Part shown: positions 1 through 64,000 of the stretch, piece by piece | Numbering within the stretch: position 1 is the stretch's first letter | Layout: every line of letters begins with the position of its first letter | Assembly (NCBI GenBank): GCA_021234155.1 | Contig: JAJEKV010000057.1 | Location: 5,673,821-5,737,820 of the forward strand | Source of the DNA: Isoetes taiwanensis | Lineage: Eukaryota; Streptophyta; Lycopodiopsida; Isoetales; Isoetaceae | DNA: 64,000 nt | Direction: 5' to 3' | Notes under the pieces: generated by a model | Told to the model about the DNA's origin: nothing | Seen by the model: the letters and a program-made list of their open reading frames with translations, nothing else | Databases searched by the model: none | Translations under genes and position numbers: made by a program

Positions 1-39
1 CGCTAGGACATCTCTCCTTGTTTTTCCTAACAGATTATC

Positions 40-2235
40 TCAATACATCTGTTGTCCTATCTGCTGTTCTGGATTGAAGACTGTCGTAAGCCAAAGTGTC
101 TTGGGTCCTGTGTGTTTTTGCAGCCATGCTCGCGTAGCCTTGTCTGTCCAGTCCTCATTCCATTTGCTTTCATTTACCAGGTCGCTCAGGTTCATCCCCA
201 TTTCTCTGGTCCACACTGCCAAGTCCTTAAACCATCTACTGCTCGTGATGATGTGTGATTTTGCTGATTTGCTGATTGCAATGCTCGATAATTTCTTTAG
301 TTTCCCACCTGCATTGTCTCTTATTAGATATCTAATAGTCTTCTCCCATGCCCTCACCTCCATTGGTTTTACGCCTGTCTCGTGATATACTATGGTACAT
401 TAGTGGTGTGTTTGTTCTCGACTTAAATTCTGTTTATGCCCAATCGTCAAGATCCCTTCCTGTTTTTTCCATTTCTTGTCTGTTAAACCCGATCCCCAAG
501 CTTCAGCCCCATATAGCTGCGTCGTCACGACCACTGCACTGAACAAATAGCATTTGATCTCCCAGTCTATTATTCTACTTTTATTACATAAAATTTTCAT
601 ATTAAAGTAACTCCCAATGGCTGATTGGAATCTGGCATCTGCACCTTTAGCCCATTTCCCTGTGCCGTGTGCGTCATACCCCAGATATCTATATACTCTG
701 TTGATTCTTCTAGTTCTGTTCCCAAATACCTAAATGGTCTGTGTCTGTTCCTATTACCGAAGATGACTATTTTGGTCTTTGTAAGGTTTACTGTTAACCC
801 TGTCCTTTCGCAGAAGATTTCTAGTAACTTCAGTAATCTGTGCATTCCTTTGTTTTTTGTGGCCATCATGCTCAGGTCATCAGCATATAACATGATGGGT
901 ACCTTGGTGTCCCCTAGTGTAGGGGCATCCATGTCCCCTTGTTGCTCTGCTATGAAGTCTTGTAATGCATCTATGTATATTTCGAACAATGTTGGGAATA
1001 ATGGGCACCCCTGTTTGACTCTCGTGTCGCAGTTTATTGCCTGTCCCTCCTCTTCCATTTTCGCATATACCTTGTGATACATTCTTGCAATTGCTCCTAC
1101 CATGTCTCTTGGTGCGTGCATATCTATCAGTCTCTGTAGGAGCTTCTCCCTCGGGACTGTGTCGAAAGCCTTCTAAAGTCTACAAAGCAGCATACTACTT
1201 TCTTCCCCTGAGTTCTATTCTGCTCTATTAATATCCGAAGGGTTACTAGATGATCAGTGGTTGAGTGTTCTGGCCTGAAGCCTGCCTGTCCCTGTGCCCT
1301 CATGTTTCCTGTTTTTGCCCATTGCTTCAATTTGTTATCCAGTACCTTTCCAAACCATTTTGCAAAGATGGAGCTCACGATTATTGTCCTGTAATTTCCA
1401 GGTTCCTGTCTGCTCCCCCCTTTGTGTAGAGGTATGACCCTGTTGTAAGCCCATCTGTCTGGGAGCCCCGTCTGTATTATACCATTGAAAATGTCGGTAA
1501 CCTATTTCCCTATTGCAGTATATGTACACTTTAGCAATTCCACAGTCAATCCATATAAGTCTGGAGCTTTGTTGTTAGCCATCCTGTTTAGTGCCATCAT
1601 CACTTCCTGTACACTGAAACACGGTCTATCCATCTCTTGTAGTGCTGGTATTGGCGCTGGGGATGCCCCGGTCTTATATAGTTTCTCAAGGTATTTCTCC
1701 CATCCAGATGCTCCAATGCTGTCCTGTGTGTTCTCATTTTTCCTATTCCCCTGTCCCTTCCTTTTAATTCCTTTCCAGAAATTTTGGGGTTGTTTTTTTA
1801 GCAATTTAGCCAGTCCCCATTGGTGTTGTACCAAATTTTTGTTTCTCTTTTACTTTAGCATTCTTAAGTATACCGCCTTTTCTGTTTGATATGTCTCTCT
1901 GCCTTTATGCGCTCTGACTTTTTTTTTTGTTCCCTGCACTCTTCATCATACCATATTGAGGTCTTAAAGGCATTATTTCCCCTGGGCACTGTCCATTCCT
2001 GTGATCTTGCCGTCTGTGTCCACTGTCCATTCGTTTCATCTATGCTTGTATTTTGTGCTTGTTCCTGACCTGTTTTGGCGTTTAGATCTCCTATTAGGAT
2101 CATTGGTTCCTGTTCCTTCCATTTCATCATATTCTCCCCCAATTCTAACAGTTCTAGCTTATCACTGTTTGGCGGATAATATGCTATAATCAGAATTAAA
2201 TCTTTTTTGTTTTGCAATTGAATACTTAGTATCAT
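40..2235 (-). pseudogene. LINE endonuclease-reverse transcriptase, broken
   Basis: This is the coding part of a non-LTR retrotransposon read on the minus strand, broken into at least five open segments in different frames. From 2235 downward there is the end of an apurinic-type endonuclease domain (motif GDLNAKTG near 2070-2090), a linker with the reverse transcriptase entry motif NKAPDLYGLTVELLK (near 1530-1580), a GFRPEHSTTDHLVTLR block (1250-1310), the catalytic LYADDL motif (near 880), and a post-RT segment with TQLYGAEAWG (about 500). The final segment, 40-363, may continue past the window start. The endonuclease N-terminus is missing near 2235, as expected for a 5'-truncated copy. The domain order is that of a single-ORF or ORF2-type LINE. 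The repeated frame changes mean it cannot make a full protein as written. Confidence 0.88.
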
Positions 2236-3605
2236 GTATCTTAGTCTGTTCCAAAATCACACCACTTTGCTGCATATTTAGGGCATATGTTGTTGTCCTT
2301 TTTCTTTAATGTTCAAAATGTGATAGCAAAGGTATCATATGACTTTGTTGTTTTCACTTTATTGAAAAACCATGGTAAACCTATTTTCATTGATGAAAAT
2401 AGAAACATGATTATGTCTGTTCAAATCATACCAGTTAAGCTTGTTTTTAGAGCATATCGTCTTGCGGAGCTCCTTACTTCTTAGTTATACACTCCACATA
2501 TGTATATTTATTTACATTTTATTCGAAAAGCATAAGGAAATTACCTCTTTGTTTGGATTTACGATAAGTAAATCATATGCAATACAAACACAAATAACCA
2601 CTTGATTTATCTATATCATTAAGGAATCAATCCCTCTATTTGCAATACAAGACACTTAGCAACTGGAAACTACTAGTTGGTTCAGTTATTCTGTACTTAA
2701 AACATTTGACATATGCTTAAATTACATACTGTCGAGCCTATATATAGCCATGCATCCATATAAAATTGGGTAATTACAACTATTTTAGATGATGTAGTTG
2801 CAAATAATAATTGCCTCAATGGCCCTTTTGAGCCTACAAATGGGTAAATAAAATCATTCAAAACCACGCAAGGTCTGCTTGAAGTATCCACACTTTAATA
2901 AGCTACTTAATTTTGCAAGCGTTATACTTGGGTTTCATACAAAGGCGAGCCTTCAAGTAGAAAAGTCCTGCAAGGCAAATGGAACAAATATCAAAATAAT
3001 AAACAAAAAGAAGACACCCTTTTGCAAAGCACACTCTGCATGGTTTAGGATTGCCTCTTATACTCTGTTTAGTCTTGTTAAACATTAAGGAAACTATCCA
3101 CAGATTGACCTATAAATCACTCAGACAAAAACAAAAAATATACATATAATTTATACTCAAAATCAATCTAGGACATTATATAAGTGCTCTCAATCCTTGA
3201 ACAAGAGATGAAATATTAAGCATAAAATATGGACTCTTACCTGTCACTAATGACTTCCATTTCGTGGGCATCTTGTACTTGCACATGATAAAGACATACT
3301 TTTTAACTAAATATACAAATTTGAAGTTGGAGTTATACCGCTCAAAGTTGTGACGAGCTTGCCGAGTTGACCCTCCTGGTAACTCAGGATCTTGTCAAAA
3401 CTTAAGGCTAGATTTATGTTGGTGTGAATTTAGGTGAAGAATTAAATCTTCCTTTGCAATTGAAATTCAAGTCTAAACTCAACAGACAACTATGCTTATG
3501 CATTCAACATATTCATAAACTTAATATATTCCAATCTCTAATTGAGCAACTAGAGAAATGCTTCACCAAATCAATGATCGACCCATGAGGACATGGGTTA
3601 AATTT
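2236..3605. other. AT-rich stretch without a gene
   Basis: I see no supported gene here. The open frames are short, overlap on both strands and have no recognisable domain. The last part, about 3330-3605, could be the tail of a retrotransposon internal region because it leads into the purine-rich stretch and LTR-like start that follow. Confidence 0.5.
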
Positions 3606-4261
3606 TAGAAGAGGAGACTGTAACGGTCCTGGCCACTTGATGGGTCAATATTACATATTTATGTATGTATGTACAGATGCATGGCATGTATGCAACATGA
3701 GTCTAGGGTTTTGTCTCTTTGGAGAAAGGATTGTTGCACAGCATGAAGGCAGGACCCAAGATCCCTTTTTAGTGATTTTTCTTTTGTTGGAAATCTTTCT
3801 GAGTAAGCTTTTCGGGACGGGTCTGATCAGCCTAAAATTCGTCCGTATGCAAAAGTTATAACAGAAATTGTGATGCTGAGTCAGAGTTGACTGCACTATG
3901 TATGTTTTTCTGCAGTTTGATTCTTGGAGTCAGAAGGCGATCTTTTAAGGCACAAGCAATGGGAAAGGGTCCAGAGATCTATGCACGAAGAGATTCTCAA
4001 GTGGAGTTTTGCTTTTGATCAATTGGGGTGCTATGAGTTGCCATGATTAGTCTGTATATGATTTTTGCATGTGCATATGATAAATTATGAATTTGTTGGA
4101 GACTCCTAAGGCTACGGAAGTAACTAATAAGTGGAAACATCTCTATAAGGGCTGATTCTGAGTCAAGAATGGCCAAAAATTACCTGAGAAGCACCAATTT
4201 AGCATGGAAAATTCAGAAAAGCAGAATTGAATTGGATTTGGTCGGCACCAAGCTCTCCAAC
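3606..4261 (+). repeat. Possible LTR start after a polypurine tract
   Basis: A purine-rich run (AGAAGAGGAGAC, 3607-3618) is followed directly by TGTAACGGTCC at 3619. This is the usual arrangement of a polypurine tract and the first bases of a plant Ty3/gypsy LTR; the complete element downstream starts similarly with TGTGACG. I cannot find the matching 5' LTR or a clear end, so this is a tentative truncated 3' LTR. No coding capacity is evident. Confidence 0.35.
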
Positions 4262-4329
4262 GCCATTTTGTGTTCATTTTTGTGTTCATTATCTTATCTT
4301 ATTCTTGGTAGCCTTTTAATGTTTGGTTA

Positions 4330-4449
4330 TTGTGTTTGGTGATGGGGCCTAGTCCCCAGGTTTTAGATGGGCTGTTGCCCTTGTATGTGCCGTCCCATAA
4401 CCCGTTGGATTCCCGTGGACGTAAAAATTCATCTTATCTTATCTTATCT
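4330..4449 (+). repeat. Microsatellite-tailed retroposon 3' end
   Basis: The sequence ends in a GTGGACG-TAAAA type stem followed by a run of ATCTT units. It resembles the tails at 47.2, 50.9 and 53.4 kb, which end in GACGATAAAA plus a CCTT run. Such 3' ends with simple-repeat tails are typical of some LINEs and their SINE partners. The ATCTT run was later split by the Ty3/gypsy insertion and continues at 17601. Confidence 0.45.
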
Positions 4450-6053
4450 TGTGACGTTCCACGTATTTATACGGTCTACTATACGGGACTCGTACAAATA
4501 CAAGCACGTCACTCCCTAAAGGTACGCTACCATGGGGGTATGGGAACTTAATTGCAACCTAGGGGATTACCTTAAAAAGGATTAAATTAGCTATGCTAAT
4601 TTAACACATTAATAATAATAACCTATAACCTAGGAAATTAGGCTAATTACCATCACCTGCCCCAATCAAGTGGGTAGCATGGGGATTGCCAAGTTTGGAT
4701 GCCAACTTGACCCCTATCCCTGGGATTGACTCCTCCTAATCGACCAAGGAAGGCCAGGAGCTGAGCGCCATCGTACACATGCTGCAGAGAACCACCATAT
4801 ACCGTCGTCCACGTGGCGGCAAAGAAATTGAATTCTCAACTCCCCGGAAGATGGGCGCCCCATGGAAACGAGTCGGCCAGAATTCAGGTAGGTGGCTATG
4901 TGAATTCTAATTAACACTTGGTTGTGTCCGTCTCTCTCTATTCTCTTTGTGAATCAATCATAGAAACTAACCCTTGATTGTACAAACAAGTTCTCTTTAT
5001 ATTCAATTCTTGGTCTTATTCTGAAAGGATGGATTGTTAGTTCTTTGTTTAATCGACTCAAACGGGGGGATTACGGGGGGTAGAGGCCTCAACCAGGTGT
5101 CTTGTAGTATGCTCCTAGATAGCGCCCTGTAGAGTCCCATTTGATGCGGCCTGTGCACAAGAACCCACCGGGTCCTAGATGCTATGGTCTGGCTTAGCAC
5201 CAGACAAGGAACACAGTGGTGACATGAGGGGTGGGGTCTTGCATGAGCATACAAGGCTCACGAGACTCCCTACATTGGGCTAGGCGATGGCCTGGGTCCG
5301 CGTTGAGGGGCGGGTATGGGTCCGACACTCCCCGGGTGTAGTGGTGTGATCCGTATGGAGCACCATGCACTTTGAGTAGATTTAGGGTGAGTAAAGTCGG
5401 ATGCGGATGCGGGGTCGGTGATGCGCACGTATTCTCTAGCTCACCCATGGAACCTTTGTGATTACGGAAGGGGCGCCTCCCGCCTGCCTCATCGGACCGG
5501 CGTCATGAACCACGAGTAGGCTCGAGGAGGGTGATGCCCCGAAGTTTGCGTCTCAGGAAGGCTATAGCAAAGCCATAGCATGAATTGACCCATCGCAAAG
5601 TGTGCGCGGGGAGGGGCGGATGGAGTGGACAACCCTAGCCAATGCTCTATGCCCGATAGCGCCATGCCAAGACTCGGTCTCTGCTGATCTCTTGAGGCTC
5701 GGTAGTCGGTCGATCCTCCGGAGTCTGGTGGGGGTAGAACACGGGTTACGGGTGTTTTCGTAGGATTAGATGCATATTCTATGCCGTTGGTATATTAGAT
5801 GGATCGCCACCCTTCGTGGTGGTTATTTATGTATATTCATCTTTGTGTGCTAACCCTTGTATTCATGCTTCCGCGACGTAGGAGTCCCAAGGCGTGGGCG
5901 AATGACCTTCGTGTCCTTCTTTTCGGGCCTCATTTCATAGATGGACCCGAAATAGGCGGAGGGGCCACGCTCATGGTGAGATGATTGCCATGGGAGGGAA
6001 AGTCCTCGTATGTATCGTCGAGGGTCATTATATATATTCCGGGAGCGTCCACG
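4450..6053 (+). repeat. 5' LTR of the Ty3/gypsy element
   Basis: It begins TGTGACGTTCC and ends near GGGAGCGTCCAC, just before the primer binding site. It aligns along its length to 15978-17600. The differences are small indels and substitutions that gather at CAG/CTG-like triplets; for example CTGA in the 3' copy is matched by CGA or CA here around 5050-5095. It should carry the promoter and polyadenylation signals of the element, but I cannot place them exactly. Confidence 0.93.
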
Positions 6054-6054
6054 G

Positions 6055-6068
6055 TGGTATCCAGAGCC
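6055..6068 (+). promoter_or_regulatory. Primer binding site, initiator tRNA-Met type
   Basis: TGGTATCCAGAGCC lies two bases after the end of the 5' LTR. It matches the common plant primer site TGGTATCAGAGCC apart from one extra C. Such a site pairs with the 3' end of initiator methionine tRNA to start minus-strand DNA synthesis. The extra C is either a mutation or one of the consensus errors suspected in this element. Confidence 0.85.
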
Positions 6069-6357
6069 CGTGATTTCGGTTGTTGAAATCATAGCACCGG
6101 CCAAACACTAACTCAGTAACGCGGTAGTTAGGAGGAGGCTAAGTCAATGTGTCGTTAGTTCTCTTTGTTGTTTGGCTTGGTGTTAGGTTAAGTTAAGAAA
6201 TTGTAGCTTTGAAGTGGAGGGGCCAAGATTGGAGGCTTACCGGTGTCGGTGGGTAGCTCAATTGGCCGAAGGAGATGGTTTCCTTGGATGGGCGTGCTTG
6301 AATTACCCTAGAGCGATCCAACTCGTGCGAAAAATAGTCAAGGGCAGGCCCAAAAAC

Positions 6358-6541
6358 GAATTCGGGCGCCGCTTGCTTTTTGTCGCTTTGCAGTCAAGTT
6401 AGAAGCGCCCGAAATGCTGTCGGCGCCCGACCCGTCAGACTCGAGTCAACGCGGGCCCGCCAGGTCAACTCGGGCGCCGCTTGCATTTCGACGACACCCA
6501 GTCGAGGCAGAAACCCGTATAATGCCATCGGCGCCCGACCG
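6358..6541 (+). repeat. GC-rich direct repeat in element leader
   Basis: Two copies of a GC-rich unit occur about 110 bp apart, each with CGGGCGCCGCTTGC at its start and GGCGCCCGACC near its end. They are followed by a sharply AT-rich stretch (6560-6650). The function is unknown; it sits in the untranslated leader of the retrotransposon. Confidence 0.6.
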
Positions 6542-6802
6542 TATGTGGCGCGTATTTCCGCCGTATTTTTTTTTAATAATAAAATTTTGAAGTTAATAAG
6601 GAAAAAAAATTTTGAAATTTTAAAAGTTAATTGTCCGTTTAGCAAACCATTTTCTGTCATTTGCTTTTGCTTCCGTGCCTCCAACCGCCTGAGCCGCCCT
6701 CCGCCATCGCCACCAGACCGGACTTTGATCCTGCGCCTTTGTGCCTTGTGCATCTTAGCGCCCCCTTTGCCATCCCCTTCGCCACCAGCGCCGCACTACC
6801 CG

Positions 6803-7569
6803 CTATGGCCATTACCAAGAGCGCTCCGGACCCGTCCACCATGAGCATCGTGGAGATCTACGCCATGATTGCTAAGCACATGGCTACTGACCCAGCCCTC
6901 ATCGACATCTTGTTGGATGAGCTGGTCAATAGGTTTGAGAACAACGATAGGATTCCATATCCTGTCTATCACTTCTCAGAGCCATTCCTCATCCGGCTGA
7001 ACCTACGCCAGCTCCCATATACCCTTGTTGAGCAACCTGATATGGTAATGATGCTCATCAAATTTTATCCTCCCGAGCGGGGAAGGCCATACGGAGGAGG
7101 AAGATGTCGGGGCCGGAGGCCGAAGCCCGTATTAGGGGTTTTGCCGGGGGAGGGCGACCGGGGAGATTGGCCGGGTGACCGGCTTTCGGGGTAGGGAGTA
7201 CCGGTACCTCGGGGACGGCTTTGCCGTCATTGATGGCAGAGCCATTGAGGTTCCCCCATACCACTGGCATGAGGGTTCCAACAGCTTTGTCTGGGGAGAA
7301 ATCCCCGACATTAGCATAGACTATCTGACCACTATTCAGATAGATATGGGTCTGCGACCACAACGGTACCATGGCCCGAACTTAATCGCCGCGCCGTGCA
7401 TGACGCGGCTTTTGCTCGAGATCCAAGAAGACCTAAGGAGAGCTTCGGGAAGAGCGCGAGAAGTTGGAGCAAGATGAGCGGGACCGACAAGATGTGGGAC
7501 CAACAGGGAAGAGGTGCATCCGGGAGTGGCTCGAACCCAAAACCCCGCGATCCCGACCGTTAAGCTCGA
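6803..7569 (+). pseudogene. Non-canonical ORF A of the retrotransposon
   Basis: An open frame from the ATG at 6803 gives a leucine- and isoleucine-rich protein (MSIVEIYAMIAKHM, then ALIDILLDELVNRF). It continues in another frame at 7175-7477 with DGRAIEVPPYHWHEG and a charged LLLEIQEDLRRASGR segment. I do not recognise a family. It lies upstream of gag, a position where some large plant Ty3 elements carry extra genes. An AT-rich block precedes it, as for the next ORFs, so each may be a separate transcription or translation module. At least one frameshift separates the two parts, near 7120-7180. Confidence 0.5.
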
Positions 7570-7633
7570 AGGAAGGGAGTTGCCCATAAGGCGGCAATCA
7601 ATACAAGGATAAGTTAAAAAGACTGGGGCTTTT

Positions 7634-8041
7634 GGGAAGAAGACCAGCTCCCGGCCAGGAGGCGCCAGAGAGTGGATAACTCCGGCGGTTCTTTGGGGCT
7701 AAGGCAGTGCCAACATCGTCGGGGCCTCGGCCACAGGCGGAAGCCTCATCGGTTCGACCGGCACCGTGGCATTGCGGGGAGATCCGCCAAATTTCAGAAG
7801 TCCACGGACCTTCTGATCAGGAAGCTGCCTTTTCAGAGGCTGGTACGGGAGATCGCACAGCAATTTAAGACCGATCTCCGTTTCCAGACCTTTGCAATTT
7901 TGGCGCTCCAAGAGGCTGCTGAAGCCTACTTGGTAGCACTTTTTGGTGATGCCAATCTTTGCGCTATCCACGCCAAAAAGGGTCACCATAATGCCTAAGG
8001 ATTTAGCCCTCGCCCGTAGGATACGGGGGGAGCAACCTTAG
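7634..8041 (+). pseudogene. Histone H3-like sequence inside the retrotransposon
   Basis: The stretch from about 7800 reads [19 protein letters not shown], then [38 protein letters not shown] and, after a one-base shift near 7980, [17 protein letters not shown] and a stop at 8039-8041. This is the complete histone-fold core of histone H3, in order and to the normal C-terminus. Upstream, KPHRF and GTVALR blocks lie in changing frames. The N-terminal tail before them is much less like canonical H3, with only SGG and ATGG-like remnants. The distance from 7634 to the stop equals a normal 135-residue H3. It lies between two other non-canonical ORFs, on the coding strand, without a poly(A) trace. 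It is closer to canonical H3 than to centromeric H3, because the RKLPFQRL and FKTDLRFQ blocks are retained. Confidence 0.85.
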
Positions 8042-8275
8042 CCTACTTGCGGGGATCCGCGTTTGTACATATTTTTTTGTGATAATTAATAAAAAGGCTT
8101 TTATTTTGAATTAAAAGTTTAATGTTTTTTAAAATTAAAAATCGCCAACGTCGGCTTTAATAAGAGGGTTTTAAAGGGGAATTTTGTAAGGTTATTTTTA
8201 AGCGCTTCTTTTCCTCCCTCTCCTCCCTTCTAGCGCCATGGCTGCGCCGCCGTAGAGCTTGCCGCCTTTGGTACC

Positions 8276-8725
8276 TTGATGGAGAGAAATGGGATCCACC
8301 GGGTTCCCTTCGACTGCTGTAGCCTTTGCTATGCCAACGATAGATCTCCTTGCCAACATGCAGCGGCATCCGGGACCTACGCGGATTCCTTGACTTTTAC
8401 ATGGAGGAAATGCTTCCTCTCGTTGTATTCCTCTAGGGATCCTCCCCACTTGTATTTGGGCGGGGAGATAGTTCGGGATGCTGGGGGGGACACACATGCT
8501 TATGATGTCCTGAAGGGGAAACTCCGATGGGGTAAACACCTACCAGTGGTCCAGCATCAGGGGCAGCAGTATCTGGAAGCTACTTTCGCTCTAGCCATCC
8601 TCATGGACCAATACGTTGAGGATGAAACCTTGCCAGCAGAGAAGGGCAAGCTGCGGGAATCCCTCAGGAGGGGGATAGCGAAAGCATATCCGGAATGGGC
8701 GACTTTGCCCGTTGGAAAGAGCTAG
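8276..8725 (+). CDS. Non-canonical ORF B1 of the retrotransposon
   Basis: A 149-residue open frame of unknown function. Its C-terminal half contains LPVVQHQGQQYLEATFALA followed by a charged helix. The same LPV-x-x-HQGQ-x-YL motif is found in the next frame, so the two probably belong to one duplicated-domain protein split by a frameshift. An ATG at 8238 is followed almost at once by a stop, so the true start is unclear. It sits after the H3-like sequence and an AT-rich block (8065-8160). Confidence 0.5.
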   Translation: MMERNGIHRVPFDCCSLCYANDRSPCQHAAASGTYADSLTFTWRKCFLSLYSSRDPPHLYLGGEIVRDAGGDTHAYDVLKGKLRWGKHLPVVQHQGQQYLEATFALAILMDQYVEDETLPAEKGKLRESLRRGIAKAYPEWATLPVGKS

Positions 8726-9642
8726 CAGAGGAGTTACCACCGCGCCGTGACCCATCTATAGGCTTGTCAGGGTTAGACGGCCTTCCAGTTATTTATCACC
8801 AGGGGCAGGAATACCTTCTCTTGGATGATATTATCGGGGCGTATCGCGTAGTGGCGGTTCGGCATAGCGCCAAAGACCATGTACTCTACGAGCTTGCGGA
8901 GTATTGTATGGATGATTTCATCGACTTCACTTCTACCGAGCTTCCTCGGGAGGTGCACGGCTCTTCCGATTCCGTCGGGGAGACTCTAGAGCGGCGGAGA
9001 CTCTACTACGTCTTCGTGATTTATCGTGATGCGGGGAACCGGCCGCAGCTTGCACCAGATGCCTTCACGGCTATGGGACCTCACGTCCCAAACATTAATA
9101 TGGTGGAGGTTCCCTCCGACTCAGATGATGAGGGTGAAGATTTATACCATAACCCTGCGCACAAGAAGGAGGAGCAACAGGAGCTCAAGGAGGAAGAAGT
9201 CCCCATGGACCTGGATAAAGAAGTGGCAGCATCTGAGACTTCGCAAGGGAAAGTGCTGGGTAACCATCTTACCCGTTTCTTTTTGTCGGCCTTCAAATAC
9301 GGACAAGTCCTCTTCATAGCCCGAGATCTAGCGCCAGAGGCTGAAGCTTCATGGTGGGCCCTCCGTGCACTCTCTACACTAGCCGGCCACAAGAAGCTTC
9401 CCTATCGTACGTTTACGTATGTACTCGTACGACGGGATCTTGCCTTGACGGCCTTGGGTCAGGACATTGCGCCTTGGATGGGCATGAAGCTCCTCACGGC
9501 AGCCCCATTGGCCGTTGCCTATCCACCAGAGGTTGCATCTGTTGCGGCTGCCACAGTAGACCCTGGGGTTACTCTGCTGCGACACCGACCGCCTCCACCA
9601 CCTCCTAGGGCTAAGGATCAGGAGGCAGGGCCTAGTTCCTAG
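8695..9642 (+). CDS. Non-canonical ORF B2 of the retrotransposon
   Basis: This is the longest uninterrupted frame of the element (315 residues). The N-terminal third has LPVIYHQGQEYLLLDDIIGAY, matching the motif in the overlapping upstream frame. A middle region is strongly acidic (EVPSDSDDEGEDLYH, then runs of E and K). The C-terminal part is hydrophobic and globular-looking, and ends in a proline-rich tail (RPPPPPPRAKDQEAGPSS). No gag or pol motif is present and I do not recognise a family. It overlaps the upstream frame by 31 bp in another reading frame. Its integrity in an otherwise broken element is notable, but I assign no function. Confidence 0.6.
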   Translation: MGDFARWKELAEELPPRRDPSIGLSGLDGLPVIYHQGQEYLLLDDIIGAYRVVAVRHSAKDHVLYELAEYCMDDFIDFTSTELPREVHGSSDSVGETLERRRLYYVFVIYRDAGNRPQLAPDAFTAMGPHVPNINMVEVPSDSDDEGEDLYHNPAHKKEEQQELKEEEVPMDLDKEVAASETSQGKVLGNHLTRFFLSAFKYGQVLFIARDLAPEAEASWWALRALSTLAGHKKLPYRTFTYVLVRRDLALTALGQDIAPWMGMKLLTAAPLAVAYPPEVASVAAATVDPGVTLLRHRPPPPPPRAKDQEAGPSS

Positions 9643-9886
9643 TATAATTTTGCTATGAAAAATGTATATATATATATATGTTTTGCTAGTTTCTTTTCTT
9701 ATATATTTATATATGTGTGTTCTGGGATTTTCGGTTGGCAATTGAATGGACCATATTGACAAATGGTGTACCTTATTTACTTATTAAATACAAAGTTCTC
9801 TTAAGGAGTATTATTGAATTGTGTGTTTTTCTTTATGACATCCTCTTCAAAAGTATTAAAACTTTAGAATATAATGGAATTACAAA

Positions 9887-10310
9887 ATGTTCTCTATTTA
9901 TTCCAACTATGTTGCAGAGGAAAACATTTGGGAATATGAGGAGAGAATCACCGATATGGTTAGGAGGGGCGATCGGGCCTTGGACCGGGACTATGGCCGA
10001 GATATGGTGAATATCCAGAGTGGGAGGAAGGCTATGAAACCGAACCACCGCCACCAGGGGAACTCTACGACCCTGACAAAGGGCTAGAGATAGTTAACAT
10101 TCTCAGGGATCGAGCTTTCGAGGATCTGAAGATGACCCTGTGTCGTACCTGGGACTATTGGAATATGACCAGGCCGCGAAGCCTTCGAGGGCGCCAACGA
10201 CCATCTTTGGCAACTCTTTTTATGCGATCGCGAAGGCTCTTTAACCTTCTCGATTATCAGCCCAACATGGGAGTACCAAGCAATCATTGTCCAAGCACGG
10301 GCGCGCTATA
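9887..10310 (+). pseudogene. Non-canonical ORF C before gag
   Basis: A short open frame (EENIWEYEERITDMVRRGDR, then more basic sequence to 10087) is followed in the next frame by LEIVNILRDRAFEDLKMTL and an arginine-rich end near 10310. The composition suggests a helical, charged protein. It is flanked by AT-rich blocks (9640-9880 and 10400-10610). It could be an N-terminal part of gag separated by decay, or another accessory ORF. I recognise no family. Confidence 0.35.
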
Positions 10311-10626
10311 AACTTCGTCCGAAGCATGCGGAGAGTACGCTCACGCGATCTGTACCCCTTCGCCAACCCCTAGGCTTGGTCTCTTCCGTTTGTGTTTTCG
10401 TTGTTGTGTTTACGTTTGTGTGCGGTAGAACTTTAAAAGTTCCCATTGTATCATACCTACTTTTGTCTCAATCCATGTATCAATCAACCCGTTGTTATAA
10501 TCAACTTGAATGAAATACAAATATTGTCTTCTCGTTTGTATATACTTTTGTTTTGATTAACTTAAAAGGGATTGTACATTAATGTAAATCTGCTTATATA
10601 TTCATGAATGATTCCTATAGGCGGTT

Positions 10627-11800
10627 ATGCGAACGCCGCTTGGCAAACACCCTCCAACGCCCGGAGGCTCACCCCCTGAGCAGGAATTGATGTTAATGAA
10701 AAGGCAACTTCGGGCGAAGTTGAGGGCTTATGTGTTGCATACCAATCCACTCGCCACATGCCGGGGAGGGCCGGACGGAATTACCTCCGCGACCATTGAG
10801 TCCACGCACTTGACCATCTCCTCCCGAGAGCTAGCCCCTGCAGGCTCCATGAGAGAAGGACTCATGCTAAGCGTCAACGAAGTTCCTCTAAGGATAGCGC
10901 CGCTTCCTCGCATTCAACCACTTCAGGTTCTTCGGGGTCCTCGCTATCAGACAGTGACCATTCAAGGTAAGGATAAGGAATACCGAAAAACCCGTTGATA
11001 CTGACTATTACTAGTATATGGAAGAACAGGAAGTTGGCTCGGGTTTGATGGAAAATCCAGGAGGAGGCTTGAATGCGGAATCTTGGTTGGATGAAATGAA
11101 GGAATTCGGGAAGTCCTATGGAATGACGGAGAAAGATCTGAGGGAAGGTCGCCACCACGAACCTTACCGAGCTGCCCGTATTTGGTGGAAGGGTTACGCC
11201 CGAGCTAAACACGGATAGGAGCGGATGCAAGTTCGGGGAAGTTTGCTAAGGCTTTTAAATCGCATTACGTGCCTCGCGGCGCACAAATGCCAACAGATTC
11301 AGACCTTCTGAGGTTGGAGCGGAAGGGCATGTCCGTGCAGGCCTACACTGGCAGCGCAATTCATGCGTTTGAGGTTTATGCGTGCGGGAATGAATGAGAA
11401 AAAAGCGTTAGAGGGCTACATTGAAGGGTTGGCCCCATCCATTAAACGAATGGTCAAGGCCATCGACCCAAAGTCGAGCTTGTAGGGGAAGCTAAGGCAT
11501 TAAGCCTTGAGGAAGACACGCCAAGGAGCCGGTATCTGCGACACGCTCCTTACTACATGACCACGGCCGCCCACACCTTACAAACCCCGTTAAGCCAAGT
11601 CCGGGGCCCTCTCGGCCACAATTCTTATGGACGCCGGGGAGAAGAAAGTTGCTTTTAGCACCGGATAAGCGAGAACAATTTGGTAAGGAAATTGGGGCCT
11701 CTTTCACGGTCCATTCCTAAAGAGGCGGAGAACAGCTCCACCGGGATAAGGCATGCTACCGGTGCATGAGGCCTGGACACTTCATGCAGGGAATTGTCCG
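10627..11800 (+). pseudogene. gag: Gag with retrotransposon gag core and zinc knuckle
   Basis: Gag forms the particle that packages element RNA. The region begins with an ATG at 10627 and passes through several frames. The core is visible at about 11240-11470: FKSHYVPRGAQMP, a MSVQAYTG segment, then in the next frame MRAGMNEKKALEGYIEGLAP, which is the usual helix-rich retrotransposon gag pattern. A CCHC zinc knuckle follows near 11750-11800: CYRCMRPGHFMQ in one frame, with the last cysteine (NC) in another. At least four frame changes occur. It is followed directly by protease. Confidence 0.8.
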
Positions 11801-11929
11801 TGCGTCCACGCTAGACGCTCAGCCGCCATGGCCGACTGGATTGGGAAGATTTGGAGTCCAATCTTGCCGCGGAGGACGAGGCTCCCGAAAGTACATTCAT
11901 GGTGCGTCTCATATTCTTGCCGCTATAGA

Positions 11930-14900
11930 AGCAGTAACGCTGAAAGTCAGCCTTACGTTATTTCTACAATAGGCCAAGTAGGCGGTAAGCCCTTCATAAT
12001 TTTGATGGACACGGGTAATGCGCATAATTTTGCTTCTCCTAGAATGGCCAGGTGCTGCCCATTATTTGGAAGCGTTGAGATCCCTAAGCCGGTCACATTA
12101 GCTAGCGGTAAGATCGGACACACTCATGGCCGGCCGTATTAACCTTAAAATCACGCATTTTGCCGGGTGCACCGGTTGCCTTGGGTGCGAATTAATGGAC
12201 ATTGGCAAAATATGATCTTATTGTGGGAATGGAGTTTTAGCGTCTGCGCTGGGGCCCACATAGGATCGTGAAAAGCGGGGAGGTCACCTTCAACGCCGCT
12301 AATGGAGCCACGTGTGGCGATAAAAGGTGATTCATTACACTCCGCCATGCGGTCAATGTCAATAAAGCGACTAGGAAAAGCTATCTGCGCGGAATGAACT
12401 CTTTTGCCTCATTAAACTTGCTTCCATTGAGTGGGACTCAAAGCGGCAAAGACAAATGTCGGCGCCTTACCATCGGACATTGCTACCCTTCTTAGAGAAT
12501 TTAGCGACCTTTTTTCGGATGAGATCCACAAGCTTCCTCCTTTCAGAGGGGTGGAATGTGAGATAACTCTTGAACCAGGTACTAAGCCTACCAAGCAAAG
12601 CCCGTCACCAGAATGAGTCCTCGGGAGTTAGCGAGCTTAAGAAGCGCGACTACAAGAGTTCTTGAATTTGGGGTTTATTCGCCCAAGTGTTTCACCATTT
12701 GGGCTCCTATTCTTTTTGTCAAGAAGAAAGATGGCTCCTTAAGGATGTGTATTGATTATAGGCAACTCAATAAGCATACCATCAAGAATCGCTATGCTTT
12801 GCCTAGGGCGGATGATCTTATGGACCCGATTACAAGGAGCAAAATATTTCTCAAAGATTGATTTCGCTCCGGGTACCATCGGATAAGGATTAAGGAAGAG
12901 GACATCCATAAGTCTGCTTTTTCATACCCGGATATGGGCATTATGAATTCTTTGTCATGCCTTTTGGATTGACCAACGCCCATAGCGTTTATGCGGTTGA
13001 TGAATGACATCTTCCGCCAATACTTGGATGACTTTGTTGTCATTTTCTTTGATGACATTCTCATCTATAGTAAAACCCCTGCAGCAACATGAACAACATC
13101 TTGATTAGCTTTGCAAAAGCTAAAAAGCCATCAGACTCTTTGCCAAATTCTCTAAATGCAAGTTAAGCCACTCAGAGGGTAGACTATTTGGGGCATATTA
13201 TCTCCAGAAGGAATTGCTACAGACCAGCTAAGATAGAAGCGATAAAAGATTGGCCCATTCGGCTAATGTTTGAGAGGTCCGGAGTTTCTTGGGACTCGCG
13301 AGGATATTATCGGAAATTTGTTAAGGATTTTGCAACAATTGCCGCACCTCTTACTAATCTCACAAGGCATGACAAAATAAAGGATTGGATGGAACATTGG
13401 AAAACAAAAGTCCAAGTCGGCTTTGAAGCTCAAGGATGCCTTAACATACGCACCAGTCCTTACCTTGCCCACGATCACGAAAAGGATAAATCGGTAGCCA
13501 CCGACGCTAGTAAGATAGCTCTTGGTGGAGTTCTAATGCGGGAGGGGAGAGTTGTTGCTACGATTCAAAGAAGATGAGCGATGCGAGCAGCGATATCCTA
13601 CCCATGACCGAGGAATTCTTTGGCGGTTGTTCGTGCTCTCCGTATTTGGAGACACTACCTTCTTGGTAGAAGATTTCAGCTGCATACGGATCATCGGGGA
13701 ATCTCCGCTATTTATCCACCCGGCCAAATCTGAATCGTCGTATGAGCAGATGGATGGAATTCCTCGAGGAATATGACTTGAGATTGTATATAAACGAGGG
13801 AAGCACAATGTGGTTGCGGATGCTTTGTCACGTCATCCCTTCATAACCCGCACCCATTGTAATGCCATTTCCACACTCACCAAATGAGTTTGGGAAGCAA
13901 ATAGAAACGAGACCTTGGTCACGGATCCCGAATTCATGTAATATTTGGGAAAGTTTGGGTAAGGAAGCCCGTCTGAGATAGAGAGCGTGAAGCATTCCGT
14001 TCATATAAGAAGGAGGGCAATTTATTATATTACAAAGATAAGTTGTGTGTTCAATGACCCGGGGTCGCGAAAGCTGATTCTCCATGACACACACAACAGC
14101 CCTATAGCGAGGACATGCGGGTTTTATGAAAACTTACTTTAAGATCCGCTCCGGCTATTTTTGGCCTTCCATGAAGAAGGATATTGCTAGGTACATCAAG
14201 CGATTGTCGGGTTTGTCAACAAACCAAATTTGAGCAATTAAGAGTTCGGGGAGTTGCAACCTTTGGATGTGCCCAACGCCAAGTGGGAAGTCATAACCAT
14301 GGATTTCATTGTGGGGCTTCCGCGTACTCTCCGTGGGTATGATGCCTTAATGGTGCGTGGTCGACAAATTATCAAAGATGGCTCACTTCACGCCATGTCG
14401 CACCACGGACACCGCCTTCGACACCGCCTTGCTCTTTGCAAAGGAAATTTTTCAGGTTGCGCGGGATGCCAGGAGAGTAATTGTATCGGATAGGGATCCT
14501 AAGTTTGTCGGTGCATTACGGAAGGATTTCTTCGCCACCATCGGAGACCAAGCTTGCCATGAGTACAGACCTACCATCCTCGAGACGGATGGTCAAGCGA
14601 GCGTGTCAATCGTATTATCGAAGATATGCTAAGCTATGTATGGAGTAAAAGCGGTCACAATGGTAGGATTATATTTACTTGGTGGAATTAAGCCAGTTGG
14701 ATACAAAGTAAGAGTCTTCTAGAATGTCTCCCTTCATGATAAATTATGGCTATCAATGTCTTACTCGGACACATGGCATAATCCTGTTTCTAAAGTGGAG
14801 GTCTCTCAACAACTCCTTTTAGAAATGCGAGGCCTTGGTGGAAGAAGTTCGGGGTTACTTATTGGCGCACGCAGTGTCGTCGAGGAAGAGTCTAGCGGAT

Positions 14901-15451
14901 AAGCACCGAACCCCACGAATCTTCAGGTGGGCGAATCGGTTTGGCTTAAGATCAAAGTAAAAACAAGCCAAGCTTAAAAATTGGTAATCAGAAGAAGTTG
15001 GCACCCGGATGGGGGGGAGTTCGGGATTCTTGAGCGTGTGGGAGAAACAGGCATATCGCTTGGACTTGCCACCCGGCTTGAAAATCCACAAGGTCTTTCC
15101 GTGAGTCTTCGAAGCAACATACCCTGATCCGAGGAGGAGGTTTTGGATACCCCTACCCTCCTAGAAATGACTGAAGAGCAGCTGGAGATAGTGCGAAGCT
15201 CTTCTTGATCGAGCTTACAAAGCAGACCCGGAAGGACTCAAATGTTGCAATACTTGGTCAAGTGGAAGCACTTACCATTTGAAGATGCTACACGGGTGAT
15301 GAAGATAGACCTTGAGAAGCACTATCCGGACTTCATGCGGGAATCTCAAGGTCGCACCATCAACGATGCTATCAACCCCGCTCCGTGTAAGCTTGAAGGC
15401 TTGATTGACCGAGAATCATGTTTTAGAGGGGTAGACGATCATATTATATGA
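11930..15451 (+). pseudogene. pol: Pol: protease, RT, RNase H, integrase, chromodomain
   Basis: The polyprotein domains lie in the canonical chromovirus order but in shifting frames. Aspartic protease: LMDTGNAHNF at about 12000-12035. Reverse transcriptase: [20 protein letters not shown] near 12700-12760, then [10 protein letters not shown] near 13050, a common variant of the catalytic YLDD box. RNase H: VATDASKIALGGVLM near 13495-13540. Integrase: a His-Cys zinc region at 14080-14220, then VITMDFIVGLP (14290), VSDRDPKF (14490) and ETDGQ (14580), which hold the D, D and E of the catalytic triad. Chromodomain: YLVKWKHLPFEDATRV and HYPDF at 15250-15335. The catalytic residues are mostly retained although the frame is broken many times. 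Confidence 0.93.
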
Positions 15452-15963
15452 TAATAATAACCGATGATGAGATCACCTTCGTGTTCTCTAGGACGTGGTG
15501 TATTGTTGATGTTGACATGACCGCGAATTGCTAGGAAGACATCTAGTAAATAGACTGCGTTCATCCCGGCCATACGGGGAACTCCACCATTCCTTATGCC
15601 ACAATGAATTGCAAGCCGTACACATGATAGATTCCCTTCTAGATATTTTTTCTTTTATTTGTAGGGGGTGGTCCCTTCAACCACAACTTAATCATATTAT
15701 TAACCTACGGGTATATGGTTATGTGCAGGCCAGTGAACAAGTCGTCACCTGCCTTGTATAGAGGGTTGCTGATGACCCAAATAAGTTTGTATCGGGCACC
15801 TTGGTGCTTATACTTTGATATTTTAACTTCAATGTATTACTGTCAGAATTACTATAATCTCAACGCATTAATGTTATATTCTTAACTTCCTTTTCTAATT
15901 CAGTGCTTTACGTATATGTATTCAATTAGCTAACCCCAATGCTGAGGACAGCATTATTTTTTT

Positions 15964-15977
15964 TAAGGAGGGGAGAA
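15964..15977 (+). promoter_or_regulatory. Polypurine tract
   Basis: The run AAGGAGGGGAGAA ends immediately before the 3' LTR at 15978. It is the expected primer site for plus-strand DNA synthesis in the element's replication. Confidence 0.85.
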
Positions 15978-17600
15978 TGTGACGTTCCACGTATTTATAC
16001 GGTCTACTATACGGGACACGTACAAATACAAGCACGTCACTCCCTAAAGGTACGCTACCATGGGGGTATGGGAACTTAATTGCAACCTAGGGGATTACCT
16101 TAAAAAGGATTAAATTAGCTATGCTAATTTAACACATTAATAATAATAACCTATAACCTAGGAAATTAGGCTAATTACCATTTGGGAAGGCGCCACCTGC
16201 CCCAATCAAGTGGGTAGCATGGGGATTGCCAAGTTTGGATGCCAACTTGACCCCTATCCCTGGGATTGACTCCTCCTAATCGACCAAGGAAGGCCAGGAG
16301 CTGAGCGCCATCGTACACCTGCAGAGAACCACCATACCAGTCGTCCCTGTGAAGCAGCAGCTGAATTCTCAACTCCCAGAAGATGGAAGCGCCCCATGGA
16401 AACGAGTCCAGCCAGAATTCAGGTAGGTGGCTATGTGAATTCTAATTAACACTTGGTTGTGTCCGTCTCTCTCTATTCTCTTTGTGAATCAATCATAGAA
16501 ACTAACCCTTGATTGTACAAACAAGTTCTCTTTATATTCAATTCTTGGTCTTATTCTGAAAGGATGGATTGTTAGTTCTTTGTTTAATCTGACTCTGAAA
16601 CGGAGGGATTACGGGGGGTAGAGGCCTCTGAACCGTGTCTTGTAGTATGCTCCTAGATAGCGCCCTGTAGAGTCCCATTTGATGCGGCCTGTGCACAAGA
16701 ACCCACCGGGTCCTAGATGCTATGGTCTGGCTTAGCACCAGACAAGGAACACAGTGGTGACATGAGGGGTGGGGTCTTGCATGAGCATACAAGGCTCCCC
16801 GAGACTCCTCTGATGGGCTAGGCCCGACAGCCGGTCACGTTGAGGGCCGGGTATGGGTCTGACACTCCCTGGGTGTAGTGGTGTGATCCGTATGGAGCAC
16901 CATGCACTTTGAGTAGATTTAGGGTGAGTAAGTCGGGTACGGATGCGGGGGTCGCTGATGCGGCACGTATTCTCTAGCTCACCCATGGAACCACCGCGTG
17001 ATTCTCGGAAGGGGACGCCCCCGACCGCCTCATCGGACCAGGCGCCATGAACCCGGGAGTAGGCTGGGAGGGTGATGCCCCGAAGTTTATGTCTCCAGGA
17101 AGGCTATAGCAAAGCCATAGCATGAATTGACCCATCGCGCAAAGTGTGCATGTGAGGGGCGGATGGAGTGGACAACCCTAGCCAATGCTCTATGCCCGCC
17201 AACGCCATGCCAAGACTTCGGCCTCGCTGATCTCTTGAGGCTCACCGTCGGTCCCGATCCTCACGGGAGTCCGGAGGGGGTAGAACCCGGTTTCGGTGTT
17301 TCAGTGGGATTAGATGCATATTCTATGCCGTTGGTATATTAGATGGATGCGCCACCCTTCGTGGTGGTTATTTATGTATATTCATGCTGTGTGCTAACCC
17401 TTGTATTCATGCTTCCGCGACGTAGGAGTCCCACTGAAGGCGTGGGCCGAATGACCCCTTCGTGTCCTTCTTTCGGGCCTCATTTCATAGATGGACCGAA
17501 ATAGACGGAGGGCCCTGCTCATGGTGAGATGATTGCCATGGGAGGGGAAAGTCCCCGTATGTATACGTCTGAGGGTCGTATATATTCTGGGAGCGTCACA
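15978..17600 (+). repeat. 3' LTR of the Ty3/gypsy element
   Basis: It begins TGTGACGTTCC, ends GAGCGTCACA and is followed by the TATCT target duplication. It is 1623 bp long against 1604 for the 5' copy. Long stretches are identical between copies, so insertion appears fairly recent; the mismatches that exist are clustered rather than spread evenly. Confidence 0.95.
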
Positions 17601-17666
17601 TATCTTATCTTATCTTATCTTATCTTATCTTATCTTATCTTATCTTATCTTATCTTATCTTATCTT
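17601..17666. repeat. (TATCT)n microsatellite, also the insertion target
   Basis: About 13 tandem TATCT units directly follow the 3' LTR. Shorter runs of the same unit precede the 5' LTR (4430-4449). The retrotransposon therefore inserted into this microsatellite and duplicated one 5-bp unit, so the exact duplication length is ambiguous within the repeat. Confidence 0.9.
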
Positions 17667-18876
17667 GTTGGACTTGTATTATTGCTTTTGTCAATTTATT
17701 TACATGTCATAAAATAAAGCTAAGTACCCATGGATGGAATTGGGTTACATCTGAGCTTAGCAGCAGAGGAGATCGGTGCATTAAGAGCTGGGCAGAGTAA
17801 TCATAAGTAGTAAGAATATGCATTGTTTGAATAATTGTCTAACTATGGAAAATTCTAAGGATTGGGATAAAATATCTTTCTTAGCTCATGGAGATGGGGC
17901 CAGTGCTGGGAAGTAGCCTAGCATAGGACCCCTCGGCATCAAGGATTTCAGCATCAAGTTCGTATGTGGATCTTGAAATGGGAATAAGCAGTCATCCGAC
18001 ATCAAGGATTATTGAGATTGAGACGAGTCCACATGGGTACAAGGAGAGCTATGAGAAGATTGGGGGTTTCTGAATGTGGTTATAGCGTGAAGTACTGCTA
18101 GCCTGAGTGTATAACTGTAAGTTTCTAAGTTGTTGCACTGTATTTTATCAAGAGCATCATACCTAATGGATTCAAAGTATAAACGGTATGGGATGTTGTA
18201 TCTAATTTAAAAATGTTTTTGGGGTGGGGTGTCTTCCTTTTTCCGACTGCCAGTAACGCCGGTAACACTCCTTTTTCCAGCCAAAAGCGTGATTTTGGCA
18301 TCGGAATTCTTATTAGGGTTTTTTTCCTGCTCTTTGGCGGTGGGTAACAGAGCAAAGAATTTTTTCCTTCTCTTTGGCAGTCGGTAACGCAGCAGGAATT
18401 CCATTATGCTGGATTATGGCTCCTCTCACCAGCTTTTTTTCAGATATGGAATGTTTCTCTTTCAGCATTAGCATCCGGCAAATGCCGGGCATCCTTTTTC
18501 GGCTTTGCTTGCAGATTTTGGTTGTGCCTTACGTTCATTTCTTCTTTCAAATAAGCACCAATGGGTTCTAATCTTTGGCACCGTCCAGTCTTTTACCAAT
18601 TTACTACCATCTTTGGTTTTGTGAGAGAGAATAAAGCAATCTGGTAGGCATGATTTTAGGATTCAGTTATGGTTTTAGGATTTTTTTTTTTTTTTTTTTT
18701 TTTTTGAGTAGGTAGCTTGATGTAAATTCATCTCTAACATGCTTGACTAATAAGTATCATCCGGCAAACCTCCTCTCTTTTTTCGACGTTGCTTGCAGGT
18801 TTGGGCTCTGTTGCTAGCTCCCAAGATAGCAGGGCTGGATCTTTAGCTTTATGTAAGCAATTTTATTCCTCGAGGC
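17667..18876. other. Non-coding stretch with small diverged repeats
   Basis: No gene is supported. Two diverged copies of a motif containing CTCTTTGGC and GGTAAC lie around 18335-18400. Two more, with CATCCGGCAAA and TTGCTTGCAG, lie at 18470-18525 and 18758-18805. A run of 25 T residues occurs at 18681-18705. The start of this stretch should be the original continuation of the sequence interrupted by the Ty3/gypsy insertion. Confidence 0.5.
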
Positions 18877-18880
18877 TGGT

Positions 18881-18960
18881 AACAAAGTTTAAATTGAAAC
18901 GCACTTATTTGCTCCAAACGCACTTCAAAAGGAATCTTTGAAAGATTCCCTAAAAAAAGT
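18881..18960 (+). repeat. Left terminal and subterminal inverted repeat
   Basis: The first 30 bp match the right end in inverse orientation. After a gap of unmatched sequence, a second block at about 18935-18957 (TTTGAAAGATTCC then a run of A) also matches the right end in inverse orientation. Within the left end, GGAATCTTT and AAAGATTCC form a 9-bp hairpin with a one-base loop (18931-18949). The motif AAACGCACTT occurs twice. These are typical subterminal transposase-site features. Confidence 0.85.
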
Positions 18961-19283
18961 CCATTTTGAGGGTTTGTTCGTGCCAAGTGTGACAATTTAG
19001 CTAATTTAGGCACCTTTTTTGAGGGGTTGATTGAACATAGCCTGTATGCAAAAATATGTAATAGCTATTTTCATCCTTCTAATTTGGAACAAAAAATAGC
19101 TACTTATATGAAGTGTAGCAAAAAAGGGGCAATAAAAAAAACAGCAAGGGTAGTAGAGTGACAAAGAAGTGATATATTCAAAGCTTGTGAAAATTTTACA
19201 AAATTATGAACAAAATTATCAAAAATATAGGACATTTTGACAAACCCTCATCGCCTACACTTTCTGTTCTTTACATGTTCGAG

Positions 19284-22200
19284 TCATCGGACAAACTTAC
19301 ATTTTGCAGCAATACCAGGATGCATGTCATCCTCAGACTCATTTAGTCCCTGATCCGTAGAGTCTTCATTCTCACCTTCACTCTCAAAACTGGATGTACT
19401 CGAACGATCTTCTTCCTCACTTTCTACAAGTGAGTCTTTATCATCATCTTTTTTGGCCACCTTTCTAGGTTGTTTGTCTAATCCACATGCTGACCTTATT
19501 AATGTTTGAGTGACCGCACGTAACTTATTAGCAGCAGTCAGAACAAAGTCATATGCAAGAACCTTTACTTCAGCTAGATCTATGACAGCAATGTTTGCTT
19601 TGGACTTTGCTCTCCTTCCCACTCCCTGTTTTTACCATCTCCAAACTGTAACTCCCACTGAAAGCATTGGCATCACTTGTTCGCATCCAGTGCACTTTTA
19701 ATTGAGTGGGAATTCCATCCTGTCTTGTTACCTCCAGTACTTTAGCTAGCCAGAATGGCTTCCCAGATTCATCATTATCAGCTGGGACAGCTATGAGCAT
19801 TCCTTTCTGAATCTCTGAGACTGAACCAGATACCCGAGCAACTTGTTGTGCCGTGCGTCTAGGGCCAGTGTACATGACTCTGTCATCTTCATCTGAGCTA
19901 GCCATTATCTCTACATGTTCTTCTTGATTCTCAACTTGCATAGGGAGAGTTTGCCTAGATGGCCAGTTGAATGTAACTGGTCTTCGACCTTGTAATGAAG
20001 CTTGTAACATGTCACGTTGTCGAGAAAAAAAACTGAGGCCACCATAAAGCATCTGCCTCCCCAAAGTGGTTAGAGCATGACTGAATACTTGTCTCAATAT
20101 AATCCAATGATTTGTTTGAGTCAAATGCTCTTCCCTCCTTTTTACTCTTTGTGATTTCTTTCAAGCTTTTTAGAGGCATTTGCTCTGCAGAGAGCATAGA
20201 AGTAGTATTGGGGATGGTGCAAATGAATTGAATAATACCTTTGGTCGCCAATCTTTGCAAGGATGTGGCATATTTCTTTCCTTGTAAGATGGCCTTGCCA
20301 TCTACGAGTGAGAATTTGATCTGATGCTGAAATGTAATGTTTCTCAAGGGCTCAATTGCATAGCAGCCCAATTGATCTCTCCGAAAAATCCATTCCTTGA
20401 AATCATAAGTTTCTTCCAATAACTCGATGTCTGGACGAGGATTGTAGGAATCTTGAATAACCTCAATCATTGCTGGCAGGCTGAGAGCTTTTTTTCGAGC
20501 AAGACGTTTAGAAAACCTACTGAACATCTGATCAATATGATCGTGTATATGACCAACAAGCAGGAAATCAATCTTCACCTTCTTGAAGATTTGTTTCTCA
20601 ATTAGCATGGCACAGTAAGCAAACAATGCCTGATTCTTATTTTCTCTTGTCGTGTTGTCTAGCTGAAGATATAGAACCGATGGTATATGTTCTAGATTGG
20701 AAAGAAGCTTATTCAATATTGTGATAGTGAGATTTGGATCAGCATGAATGTTTGGATAGTTCAAAAATGCCTTACAAGATAGTTTCCCATTAAATACCAT
20801 AGCACCAACAACATGCAGGTGTATGAAATCTTCTTCAGGAGCATCCTTAGGCACATTGACAAAATGTAGTAGGGTGGTCTTCTTCTGGTCCATTCCATCA
20901 ATAACAACCGATATGTAGTTGTGGTTGTTCCAGTGCTTTCTTCCTGTGTTTTGTCAATTTTCTCCTTTCCAAAGATTGTTGTTCTCTGTGCTTGTTCAGT
21001 TTCTCTTTCAATGCATCTGAAATGAAAATATGTTCAGGAAAAAACCTACCATTGAGTAGAACTTGGCAAGAGCACGTTGTGAAAGCTTATCTTTAGTGTG
21101 AAGTATCCTTGCATTTTGTCTCTGAGCTTTTAATTCAGAGCATGTAGCACAAATAGACATCCGGTGCTTTCTAGGAATAGACACGCGGGAAAACTTTTTT
21201 TTCCAGAGCACAATGAAGTAAGAGTAGCATACATGGCGTTCTCCAGCCTCAACACACATGTCCTTATAATTATTGTAGACTTCACGTTTCGTGAAGTTGT
21301 CACTAAGTGGTACATAGGGCTGTTAGGGAGTTTCTCGCATGACTCCTTAAAGAAACCTTCCATCCAGGAAACACATTAAAGGGCATGAATTCTGGATATA
21401 CTTACTGAATGGCAGTAGTCATTAATGCCTGGATTCTTGTCAAGCCTTTTCTTCAGGCGGTGAAGTCGTCTGCTGCCTAAAGCATGAATCAATTTAAAGG
21501 CTGTTTGATAGATGGTGTGGCCACCAGCTGTGTAAGTAAACCTTTCACCATAATCTGGCCTAATATTGAAGGCTAAGTAGCCCCTTTGGTCTAGCAGAGT
21601 CATTGAACTATAATTATCACGAATCAACCTCAATTTCTTTAGTCCAATCTTAATCAAACAACGTTGAAAACAACAGTGCTTTGTATGTGTTGCCCGCAAG
21701 TGAGCCTCGTCCATAAGTTTCTTTCTTCTTTGCGATGTACATGCTTTCTTGTGTAAGTTTCGCTTAAGGTTTTCACTCGCAGAAGCTTTGAATTCGAACA
21801 TAGAGTCTTGTGGCTTTGCTACGTCCTCGTCTGAGAGATCAAAATGAGGAGTTTCTTCATCTGACACGGGAGCAACAGATGGTGTACTAGTAGAAGCTGA
21901 GAGGTTTGGTATGGGCAGGTCTTGGAGGGAGCTGCTTTCCCTCTCTCTGGGAAAAAGTAGTTGAGGTTGGTGACGTAGTTGAGCAGCTCCTGAAGTGTCA
22001 TAGAATACAGGAGTTGCGTGGCGCTGACTGCTCCCACTTAGTGTAGTATCAAGTACCGAGATGGATGGAGTTGGTGTGATTTGCCTCCGGGGAGCTGGAC
22101 TATGGGAAAAGGACTAAAACGAATTGGAGGAGGGAGTCTGAGCTCGTCCTCCCTTGCTGGAGTGAAATGAATGGGTGGAGGCAAGTTTCGTTGTTCTGTG

Positions 22201-22442
22201 GGATGTGGTGGAGTAAAACGCATTGGTGGGGGCAAACGTCGTTCAGGAGCAGGCTGTGGTGGAGTAAACTGAACTGGTGGTGGAAGCCGACGAATACAAA
22301 CTTCAGGGCTGGGGCTTTGAATATCAGAGACAGAAGTTTCGTGCCTACTACCTGGTGACTTTGGAGCAGGTGTGAAAACCATTGGAGGAGGGAGCCTGCG
22401 AGCAGGACAGGGAGGCTCTGAAGCTCTTCTATCTCCAACCAT
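19284..22442 (-). pseudogene. DUF7869-like transposase, frame-broken
   Basis: The gene runs from an ATG at 22442 down to 19284. The N-terminal region has five R-x-LPPP-x-x-FTP repeats (22100-22400). Then come an acidic stretch, a CCFQRC cysteine motif (21660), a short GT-AG intron (21405-21346), ICATCSELKAQR (about 21130), a second intron near 21045-21018, and the core: VVIDGMDQKKT (20880), YLQLDNTTRENKN (20650) and VGHIHDHIDQMFSRF (20530). These motifs are characteristic of the DUF7869 family of plants and animals, which I infer to be an RNase H-like transposase with D, D and H/D residues. The C-terminus has a Tudor- or BAH-like WLAKVLEV and LKVHW segment and an acidic tail. Single-base frameshifts occur near 22095, 21330, 20945, 20035 and 19625, mostly at homopolymers, so the gene may be intact in vivo. 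Confidence 0.8.
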
Positions 22443-22463
22443 AGTCAGCAAGTAGCGGCGGAC

Positions 22464-22583
22464 GGTATAAATTTATACGATACAGAAGCAGAAACGTAAG
22501 CGAACGGTATAAATTTATACAGAGATGGTATAAATTTATACAGAGAAGGTGTAAGGCTAAACAGAAACAACATAAATTTATAC
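22464..22583. repeat. Palindrome cluster 1, transposase side
   Basis: Copies related to GGTATAAATTTATACC start at 22464, 22506 and 22527, with weaker copies at 22548 and 22568. Spacings are 42, 21, 21 and 20 bp, close to multiples of two helical turns. They lie in the presumed 5' untranslated region or promoter of the minus-strand gene. Confidence 0.9.
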
Positions 22584-22862
22584 GAAACTTACAGATATTC
22601 GTATAGGAGACGTTATGGAGAAATGCTATACGGAAAGGCACAGAACAGAGGTACTTAAGCCTAGCGACGGCCGGTCTATTTTCTATATATCGTTGCTTTC
22701 GGTCGGCGCCAAGGCCGCATCTTTATATATCTGACCCCAATTTGCTCCTCCGAACAGCTATAAGCGAATCCATACGGTCATGGCCACGTAAGTCTCTAAT
22801 CGGTACCATTCTAGTTCCGCATCTCTTTTAATCTTCTTGTTTTTGTTTTGTCTTGGGTCTAT

Positions 22863-23229
22863 GGTATAAATTTATACCGAGTCTATGGTCCCGCGGTATA
22901 AATTTATACCGAGAGGGTTCTGCAACGGTATAAATTTATACCGCCGGCTCGACGGTATAAATTTATACTGGTTGCGAAACTCTCGAGATATAAATTTATA
23001 CCGCCGTGCTTTCGGGCGTATAAATTTATATCGTTCCAAAATCTCTTTATTTATAAATTTATACTCCCCGAGTGTTCTCAACAGAATCGGTATAAATTTA
23101 CACCGCCTCGAAAGACGAGCGGTATAAATTTATACCGTTGCAGAGCCCTCTCGGTATAAATTTACACAGAAAGATATTACAGTCGTTCAATGAAACAGTT
23201 CGTAAACACTTGCGGTATAAATTTATACG
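22863..23229. repeat. Palindrome cluster 2, methylase side
   Basis: Eleven copies start at 22863, 22895, 22927, 22954, 22987, 23017, 23050, 23089, 23121, 23153 and 23214. Four are perfect 16-bp palindromes GGTATAAATTTATACC; the others differ at one to three outer positions, with the central TATAAATTTA retained. Spacing is mostly 30-33 bp, near three helical turns, while the sequence between copies is not conserved. The cluster ends about 300 bp before the methylase start codon. Confidence 0.93.
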
Positions 23230-23817
23230 GGGATACCACTTGCGTGGTTTAAATTTAAAATAGGTGTCGAATGTCTAAAGAAATCCGGAACCATACTATT
23301 TGAACACTAGTGTTGTGTTTTAAGGTCTATTTCCAGAGAAAAAGGGGTAAAATAGCGCGAATTTAAGGTTGTTTAAGGGTTTAAGCAACTTTTCTTAGAG
23401 CTAAAGTGTTTAAAATTGTGGTAAAAAACTGTTTTTCTAACGTAAAAGGGGTTCTTTGCGCCTTTTCAGCCTCAAGCTTGTTATCAAAAGCAAGGGACAA
23501 CCATCGAAGGCACAAACGTCGAAGATGCAAAACTACGAACTGAAAGATGTGACATGGTACGTCCATAGGGGAGCAAGGGAGCGCTACCCCACTGACGCGT
23601 GGCGGATGATTACTACCCCGCCGGCGAGATGACAAGCTTAACTGCCACAGAAAACGAAGATGAGATTCATATGAACTGCGTGAACGACGACGGGGACGTT
23701 GTGTACATTCTAAATAGCAGAATGCTTCGTATCAGCATGTGCAAGCCTAAAGATGTTCATGATTACATTGCGGATAATTACAAGCTTGGCTATGTAAGTT
23801 GATCTTTGTGGCTTTAC

Positions 23818-23833
23818 CGTATAAATTTATATC
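23818..23833. repeat. Single palindrome copy in methylase intron 1
   Basis: One near-copy of the 16-mer (CGTATAAATTTATATC) lies inside the 70-bp first intron (23794-23863). Even this shortest intron region therefore holds a site, while the adjoining exons hold none. Confidence 0.85.
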
Positions 23834-24893
23834 GTCAGCTTCCTAATTTAACCTGCACTATAGGACATAGTGGACATCCTTTCATGTGTGACACTTTGTG
23901 ACGAGAAGGTTATGACCAAAGGTCTGTGGTACCCACGTTCTAAGGATGAGGTGGAGAAAGATAGTGAACCGAAAGAGGAATAAGAAGAGGAAGAGGAGGA
24001 AGAGGTGGTGACGAGAGGAAAGGGTAAGAGGCAAGCATTGGTAGTAGACACACAGCCCAAAAAAAAGTCAAGGACCACAAAGGCTTTGACTATAGAGGAG
24101 TCAGCAGAAGCGCTTCAAAAGGCCCCTGGGGCAGATATTGTATTGCGGCCCTCAGACAAGTCGAGTGCTATTTTGAAAAGGGTTAATGTGAGACCAAGCT
24201 GCTAAAGCAAACAATTTCTTTGACACTGAGCACAATTAAGAGGCCACCAAAGAATGAAGATGTGGTCAGAGTGCTTCAGGTGAGAAAGTTATACGCGGCA
24301 CATGTGGCTATCTTAAAGCAAAGAATGAGAAGGAATCCACATGCACATGTGTCACCACTCGTTGTCATGGTAGACAGAAGTCAGGTCAACCAACTAAAAG
24401 ATTATAGGAAGGCAGACTTCGAAGATTATACGTATTATGTTCTTGGTGGCACACATAGTTATAAAGCAAGAAAAGAACTATCAAAAGAAGAAAGCCGAAA
24501 CGAGGTCTGGAAGAGTGTGGAAGCGCACATTTATGTGGGGCTAACAGATGAAGAGGCTAAGGTCATTGCCATGAGCCATAATCTCGACAATGATTTCAGA
24601 TTAAAGATGAGCCTTATAGACAAAATCCGATTCATGCACCGAGAGTATGTGGAGTTCAAACAAATGCATGGAGAGGACTTTAAAAAACAAAAGAACAAGC
24701 TCCAAGAACTTGGGAAGCCTGTGTGACAGAGTGTTGTCTAAGTTATGATTCAGATAAGAAGCCCATAATGGCTGTGAAGCAGTATGACAACTACTTCCAG
24801 CTTGCTTTCAGAGACAGTCAAGTAAGTACAACATTTAAATGAGTCTTTCAATAGTATGTTTATCGTGGTTTAAACTGTGTAGAAGCATTGAGC

Positions 24894-25070
24894 TGTATAA
24901 ATATATACCAACCATGGAAGGGTGCTACTGTATAAATTTATACCGAGCCCTGGCTCGGTATAAATTTATAATTTATACCGGTCCAGGGCTCGGTATAAAT
25001 TTATACCGAGCCAGGGCACGGTATAAATTTATACAGTGGCACCCTTCCATGGTTGGTATAAATTTATACC
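24894..25070. repeat. Nested palindrome array in methylase intron 2
   Basis: Six palindromic 16-mers (starts 24894, 24929, 24957, 24992, 25020 and 25055; spacings 35, 28, 35, 28, 35) are embedded in a larger inverted repeat. The left arm reads ACCATGGAAGGGTGC then GAGCCCTGGCTC; the right arm reads GAGCCAGGGC then GCACCCTTCCATGG. The whole ~175-bp block can fold on itself and lies wholly within intron 2 (24822-25130). Confidence 0.92.
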
Positions 25071-26144
25071 ATGACATAAAACTCTGGTACGCTCTTCAAC
25101 ACTAAAGTACTTGACTTTGACCTTTAACAGGTGTGGGATCTTCAAGAAATAATTTTTTGCATGTTCGAGGATGGTGAACTTAAAGAGCAAACTAGCTCCA
25201 CTGGAAAAAAACCGAAAAAAGTAGTGAGGCAAAGCAAAAAAACATGAGCATTGTGCTTTGGACGCAACTACAGGGTCTCAAGAGCAAGGAAATTATTGTG
25301 CGCCTTTTAGAAAATGTTGTGGCCAAAGAATTCACTTTAAATGAAATGGCTAAGGAGGCTAAGACGTAAGCCTCATTTGCTTTGTCGTGTACTTTTTTTA
25401 TTCACTTAGAATTACAATCTTTTTCTTCTTCCAGTCAGAAGGACATTGTCACCTGTCAGTCCGAGTTGATGAAGCAACTAAACCTAGAAAACTGGGAGGA
25501 GTGCAAGCTTCTTTACCCAACTTGTACGACAGACAACACAATCAGAGAGCACGCGGTTAACTTCAGTGGCTGGGTGAGTTTTGCAGAAAACATGTTTTGT
25601 CTTCCAGCCTTTTGTCACACCGTTCTCTTTACGTAACAAGAAGAAAGGTACGCAATGGGCTTTTGAACCTCGGTTCAGAGGGGCCAAAGAGGAAAGGAAG
25701 AGACAAGGCCATTGAGCGAGGTGAAAAGAAGTCGGCTCTAGCGCTTTTGACACTAGCTACTTAAAGATTCACAACGCTTGGGTGGGGCCGGCTTTGTATA
25801 GGGTTGTCTGGGGGTGATTGCACCCGGTGCCGGGGACGCTTGTGGAAAAGCAAAACTTCACATTGTGCATAGCCGATATTCCTTATGCCTTTAGAATTAA
25901 AGATAGCGCCTTCGATGATGAGGCTTTCACGCATTCGCAAGTTCGTGCTTTTTTGGACGACCTCAAGGAAGTCACGCTATCTGCAAACTGGAGGGTAATT
26001 ATTTTTCATTCCGACCTGTAGACCATGTCCGTGCTCAAACCTATAGGAGCGGTCTGCAACGCCGGCTTCGAGACCTGTATTTGGTAAGCCTTTCATACGT
26101 TTAAAGCTCTTCTTTTTACTGTAACTCCACGGTATAATTCTTTC

Positions 26145-26286
26145 CACAGTTGCCTTGCTGTATAAATTTATACGGATGGAGCTGGTATAAATTTATACAG
26201 CATGGCAACCGTGGTATAAATTTATACAGCAAGGCAACCGTCGTATAAATTTATACAGCAAGGCAACCGTGGTATAAATTTATACC
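26145..26286. repeat. Palindrome array in methylase intron 5
   Basis: Five 16-mers start at 26159, 26184, 26213, 26242 and 26271. The last four are part of a 29-bp direct repeat that also contains GCAAGGCAACCGT. A left-hand TTGCCTTGCTG (26150-26160) is the inverse of this, so the array also ends in an inverted arrangement. It lies in intron 5 (26084-26358). Confidence 0.92.
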
Positions 26287-27454
26287 GCTACACTACTAGG
26301 ATTACTTATTTTCATTGTTTTCTTTCTGCTAATTTAGAATTACTATATTGACTGGCAGGCTGAAGACGAACGTCAAAGGACATGGTGGTGGTCCGCACTT
26401 AGTGAGCTGCTTCGAGCATTTCCACATAGGTTATTACAGCGCAGACACCAAAAAAGCCATGGTACATTTCAATACGCAGAATGAGAAGACGCCTCCATGC
26501 AATGCTTTCCAGTTCCCTGCTGTCTTGCAAAAGTTGAGAGACCCACAGAGACAAGGCGTTGTGGTCCCATTACCAGAAGTCCCATTACAGTGGTTTTGTC
26601 GCCCGGGTGACTGGATTTTGGACGCATTCTCTGGAACAGGCACCACAGCAGTTTGCGCCCTTAAGCAAGGGCGTAATATTGTTTCAGTTGATATAGAACC
26701 AGGCAAAATAAGTTTCATCGGGATCAGGATAAGCTCCTGTGAATCGTTTCCTGATGAAAATGAGGAACTGGGAGCAAAAAATGGTGCTGGGGATGTTAAA
26801 GGCACTTACACAGAAATCCAGCCTCCTATTACGGGAAGAAAAGATGAGGAGGTGGAGTTCGTGGACCTGGAGCCTGTGGAGCCAGAGCCCGCCAAACCGC
26901 CTGTTCCAATAGCATTAGAATCAGAAGCAGGCATCTCTGGCTTTGTGGCCTCACAAGAGACAGATCAAAAGGGGTACGAGAGTCTCGTGGACTGGGAAGA
27001 GCCTCTTCTCGTATGAATTGATACAGATAGATTGAAATGTCAATATATCATTGCATGGTTGTTTGAGTGCCTCTCTTGTTTTATTTTAAACTATGTACTA
27101 AGAATTGTAATACATATTTATGGTAATTTGTAAACTGAAAGCTTTGTGTCTTCAACAATGTTTAATTAGAACAACTCTTTCTTGCTCCATGATTTCAAAC
27201 TCTTTGTCTTTTTTACGTTTGATTTTGGTAAGTGTGCAAAAAGACAAACTGTATTTGCTTCTATTTTCGTCAATAAGAACTTGTTCAGTTTCCAAAAGTA
27301 GTGTTTTTCTCCTCAAAACAAGCATTTTTTTTGCCTGCTTTCTTTTTAAAATGAAATAGCTTTAAAAATGTTGCTTTTTCTGTGGTATTCCGAACGCTAG
27401 GTGCTCAACAATCTATTTTGCTCCCTATTTTGTCTGTTTTTTCAAGTTTTTAAT

Positions 27455-27516
27455 TTTTTTAAAGGAATCTTTCAAACGCACTTCTTAAATAAGTACGTTT
27501 CATTTTAAACCTTGTT
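27455..27516 (-). repeat. Right terminal and subterminal inverted repeat
   Basis: Read on the minus strand from 27516 it begins AACAAGGTTTAAAATGAAAC, matching the left end with three changes in 30. The subterminal block AAAGGAATCTTT with CAAACGCACTT (27463-27484) repeats motifs of the left end. It is followed by the TGGT duplication. Confidence 0.85.
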
Positions 27517-27520
27517 TGGT

Positions 27521-30500
27521 GTCTTGCCCTTGCTTTAGGCCATAAATCTTGCTTTTATTTTAACCACTTGCTTCTGGAGCAGAGCAGTTGGGACTCCACA
27601 ATTGGGTCATCATTTGGAGCAGAGCAGAGCAGTTGCAACTCCATCAATCAGGTCATCGTGAGTTAGTACAGTAATATGGTAAGCTTCTCCGAACAACTAT
27701 TGCGGCTTTTGATATCAATTTAGTAGAGAAAAACAGTTGATATATTTTCAGAAGAAAGAAGGTTTTAAAGATGTTGCAATAAACTTAGCCTGTTTTCTCT
27801 ATTTTTGAATGTCGATTTAAATTATGTTGTTACGTCAGATTTTGGCACCACCATATTCTTCCACTTCCAAAATGCACTCAATACTGCACTAGAACTGTGA
27901 GCACGGGCACACATATAAATTCTAAATCATTAAGATTTTATTATGATGAACAGGGAACTAAGTTCTGAGGCTGTTATTCTATTTATCATAGGATTAAATC
28001 CTACATTGTAATGAACTTACTTTGTATATTCTATAGCATGACATAGATAACAAATTCTTTTTCTATTGCTTTCTTTGATTAGATAAGTACACCGATGCTA
28101 TTATGAGTGGCATTCAGATTCATCAAAGCTAACTTGGCACTTTTGATGACTGCTTCCAGTTGTGAGAGCCCAAATAGGAATGGACAGGAGCTTCAATAAG
28201 TTAGAGCTTCCAGTAAAATGTTTTTTGCAACAATACCATCTCTCTTTCATAGCCACTGTGGTATCAAAGTCCTCCTTAGATTCACAGTTTTGGAGCCAAT
28301 TGATTCTTAGCTTGAGATTTGAAGAGAAGCCATAGGACATGGGTACATTACCATAGTTTTTCTGGACTGGAGCCTTTCTTCCCGAATAATATGTCAACTA
28401 GAACGGCTTTTGTTTTGAAGCTTGGACTTCTTCTCTTTTGCCTCTGTTCTGAGAATGGGATAGTGCAGGCATACGCTATGGTAACTTTCAGTTAATGAAG
28501 GAAGCATGTCAATTGCCCCGCATATATCTGCATGTATTCAGATATTTTCGTCCAAACTATTCAAAGATAACTTCATTGCCAAGACTGTGCGATTGCTATA
28601 CCAACGTGAAAGAAACTACTGCATATGCTTGAAATAGTGGAGTCCAGATTAAGCAGAACCCTTATACATACATAATAGGATTTTGGAGGCCAATAGCTCT
28701 GCACTCAAATGTTCTTATAACCATCGCATATAAGTCATGTGATACTGTTGTAGCATTTGTAGCTTTATATTTGATGTCATATAATTTTAGCATATCTAGG
28801 AACTCATTTTATTTCATTATTGACAAGATCAATATTTCGATGTGATTACAAATATAAGAGGTCTGGCAGTAGCACTTCTTGCTAATAAGTTCTATTGTGG
28901 ATTGACCCCGTTGGTGCTATTGGCTTAGCTGTCTACACGACATTTAATTGGTCAAGGGTTGTTTTTGAAAACGCAGGTATGCATGTTTTCTCCTGCTAAT
29001 GCCTCTAAGGTGCGTGCGTGTTAGTTATAGAAAGAGCCTTGCAAAGGAAAATAACCTTCACAAGCGACAATGTTGTTTGTTTCCCCTACCTTCAATTCCT
29101 TATTTTCTTATACAAGTTTCGTGCTGGTGCATCATAGAGTTAGAGCTGTTCCAGTTACCAAGGCATTTCTTCTTTTGCGATCTCAATTAGATCATAGCCA
29201 TTTTCATCCATAATCTGCAATGTGATTCTCTATTATCTACTTACTCATTGTTCTCCAAAACTACGTCTCAGTCTAGAATTTGGAGATGGAAGAAAATGGA
29301 TTATGCATTTTTGCTCACAGTGGAAATGAGAAGGAAAGAATGGATAAGGGTTTTTTAAACTTTCCATTTGGCATAGGGAATGCTTTGTCTATTGCTCTAC
29401 CAAAATTCTAGTTTATCTACTTCAAAGCACTTTGGAAACGGTGAGACAATGTACTCTGCTATTTATGTTCTTGGTGGTGTTGCAAACAAGCTGTGACTTT
29501 TATTGTTGCAACCTTATATCTTAATATCACATGCTTCCGAACATCTGCAAGTTTCATCTGCCTTTTCAGATCCTAGCAAGGATATCATTTTAGCATCTTT
29601 TTTCATCCTCTCTGCCGTAATTGCCTAAATGTTCCATTTTTCTAAGCTTCTTGAGCGTAAATACTGATAGAGCAGATTTCAAAGCTCCCCAGCGCAGAAG
29701 TGGAAATGGATGGATCAGGATATGAAATGCCAAGGTATGTTGCATAATCAACCCCATTCCAACTTTTTTCCCTTCCAATCAACGATGTCAAGAAGTATTG
29801 AGCTGACCTTTGAAGTTAAGCAACGTGCAGCATTCTGAAACCAAACATTATGTTGCATTGCTGATGTGGCATATGCTGTTTTGCAGGTGTGAGATGGGAT
29901 GACAAAAGTCTAGAGTTCAGAATCTATGGAAACATCTATTTGCACATATACATTGTGAAAGCTAATCTTCATTTATGCTGGAGATCTTGCATCATGCTCT
30001 GCGCTTCAAAGTTTGTTATATATAGTGGAAAATTGTTCTTTTTTTCTTCATACGCAAGAACAAGGATCAAAAGCTGTTCATTAATTCTGAAATCATTTAG
30101 AACAGCTTACAGAGTATTTCCTTTACATCGAATCAACAGCTACATGAATTAAATTGTAAGTTTTTTTCTTCTGACCGCGCAACTTCAAATGATAAGATAC
30201 GACATGAATTGGTTTTCTAAGTAAGTTAATTGATTCTGTAAGCATTTCTTCAGTAAAGTAAGCGGTGATAGGACATTAAAGAAAAAGCCTGCTGCGTTAG
30301 AATCTCTAGCTCCTTACCGATCTAAATTGATGAGTATTGTGAGGCATATGCCTTTTTGTTGATTATCTACGTTTATTTTGTTCACAAGAAAAAAGGCAAG
30401 CCAAGGTTTTGTCAGGTGAACCAGTAATAAAGACAAAACTTTAGTATGGGGTGCAGATAAATCTGTGTTCTACCTAATGAGGAACTATCACATCTTAATG

Positions 30501-30709
30501 TTAATTGCTTATGCTAAAAAATTATTGGCAATACAAAAAGTAGATGCTTTCAAATTTGTTAATCAAACAAAGGCGTAGTTCTTAAAACACCCTACTTAGG
30601 CCACAATCCGATGCATATACACTTCTTGGTGTTGCCCGGCAACATCTATAAGACTTTTTGGTATTTGGAACGGCAAAAATGGTATTTTTTTGGACATAGC
30701 GGTCGCTTT
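27521..30709. other. Intergenic stretch without supported genes
   Basis: No conserved domain or plausible exon chain was found on either strand. A ~43-bp imperfect tandem duplication containing GGAGCAGAGCAG lies at 27576-27665. A 98-residue minus-strand frame (28101-28397) has no recognisable family or context. Confidence 0.5.
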
Positions 30710-30710
30710 T

Positions 30711-31100
30711 TTCCATTAAGGTAGGAAGACATTTGATGGGCCACATGTGAGCAACACAGCGATCGCTTTTTTTTCCAATAGGACGCTGCCTTGTGGCGTG
30801 ACGTTAAAATCTCTTCTTCTTCTAAAATAGTCCTGTGGTAGGACGTTAAACTGCCATACCCAAGGTCACGGGTTCAACGCCTCGTTGTGAAAGTGGCCAT
30901 GCAATGTAAAGTTGGTGGGGGAAGGACCCACTTCAGCAATGTAAAGTGGTGGGGGCAGGACCCATCTGGGTGTGTTGTAAAGTGTCACATGTCCGATAGG
31001 ACGCTGCCTTGTGGCGTGACGTTAAAATCTCTTCTTCTTCTTCTTCTTTATTTCCATAAAGGTAGGAAGACATTTGACGGGCCATATGTGAGCAACGGCT
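30711..31100. repeat. Local duplication around a SINE
   Basis: The block with AGGTAGGAAGACATTTGA and TGTGAGCAAC at 30720-30757 recurs at 31060-31097. The block ATAGGACGCTGCCTTGTGG followed by a CTT run occurs at 30777-30822 and 30985-31049. The arrangement is consistent with two related short elements or a partial duplication around one of them. Confidence 0.7.
30826..31049 (+). mobile_element. tRNA-derived SINE
   Basis: The head resembles a tRNA: a box A-like TGTGGTAGGACG (30835-30846) is followed about 25 bp later by GGTTCAACGCC (30871-30881), a good polymerase III box B. The body is unrelated to tRNA, and the 3' end is a (CTT)n tail (31029-31049). This is the structure of plant tRNA-derived SINEs. 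A functional tRNA is unlikely because the acceptor stem and cloverleaf are not formed. Confidence 0.6.
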
Positions 31101-34100
31101 ATGGCGGGCAAAATATTGCAACACCAATGCAAGTGTTTTAATACATCAGTGGCCTGATGCATTGAAAACCTCAAGAGTTTGCGTGACACATTTCTTATAT
31201 GACCTATGATAACTAGCGGAGGTCATCTTCTAAATCTATACAAGGAACCATTTTCGATGACATTTTGGGTCATACAAGCCTGAGGATTATTATATCAGCA
31301 TGCATGTTGTTCATTCTGCTATAATATTGTTGTGTCTAAAGCCTGGAGCTATTTTGTTGAGGAGCTTTTCAAAAATTAGCATCCAATATATGAGCCTACC
31401 TTCGGGATGAATTGTCTCACGTGATAGTCATGAGACATTGTGGGCAGTTTGATTCAATGACTCGCCTGTGTATTCATTTTTACCCAGCTAAGATGTTAGC
31501 TGTCGGAGAAATAAAAATATCAGGGGGGCACCCAACAAAGTTCAAAATTAGGCCTTGGTGATATGCACATGTGGAGATGCACACTTAGAGTTCTATCAGG
31601 AACTACACCAATGAACCAAGACAAAATTTTGTGTCTTGCATTTATGTACCTATTTTTTATTGATGTAAATTACTTCTAAGGGTGACATTTTGAGCATAAA
31701 TTTTGGATCTGTCTTTCCAAATTTTCGTCTTTAGAGATAGATTTAACTGCCTCACCACATTGATGATGCTGCCATTAGACAATTTTAATAACAACTAGTC
31801 AAAAGCACGTTTGATTACTTTTTACAGAAATTACTTGTTTTGATAATGTTCTTTTGTCATTTGTAATACGAAGTTTGATAATGTTCTTTTGTCTCTAGAA
31901 TTTGTAATACGAAGTTTCCTATATCAATGTCATCAAAAGCGGTGCTAATTTCTAGTTACAAAATAAAAAATGTAGTTTCCCTCTTCCAAATATAAATCAC
32001 ATGTTCACAATTACAGGGTTTGCTAATCCTGCCATGTTTGCTAGTCATTCAAACCTTGCTAAACAAGGTCAATTATTTGGAATGCTAGTTCAAGACGTTC
32101 AAACCTTGCTAAACAACAACAGTTATTTGGAATGCTAGTTCAGGAAATAGTTATTTGGGATGCTAGTTCAGGAAAGGGGATGTAGAAAGGATAGAGGTGA
32201 AAAGGGCAATGATTGAATGGAAAATAAGAGAGGTACTTAGTATCAGACCTAGGATAAAGGGTTGCCACTTTACTAATTAATTATCAATGTTCCAAATTCT
32301 TGACTATTCAACGGCTATTCTTTGAGGTGGTCTTTTCCTGGGGTTGTATGAATCTGATGTGGCAACAAGTTTTTTTTTCATGGGCAGTTTCTTCTTTATA
32401 GATTTTCTTGTACCAAATCTTGAAATCTTTGATGTAGAGAGTAATCTGTTGTCGTATCAACTTGCATGGATGGAGAAACCTGGTGTTTGCATGTAGATAT
32501 CTCAACCTGGCTGAGATGCGTACATGACTAGTACTTGAATGCTAACACCACTCACTAGGCTAGAAATCTGAAGTGTCACATTCTGCCCTGTAATACACTA
32601 ATAGTTGGCAAAAGATGCTAAGTGAAAGTCTGCAAGATAATTGTATCTCATAGAGCAATAAATGGCTATAAGATCTGAAGCGAAAAAAAGAACCTCATAG
32701 CAAATTGCAAGGGTCTCAGGTGGCTGTATGGCTGAGAAAAGCAAATAAACAACAAGACCTTATTTGGCTAAAAAAAAGTTATTAGAATCTCTAGCAATGG
32801 ATACTTTGGCTTTCCGTCATCAATAACCTCTAGGAGAAATATGCGGCACTCTTCCTCTTCCTGCTTGTCCTATCTTTGCAAAAAATGAAAGAAAAAGCTT
32901 CAATTAGTTTCAACGATCTTCAGCAAAGGGCATTCACAAGCTCTATAACATAAACTCTCAAATGCAACTATCAATGCAACAACGACAATTACAATTGCAG
33001 CTGCAATAATATAACTGCAATAATATAGCTGCAATCTAACATTTTCAACAATTGGAACTGCGACTCCAACTGCGACTTCACCAACAAAAACTACATCCTA
33101 ATGCGAGCAGTGACACAAATATAAATTATAAACTAAGAACAAATCTGCAGCAATAGCACAAATATAAATATGAAGTTTGTTGGGTCTCCTATGTAAATGG
33201 GTGACTATGGCAAAACCAACATTGGCTTAACTCATTGCTATGATCTCTTTGCTATAAAGAAATCCATTTTGAATTGTGTTAAATGCAATTAATTCCATAT
33301 CATGACTTACAATCTACTCCTATTAGTAATGTATAAACAGTACCTTACCTGAGGGGAATGAATTGCCCATGCCCTTATATGTGATGCAGATTTCTCAAGG
33401 TGTAAGAACCATTTGATGTTTCAGGAGGACTTCTCTCCAGCCCTTCACTATCATTCTTCTTCTGCAAGAGGAAGTGATGAGTTCAGAAACTGCATACCAT
33501 GAAGCATCTTAGGACATTAGATCTACTAGTCGAAAGGAGTAAAGGCAGAGTGATCCTACAAAATGCAATAGAGGAATTCAATATTCATACCTACACGATT
33601 TGTATATGGGCATGTTATCTCCCACGATCTATGGATTGACTGGAGTGACTGACTCTCACTTTCAAGTAATTTCGATATAAATAGTGCAGTACAAATCAAA
33701 TACCCATACATTCACGGTTTTGGCTTTTGAAGAAATATCCTTCCATGGACAAAGACTCCTCAAGCAACGCCATGTGTCTTATCTAGAAGAATTCTGTGGT
33801 TTATAGTTTTTGTAGATTGGGGAAAGAAATGCATCCCTGAAATATGAAGCTTGTGTACCCCGTAGACACCAAATTGTTGTTTGATCTGTTGCCATCCTCT
33901 ACATCAGCTGGATATTTTACACATTGGGGGAATTATAATCAATGAACGCATGGCACAAAGAAGGCCATCAAGCTAATAATAATTAGGCTTACATTCTCAA
34001 ACTGCACTCAATGAGCAATGGTGACTCACTTGAATTTGAATGTGTAGATGGTAGAAGAGCAACATTCTAATGATCACGGAATTGCATGATGCAAGAGGGA

Positions 34101-37100
34101 AAAAAACACTCAAAGCATGGCAAACAAAAATGAAATCTGTAGAACACGCTGGAATAGAAGCAGAGATTGCTAATAAGCAAGACTAGAAGAGGGGCATATC
34201 TCTTAAGCTAAGCAACATTGTTTGCAAAATAAAATAGACAGGCTAGCTTTTCTATAACATCTCTTATAAGATCTATATCACTTTGTTAGCATTTGTAAGC
34301 AATCAGCTTCACTTTGAAGTTATGAACATATGTTTAAACATGCAGCAGGAAATGTATTTCGCTCCATTTTTACACTTACCTTAGTTATTTCAAAAAGGTG
34401 CGCCTAGCATCATTTGTGGGCCCTTTAACAAGCCTTTCAATAAATTGTCTTGGATGAAAATGGAGCTTGTTTGAGAGAGTAGCCTGCATCATTCTAAAAT
34501 GTGGGCAAAAGAGGTTATAATACGCCTAACTTTCGGGGACCTCCATAGCAAGCTCGATAACACAGTGCAACATTTCTCAAGTCAAATGCTTCCAATAGCA
34601 AACTTCACACCATGCATGCATAAAGATCTTCGTGTCACACATGTGCCCTACCTATAAAAGGTTTCCTATAACCGTAGCTAAACCTAGAGTAAATTTTAAT
34701 CCTAGGACGAGATGCAACAACTCAATTTACAATCCCACATTTGCATCATAGGCAAACGTGCTCTCGTGCCAAGTAGCCTGGAATCATTTTCATAGTGGAA
34801 TTGTGCCTTTGTGTGACCTAATGGAGTCATAACGATCCCACATTTGCATCACAGTGCAAACAGGGCTTTGGCAAAGTAGCTAAAATCATTTTCATAGTAG
34901 GATTGAGCCTTTCTCGCAAATAATGGAGTCATATATGTGGCATGTAGCTCACGAATGCAAAAAGCAAATGATATTCCAGTACCTGCATGGAAGAATGCTT
35001 GCACGGATTGTATGTGCACAGAGCTCCACATGTTAAATTAAACCTAACAAGTTTGCTTTATAAATAATACATATCTTAGTAAGATGCCTAAATTATCATA
35101 CTTCCAACTAGCCAGTAACATTACTTACTACAATCAGTAGCTGATTAAGGGTCTTATGGGGGTATTCTTGGAATGCATGCTCTGCTCCTCCCTAATGTCC
35201 ACAAAGAAATCAAGTACAAAATCGGTGTATGTCAGCCTGGCATTATTAGTAGCTACATATAACACTTCAAACACAGTGTAAGATCTCATTTATCACATTC
35301 AAAAACTCCTTGCAAATACTTGGATAGTGCATAACAAACTCCGCTAGAAAAATAGGCACTCCCTATGCACTAAGCTAGTGACATATTTTTGAATCAGCAC
35401 AAAGGCATGGGTTAATCCGTACCTTTTGAGGTGCTAATGGTATATAATATGGACAGGGTAAATGCCTCTTACTTCATTCCAGACCTAGATATGTCACATT
35501 GGAAATAAAAAACACTTTTGAACCTTGTTGAAGATAAAACACGAGCTGATAGTAGTCAAATGAGGCTAGAGCCAATCTATGAAGCGAAGGCATCAGGTCA
35601 ACCTTTAAAGTTGTGAAATCCATTTTTAGCACCTTAACGCCTCCTTTAATTAAACAGCTTGTAGCCACCATGTGCCTCATTCTTCCTCTCAGACCGCGAG
35701 CAAGAAATGATCTATATCATAATCCACCATTTCGAATTTTCTAATGCAGATCCTTAATGAAAGCACAAAAAAATATGTAGAATTAAAGTGTTCTTCCAGT
35801 AAGCAAAGGGTCATCAAGCATTCCCCCAATCCAGAGCAAAAGAACTGGCCGTCTTTCCCCTTTGTAATACAAAATTATGAAGGCGAAAGCCAGGGCAAAA
35901 CGTAAAAGCAAAGGTGCCTTATAGTACGTCATTGTTCCAGCATGCAGAAGATAGGGTGAAGCTTATGTGAATCCCTCTTCTTATACATTCTATTCTATTC
36001 TTAAAATCTGATTTTGCTGCAGCATGCAAAATCTCCCATGGTTAAGGAAAAAACTTGTGCAAAATTAGCAGAATATATCAGGCCATATTAAGAGATGGCT
36101 GCATAGAAAATATCATGCCATATCTACTCTTGATGTAACAAAAGCTAGTATCCACATGTTAATTTCAGGCTCAAATTTCAAGTCCAAATGTTGTACTGCC
36201 CCAAGACTTATATTTTTAAGGATAAATGTGGTTGTCTAAAATGGACTGCCAGCACATACAAAGAGCCGTAATCAAGTAGACATTTATTAAAATTATCAAC
36301 ATTGAAACATCACGTAACATTTCATTATTAAATGGGTTCTGCATATGAAACTTATCCATTATTGGAGCACTTCACCAATCATTCCCTTCCTTTGCTACAT
36401 GATTGAAAGGAAATTGTTGTGCGATATAGATCCCTAATGCTATTAGACTTTACAGCTACATTATGGATGTCAATGCGATTGCAATAGACAGCTCTGAATG
36501 AGATAATTTATCTAAACAAAAGAAATTCTAGAAACTTATTTAAAAGAAAAGAGTGGATAGCTTACAATCCCAAGTGTATCTCAGTGCATAGACATCTACA
36601 AGGTCAATGCTCCATAAGTGGCCATATAATACTTCTCAAAATAGAAGATAATGTTCCACGAATTTTTGACTGCTTGAACACTCTATTCACTTATGTAATC
36701 GAGAAAGGTATACCATTTTACCTCGAAGTAAGTAAGTAACATGTGCATACTTAAGTTCACTCAATGGTATTAAGAAACAGCATCTAATCTATAGTAGCAT
36801 CTTTGTCCTTAATTTAGATGGCAATAGCAATTCCAATCACACTCAGGCACAAGCAAACTCAGCCCCTGCTCTTGAAGAATGATCATAGTAACTATCTTTC
36901 CATCTCACATAAAGCTCCCAAGATGCTACATCTGCAATAGGAAAATGCCACAATACTTGGTCTGGCATATTGTATTTACCAAACTGTTATAGCATATAGA
37001 TTGCAAGCCATCTTCTATATGTCTCTGTAGCTTCATCTCATACACATTGTGGTACAGAAGCTTAAGCCCAACACATACTTGAATGCAACCACTGTGATCA

Positions 37101-38320
37101 GATCCACATAAGATACTTCTAGCAAATGGATTTGATATCATAAACCAGGACATGAAGCATACACTTTTCTAGTATCCTGGTTACAGAGCTTGGCCGTTTT
37201 TCCTAAAGGAAATTCAAGCCAGATGCAAAACAGAGCATATATCTGGAAAGCTTTCTTAATCTACTTGTGGCTTGTGCTTGAGCAATTGCACATAGACCAC
37301 GATTGTTGCCGGGGCTTGGCCATAGGCTCCCTAAATCGCAATCTCTGATAGCCTCATTCCAAAAGACAATATCTTGCTAGAGTATTTTTGGAAAGAGTCC
37401 CATTGTCTCCAACATTTGTACAGATCATGGAACTTGCAGGACAGTGCAGGAAAACAAATGCAAAGGACAAGAAATAGAATGGAAATGAAAGCTCCTATTG
37501 TCACCACTTCCTATAGCATCAATAAACGTTGATTGTGGAGTCTCAAAATTATACAATTATGGCCTTTGAGCAGGCAACGCTCTTGTCCTAATGGGCCGAT
37601 CATTCCCTTATCTGATTGTTGTAGACGAAGCGTTGTTGAAACTTCAGCTGTTTAGTATATGAAATTGTCTTGCTCTCAAACACAACCGTCATACAGATAT
37701 GCCAAACTTCTATTAGAAAAAAAAATCCAAATAATAAAGCTTCTATTCGAGGCTGAAGATCAACAGCTTGACGGTGCCTAGACTTGTTGGATTGGCAGAG
37801 AAGTTGTTGTTAATAGACTCATGGCATATATTCAGTTTCTTGTTTTAACTAATCCAGCTTGAATCGCCAATGGATCAATCTTGCCTCCTGATTTTTCAGA
37901 GGTCTAGTTCAAGCAATAGATCAAAGCCTAGAATGCATCATTTGGCTATGCTTAGAACAAATCTAAAAGCAACGGACCCAAAAAAAAAGGGCAGAAAAGG
38001 AATAACCATGCTTGCTTGCACAATGCAACCATCCGACAAACAGGCAATTTCACCATTTGCCGAGCTCTATCCTGCTAGATGATGCCATAACCTAACACCA
38101 ATTCGATTCTTACATGCCAAGAGGACTCCTACATACCTGGTCCGTAACAGTTGTATGCAAGTAGAGAGCTCTCTCTATCTATATCGATCAGCAGCAAAGG
38201 AGCTCCTCCAGTGCAATGCAAGCTGCATAGATTGCATTGCAAGCAAGCAAACTGATCAGTTTTGATCAGTTTTGTATTGATGTTAGGATGACGATCATAA
38301 GTTTAAGATAAGATACCTGT
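31101..38320. other. Long AT-rich intergenic stretch
   Basis: I see no supported coding gene in this 7.2 kb. Frames are short and contain no recognisable domain. Several ACCT and TACC contexts could be minus-strand splice donors, so an unannotated spliced non-coding transcript running away from the S1 gene is possible but unproven. Confidence 0.4.
32037..32176. repeat. Short tandem duplications
   Basis: A unit with TTCAAACCTTGCTAAACAA and TTATTTGGAATGCTAGTTCA occurs twice and a shorter third part once. A similar small duplication, with GTTTGATAATGTTCTTTTGT, lies just upstream at 31840-31915. Confidence 0.8.
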
Positions 38321-38480
38321 TAAGAATACTAAAAGTAGAGGCACTCCTCCAGTGCAAGCGACCTCTCCTGTGTAGATTCAAACTGCTAAGAATACTAAAA
38401 GTAGAGGCACTCCTCCAGTGCAAGCGACCTCTCCTGTGTAGATTCAAACTACCTCGAACGACCTCTCTGTGTAGATTCTG
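38321..38480. repeat. 66-bp tandem repeat, two and a half copies
   Basis: Units at 38321-38386 and 38387-38452 are nearly identical and contain AAAAGTAGAGGCACTCCTCC. A partial third copy (GACCTCTCTGTGTAGATTC) follows to about 38480. No coding potential is evident. Confidence 0.88.
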
Positions 38481-38843
38481 GCAGAGCCAGCCGGTAGGCC
38501 TAGCCTAGAGGGAAAAAAACGCAGCGAAAATAGAGATAAAATAGAGATGGAAACACTTCGGCAAAACGAGCTAATTCGAATTCTTGTTTCTCTCTAATGC
38601 GAGAATAACTTCCAACGCTCTGAACAAGCTGGAATTTCCCTGTATTTTCTTCACCGTAGATCAAATCTAACGACTCTAAGACTATCCGTCTGCACAATAA
38701 TCCCAGGTGGCTGCAACGTGGATAGCTTCAAATTGCTTTAAAGTCTCAACTCGTGTTTGTGCAAACGTGCGAAAAATAATTACAAAAGCAAATAATATCT
38801 ATTCTTGCCAATATCAATATGTATTGTTGTCGAAGTTGCACAT

Positions 38844-38924
38844 ATGAAAGTTAAAAGCCGAGTAAAAACACATGCCCGGGCTAATTGTCTTGGCATGTGT
38901 TTTTACTCGGCTTTTAACTTTCAT
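38844..38924. repeat. Perfect 33-bp inverted repeat near S1 gene
   Basis: Arms 38844-38876 and 38892-38924 are exact reverse complements (33 bp each) separated by a 15-base loop. The loop and the bases to the right (GGGCTAATTGTCTTGGC at 38879 and GCCAAGGCATTAGCCC at 38924) are also near reverse complements, giving alternative pairing. It lies about 200 bp upstream of the start codon of the S1 gene. Confidence 0.92.
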
Positions 38925-39122
38925 GCCAAGGCATTAGCCCCACAACGGCCGGGCACCCGTTTACTAGTTCCTACTTACAATACTTACAATCTTTAAATGG
39001 CGAAAAACACCAAAACCACCAAAAAGGGCGAAAATGAACCCTTAAACCCTATGGAAGTCTGCTAGTGCAAAATTTGTGCGATAGCTTCAATTCTCATTCT
39101 GACGGCAGTGCTGGTTGCGGGG

Positions 39123-42100
39123 ATGCTTGGGCATTCACTATATAGTGGTTTTACCTGCATTAGTTCGCAGCAGGCTTGCCAGGTACTGTCGTTTTATCCT
39201 TTAATTCATTCTACGCATCTCTTCAGTAACAATGCAGCTATCCAGGTTGAGGCTTCTGCTAGATTAGGATCCGGATTATTAAATTTGGCATGCATCAATC
39301 GAACTAGTCGAAAAATATTTACAGATTGTTGGAGCATTGTACCTCTAGCCTCAGATAGCATGGTAGAAGCCTCAGGCTCTTCTGGCAGTCCTTTAATTAA
39401 TTCAGATGAAAATTTTGGATGGTCAAGTGTCAGGGAAAATAATGTGGACAATTCTCAGGGTCTACAGCTTTCGTTATCAAGTTCATTACGGGGTCAAGAA
39501 GATGAATTTACAGTGGCACGTATAGAACAAACTGCAGCTGAGCCAACGTTTCTGGAAGAGAATTTTGGGCAGACCGATGTTTCAGATATAAGCATGGATG
39601 GTCCCAGTGGTGGAGGTAACATTGCACTGCAACAATTACGCTTAAATAGACCTTGTATGGAGGAAATAGGAATTAAAGAACCTAATAAAGCAGCCACTGG
39701 TTCTCTTATATCGTTACTAAAAGGTAATATAGAGGGTGCTGGCAGAGGCAGAAATAACAGCACACAGTGGAAAAACTTCACAGATGATAAAGATGGCTTT
39801 GAGGAGACAGAACTTGAATACTATATGCCAAAGGTAGGGGATCGTGTGATGGGCATTGTTGTATCTGGAACTGAAAACAAGCTTGACATTGAAATAGGGG
39901 CTCACAGGCTAGGTTTAATGATCCAGAAAGAAGCAATGCCACTCGATAAATCTGCCCCAGAAACACTTAAATGGGAATCCCCAGGGAATGTTTTTGCTGC
40001 CTCTAATATTCCAAATACTGGTCAAGCGAGACTAGTTGGAAGCCGTAATGCTGCATCCATGGAACATCAACCTGGACAATTTTTGAATGTCGGGACTGTT
40101 CTTTATGGACAGGTTATTGGCATAACCGACAGTGGTAGGGCGGTTCTGTCTGCACGGGAAGTTGCACGGCAGATTGCATGGCAGCGCATAAAACAGGTAA
40201 ATATTGAATATCTTTGTTTCAGGTAACACATTCTGGGCCAAACTATCTCGTCTGCATGCAGATCCGGGATATGGAAGAGATTATTGAAGTCGTCATTGAA
40301 AGCTGCAACCAAGGAGGCTTAATATGCACATTTGAGGTCTTATTGAAATTCTATATGTTATTATCGCGTTTTCTTGAATCATTAATAACCAATTTTGTTC
40401 CAAGAAAGTGGAAGTAAATTGGGAGAGCTATTAAATGGATCTTCATATCTAGTTCAAATGCTGCTGATTGTTAATATATTTGCTTTGTTTAAAACTAGTG
40501 CGTGTTTGCAGGGAATTCGAGCATTTCTACCTTTGAAATTTATACAGAACTCATTCAGCCCAAATTTCTCCTTGAAGGATTACGTAAGTCTTTTGGTTTT
40601 GATTACTTAAGCTTTTATAATGTACAGTTTAAATGATTACATGGGTTTTTATAGCGTCCTTGCTACATGATGAAAAGTGGATTCTGTTAGTTTTGGTATT
40701 ATAAAATGATAGTTGCAGGGGGGATTGTTTTTTCTTTGTGGCTGTGGGCAGGGCTCAAGGAAAACTTGCATGCAGGAGGTGTGCACTTGTCACCTCTTGT
40801 TGCTTTCATTTGAGCTTGAACGTATTCAAGTCTACAACATGTCGAGTTCTTTATGACTGCTTGGACTCACTGGTAGTGAAGAGCAGCCTAAGTCTTTCCT
40901 AGGAATTGCATAATCTGGAAATTGTGAGCACCTCCTTACGTTTAAGCTGATGAGATCGCTCTTCATCATGTTGTACGAGCTTATTGATGTGTTTGTTGAA
41001 AGTAAGGGGGCAGTTCATACACGGGGAGTTATAAGGAGATATGTGCTCCTCAAGCTATTTGCACTTTGCGTGCTGAAGTTTCATACCTTGTGTGTCAGTA
41101 TTTGATGTCTGAAAGCAGCAGTCATTAATAAGAATTGAAAGATTTAAACACTTTGCTTTAAGGTACCTTGTCTATATTTATTCCATATGTAGATGATCAG
41201 GTCCACCATATGATATGCCCTCCCATGATAAGATGGCAGAACTTCATGCACTGTGCTAAAGCAATTTTGAAAGATGGTCAAGATCAAAACCTAATCTTTC
41301 CATGCTTAGAAGTCTAATAAAAATACATATGAGATTTTCATGTTTGATGGTATAAGTGTGTAAGTTCGTGAAAATATGTTTATAGTGCTAATAGGAAGTA
41401 CTGAATTTTGACTTTGAAACCACATTTACTACCATTGGGCATACATTACGTTACCAGAATTCTTTGTCTTCGAGGACAAATCAGCAGGATGTGGAAAGGT
41501 GCTCTAATTACATAAATGCACAGAATGTTCATGCAGCCTTGAAGTTCCTGGTGTGGGGCGGGGGATAACCTTTCCCTCTCTCTCCTCCTTATTATGGCAG
41601 AAAATTGAAATCTCTTGGATTATGTCAGAAATTTGCATGGGTACAAAAAGAAATTTCTCCATGCGGAACTGGGTGTAAGCTTTCAACATTATATGAAAGG
41701 GGCACGATCTCAATGGAATGTGCATTATGTCTTTTCTGACAAAGCGAGGCAGGCTGAAGGCTATGGATCAGCTAGCTTTGAATAAAACCTTGGATAATGG
41801 CTGGGACAAAGAGGGATTGAGCTGGATCTGTATATGAGGGCTTACCATGGAGGACCTAATCCTTAATAAAAATAGGATTCAGGATTAGGTCAGACAGAAG
41901 TGGTAGGTACACTAAAAATGTGGAATATAGAGAATTGAGTAAATCCTGCTTTATGCAAAATAAAAAACCTGAAGAAATGCATACCAGAAACAGAGGCATA
42001 GCTTTTTCGACATGGCGGCTTTTAATGTGGGTAGTATCGTGTTAGATTTGTGTAGCTTTAAAGAGATTAAATAGATGATACAAATATATATAATAATAGC

Positions 42101-43401
42101 AGGAAGAGATGGAGAAGATTACAATGGTAGCAACTCTCCATAGGATGCTTATTGGATGTGGAGAAATTTAAATTTGAAAGCTAGTTGTCTTATAGACCTG
42201 ATGGTTTTACAAGATGGAATAATACATTCCCTCTTTTTTGTAGCTTAGTCAACATGTTTCTGACTAGGAAGGAACTTTGGACCATTGGTACACTGTGTCT
42301 CATTAACCTGAACTTGAAAATTACTATTTGTTGTCATAGATGATAATTCCAATGCAAAACAAGGGACTTAGTGTGCCGATTGTTTTTCAAAATTCATGAC
42401 CTTTGGCATTGTGGAGCACCTAAGAGTTTTTCACATGTTATTAAAGGTTTGGTGTTTATATTTTTAGATTGGAAAGCGTATGCGGGTCTTGGTGGTTGAA
42501 CTGAAAGAATCAGAAAATCAGCTGATTATAAGTGAACGAGCCGCATGGGTAGGACTTCCCAATTTGCTACTTACATCTAAGATGAAGTCAATGATTCTGA
42601 TTTTTGCCATCTCATGTCTTAGTTAAGCTTCTGATGATCCGCTCTTTTTTAGCTTTCATGCTATGAGTTCATGGCTGTTAAAGAAAGGAAACAGACATCT
42701 TATTTTTCAGGTTCTTGATGCCGTGAAACCTGGTTCATTAGTTGAAGGAATTGTTACGAAGGTCCTTGACTATGGCATAGTTGTGAAACTGGATGGGACT
42801 GACATAAGGTCTAAATAATTTCTCAAATCAGCTTTAAATTTTGTAACAAATAAGCTTGTTATATTAACTTCGCCCCGTTATTTTGCAGCGGTTTAATTCA
42901 CATATCAAATATCACGAACCAGCATGTTCCTGATATCAGAAAGACATTCACGCAGGGGGAGAAAGTGAAAGCAGTAGTTATACCTTCTCCAAAAATTGGG
43001 AAACTTTCATTGAGGTACATGAGAATCTTTACTGTTGGTTGAATAACTGCGTGTTTTGCTGCAAATTAAGTTTTGCTTTTACAGTACTGCTGCATTAGAA
43101 ACATCCCGAGGGTTAATGCTACAAGACAAAGAGGTAACCAGAGGTCATCTTAGATAGGATAGCTCAGATCTAACTTGGTTAATAAATGTAATTCTATCTG
43201 AAATGTCTGTAGAAAGTGTATTTGGGAGCAAACAAAGTATTGGAAAGGCGAAAGTACAAAAGAGACAAATTTGTACAGAATGTGAAGCAAAATAAACAAC
43301 ATTTCAAAGCACGTGCGGAAGCTGAGGAGAGAGAATTTGCAAATCGCGAATGGTTTGATTTTGGGCTGTCTAGTGAATGTGGTAATGAGCCTATCCAATA
43401 A
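39123..43401 (+). CDS. Plastid-type S1 RNA-binding protein, RLSB/PDE338-like
   Basis: The best-supported host gene. Exons: 39123-40196, 42468-42548, 42711-42808, 42899 corrected to 42889-43014, 43085-43133 and 43213-43401; all borders are GT-AG and the phases join to a 538-residue protein. The N-terminal part is serine-rich and variable, as for a transit peptide plus linker. S1 RNA-binding motifs begin at about residue 232 (PKVGDRVMGIVVSG), 319 (VGTVLYGQVIGI, followed by WQRIKQIGKR) and 387 (KPGSLVEGIVTKVLDYGIVV, then SGLIHISNIT). The C-terminus is basic and ends REWFDFG. This arrangement resembles RLSB/PDE338 proteins, which bind rbcL mRNA in chloroplasts; other plastid S1 proteins are the alternative. 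The frame is open upstream to 39066, and a splice acceptor-like TTCTGACGGCAG lies at 39096-39107, so an earlier first exon is possible. Intron 1 is 2.27 kb. Confidence 0.88.
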
Positions 43402-43985
43402 TGGTATATACTGTAATCAAAGCAAATGTACAGTTGGTAATATAATTGTTTGTCTGATGAATTCATAAACTGATCCAAGATTTGTTGTTATAACGTGGAT
43501 TAGGCGTTGTTTCTAAAGGTAGGCATTTACAAGGCACCTACTTAGAACGGAAAATGGGGCCACTCTTATAACTTACTATACATGGCAACGAAGACAAAGG
43601 CAGGACGATAAAATAGTTCTATGTTAGAGTCGGTTTTCATGAGCCTCAAAACGCCTTTGACTTCCAAGCCAGGGCGCAGCTTAACCAGTTCCCATGTCAG
43701 TTCATACCTGCAGCAAGCCGTCCACGACAAGCCTTGCTTCAAGGCTGCTCCGAGGCAATCTGATGGTGCTAGTGACAACTACTAAGGTCAGGAAGTATCG
43801 CACAGAAACTGCACACAAAAATGACCGGACTTGGGTTCACGTGGTCAGGTCAGGTCGGGCCCAAAAAGCCCTCGTAGAAACACACCCTAAGGGTGCATCC
43901 CCATTAGGGCAAAACTGGTTTTTCTTCCCCTTCCACATCAGCAAATCAAGAAGATCCATTCCTATTGTGACCTGATTCTGCCACC
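43402..43985. other. Stretch without a gene
   Basis: No gene is supported. This is the sequence downstream of the S1 gene up to the start of the duplicated repeat block. A GC-richer part (43620-43960) has short frames only. Confidence 0.5.
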
Positions 43986-43989
43986 TCCA

Positions 43990-44377
43990 CAAGCATATCA
44001 CTAAGATATATCTCCACGGGACCCTACCAACACCGTACTTCCACTCCACAAGCATATCACTAAGATCTATCTCTACGGGGGACTGTTGTAATCTCTTCCA
44101 CTAAAACTATGATCGTACCATCCTCAAGCATCATGCTACTACAGAGCCGTACTTCTCCATCCACGGTGGGTCTATGTGTATCTGACATCCATGTCTTCCA
44201 TGCCCCCACAAGAACTCGAACTCAAGATCTGCTCTAATACCAAACTCTAATACCAAAAGTATCATTCTTTAACCTACAGGCCTAACCAACTAGTCAAAAC
44301 ATTGGATGTCTATGGGAAATCCATCCCACCCTCTTATGGTGTTGTTAAGAAACACCCCAAAGGCACATCAGTAAGAT
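43990..44377 (-). repeat. Short repeat family with primer-site-like motif
   Basis: One of five copies of a ~0.4-kb repeat (others at 50909-51319, 54165-54415, 60297-60671 and 62982-63356). On the minus strand it contains TTTGGTATTAGAGCAGATC, close to the plant retrotransposon primer site TGGTATCAGAGC. It may therefore be the end of an LTR or of a miniature (TRIM-like) retrotransposon. I cannot define both ends. Confidence 0.45.
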
Positions 44378-44799
44378 CTCTCGAATCCATCTCCATGGGT
44401 CCGTTATGATGGATATGTCTCATAATTTATGTATGGATCAAGTAGATGAAAGAAGCTATTCAACGCTTCTTTGCGTACTTGGATAAGCCAGTTTCGTGCA
44501 ATCCAGAAATAAAAGACAACGAAAGATGAAGTGGAAGAGGAAGTGGGAAGGGAAAGCGAATTAAATCTCGAGAGAGGAGAACCTTCTAGAACAACCCCGA
44601 CATGAACATAGTCAAGGATACAATGATACCCGAGAACTTGGAGGATGTAATAGATAATTTTGAGTGTGGTAACTATACTGACACATTGGACAAAAGTTGA
44701 GGAGAGGTCACACCTATGCCAAGATAGTGGATAGTATAAAAAGAGGTATGGCTGCCGGTGCCTTTTTTGGCTCCCGAAATCGGGGTCTCGCGCGGACCA

Positions 44800-44875
44800 A
44801 AATGGCTTAAGCGATTTTGAGAAAATCGCTTAAGCGATTTTCAAAGGGGAAGGTGAAAATCGCTTAAGCGATTTT
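44800..44875. repeat. Subterminal palindromes, left
   Basis: Three copies of the 20-bp palindrome AAAATCGCTTAAGCGATTTT lie at 44799-44818 (imperfect), 44822-44841 and 44856-44875, just inside the left inverted repeat. They are followed by two copies of TTTTCGCTTTCTGGCCAGG. Confidence 0.92.
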
Positions 44876-45375
44876 CGCTTTCTGGCCAGGTGATTTTCGC
44901 TTTCTGGCCAGGTGATTTTCTGGCCAGCGACTTTTGCTTCATCTCTGCTAGGAAATTTCTGCACAGAACTTGTTCCTTCTTCCTGAATTTCGACGATTCT
45001 TGAACATCTTGTGCCAAAAGATTGATCTTGTTCAGTAATATGCACTCTTTGGACCGGAATTGCGTCTTTGGGATCTGCTGGATCACCGCTGCTAGAAAGC
45101 TCCGGCTCATAACCTGTTTCTTGTTTCTCAATTTCCACGATTCTTGAAGATCGAGCGCCGGAAGGTTGAGCTTGTTCAGAAATCTGCAGTGTCTGGGGGT
45201 GAATGGAATTCGAATTCTGTACAGAAAATGAGCACAAGGCCTCAACAGAGTGATGCATGACGATTTGGTGATGCGCATCATTTGAAATTGCCGCAGGTTG
45301 AAGTACGCCGGAAGAATCAGGCGAATCCACGACATTCAAATCCAAATGAAAATCCAGATTCTTGTGATTCGTCAT
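44830..45375 (-). CDS. ORF carried by the Mutator-like element
   Basis: An open frame of 181 residues fills most of the element. It starts MTNHKNLDFHLDLNVVDSPD, with a hydrophilic, serine-rich body and an internal duplication (SSRIVEIEKQET and CSRIVEIQEEGT), and ends in a basic tail encoded by the palindromic repeats. I do not recognise the source gene. Its presence between Mutator termini is what is expected of a captured host gene fragment. Whether it is expressed is unknown. Confidence 0.45.
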   Translation of the reverse strand: MTNHKNLDFHLDLNVVDSPDSSGVLQPAAISNDAHHQIVMHHSVEALCSFSVQNSNSIHPQTLQISEQAQPSGARSSRIVEIEKQETGYEPELSSSGDPADPKDAIPVQRVHITEQDQSFGTRCSRIVEIQEEGTSSVQKFPSRDEAKVAGQKITWPESENHLARKRKSLKRFSPSPLKIA

Positions 45376-45448
45376 CCATAGCTGCTGCGAATGCGGCCTG
45401 CAAGCTTTCGTTCGACTACGTTGTTAGCCCGCAGGAAAATCAGGCAGG

Positions 45449-45516
45449 AAAATCGCTTACGCAAGCAGGAAAATCGCTTAAGCGATTTTCATCCCCAAAA
45501 TCGCTTAAGCGATTTT
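45449..45516. repeat. Subterminal palindromes, right
   Basis: Perfect copies of the same 20-bp palindrome lie at 45470-45489 and 45497-45516, with a broken copy from about 45449. They mirror the left cluster, so each end of the element carries its own palindrome group. Confidence 0.92.
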
Positions 45517-47184
45517 CGGGCGCCGAAGACCCCGATTTCGGGAGCCAAAAAAGACCCCGTATGGCTGCTTTGGAGAGGATTTGGCCGCTATAGGTCCTCT
45601 TTTCCAAAAACTGGAAGCTTTGAATGATGGTTTAAATGCCTTCTGCCTCTAATTGGTTGCAAATATGTGTCAGATGACTTCGTGCCAATTATTAGAGACT
45701 ACCCAATGGATGACGTGCTCGACAGTGATGTGAATTTTGGTGCCAACTCTCAAGAATTCACTAAGATTTGTGATAAAATGCGACACAGGCCACTCGAGCC
45801 CATTCTTGATGCTCTAGCTAATGATCGAAAATGATAAAATGAATTCAGGGAGCAATTGCAAAAAAAGCAGGAAGGTCTTGTAAATTATGCTAATGATATC
45901 GATCAAGATATTCCGCATAACAATCGGATACATCGATATGGATAGTGATGCCCGATGGAATTAGGTCAAAGAACAAATAGATAGGGCGACACACAAAATG
46001 ACTGTTAAGATGTTGTTAGGGAATCTCCTCCATCAAATGCAGAGGAGAAATCAGGATAATCAAACATGGATTGACCTTAGCCTAATCGCCATTGCAATTC
46101 TTCTAAGCTTCATGGATGATCTGGATGTTATTATCTGCAATAATATAGTTGTTCATTTTCTAATATAATAACTTCTCACCTTAGACTAATTGCCATGGCG
46201 TTTATTTTAAATCTGAACTTTAAACTTTTAAGAATTATTTCTCGAAAATTCCATCATAGATTTTTCTAATTCTTCTTGTGATAGATTTCTCATATCATGG
46301 CTTATAAGATGGAAGAATTAGAATTTTTCGGAAATGTTAAAGACTTTGAGAATAACGTTGATCCCTTTACATTCGGCTCCACATTATACTTGGTAATAGA
46401 AGCTTTCTATATTTTTCATAAATTTTTCCTTATATGTACACTCATGGAGGACAATATATTGTGAGTATGTAGATAAATTCTTTATCTCGGAGCTATAATA
46501 GAATTTCAAAAAAGGTGTACGAATGAACCCATTTGGGTTCATCAAGGGACAACTCTAGTGTTGACCAGTTCCCATGTCATCAAGAAGATCCATTCCTATT
46601 GTGACCTGATTTTGCCACCAGAAGAAGACAAAAGAATTCTCAATAGAGATATTGTAAATGGACAAAATTCTTACAAGAGTACAAATTGTTCTCTGCTAGA
46701 AGACAAACTGAGTTTCAATTTAAGTTTCTTGGAAGTAGGCTGGAACTTTTTATATCAAATCAGTTTTCTGTGCCATGTAGGCTAAAACCAGGAAGAGAAA
46801 GTACGTTGGTTTTTATCCTATTTTGGTCTAGTGGGGATGCACCCTAATGCAATGGGGTTTGACAGTGTGTTTTTACAAAATACGATCCATTTAGTTAATG
46901 CACAAATAAGCAAAACATTGGGCTCTTTATTGGAGCTCTTTTCCTTTTCTTTTTTTTAATGTGCATTTGATGATATTGTGTGCTCACAATTTCAACAACT
47001 GTAAATCATGTCCACTCTTGCGACCATTAACATGTGGCAGTGTGACATCAGACATCACACATGATTTTTCAAAAGAGTAACACGCTAAAGACAGGTCAAA
47101 ATACGCAAGCTCCTACATTAGCGGCAGCACGTCAATGCACATGTGTACTAGCCTACTTTTCTTGCTGCACCCATGTAATTTTGA

Positions 47185-47246
47185 TCCCATAGGCCGATTG
47201 GCCTCCGCGGACGATAAAAGAACCTTCCTTCCTTCCTTCCTTGGCT
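47185..47246 (+). repeat. LINE-type 3' tail with CCTT run
   Basis: The segment CCATAGGCCGATTGGCC...GACGATAAAA followed by repeated CCTT units matches the end of the LINE at 50850-50904 and the copy at 53356-53413. It is the 3' end of the same LINE family, or of a SINE sharing its tail. No coding sequence is attached here. Confidence 0.7.
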
Positions 47247-47968
47247 AGTGGGATTTTGTCGGATGAGGGACTCTGTATTTTAACAAATTAGCTAAAATGA
47301 ATTCTCAAAATCGGCTTACGAGCAATATCTAAAGTCTTATTAACTAGGATTTGGAGTGAGGAGAGGGCCAAAAATGAACAAGCAAAGGAATGGAGCATTC
47401 TTTGCACTTCCCAACATCGCGTAAGAGCAGGTTGTTTTAGGGATTTTGTAAAATCCTAGCCGTCGAAGCAAAATTTAGAAGATCAAATGGCACGATGCTT
47501 CAGGAATGAGTATGTACGTAATGTTGTTTAGTCACTTTGGCTTAACCAAATGAACTTTACATCTTGAACCACCATAGCCTAACCAACTGGCCAATTAACC
47601 AACTGGGCTTTACATCCGGAACTAGCCTTGCCTAACCAATTGGCCAAAACATCAGGGAAATCTGCCCCACAAGCACATCACTGATGTTGTAATTTTCCTA
47701 GCCAACGAAGTAAAATTCTGAAGATCTAATGGCATGAATGAGTATGGATAACTTTCCTTAACCATCCAGGCCTAAGTAACTGGCTATAACATCCAGATAT
47801 TTACAAGAAATCCATCCCACCTTCCAAATGCTGTTGTTAAGAAATGCCCCACAAGCATGTCACTAAGAGCTATCTCCATGGGTCCGTTGCAATCTCTTCC
47901 ACTAGAACTATAATTGTCCTCGAGCATCATGCTTTTGCTGCGGACACAATCAACACCCTACTTCCCTC

Positions 47969-50904
47969 TCGCAGAGGCAACTTGGCCACGAGGATCGGAT
48001 GACAGCCAGGTCACTCGCTTTGGCAGACAGTTGCTCCTGCTAGGTGGTATTTTTGACTTCATAATTTGCAATGGCCTGTCACAGTGGCCCGCTTCTCGCA
48101 AGTGCACCTGGAGACAGGACAATCAGGGGGGAGGGTCTAGTGTGGTGGACTATGTGCTCATAGTTGCGCAAGATATGCATCTCATCAGTCGTTTCCTGGT
48201 GGGCACCGACTTTCGGGACGAGGAGGTCGACTCAGATCACCTCCCACTTTATTTGGACATGGTTTGGCAAGCCGCCCGGAACCCCACTATGCCAGACCCC
48301 TCGCATCCTCGATTCTGCATGGATTATGAGCGAGGCGAGGAGGACTTCTGTTGAGATGCTCATGGATGCCCCCGGCAATTTGCGGACCCCCACACTAGAA
48401 GCGTGAGACGGACCCGGTTGGAGTGACCTATTACGGGATGCGGCCGGGCAGGTGCTGGCGACCCTCCCCCCTTCCGTGCGCCTTCAGGGGACATAAACAT
48501 TTCCAGCGTAACGGTGGTTTGATGCAGAGTGTAAAGAACGCAGCGCCCGGCCCGCCACACCGATCCGTGTACCCATTTGCGAGCCACCACACAAATCGCC
48601 CATCCGGAAGGAGACAAAGGCGCGGTATTTGTCGTGCATCGTGGGGAGATGTTCGGCCGCTAAACACTCATCCTCGAACCTTTTGGCGCAGAGTGCTTCA
48701 AGGCCCGCCAAACTTTACGAGGGGGACATCACACCCGGCAAGGGGAAATAAAGATTTGCAGCAGCTCTATGACCCATTGTGGACGCCTTTGTCGCCCATA
48801 CCCCCACCAGATGGCCCCCCATTGGTTCTCGCAGGAGGATGTTGTGGAGGGCCTACAACGGGCGGCTAATGGGAAGGCGGTGACCTCGATGGTATGCGGT
48901 GCCGAAGTTACTCAAATGGGCGGCAGGCGGCCGGCCGGTGCCGATCCTCACTATCCGTTTCAATGAGCAAAGGTGAAGGTTTCCCCGACAATGGACCACG
49001 CTGTGGTTGTCCCCATTCACAAGGCGGGCGACCACACCGTCCGCCAATACGGACGATCATGGTCGATTCCATTATTTGCCAAACCGTTGGCTAGCATTCT
49101 CGAGCAGGTTGACCGGCCGGGCGAAGGCGGCGGATGTGCAAGCCCTCACACAAGCGGGCTTTAGACCCGCCACTCAACGATTGACCATATCTTTTACATT
49201 GCGTGCACCGATTGAAGACGGCCAAACCATTGGCGGGACTTGTATTGCTTTTGTGGACTTAGCGAAGGCTTTTGATCACGGTCCCGGGGAAAAGCTATGG
49301 GCTAGGCTCTGCGTCGGGGCTGCAGCTGCTGCGTGTAGAAGGCCATATACTGGCTGTATGAGAGTTGTTTTGGCGAGGATCGGCCCGAGCCGGGCCAAGC
49401 ATTCACCAAGTAGTATCGGTCCCAGCAGGCTGCCCCCTCACCAACACTTTTTGGCCTCTACATTGACCCGGTTAGAGCCGGCTTCTGCGAGCATGGGGGG
49501 ATGGCATACTGGCTTTGCACCGGGTCATCCCGCCACTCATCTATGTGGGCGATGTTGACCTTTCCGCCCACACCCCGAAGCTATGCGATCTCATCTCGGA
49601 TGCCTAGAGACATTCTCGCGGGGCTACTACGGACATGCGGCGTGAATATGGCCAAGACCGGGGTGGTTCTCATATCCTCACGCCACTCCACGCCTCCGCG
49701 CACTCACATATCGGGGCGGCGCGGGCGGTCCGCCCACCACCTAGGGGTGGAGTTCCCCTCCCGCCTACTTTGGGGAGGCATCTATCCACTTTGCGGGTGA
49801 CAAAGTCGAAAGCGCTTTATGCCATGCCGAACAACAATCACCGCATGAGCTCTATGATTGGGGCCATCGGGTCACACTCTGCTTTTGCGCCGGTCGAGCC
49901 TCGTCCTTAAATGCGGGTCGAGGTTTGGGGCGCGACCGGAATGACTTGGAGCAAAGTGAAGGCATTTTGGCACGGGCACTTGGGGTGAAACCTTCAGTCC
50001 CCTATCGCATTCTCGCCAGTAGAAACTAGATTCTTACACGCCGGTGGTCGACCTTTTGATAGACACATCGTCTATTTTTTAAAGTGGTTAATATGGGTGA
50101 TGCTTTCGGCCTCCGCGACAGCTTCGCCGCCCATGGCGGATTTCGGGGCTTTGTTGGAGGGTAAGAGATCGGTGGTTACGCCGATGGGGCGTCGCAGAGC
50201 ATAGATGCGTCTTGGTGGACCTGAGGCGCTTATCGCGGCTAACACTGGGCACACGAGCGCTTGCTTCCTTGGCGAAGCTCGGGACCACTGGCTCTAGAGC
50301 AGTCAAAATGGCCCATTACAAGGAGCACATTAACCCCGCATTGGCGGGGCCCGCAGACTCTATCTGCGTTCCCGTACAAAAGCCTTGAGACTCATTGCCT
50401 CCATTCATACGAGGTGCCCACTATCTTCGTCGAGGCGGGCAGGTGGATTGGGGAGCCCCGTCAAACAGGCTCTGTCCGGTCTTTGTCAAGCGGGTGCCAT
50501 TGAGGATGAGTCTCACACTTTCCGAGTTGCCCGGCATTGATCAGATCCGAGGGCCGGATATATGTTCCCTTAGTACGACCGGACTTGCCCCTACATTTGC
50601 TGATGAACACCGCCGTCGATGCGTGCTCGGGGTCGTACATTCAGGAGGTACCGGATCTGCGAGCCCACCTTTCCCCGGTGCCGGGCACTACGGTGCGGTA
50701 CATGAGTGTATATATTTTTGTGTGTTTTTCATTTTCGTATATTGGAACAGATTGTCGGCCGTTGATTCTTTGCCACCAGTTTTTCCTCGAAACCCCTTGA
50801 GGGGGGTTTTTAATCCGGGTAGTAATCCGCTTGCTGCGCTTTTATATTGGGCCCCATAGGCCGATTGGTCTCCGTGGACGATAAAAATACCTTCCTTCCT
50901 TCGT
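47969..50904 (+). mobile_element. LINE, 5'-truncated, with decayed EN-RT ORF
   Basis: This LINE interrupts repeat copy A at the point equal to 54150 in copy B. The start reads as the end of an endonuclease domain (FDFIICNGLSQWP, SVVDYVLIVA and SDHLPL, 48050-48260). Reverse transcriptase motifs follow in changing frames: EDVVEGLQRAANGKAV (48835), VVVPIHKAGDHTV (49000), QAGFRPATQRLTISFTLRAP (49150-49210), CIAFVDLAKAFD (49245) and LIYVGDVDL (49540) where YADD is expected. The 3' region (50780-50900) has GC-rich inverted segments, then GACGATAAAA and CCTT repeats. Frame changes are frequent. The damaged active site would be inactive as written. Confidence 0.85.
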
Positions 50905-50908
50905 CCAC

Positions 50909-51319
50909 AAGCATATCACTAAGATATATCTCCACGGGACCCTACCAACACCGTACTTCCACTCCACAAGCATATCACTAAGATCTATCTCTACGGGGGG
51001 ACTGTATATCACTAAGATCTATCTCTACGGGGGGACTGTTGTAATCTCTTCCACTAAAACTATGATCGTACCATTCTCAAGCATCATGCTAATTCTCAAG
51101 CATCATGCTACTACAGAGCCGTACTTCTCCATCCACGGTGGGTCTATGTGTCATCTGACATCCATGTCTTCCATGCCCCCACAAGAACTCGAACTCAAGA
51201 TCTGCTCCAATACCAAACTCTAATACCAAAAGTATCATTCTTTAACCTACAGGCCTAACCAACTAGTCAAAACATTGGATGTCTATGGGAAATTCTTATG
51301 GTGTTGTTAAGAAACACCC
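50909..51319 (-). repeat. Short repeat family, second copy
   Basis: Same family as the entry at 43990. This copy has an internal duplication of the TATCACTAAGATCTATCTC segment and of CATCATGCTA, so it is slightly longer. Confidence 0.6.
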
Positions 51320-51562
51320 CAAAGGCACATCAGTAAGATCTCTCGAATCCATCTCCATGGGTCCGTTATGATGGATATGTCTCATAATTTATGTATGGAT
51401 CAAGTAGATGAAAGAAGCTATTCAACGCTTCTTTGCGTACTTGGATAAGCCAGTTTCGGGCAATCCAGAAAACTAAGACAAGAAAGATGAAGTGGAAGAG
51501 GAAGTGGGAAGGGAAAGCGAATTAAATCTCGAGAGAGGAGAACCTTCTAGAACAACCCCGAC

Positions 51563-52098
51563 ATGAACATAGTCAAGGATACAATGATACCCGAGAACTT
51601 GGAGGATGTAATAGATAATTTTGAGTGTGGTAACTATACTGACACATTGGACAAGTTGAGGAGAGGTCACACCTATGCCAAGATAGTGGATAGTATAAAA
51701 AGAGGTATGGCTGCTTTGGAGAGGATTTGGCCGCTATAGGTCCTCTTTTCCAAAAACTGGAAGCTTTGAATGATGGTTTAAATGCCTTCTGCCTCTAATT
51801 GGTTGCAAATATGTGTCAGATGACTTCGTGCCAATTATTAGAGACTACCCAATGGATGACGTGCTCGACAGTGATGTGAATTTTGGTGCCAACTCTCAAG
51901 AATTCACTAAGATTTGTGATAAAATGCGACACAGGTCACTCGAGCCCATTCTTGATGCTCTAGCTAATGATCGAAAATGATAAAATGAATTCAGGGAGCA
52001 ATTGCAAAAAAAGCAAGAAGGTCTTGTAAATTATGCTAATGATATCGATCAAGATATTCCAGACACAATCGGATACACTGATATGGACAGTGATGACT
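51563..52098 (+). pseudogene. Unknown repeated pseudogene, copy B
   Basis: This copy is the least damaged. The first segment, 51563-51739, is an unbroken 58-residue frame ending in ALERIWPL and a stop. The second segment (about 51780-51980) is open in another frame and ends LEPILDALANDRK. The third (51985-52098) ends IGYTDMDSDD. The three segments may be exons or pieces of one broken frame. The family is unknown, and the position inside a repeat points to a transposon-encoded protein. Confidence 0.55.
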
Positions 52099-53355
52099 GA
52101 CTGGAATTAGGTCAGCAACAAATAGATAGGGCGACACACAAAATGACTGTTAAGATGTTGTTAGGGAATCTCCTCCATCAAATGCAGAGGAGAAATCAGG
52201 ATAATCAAACATGGATTGACCTTAGCCTAATCGCCATTGCAATTCTTCTAAGCTTCATGGATGATCTGGATGTTATTATCTGCAATGATATAGTTGTTCA
52301 TTTTCTAATATAATAACTTCTCACCTTAGACTAATCGCCATGGCGTTTATTTTAAATCTGAACTTTAAACTTTTAAGAATTATTTCTCGAAAATTCCATC
52401 ATAGATTTTTCTAATTCTTCTTGTGATAGATTTCTCATATCATGGCTTATAAGATGGAAGAATTAGAATTTTTAGGAAATGTTAAAGACTTTGAGAATAA
52501 AGTTGATCCCTTTACATTCGGCTCCACATTATACTTGGTAATAGAAGCTTTCTATATTTTTCATAAATTTTTCCTTATATGTACACTCATGGAGGACAAT
52601 ATATTGTGAGTATGTAGATAAATTCTTTATCTCGGAGCTATAATAGAATTTCAAAAAAGGTGTACGAATGAACCCATTTGGGTTCATCAAGGGACAACTC
52701 TAGTGTTAACCAGTTCCCATGTCATCAAGAAGATCCATTCCTATTGTGACCTGATTTTGCCACCAGAAGAAGACAAAAGAATTCTCAATAGAGATATTGT
52801 AAAAGGACAAAATTCTTACAAGAGTACAAATTGTTCTCTGCTAGAAGACAAGCTGAGTTTCAATTTAAGTTTTTTGGAAGTAGGCTGGAACTTTTTAAAT
52901 CAAATCAGTTTTCTGTGCCATGTAGGCTAAAACCAGGAAGAGAAAGTACGTTGGTTTTTATCCTATTCGCCACGAAGCAAAGGAAGAGGCCTATTTTGGT
53001 CTAGTGGGGATGCACCCTAATGCAATGGGGTTTGACAGTGTGTTTTTACAAAATACGATCCATTTAGTTAATGCACAAATAAGCAAAACATTGGGCTCTT
53101 TATTGGAGCTCTTTTCCTTTTCTTTTTTTAATGTGCATTTGATGATATTGTGTGCTCACAATTTCAACAACTGCAAATCATGTCCACTCTTGCGACCATT
53201 AACATGTGGCAGTGTAACATCAGACATCACACATGATTTTTCAAAAGAGTAACACGCTAAAGACAGGTCAAAATACGCAAGCTCCTACATTAGCGGCAGC
53301 ACGTCAATGCACATGTGTACTAGCCTACTTTTCTTGCTGCACCCATGTAATTTTG

Positions 53356-53413
53356 ATCCCATAGGCCGATTGGCCTCCGCGGACGATAAAAGAACCTTCC
53401 TTCCTTGGCTAGT
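53356..53413 (+). repeat. LINE-type 3' tail in copy B
   Basis: Equivalent to 47185-47246, but with a shorter CCTT run. The length difference between duplicated blocks is simple-repeat slippage. Confidence 0.7.
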
Positions 53414-54164
53414 GGGATTTTGTCGGATGAGGGACTCTGTATTTTGACAAATTAGCTAAAATGAATTCTCAAAATCGGCTTACGAGCAATATCAAAAGTC
53501 TTATTAACTAGGATTTGGAGTGAGGAGAGGGCCAAAAATGAACAAGCAAAGGAATGGAGCATTCTTTGCACTTCCCAACATCGCGTAAGAGCAGGTTGTT
53601 TTAGGGATTTTGTAAAATCCTAGCCGTCGAAGCAAAATTTAGAAGATCAAATGGCACGATGCTTCAGGAATGAGTATGTACGTAATGTTGTTTAATCACT
53701 TTGGCTTAACCAAATGAACTTTACATCTTGAACCACCATACCAACTGGCCAATTAACCAACTGGGCTTTATATCCGGAACTAGCCTTGCCTAACCAATTG
53801 GCCAAAACATCAGGAAAATCTATCCCACCCTCCGAATGATTGTGTCAACAAATGCCCCACAAGCACATCACTGATGTTGTAATTTTCCTAGCCGACGAAG
53901 CAAAATTCTGAAGATCTAATGGCATGAATGAGTATGGATAACTTTCCTTAACCATCCAGGCCTAAGTAACTGGCTATAACATCCAGATATTTACAAGAAA
54001 TCCATCCCACCTTCCAAATGCTGCTGTTAAGAAATGCCCCGCAAGCATGTCACTAAGAGCTATCTCCATGGGTCCGTTGCAATCTCTTCCACTAGAACTA
54101 TAATTGTCCTCGAGCATCATGCTTTTGCTGCGGACACAATCAACACCGTACTTCCCCTCCACAA

Positions 54165-54415
54165 GCATATCACTAAGATATATCTCCACGGGACCCTACC
54201 AACACCGTACTTCCACTCCACAAGCATTTCACTAAGATCTATCTCTACGGGGGGACTGTTGTAATCTCTTCCACTAAAACTATGATCGTACCATCCTCAA
54301 GCATCATGCTACTACAGAGCCGTACTTCTCCATCCACGGTGGGTCTATGTGTCATCTGACATCCATGTCTTCCATGCCCCCACAAGAACTCGAACTCAAG
54401 ATCTGCTCCAAACCC
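54165..54415 (-). repeat. Short repeat family, third copy, truncated
   Basis: Same family, cut short after AAGATCTGCTCCAA, where it joins directly to the unknown pseudogene copy C. The join shows that the intervening part present in copies A and B has been deleted here. Confidence 0.6.
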
Positions 54416-54419
54416 TGAT

Positions 54420-54957
54420 ATGAACATAGTCAAGGATACAATGCTACCCGAGAACTTGGAGGATGTAATAGATAATTTCGAGTGTGGTAACTATACTGAC
54501 ACATTGGACAAGTTGAGGAGAGGTCACACCTATGCCAAGATAGTGGATAGTATAAAAAGAGGTATGGCTGCTTTGGAGAGGATTTGGCCGCTATAGGTCC
54601 TCTTTTCCAAAAACTGGAAGTTTTGAATGATGGTTTAAATGCCTTCTGCCTCTAATTGGTTGCAAATATGTGTCAGATGATTTCGTGCCAATTATTGGAG
54701 ACAACCCAATGGATGACGTGCTCGACAATGATGTGAATTTTGGTGCCAACTCTCAAGAATTCACTAAGATTTGTGATAAAATGCGACACAGGCCACTCGA
54801 GCCCATTCTTGATGCTCTAGCAGATGATCGAAAATGATAAAATGAATTCAGGGAGCAATTGCAAAAAAAGCAGGAAGGTCTTGTAAATTATGCTAATGAT
54901 ATCGATCAAGATATTCCAGACACAATCGGATACACTGATATGGATAGTGACGACTGA
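54420..54957 (+). pseudogene. Unknown repeated pseudogene, copy C
   Basis: The third copy has the same three open segments as copy B. The first frame is again 58 codons from the ATG at 54420 to the stop at 54594-54596. Conservation of this segment in copies B and C supports it as once coding. Confidence 0.55.
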
Positions 54958-55359
54958 CTGGAATTAGGTCAGCAACAAATAGATAGGGCGACACACAAAA
55001 TGACTGTTAATGCAGATGTTGTTAGGGAATCTCCTCCATCAAATGCAGAGGAGAAATCAGGATGCAATTCTTCTAAGCTTCATGGATGATCTGGATGTTA
55101 TTATCTGCAATGATATAGTTGTTCATTTTCTAATATAATAACTTCTCACCTTAGACTAATTGCCATGGCGTTTATTTTAAATGTGATGTATGCTATAATT
55201 CTTGAATTCCAAATGCTTTTATCCGTATTTCCTCCTTGCATGTCTATTCATGATAGAACCTCGACTCGTATACACAGAAGTCGAGTTAATACTTCAGTAT
55301 ATACTAAATACAGACGTATTTAGGGGACGATGACATTAATGCCATCGATTCGCGTAGCG

Positions 55360-55523
55360 AATCGCCATTCTTGCACGAGACGAGCATGCATGCATTGCAT
55401 GCGTCGCATGCATGCATCGCATGCATTTCTAGGCCGTTCACCAGGTTGAGGGATCGCTACTTATTGCAGAGTTCTTCATCGACGTTTCATCGGCACTTTC
55501 TCATCTCTCAGCAGTATCCATGG
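55360..55523. repeat. 164-bp direct repeat with GCATGC cluster, copy 1
   Basis: The repeat starts AATCGCCATTCTTGCACGAG and has five GCATGC hexamers within about 50 bp. It continues with AGGCCGTTCACCAGGTTGAG to AGCAGTATCCATGG. A near-palindrome GATTCGC-GTA-GCGAATC (55347-55363) overlaps its left edge. Confidence 0.9.
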
Positions 55524-55750
55524 CTTCTATTCTTTGATCTCATGCGGAGGAGGGGCTTCTTCTTGCATGAGCTACGCTTTCTTGGCCTTTCCTATCCTTT
55601 CTAATCTCTTCTATCTTTGCCCTTTTGTCCAGCCTAGGACAATCTTCAACCTTTTCTCCTCGGATCTAGTATTTGAAGTTCTCTGGTATCGGGATGTTGT
55701 TGTGTTCATGCAGTCGTAGTGCAAGAATGCCATCGATTCGGCGTGAGCTT

Positions 55751-55914
55751 AATCGCCATTCTTGCACGAGACGAGCATGCATGCATTGCATGCGTCGCAT
55801 GCATGCATCGCATGCATTTCTAGGCCGTTCACCAGGTTGAGGGATCGCTACTTATTGCAGAGTTCTTCATCGACGTTTCATCGGCACTTTCTCATCTCTC
55901 AGCAGTATCCATGG
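55751..55914. repeat. 164-bp direct repeat with GCATGC cluster, copy 2
   Basis: The same sequence as 55360-55523. The bases to its left (GTGCAAGAATG at 55719) are the inverse of CATTCTTGCAC inside it. GGGATGTTGTTGTGTTCATG to the left (55690) recurs at 56438. The pattern suggests several short elements inserted into one another. Confidence 0.9.
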
Positions 55915-55934
55915 TTCCCACCCTTCCCCCCCTT

Positions 55935-56430
55935 AAAATTGTTATTTATATGTTCATATTTGTTATAATTGTCGGCGGCACGCGCGGACCAGCCCCTCGC
56001 TTTTTCGAGGTGTAAATGTTGTTTTTTGTCGCGTGGCACGCGTGACCAGCCCCTCGCTTTTCGAGGTTTTTTCTCTATTAGTTTTTCTGTTGGTGATGTG
56101 CAGGTCCAGGGGTGATGCGCGACTTCGGTATTCTCGGTGGAGCGTGGGTTTTTTTTTTGGGAGCGTTTAGCAGCCCTGCGTTGTCCAAGCCCCTTGCCGA
56201 GATTTTATCGCGAGGGTTTTTCCTCGAAAACCCGAAAGGGCGGGGTTTTTTAATCCCGGCGATAAACTCTCGGCAGGTACACTAGCCAACATCTATAGCA
56301 CACAATTTTATTTGGGGTCCAGGTGTTATAACTGGATATTCCCTATGTTTTTCATTTTTTGGGTAGCCTGCGATGTGCAGCTACCCACCCTATACCATTG
56401 TAGAAAAAACTGCTGAGATGAATGAAAAGC
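55935..56430 (+). mobile_element. Retroposon 3' region with GC-rich hairpins
   Basis: Two copies of CCAGCCCCTCGCTTTTTCGAG (55991 and 56045) form small hairpins. CGAGGGTTTTTCCTCG and CCCGGCGATAAACTCTCGGC follow. The last part, TTTTTCCTCGAAAACCC, is like 50785-50820 in the LINE 3' region. The stretch ends in ATGAATGAAAAGCC near 56425. It is probably a LINE or SINE 3' untranslated region; no ORF is attached. Confidence 0.45.
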
Positions 56431-56479
56431 CTATCTATCGGGATGTTGTTGTGTTCATGCGAGTCGTAGTGCAAGAATT

Positions 56480-57306
56480 GTAAATGAATCATATTTTTTG
56501 CAATTTTTTAGCGACCTAAAGGCTTTCTTGCTTCAAAGGCACTATGACCATTAAAAGAACACCCTTTATATGCAGGCCGCAAGCTACTTGGAGCAAAAAG
56601 AGACCGTACTTTTTCTTAAGTTAATGAATGGGTGCTTATATGGGTTGTTTCATGTATTAATTTCATGGCTGGTATAAATGCAATATGCATGTAGAGAAAT
56701 CATCTCTCTTTTCATAAGTGGTTCATCTTTTGCAAGCCTAACAAAGTGTATGTTCCAAACCAATGAGAAACTGGGCCCCGATTTCAACTTTGTCAGGTAA
56801 TCAACTCATCATTTCTTAGTTTGCTTGTAAATGCCAAGAAATAAAAATTCTTGTTTTGTAAGACAATTCAATTAGCTTAAACCATTTTCATGTAAATGTT
56901 GAATTTATGAAGAAAGAAGATTTCAATATATGCTAGACTTTTACAAGTTGGAAAAATAGTTACTTAGTAAGATTTACAAAAAGGCAAAGGAACCTGTTAT
57001 GAATATGAGGGAAGCTTGTTTCCACAATCAACTTCCCAAGTGCTTAGTGTTCTGATGGGTGGCCAAATAAAGAATCAGACAGCACCAATCAAGGTTATAT
57101 AGAATCCACCTACTTGAACAATTGTCATAAATGCACAATAGAGTGTAGAGCATTGTTTAACAGTATCACAATATGAGGATGCATACTCATTTGCCTAAAT
57201 TGGCCATGATATGCTCATTCCTAATGCAGAATTATTAGAATTAGAATTAACTAATTTCATGCCCACTTTAGACCTTGAAAGGTCATGTAGCGAACAAGCA
57301 TACATT
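56480..57306. other. Stretch without a gene
   Basis: No gene or defined repeat is supported here. It is AT-rich and may include the 3' untranslated region of the minus-strand LINE fragment that follows. Confidence 0.5.
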
Positions 57307-57312
57307 TATTGT

Positions 57313-58100
57313 TCACAGTTTCAATACTAATGAACGGTGTGCTTCTATAGCTCTGAAGTAGAGACCAAGCACCATAGGATCATTATCTAATAAAGATGAG
57401 AAATTAGCAGCTTGTATACAGAATCTGGCCCAGATCTCTTCATAAGCTGAACAGTGCAAAAATACATGAGTCTCATCCTCGACCATGTTCAGCTTGCATG
57501 CTTCACAAAATCTTTCTCCTTTTGGAGTCTTCGACCATCTGCCTGTTTCCACATGTAGCCTGGGGAAACTTGTTCTATACCTTGCAATGTACTTCTTCAG
57601 GAAACTTGGCAATTGAGCTTTCAGGTAGTTACACTAGCAAAGGGTTTACCTCTGATGCATATGTGATCATCCGTGAGCCCTTGTTTGCCCAAAGTTTCTC
57701 TACAACTCGTGTCTGCACCAAATCTCGAGCGCTAAGAGCTATGTCCGGCAACTGATGCATAGATAATCCCCATTTTTCAGCCCATATAGTCACCTCCCGA
57801 CACCAGCTTGATGATGATGATTGCGCCAATGCCATCTTAGGCAAACACCCATCTGGCTGTTTGTGAAGCCTTACAACAAAGTTCAGTGTCTGGTATAGTG
57901 CCTTGGCCTCAAGCGGGAGCATGTCAGATTCTACAAGTAGTATCGCATATGGGATCTGTGATTTAATCCCTAATTCCTCCCTGAGAAATATCTTCAGGAC
58001 TGATTCAATTTGAGTCCATTGTTGTGTTGAAATGCATAGCCCCCAGATAGGTGATCCATACAAGATTACGGTCTGTACCAACGTCTTGAATAAGATTTTT
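57313..58100 (-). pseudogene. LINE ORF2 C-terminal fragment
   Basis: Read from 58081 down, the sequence VQTVILYGSPIWGLCI is the post-catalytic part of an L1-type reverse transcriptase. In the next frame (57612-57313), FCEACKLNMVEDETHVFLHC is the zinc-binding region (C-x2-C...H-x4-C) at the C-terminus of plant LINE ORF2 proteins. The catalytic part is absent because the fragment stops at the CACTA-like end at 58119. The family differs from the LINEs at 0-2.2 and 48-51 kb. Confidence 0.85.
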
Positions 58101-58118
58101 TGAGCCCCCAGTCTGTGA

Positions 58119-58700
58119 CACTACAAGGGATAGTCGACCTTCAACGACGTCCACAGGTTGAAGAACGACGTCTAATCGTCTATGAACGACGACAACGTCG
58201 TTTGACGACTTTGACATCATTCAACGGCATCATAGCGTCGTTCATCGACGCCACACGGAGCTGATGTGTCGCGTCGGCCGGCGTGGCATGGTGCTGTTGC
58301 CAAGCTGGCAGGCCTGCGTGTCAAGACACGTCAGCTAGACGTCATTTAACGACGTCTTACAGCTGATGTGTCCACCATGCCTGCGTGGCATGGTGCTGTT
58401 GCCAAGCTGGCAGGCCTGCGTGACAAGACACGTCACCTAGCCATCATTCAACGACATCGCACAGAGCTGACGTGTCCACCATGCCTGCGTGGCATGATGC
58501 TATTGCCAAGCTGGCAGGCCTGCGTGACAAGACACGTCAGCTAGACGTCGTTCAACGACGTGTAGTACGAAGATTTTAACACGTCAGCTTGACGTGTTAA
58601 ACGACGTGGCATACGAAAATTTTAACACGTCAGCTTGAGTCGTTAAACGACGTGCGTACGAAAATTTTAAGATAAAAACAATATCCGATCTATCTATTCT
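58119..58700. mobile_element. CACTA-like terminus with subterminal repeats
   Basis: CACTACAAGGG at 58119 is a CACTA-type transposon end. It is followed by many AACGACGTC and GACGTCGTT motifs, then ordered tandem repeats, as in CACTA subterminal regions where the transposase binds. The opposite end is not clear; a related block with GACGTCGTTGAACGACGTC occurs at 59757-59780 and 62442-62465. It abuts the LINE fragment, so it probably inserted into that LINE. Confidence 0.55.
58258..58565. repeat. 103-bp tandem repeat, three copies
   Basis: Units at 58258-58360, 58361-58462 and 58463-58565 share TTGCCAAGCTGGCAGGCCTG, a palindrome-rich core, and AAGACACGTCA. Each ends in an AACGACGTC-type motif. 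A shorter ~47-bp repeat with TTTTAACACGTCAGCTTGA follows (58571-58670). Confidence 0.92.
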
Positions 58701-58724
58701 CAAGAAAAAAGTAGGGCAGATCCG

Positions 58725-59054
58725 ATGGCGATAACCCGAAGCAAGTGTCGAATCCTTCGGATGTTGAAGGACTTGGCTACTTGTGCAGGAGGTAGGCCTG
58801 CTAGTTCAAGGCGCAGGTCATCAGTCGCGAAGTCAGCACCGGTAAAGGGAAACAGATGCAAGGGAAAGCAGAAACTCAGATCATCAAAATCAATGAAAAA
58901 ACTTTCCACTGATCAATCCAACACCAGCAGAGAGCCCGAAAAAAAGAGGTTAAAGATTGTTCACGTTGTGTCTGACATGTCCTCGGATGATGACTCAGAA
59001 GACTCCGCAGGATACATTGGCTATGCATTTCCCAGGCATACCATCATAGGCTGA
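58725..59054 (+). CDS. Small basic protein of unknown function
   Basis: An ATG at 58725 opens a 109-residue frame. The N-terminal half is rich in arginine, lysine and serine (RRRSSVAKSAPVKGNRCKGK), with a nuclear-localisation-like EKKRLK. An acidic patch (SDMSSDDDSEDS) precedes a short hydrophobic end. It follows the tandem repeats of the CACTA-like end, where a transposon-encoded gene would start, so it may be the first exon of a transposon protein. I recognise no family, and it could be chance. Confidence 0.3.
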   Translation: MAITRSKCRILRMLKDLATCAGGRPASSRRRSSVAKSAPVKGNRCKGKQKLRSSKSMKKLSTDQSNTSREPEKKRLKIVHVVSDMSSDDDSEDSAGYIGYAFPRHTIIG

Positions 59055-59316
59055 CCAAGATGTTTTTGTAAATCAATGAAAATATCAATAAAAAAGTTCC
59101 CCCCGGAATTTCCTCTCCCCAAGGCCCTGGGGACCGACGGGCGACCTCCCCTCTCTGGAGCCGCGATTTGGCTCTGCCAATGGACTCAGAACGTCGACAT
59201 TGCCCTGGGGACCAAGTTCCGTGGCCAGAAGACCACCCGACCTCCAAGAAGCGCCAAAGTAGCTCATGTCCACCACACTCGTTGTCAATTGGCCTAGGAT
59301 GTGGATGCGGGATACT

Positions 59317-59725
59317 GTCGTGGAGGGCGTGAGTGTTTCTTTCTTTTGCAAAACCGACCTTGTAACTTGCTCCCTAGGGTAATTTCGCCATTCCGGACGT
59401 ATTGGCGAGGTCGATTTGCCATTCTGGAGCCTCCCCGGTGCCCGAACGACAAAACACTGTGGTTTCTATAAGGTCGACCGCAGGACGCTCCGCGGTTTGA
59501 CAAGTTCTCCCGGACCGATCTGGAATCTTTTGGGCCTTCCCGAAGAGGGGCCACTGAACGGAGGATTCAACGGTCGGATAGGGGAACCGGGCTCCGGGAG
59601 GGTGATCGTTAGCGTGCGGCCCCCCGGGGGAGCGCTGCCAGGAAGGGCTGCCTCGGGAACTTTTTTGGATCCCGCCTCCTGGGGCCCGGACTCTCCCCTC
59701 TTGTGATGGAGCCCTGCAAGGTCCT
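59317..59725. repeat. GC-rich 0.4-kb repeat family
   Basis: Four copies start GTCGTGGAGGGCGTGAGTG at 59317, 60688, 62003 and 63373. Each has CGGTTTGACAAGTTCTCCCG, a GAACGGAGGATTCAACGG-like segment and TTTTTTGGATCC, and ends CCTGCAAGGTCCT. Open frames run through the copies on both strands because of the GC content. They differ in frame and end points between copies, so I do not call a gene. The origin is unknown. Confidence 0.85.
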
Positions 59726-60296
59726 CATGTCAGCTACATAGTGGACGCCACGTGTACGACGTCGTTGAACGACGTCATGTACGTGGCTGCCACGTCAGCA
59801 ACGGCGCTGGCAATGCCGCGCTCGATAATGTTGTTTAGTCACTTTGGCTTAACCAAATGAACTTTACATCTTGAACCATCATAGCCTAACCAACTGGCCA
59901 ATTAACCAACTGGGCTTTACATCCGGAACTAGCCTTGCCTAACCAATTGGCCAAAACATCAGGGAAATCTATCCCACCCTCCGAATGATTGTGTCAACAA
60001 ATCCCCACAAGCACATCACTGATGTTATAATTTCCTAGCCGACGAAGGAAATTCTGAAGATCTAATGGCATGAATGAGTATGGATAACTTTCCTTAACCA
60101 CCCAGGCCTAAGTAACTGGCTATAACATCCAGATATTTACAAGAAATCCATCCCACCTTCCAAATGCTGCTGTTAAGAAATGCCCCACAAGCATGTCACT
60201 AAGAGCTATCTCCATGGGTCCGTTGCATTAGAAGTATAATTGTCCTCGAGCATCATGCTTTTGCTGCGGACACAATCAACACCGTACTTCCCCTCC

Positions 60297-60671
60297 ACAA
60301 GCATATCACTAAGATATATCTCCACGGGACCCTACCAACACCGTACTTCCACTCCACAAGCATTTCACTAAGATCTATCTCTACGGGGGGACTGTTGTAA
60401 TCTCTTCCACTAAAACTATGATCGTACCATCCTCAAGCATCATGCAACTACAGAGCCGTACTTCTCCATCCACGGTGGGTCTATGTGTCATCTGACATCC
60501 ATGTCTTCCATGCCCCCACAAGAACTCGAACTCAAGATCTGCTCCAATACCAAACTCTAATACCAAAAGTATCATTCTTTAACCTACAGGCCTAACCAAC
60601 TAGTCAAAACATTGGATGTCTATGGGAAATCCATCCCACCCTCTTATGGTGTTGTTAAGAAACACCCCAAA
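60297..60671 (-). repeat. Short repeat family, fourth copy
   Basis: Same family, inside unit 1 of the 3' tandem duplication. It carries the primer-site-like motif twice on the minus strand (TTTGGTATTAGAG and TTTGGTATTGGAG, 60538-60570). Confidence 0.6.
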
Positions 60672-60984
60672 ATGGATGCCGGATACTGTCGTGGAGGGCG
60701 TGAGTGTTTCTTTCTTTTGCAAAACCGACCTTGTAACTTGCTCCCTAGGGTAATTTCGCCATTCCGGACGTATTGGCGAGGTCGATTTGCCATTCTGGAG
60801 CCTCCCCGGTGCCCGAACGACAAAACACTGTGGTTTCTATAAGGTCGACCGCAGGACGCTCCGCGGTTTGACAAGTTCTCCCGGACCGATCTGGAATCTT
60901 TTGGGCCTTCCCGAAGAGGGGCCCCTGAACGGAGGATCCAACGGTCGGATAGGGGAACAAGGCTCCGGGAAGGTGGTCGTTAGC

Positions 60985-61650
60985 AGGGTTGCCCTTAAGG
61001 CCAAATTTGTCTAAGCATAATTTAGAAGGCCAGGCGAATAATAGAGTTGCAAGATTAGCTATGCTGGCGAATGTTTTCTAGACACGAATGTTTTTTATAG
61101 AAATCTAGGCGAATCATGGCCAATATTATTTTGCCAAGATTTGAGTGTCTTTATTTTTCAGGTGCAATTTCTGAGGTGAAATTTTATTCACCGCATCCAT
61201 ATTTAATAAAGGACAAATACCACAATTGCAAATGAGCATGTGGCTTATCGTTGTAGATAAAACAAATCTATTAAAAGGAAGGTCTGTAAAAAAATGCTCT
61301 CCAATGCATCCATAGAAGTATTTGAAACACAATGACTACAAAATAACTCTTAAAATTATCATATGTACCTGGATGGATATGGAGAACAGATAGGTTATGA
61401 AGAAAGCCTAGAATATTAGGCGAATCCTTAAAAAATCTTCGAGAAGGAGGGTAGAGGATAAGGCGAATCCATAGTTATGACGCTTAGTGGATGTGGCGAA
61501 TTTTCAAGTGGAGTGAGATTTGTTTGTAGAGAAGTTGGCTAATTTTATTTTTTTCATCTACAACGGACCCTACTAAACCATAGCGTCAAAATTTCTCGAT
61601 ACCCTTGAAAAATAGCCTTTTGGCGAACTTTCGTCCTTAAGGGCTACCCT
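60985..61650. mobile_element. Mutator-like miniature element, 666 bp
   Basis: The ends are AGGGTTGCCCTTAAGG and, inverted, AGGGTAGCCCTTAAGG (16 bp, one mismatch). They are flanked by a 10-bp duplication GGTCGTTAGC (60975-60984 and 61651-61660). Three sister copies of the surrounding GC-rich repeat lack the insertion, confirming the borders. The body is AT-rich, without a supported gene, and contains seven GGCGAA motifs, mostly preceded by A or T. TIR length and duplication size fit a small Mutator-like element. Confidence 0.88.
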
Positions 61651-62002
61651 GGTCGTTAGCGTGCGGCCCCCCGGGGAGCGCTGCCAGGAAGGGCTGCCTC
61701 GGGAACTTTTTTGGATCCCGCCTCCTGGGGCCCGGACTCTCCCCTCTTGTGAGGGAGCCCTGCAAGGTCCTGGCCTCGTTTGACTTGGGGAAGGGTGCCA
61801 GCTCGGTTGCCCCGCAACGGGCTGCCCCAACCGTTCTAATGCTAACCCTTTGACCTAGGCCTTCTCCGAAAATTCCGAAAATTGGGCTGTGTGCTGGAGA
61901 TGAATTAGGAATCCAGCTGGCAAAAAATCAGAATTTATTTTCGTACAATGCATTAATTACGAATTTATGAGTGTCTTGCCCCTGCAAAAGCGCCCAGCTC
62001 AT

Positions 62003-64000
62003 GTCGTGGAGGGCGTGAGTGTTTCTTTCTTTTGCAAAACCGACATTGTAACTTGCTCCCTAGGATAATTTCGTCATTTTGGACGACTTGGCGAGGTCAA
62101 TTTGCCATTCCGGAGCCTCTCCAGTGCCCGAACGACAAAACACTGCGGTTTCTACAAGGCCGACCTCAGGACGCTCCGCGGTTTGACAAGTTCTCCCGGA
62201 CCGATCTGGAATCTTTTGGGCCTTCCCGAAGAGGGGCCCCTGAACGGAGGATCCAACGGTCGGATAGGGGAACCGGGCTCCGGGAGGGTGGTCGTTAGCG
62301 TGCGGCCCCCGGGGGAGCGCTGCCAGGAAGGGCTGCCTCGGGAACTTTTTTGGATCCTGCCTCCTGGGGCCCGGACTCTCCCCTCTTGTGATGGAGCCCT
62401 GCAAGGTCCTCATGTCAGCTACATAGTGGACGCCACGTGTACGACGTCGTTGAACGACGTCATGTACGTGGCTGCCACGTCAGCAACGGCGCTGGCAATG
62501 CCGCGCTCGATAATGTTGTTTAGTCACTTTGGCTTAACCAAATGAACTTTACATCTTGAACCATCATAGCCTAACCAACTGGCCAATTAACCAACTGGGC
62601 TTTACATCCGGAACTAGCCTTGCCTAACCAATTGGCCAAAACATCAGGGAAATCTATCCCACCCTCCGAATGATTGTGTCAACAAATCCCCACAAGCACA
62701 TCACTGATGTTATAATTTCCTAGCCGACGAAGGAAATTCTGAAGATCTAATGGCATGAATGAGTATGGATAACTTTCCTTAACCACCCAGGCCTAAGTAA
62801 CTGGCTATAACATCCAGATATTTACAAGAAATCCATCCCACCTTCCAAATGCTGCTGTTAAGAAATGCCCCACAAGCATGTCACTAAGAGCTATCTCCAT
62901 GGGTCCGTTGCATTAGAAGTATAATTGTCCTCGAGCATCATGCTTTTGCTGCGGACACAATCAACACCGTACTTCCCCTCCACAAGCATATCACTAAGAT
63001 ATATCTCCACGGGACCCTACCAACACCGTACTTCCACTCCACAAGCATTTCACTAAGATCTATCTCTACGGGGGGACTGTTGTAATCTCTTCCACTAAAA
63101 CTATGATCGTACCATCCTCAAGCATCATGCAACTACAGAGCCGTACTTCTCCATCCACGGTGGGTCTATGTGTCATCTGACATCCATGTCTTCCATGCCC
63201 CCACAAGAACTCGAACTCAAGATCTGCTCCAATACCAAACTCTAATACCAAAAGTATCATTCTTTAACCTACAGGCCTAACCAACTAGTCAAAACATTGG
63301 ATGTCTATGGGAAATCCATCCCACCCTCTTATGGTGTTGTTAAGAAACACCCCAAAATGGATGCCGGATACTGTCGTGGAGGGCGTGAGTGTTTCTTTCT
63401 TTTGCAAAACCGACCTTGTAACTTGCGCCCTAGGGTAATTTCGCCATTCCGGACGACTTGGCGAGGTCGATTTGCCATTCCGGAGCCTCCCTGGTGCCCG
63501 AACGACAAAACACTGCGGTTTCTACAAGGCAGACTGCAGGACGCTCCGCGGTTTGACAAGTTCTCCCGGACCGATCTGGAATCTTTTGGGCCTTCCCGAA
63601 GAGGGGCCCCTGAACGGAGGATTCAACGGTCGAATAGGGGAACCGGGCTCCGGGAGGGTGGTCCTTGGCGTGCGGCCCCCCGGGGGAGCGCTGCCAGGAC
63701 GGCTGCCTCATGAACTTTTTTGGATCCTGCCTCCTGGGGCCCGGACTCTCCCCTCTTGTGATGGAGCCCTGCAAGGTCCTGGCCTCATTTGACTTGGGGA
63801 AGGGTGCTAGCTCGATTGCCCCGCAACGGGCTGCCCCGACCGTTCTAATGCTAATTCTTTGACCTAGACCTTCTCCAAAAATTCCAAAAATTGGGCTGTG
63901 TGCTGGAGATGAATTAGGAATCCATCTGGCAAAAAATCAGAATTTATTCTCGTACAATGCATTAATTACGAATTTATGAGTGTCTTGCCCCTGCAAAGGC
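62003..64000. repeat. Tandem duplication unit 2
   Basis: The same order of parts as unit 1 but without the Mutator-like insertion. The last bases of the window equal 61981-61990 of unit 1, so the unit ends at about the window edge and a further unit could follow. Equivalent positions before the insertion are 2685-2686 bp apart. Confidence 0.9.
62982..63356 (-). repeat. Short repeat family, fifth copy
   Basis: Same family, inside unit 2 of the tandem duplication, reading the same as the copy 2685 bp upstream over the compared lines. Confidence 0.6.

Follow-up and report, generated by a model that had tools for sequence, protein, structure and literature searches.

A DUF7869 transposon family of Isoetes taiwanensis with a ParB-like methyltransferase and palindrome arrays that suggest recognition and marking of its own copies

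Transposable elements equipped with a second protein and with arrays of short noncoding motifs have been described before. In the accessible part of the VANC literature, the motifs are short, form tandem repeats in noncoding regions, and expand and contract (PMC10398659). Transposons carrying methyltransferases are already known as well; at the locus presented here the likely target of the enzyme can be named, and it is one palindrome. A ParB-methylase together with an array of this palindrome suggests a transposon that recognises and marks its own copies. In the literature searched, which was poor in subscription titles, no paper mentioning DUF7869, no title on ParB-methylases in plant transposons and no paper on a Marchantia N4-methylase was found.

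The window, i.e. the whole analysed stretch of 64 kb, contains at 18881-27516 a DNA transposon that belongs to a multicopy family. Its ends and genes are as follows (coordinates, strand, feature).

18877..18880, no strand: left target site duplication TGGT
18881..18910, plus: left terminal inverted repeat, 27/30 bp identical to the right one
18897..18949, no strand: subterminal repeats AAACGCACTT (18897, 18916) and GAAAGATTCC (18940)
19287..22448, minus: transposase gene interrupted by introns; the window copy is frameshifted (limits by eye; relatives in Riccia and Ceratopteris)
19500..19925, minus: region matching the BAH-like C-terminal domain of a homologue (approximate, by eye; P0008 residues 682-797)
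20264..20839, minus: DUF7869 domain with IDGMDQ, LQLDN and GH(T)HD..D, predicted RNase H-type catalytic core (Pfam and P0008 model; coordinates derived from the residues of the Pfam match)
23525..27016, plus: ParB-like methyltransferase gene of several exons, decayed in the window copy (limits by eye)
24187..24723, plus: part of an exon encoding the ParB-like domain; VLGGTHSYKA approximately at 24439-24468
25875..25886, plus: methyltransferase motif IV, DIPY
26333..27013, plus: C-terminal methyltransferase exon with AdoMet motif I, DAFSGTGTT (26621-26647)
27487..27516, minus: right terminal inverted repeat
27517..27520, no strand: right target site duplication TGGT

Thus, the inverted ends of 30 bp, the TGGT duplication, the two divergent genes and all named motifs (including GHIHDHID) of the preliminary description were found again. 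In the host genome (1.66 Gb searched) the left end of the element (401 bp) occurs in at least 40 copies with 89-100% identity and the ParB exon in at least 150. Since these left ends are joined by three further gene-bearing copies with both ends and their own duplications (TTGT, CTTC and TCTT), the element is not a product of chance. Together with TGGT of the window, AAAT and ATAG, duplications of 4 bp were seen in six family copies. None of the six was TTAA, the target duplication of Kolobok and piggyBac; a 4-bp target duplication is known for Sola. Inverted repeats, a duplication of fixed length and a predicted RNase H-type transposase with acidic triad are the traits of a cut-and-paste DDE DNA transposon. 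Words related to the subterminal repeats, which are candidate transposase sites, were also located near the right end (27464, 27474, 27491).

The transposase was assigned by a Pfam match of the ORF 20012-20893 (minus strand) to DUF7869 (PF25273, E 1.2e-51). Models of the homologue P0008 support an integrase/mariner-type core followed by a BAH-like tail. With Foldseek alone the DUF7869 model gave no match to the PDB at E <= 0.001 (best 6e-3), and the single match of a PDB sequence search was a tRNA-ligase (E 0.18). The motif GHIHDHID of the window copy looks mutated, because none of the 20 other fetched copies shows this form and 12 of them have GHTHDQID instead. Among viral contigs 110 pattern matches for DUF7869 were obtained, none of which was confirmed.

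For the second gene, the ORF 26348-27013 (plus strand) matched N6_N4_Mtase (PF01555, E 1.2e-9). This match and the order of the motifs, with motif IV before motif I, are traits of beta-type amino-methyltransferases. Motif IV is DIPYGF in the copies L018, L028 and L030 and mostly DAPYGF in Adiantum; compared with (D/S/N)PP(Y/F), the second residue of DIPY or DAPY is altered. A PDB sequence search with the query A4 yielded RsrI and one putative methylase. The methylase part is matched by phrog_498 and phrog_67; in a phage search with the fern homologue P0002, a query coverage of 80% was reached by none of the 20 records found. For the ParB-like box proposed before, Pfam gave no match above cut-off, DUF6551 remaining below the threshold with E 0.042; a structure model of P0002, in which the methyltransferase part is unreliable, supports a ParB fold. 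At this box GGxHS is present in the window copy, in many Adiantum proteins, in P0046 and in P0003, with a deduced register relative to Box II. The nucleotide-binding arginine of ParB Box II thus appears to be replaced, and therefore a CTP clamp may not form. The ParB part is under strong purifying selection (dN 0.033 and dS 0.905 between the window copy and L028). The C-terminal methyltransferase exon is weakly constrained between the window copy and close copies (ratio 0.48-0.77) and contains stops in three of five copies.

The pairing of both genes is a property of the family. All three other gene-bearing copies found with both ends and 4-bp duplications contain the methylase, which supports the claim of a eukaryotic mobile element with its own methyltransferase gene. 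The claim thus withstood the refuting condition named in the preliminary description, by which other copies with these ends would never contain the methylase. For 14 of 40 listed right ends, the window's own among them, a listed ParB exon of the same strand lies upstream at no more than 6 kb, in 13 cases at a distance of 2.77-3.06 kb; among the exons listed, none lies within 6 kb on the opposite strand. In 13 of 20 fetched left-end copies no ParB exon was found within their 10 kb; for four of these 13 the list of ParB exons includes one 10-15 kb away. Those ParB-less copies that were examined run into other sequence, partly mobile elements as judged by eye. They were not accepted as variants with other cargo, because the downstream parts, further family pieces aside, share nothing with the element. 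Gene-less derivatives of 2.2 kb retain the ends and the palindromes; one of them (L032) has no matching duplication, and for L033 and L034 only one end each was found. Both genes of the window copy are split by introns and, as seen by eye, contain frameshifts or stops, hence this copy is decayed. Among the frames checked, a non-exhaustive set, every copy had at least one of the two genes broken. L037 (ParB 55%), which shares the palindromes, was considered as a lineage that had diverged, and this was rejected: its frame has frameshifts and stops. It is a decayed copy and was set aside as evidence for protein divergence.

The preliminary description did not include the palindrome arrays. The 14-bp palindrome GTATAAATTTATAC, which is 14-18 bp long when written with its outer letters as (CG)GTATAAATTTATAC(CG), has 28 sites in the window, all of them inside the element. 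The sites are distributed as follows, none being assigned to a strand.

22465..22583: array 1, 4 sites, adjoining the transposase start
22864..23228: array 2, 11 sites, divergent intergenic region
23819..23832: single site, intron 1
24895..25069: array 3, 6 sites, intron 2
26160..26285: array 4, 5 sites, intron 3
27011..27024: weak palindrome at the stop codon of the methylase gene, 2 mismatches

With introns drawn by hand, all 27 sites up to position 27000 are noncoding. The last site is likewise close to the methylase stop codon in L015, L018 and L028. Genome-wide 5,115 palindrome pairs were counted, compared with 0 for the reversed control, and all ten array loci checked were assigned to the transposon family. 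In intergenic alignments the identity of palindromes exceeded that of spacers for L018 (93% v 81%) and L028 (89% v 66%); this is weak evidence, as a column counted as palindrome when one or the other sequence had the motif, and an insertion distorts the spacer figure of L028. Helical phasing of the sites was weak (R 0.24, n 22) and was dropped. The pair pattern had no match in viral_contigs and one in genome_contigs, a hairpin between two genes which we take to be ClpB-like and TetR-like. The 18-mer was present in one viral contig with no recognised methylase among its five listed ORFs. Phage or bacterial DNA was rejected as source of the palindromes on these matches.

We consider it probable, with some reserve, that the palindromes are a self-recognition array on which the ParB-like protein docks and methylates, marking every copy. 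The DUF7869 transposase with its integrase-like DDE/D core would act on the inverted ends and leave the 4-bp duplications, and its BAH-like tail may be a chromatin reader. The second protein, a ParB-like domain joined to a beta-type amino-methyltransferase, would bind the palindromes, probably as a dimer like ParB on parS, and methylate the DNA there; adenine N6 is the base favoured by the D-x-P-Y motif. In complete gene-bearing copies the divergent promoter and the introns hold 13 to 31 of these presumed docking sites. As with parS, the putative binding sites cluster near the gene of the ParB-like protein. Every copy, also a gene-less one, would receive the mark, which might shield the copies from host silencing or adjust their expression and transposition. 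The preliminary description had proposed self-labelling, distinction of element from host DNA or control after replication as possible purposes. That a eukaryotic transposon family built from bacterial parts a self/non-self marking system, with reader and methyltransferase, family palindromes and 6mA or 4mC, is a broader claim to which we give slightly less than an even chance.

A version of this explanation, which we regard as possible, is an anti-silencing system like VANC, whose protein binds arrays of noncoding motifs and strips silencing across the family. Retention of the arrays in gene-less copies fits it, and the anatomy of short-motif arrays in noncoding DNA is the same as reported in the accessible part of PMC10398659; here, however, the protein carries a methyltransferase, and the likeness to VANC is one of anatomy. 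A role of the palindromes unrelated to the methylase, as binding sites of the transposase or of a host factor or as a repeated two-way TATA-type promoter, is rather unlikely. TATAAAT can be read in the word on either strand, the region between the divergent genes holds 15 of the 28 sites, and the ends and palindromes kept by gene-less copies would also suit a transposase or host site. On the other hand, the transposase gene is free of sites, while 12 of the 28 are situated in the hand-drawn methylase introns, where one would not look for promoter boxes. Transposase sites are usually subterminal repeats, and in this element such repeats differ in sequence from the palindrome.

Improbable is a methylase captured as a passenger without role, with palindromes as a small satellite spread by slippage. 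No copy with an unbroken gene pair was seen, site totals vary from 13 to 31 among the four complete gene-bearing copies, and units repeat within arrays at periods of 21-63 bp. Yet between arrays the cores remain similar although their flanks agree no better than by chance, and the identical word recurs in the intergenic region, three introns and gene-less derivatives. The purifying selection on the ParB part (dN/dS) argues against a passenger, and so against the accidental pairing that the preliminary description had considered. Partition or retention of an excised element circle by the ParB-methylase, as by ParB/parS for plasmids, is very improbable. A modelled ParB fold and parS-like palindromes agree with it, but there is no ParA-like domain among the Pfam matches of six window ORFs, and the nucleotide-binding arginine is apparently lost.

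The palindrome is tied to the family at ten of ten array loci checked, conserved amid chance-level flanks and kept in gene-less derivatives. Therefore, self-marking by the ParB-methylase is directly testable. If true, recognition of the ParB/parS type would have a role in a eukaryote beyond the segregation of DNA, and a transposon family would possess a private epigenetic mark; the occurrence of 4mC or 6mA in some plants might also become easier to explain.

Several known systems share single traits with this family. Kolobok-type DNA transposons are DDE elements with lineage-specific accessory proteins as well; they differ in their TTAA duplications, and the source (PMC9587614) nowhere uses the term methyltransferase. 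The N4CMT of bdelloid rotifers is likewise a eukaryotic enzyme of bacterial descent, a permuted amino-methyltransferase of the beta type, but has an SPPY motif and a chromodomain, ParB being absent from the portion of text searched (PMC8885841). Retrotransposons with DNMT (Symbiodinium, charophytes) and Dam-like DIRS are transposable elements with a DNA methyltransferase. In contrast to the window family they belong to the retroelements, their enzymes are of the C5 or Dam type, and the available part of the source mentions no palindrome array (PMC5890265). The two-part plan is that of phage ParB-N6_N4 methyltransferase fusions, as far as described in the accessible part of PMC12704722, whereas the gene reported here resides in a plant DNA transposon, has introns and shows an apparently altered Box II. 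VANDAL/VANC of Arabidopsis resembles the family in an element-encoded second protein and in noncoding arrays of short motifs (PMC10398659, accessible part); the family of the window differs by a perfect palindrome, a ParB-like domain with methyltransferase and a DUF7869 transposase.

The preliminary description of a transposon with inverted ends, a TGGT duplication and divergent genes for a DUF7869 transposase and a ParB-like methylase was borne out by the terminal match and the domain matches. In the window copy 27 of 30 positions of the inverted termini agree, and TGGT stands on either flank as target duplication. The element comprises the following features:

18881-27516: element of 8,636 bp, with inverted ends and flanking duplication
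about 22448 to 19287, minus strand: transposase gene, DUF7869 (E 1.2e-51)
about 23525 to 27016, plus strand: methylase gene, ParB-like box and N6_N4 methyltransferase end (E 1.2e-9)

Both genes are apparently interrupted by introns, and by-eye reading of the window copy revealed frameshifts or stops in each. Thus, it is a decayed member of its family. Elsewhere in the window, fragments of a LINE-type reverse transcriptase were recognized by eye in ORFs at 600-2256 (minus strand). A long open frame at 39066-40223 (plus strand) presumably resembles a land-plant plastid protein with an S1 domain. A nearly identical 53-bp tandem repeat (2 copies) occurs at 47542-47647, 59849-59954 and 62534-62639; these repeats adjoin similar ORFs that recur in the interval from 59 to 64 kb.

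The host genome assembly (1.658 Gb, 1,110 contigs) was searched for further copies. At least 40 copies of the left end (first 401 bp; 89-100% identity; 40 scored among 1,386 candidates), at least 40 of the right end (last 401 bp; 40 scored among 1,204 candidates) and at least 150 of the ParB exon (150 scored among 2,995 candidates) were detected. The aligned exon stretch was stop-free in 104 of the 150 scored copies, the best-scoring ones being biased toward intact. From the 39 left-end copies besides that of the window, 20 were taken with 10 kb each. Three of them also retain the right end and are flanked by a perfect 4-bp duplication: L015 (7,352 bp, TTGT), L018 (8,837 bp, CTTC) and L028 (9,124 bp, TCTT). 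The ParB and methyltransferase parts are encoded in all three, so the proposed pairing with the methylase recurs in every further gene-bearing copy found complete with duplications; the transposase of L015 is partly missing. The ParB exon lay within 10 kb in 7 of the 20 left-end copies. The other 13 had none inside their 10 kb; for four of these an exon is listed at 10-15 kb. Interrupted copies continue into other sequence, which in part, as judged by eye, consists of mobile elements. Among the listed matches, window included, at least 17 of the 40 left ends are followed on their own strand by a ParB exon no more than 15 kb downstream. Such an exon lies no more than 6 kb upstream of at least 14 of the 40 right ends, in 13 cases at 2.77-3.06 kb. 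No opposite-strand exon was listed within 6 kb of the 40 right ends. These end-to-exon counts are lower bounds, since L028 has a ParB exon yet is absent from the list of 150. The loci L012 and L019, on one contig, share an insertion starting TGTGTGACGTTCC at the identical site, probably a segmental duplication.

With up to two mismatches, the palindrome GTATAAATTTATAC (extended consensus CGGTATAAATTTATACCG) occurs at 28 sites in the window, all 28 inside the element. In 100 shuffles of the element the mean was 0.05 sites and the maximum 1. Over the 27 sites located up to position 27000, identity averaged 0.95 in the core, a value partly imposed by the mismatch limit, versus 0.30 in the 12-nt flanks. 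Between arrays, cores reached 0.89-0.98 and flanks 0.23-0.32. All 27 lie in noncoding DNA (1,848 of 7,730 bp, introns hand-drawn), namely in the region between the divergent genes and in three introns of the methylase gene. The weak 28th is located at the methylase stop codon, and L015, L018 and L028 likewise have their last site nearby. A different perfect palindrome, TCGCTTAAGCGA, was seen in four copies within 0.7 kb at 44826-45512, flanked as AAAATCGCTTAAGCGATTTT; it is absent from the rest of the window and may be part of another repeat.

A two-palindrome pattern occurred 5,115 times in the whole host genome versus 0 times for the reversed pattern. In genome_contigs (257 billion bases, described as prokaryotes) it was found once. 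Ten array loci were drawn from the first listed places in contig order, which is not a random sample; eight were read directly and two placed through listed ParB exons. All ten are members of the transposon family. Coding or internal homology assigns C4, C13, C16 near 319 kb, C18 and C19 to it, and family ends assign C2, C5, C8, C16 near 165 kb and C17, with a single end each in C5 and C8. Furthermore, the short copies L031 (2,203 bp, duplication AAAT) and L036 (2,168 bp, ATAG) each retain both ends along with 10 palindromes; neither transposase nor methylase was detected in them by tblastn. L032 resembles both, with 9 palindromes, but its flanks differ and give no matching duplication. Retention of ends and palindromes without genes is expected if both serve in cis as targets of proteins that full copies supply. 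Directly outside the left end of L032 (2355-2483) a 43-residue DUF7869-like match was observed; this copy may have inserted in or beside another DUF7869-like gene.

Selection was examined by Nei-Gojobori counts across family copies. For the ParB exon the medians were dN 0.025 and dS 0.181 (8 copies, 28 pairs), for the transposase core 0.033 and 0.074 (16 copies, 120 pairs) and for the C-terminal methyltransferase 0.046 and 0.136 (5 copies, 10 pairs). Window and L028 differ in the ParB exon by dN 0.033 and dS 0.905 (101 codons); L038 gave the same pattern (0.027 and 0.835, 123 codons). By these ratios, selection preserved the ParB domain, and more strictly than the transposase. The dN/dS of the C-terminal methyltransferase was 0.12-0.16 in pairs with L028 and 0.48-0.77 between the window and three close copies, all three having a stop there. 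L028 and L030 are mosaics with 92-96% identity to the window in the transposase half and 81-89% elsewhere. Their ParB dS from the window and that of L038 (0.5-0.9 across the three copies) exceed the transposase dS (0.08 for L028, 0.07 for L030). This reflects either an exchange of modules among lineages of the element or an unexplained surplus of synonymous changes. In L028, synonymous divergence in ParB exceeds even intron divergence; most simply, its high ParB dS may stem from sequence exchanged among lineages.

A methylase profile search, in which the 7,994 candidates with the most shared words were scored, yielded 39 proteins. Of these, 35 belong to the fern Adiantum nelumboides and 3 to A. 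capillus-veneris; the last is P0046, whose label Gb_10123 we take to be a gene name of Ginkgo style. A further match, P0003 (source 'ena'), came from a single-sequence search. The contigs bearing the profile matches differ in length, so these methylase relatives are situated at many places. The transposase search gave 21 relatives; those with a named source belong to Riccia sorocarpa and Ceratopteris richardii. Judged by the relatives of both proteins, the host is a plant.

The family is mobile, encodes a transposase and a ParB-methylase with its ParB domain under selection, and carries a family-tied noncoding palindrome. The ParB-methylase would read this palindrome and methylate DNA there. 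That some element protein reads the palindromes is likely; that this putative reader is the ParB-methylase is favoured with moderate confidence, and anti-silencing as the purpose is tentative. No paper on the transposase/ParB-methylase pairing or on such an array was found in the literature searched, which lacked most subscription papers. Retroelements with methyltransferases (PMC5890265) and DNA transposons with accessory proteins (PMC9587614) are already known. Thus, the novelty rests on the palindrome array, which is the truly new piece. The closest working parallel to the proposed palindrome reading is the anti-silencing protein VANC of Arabidopsis, which binds arrays of short motifs in the noncoding DNA of the VANDAL family to which it belongs and which lifts silencing (PMC10398659).
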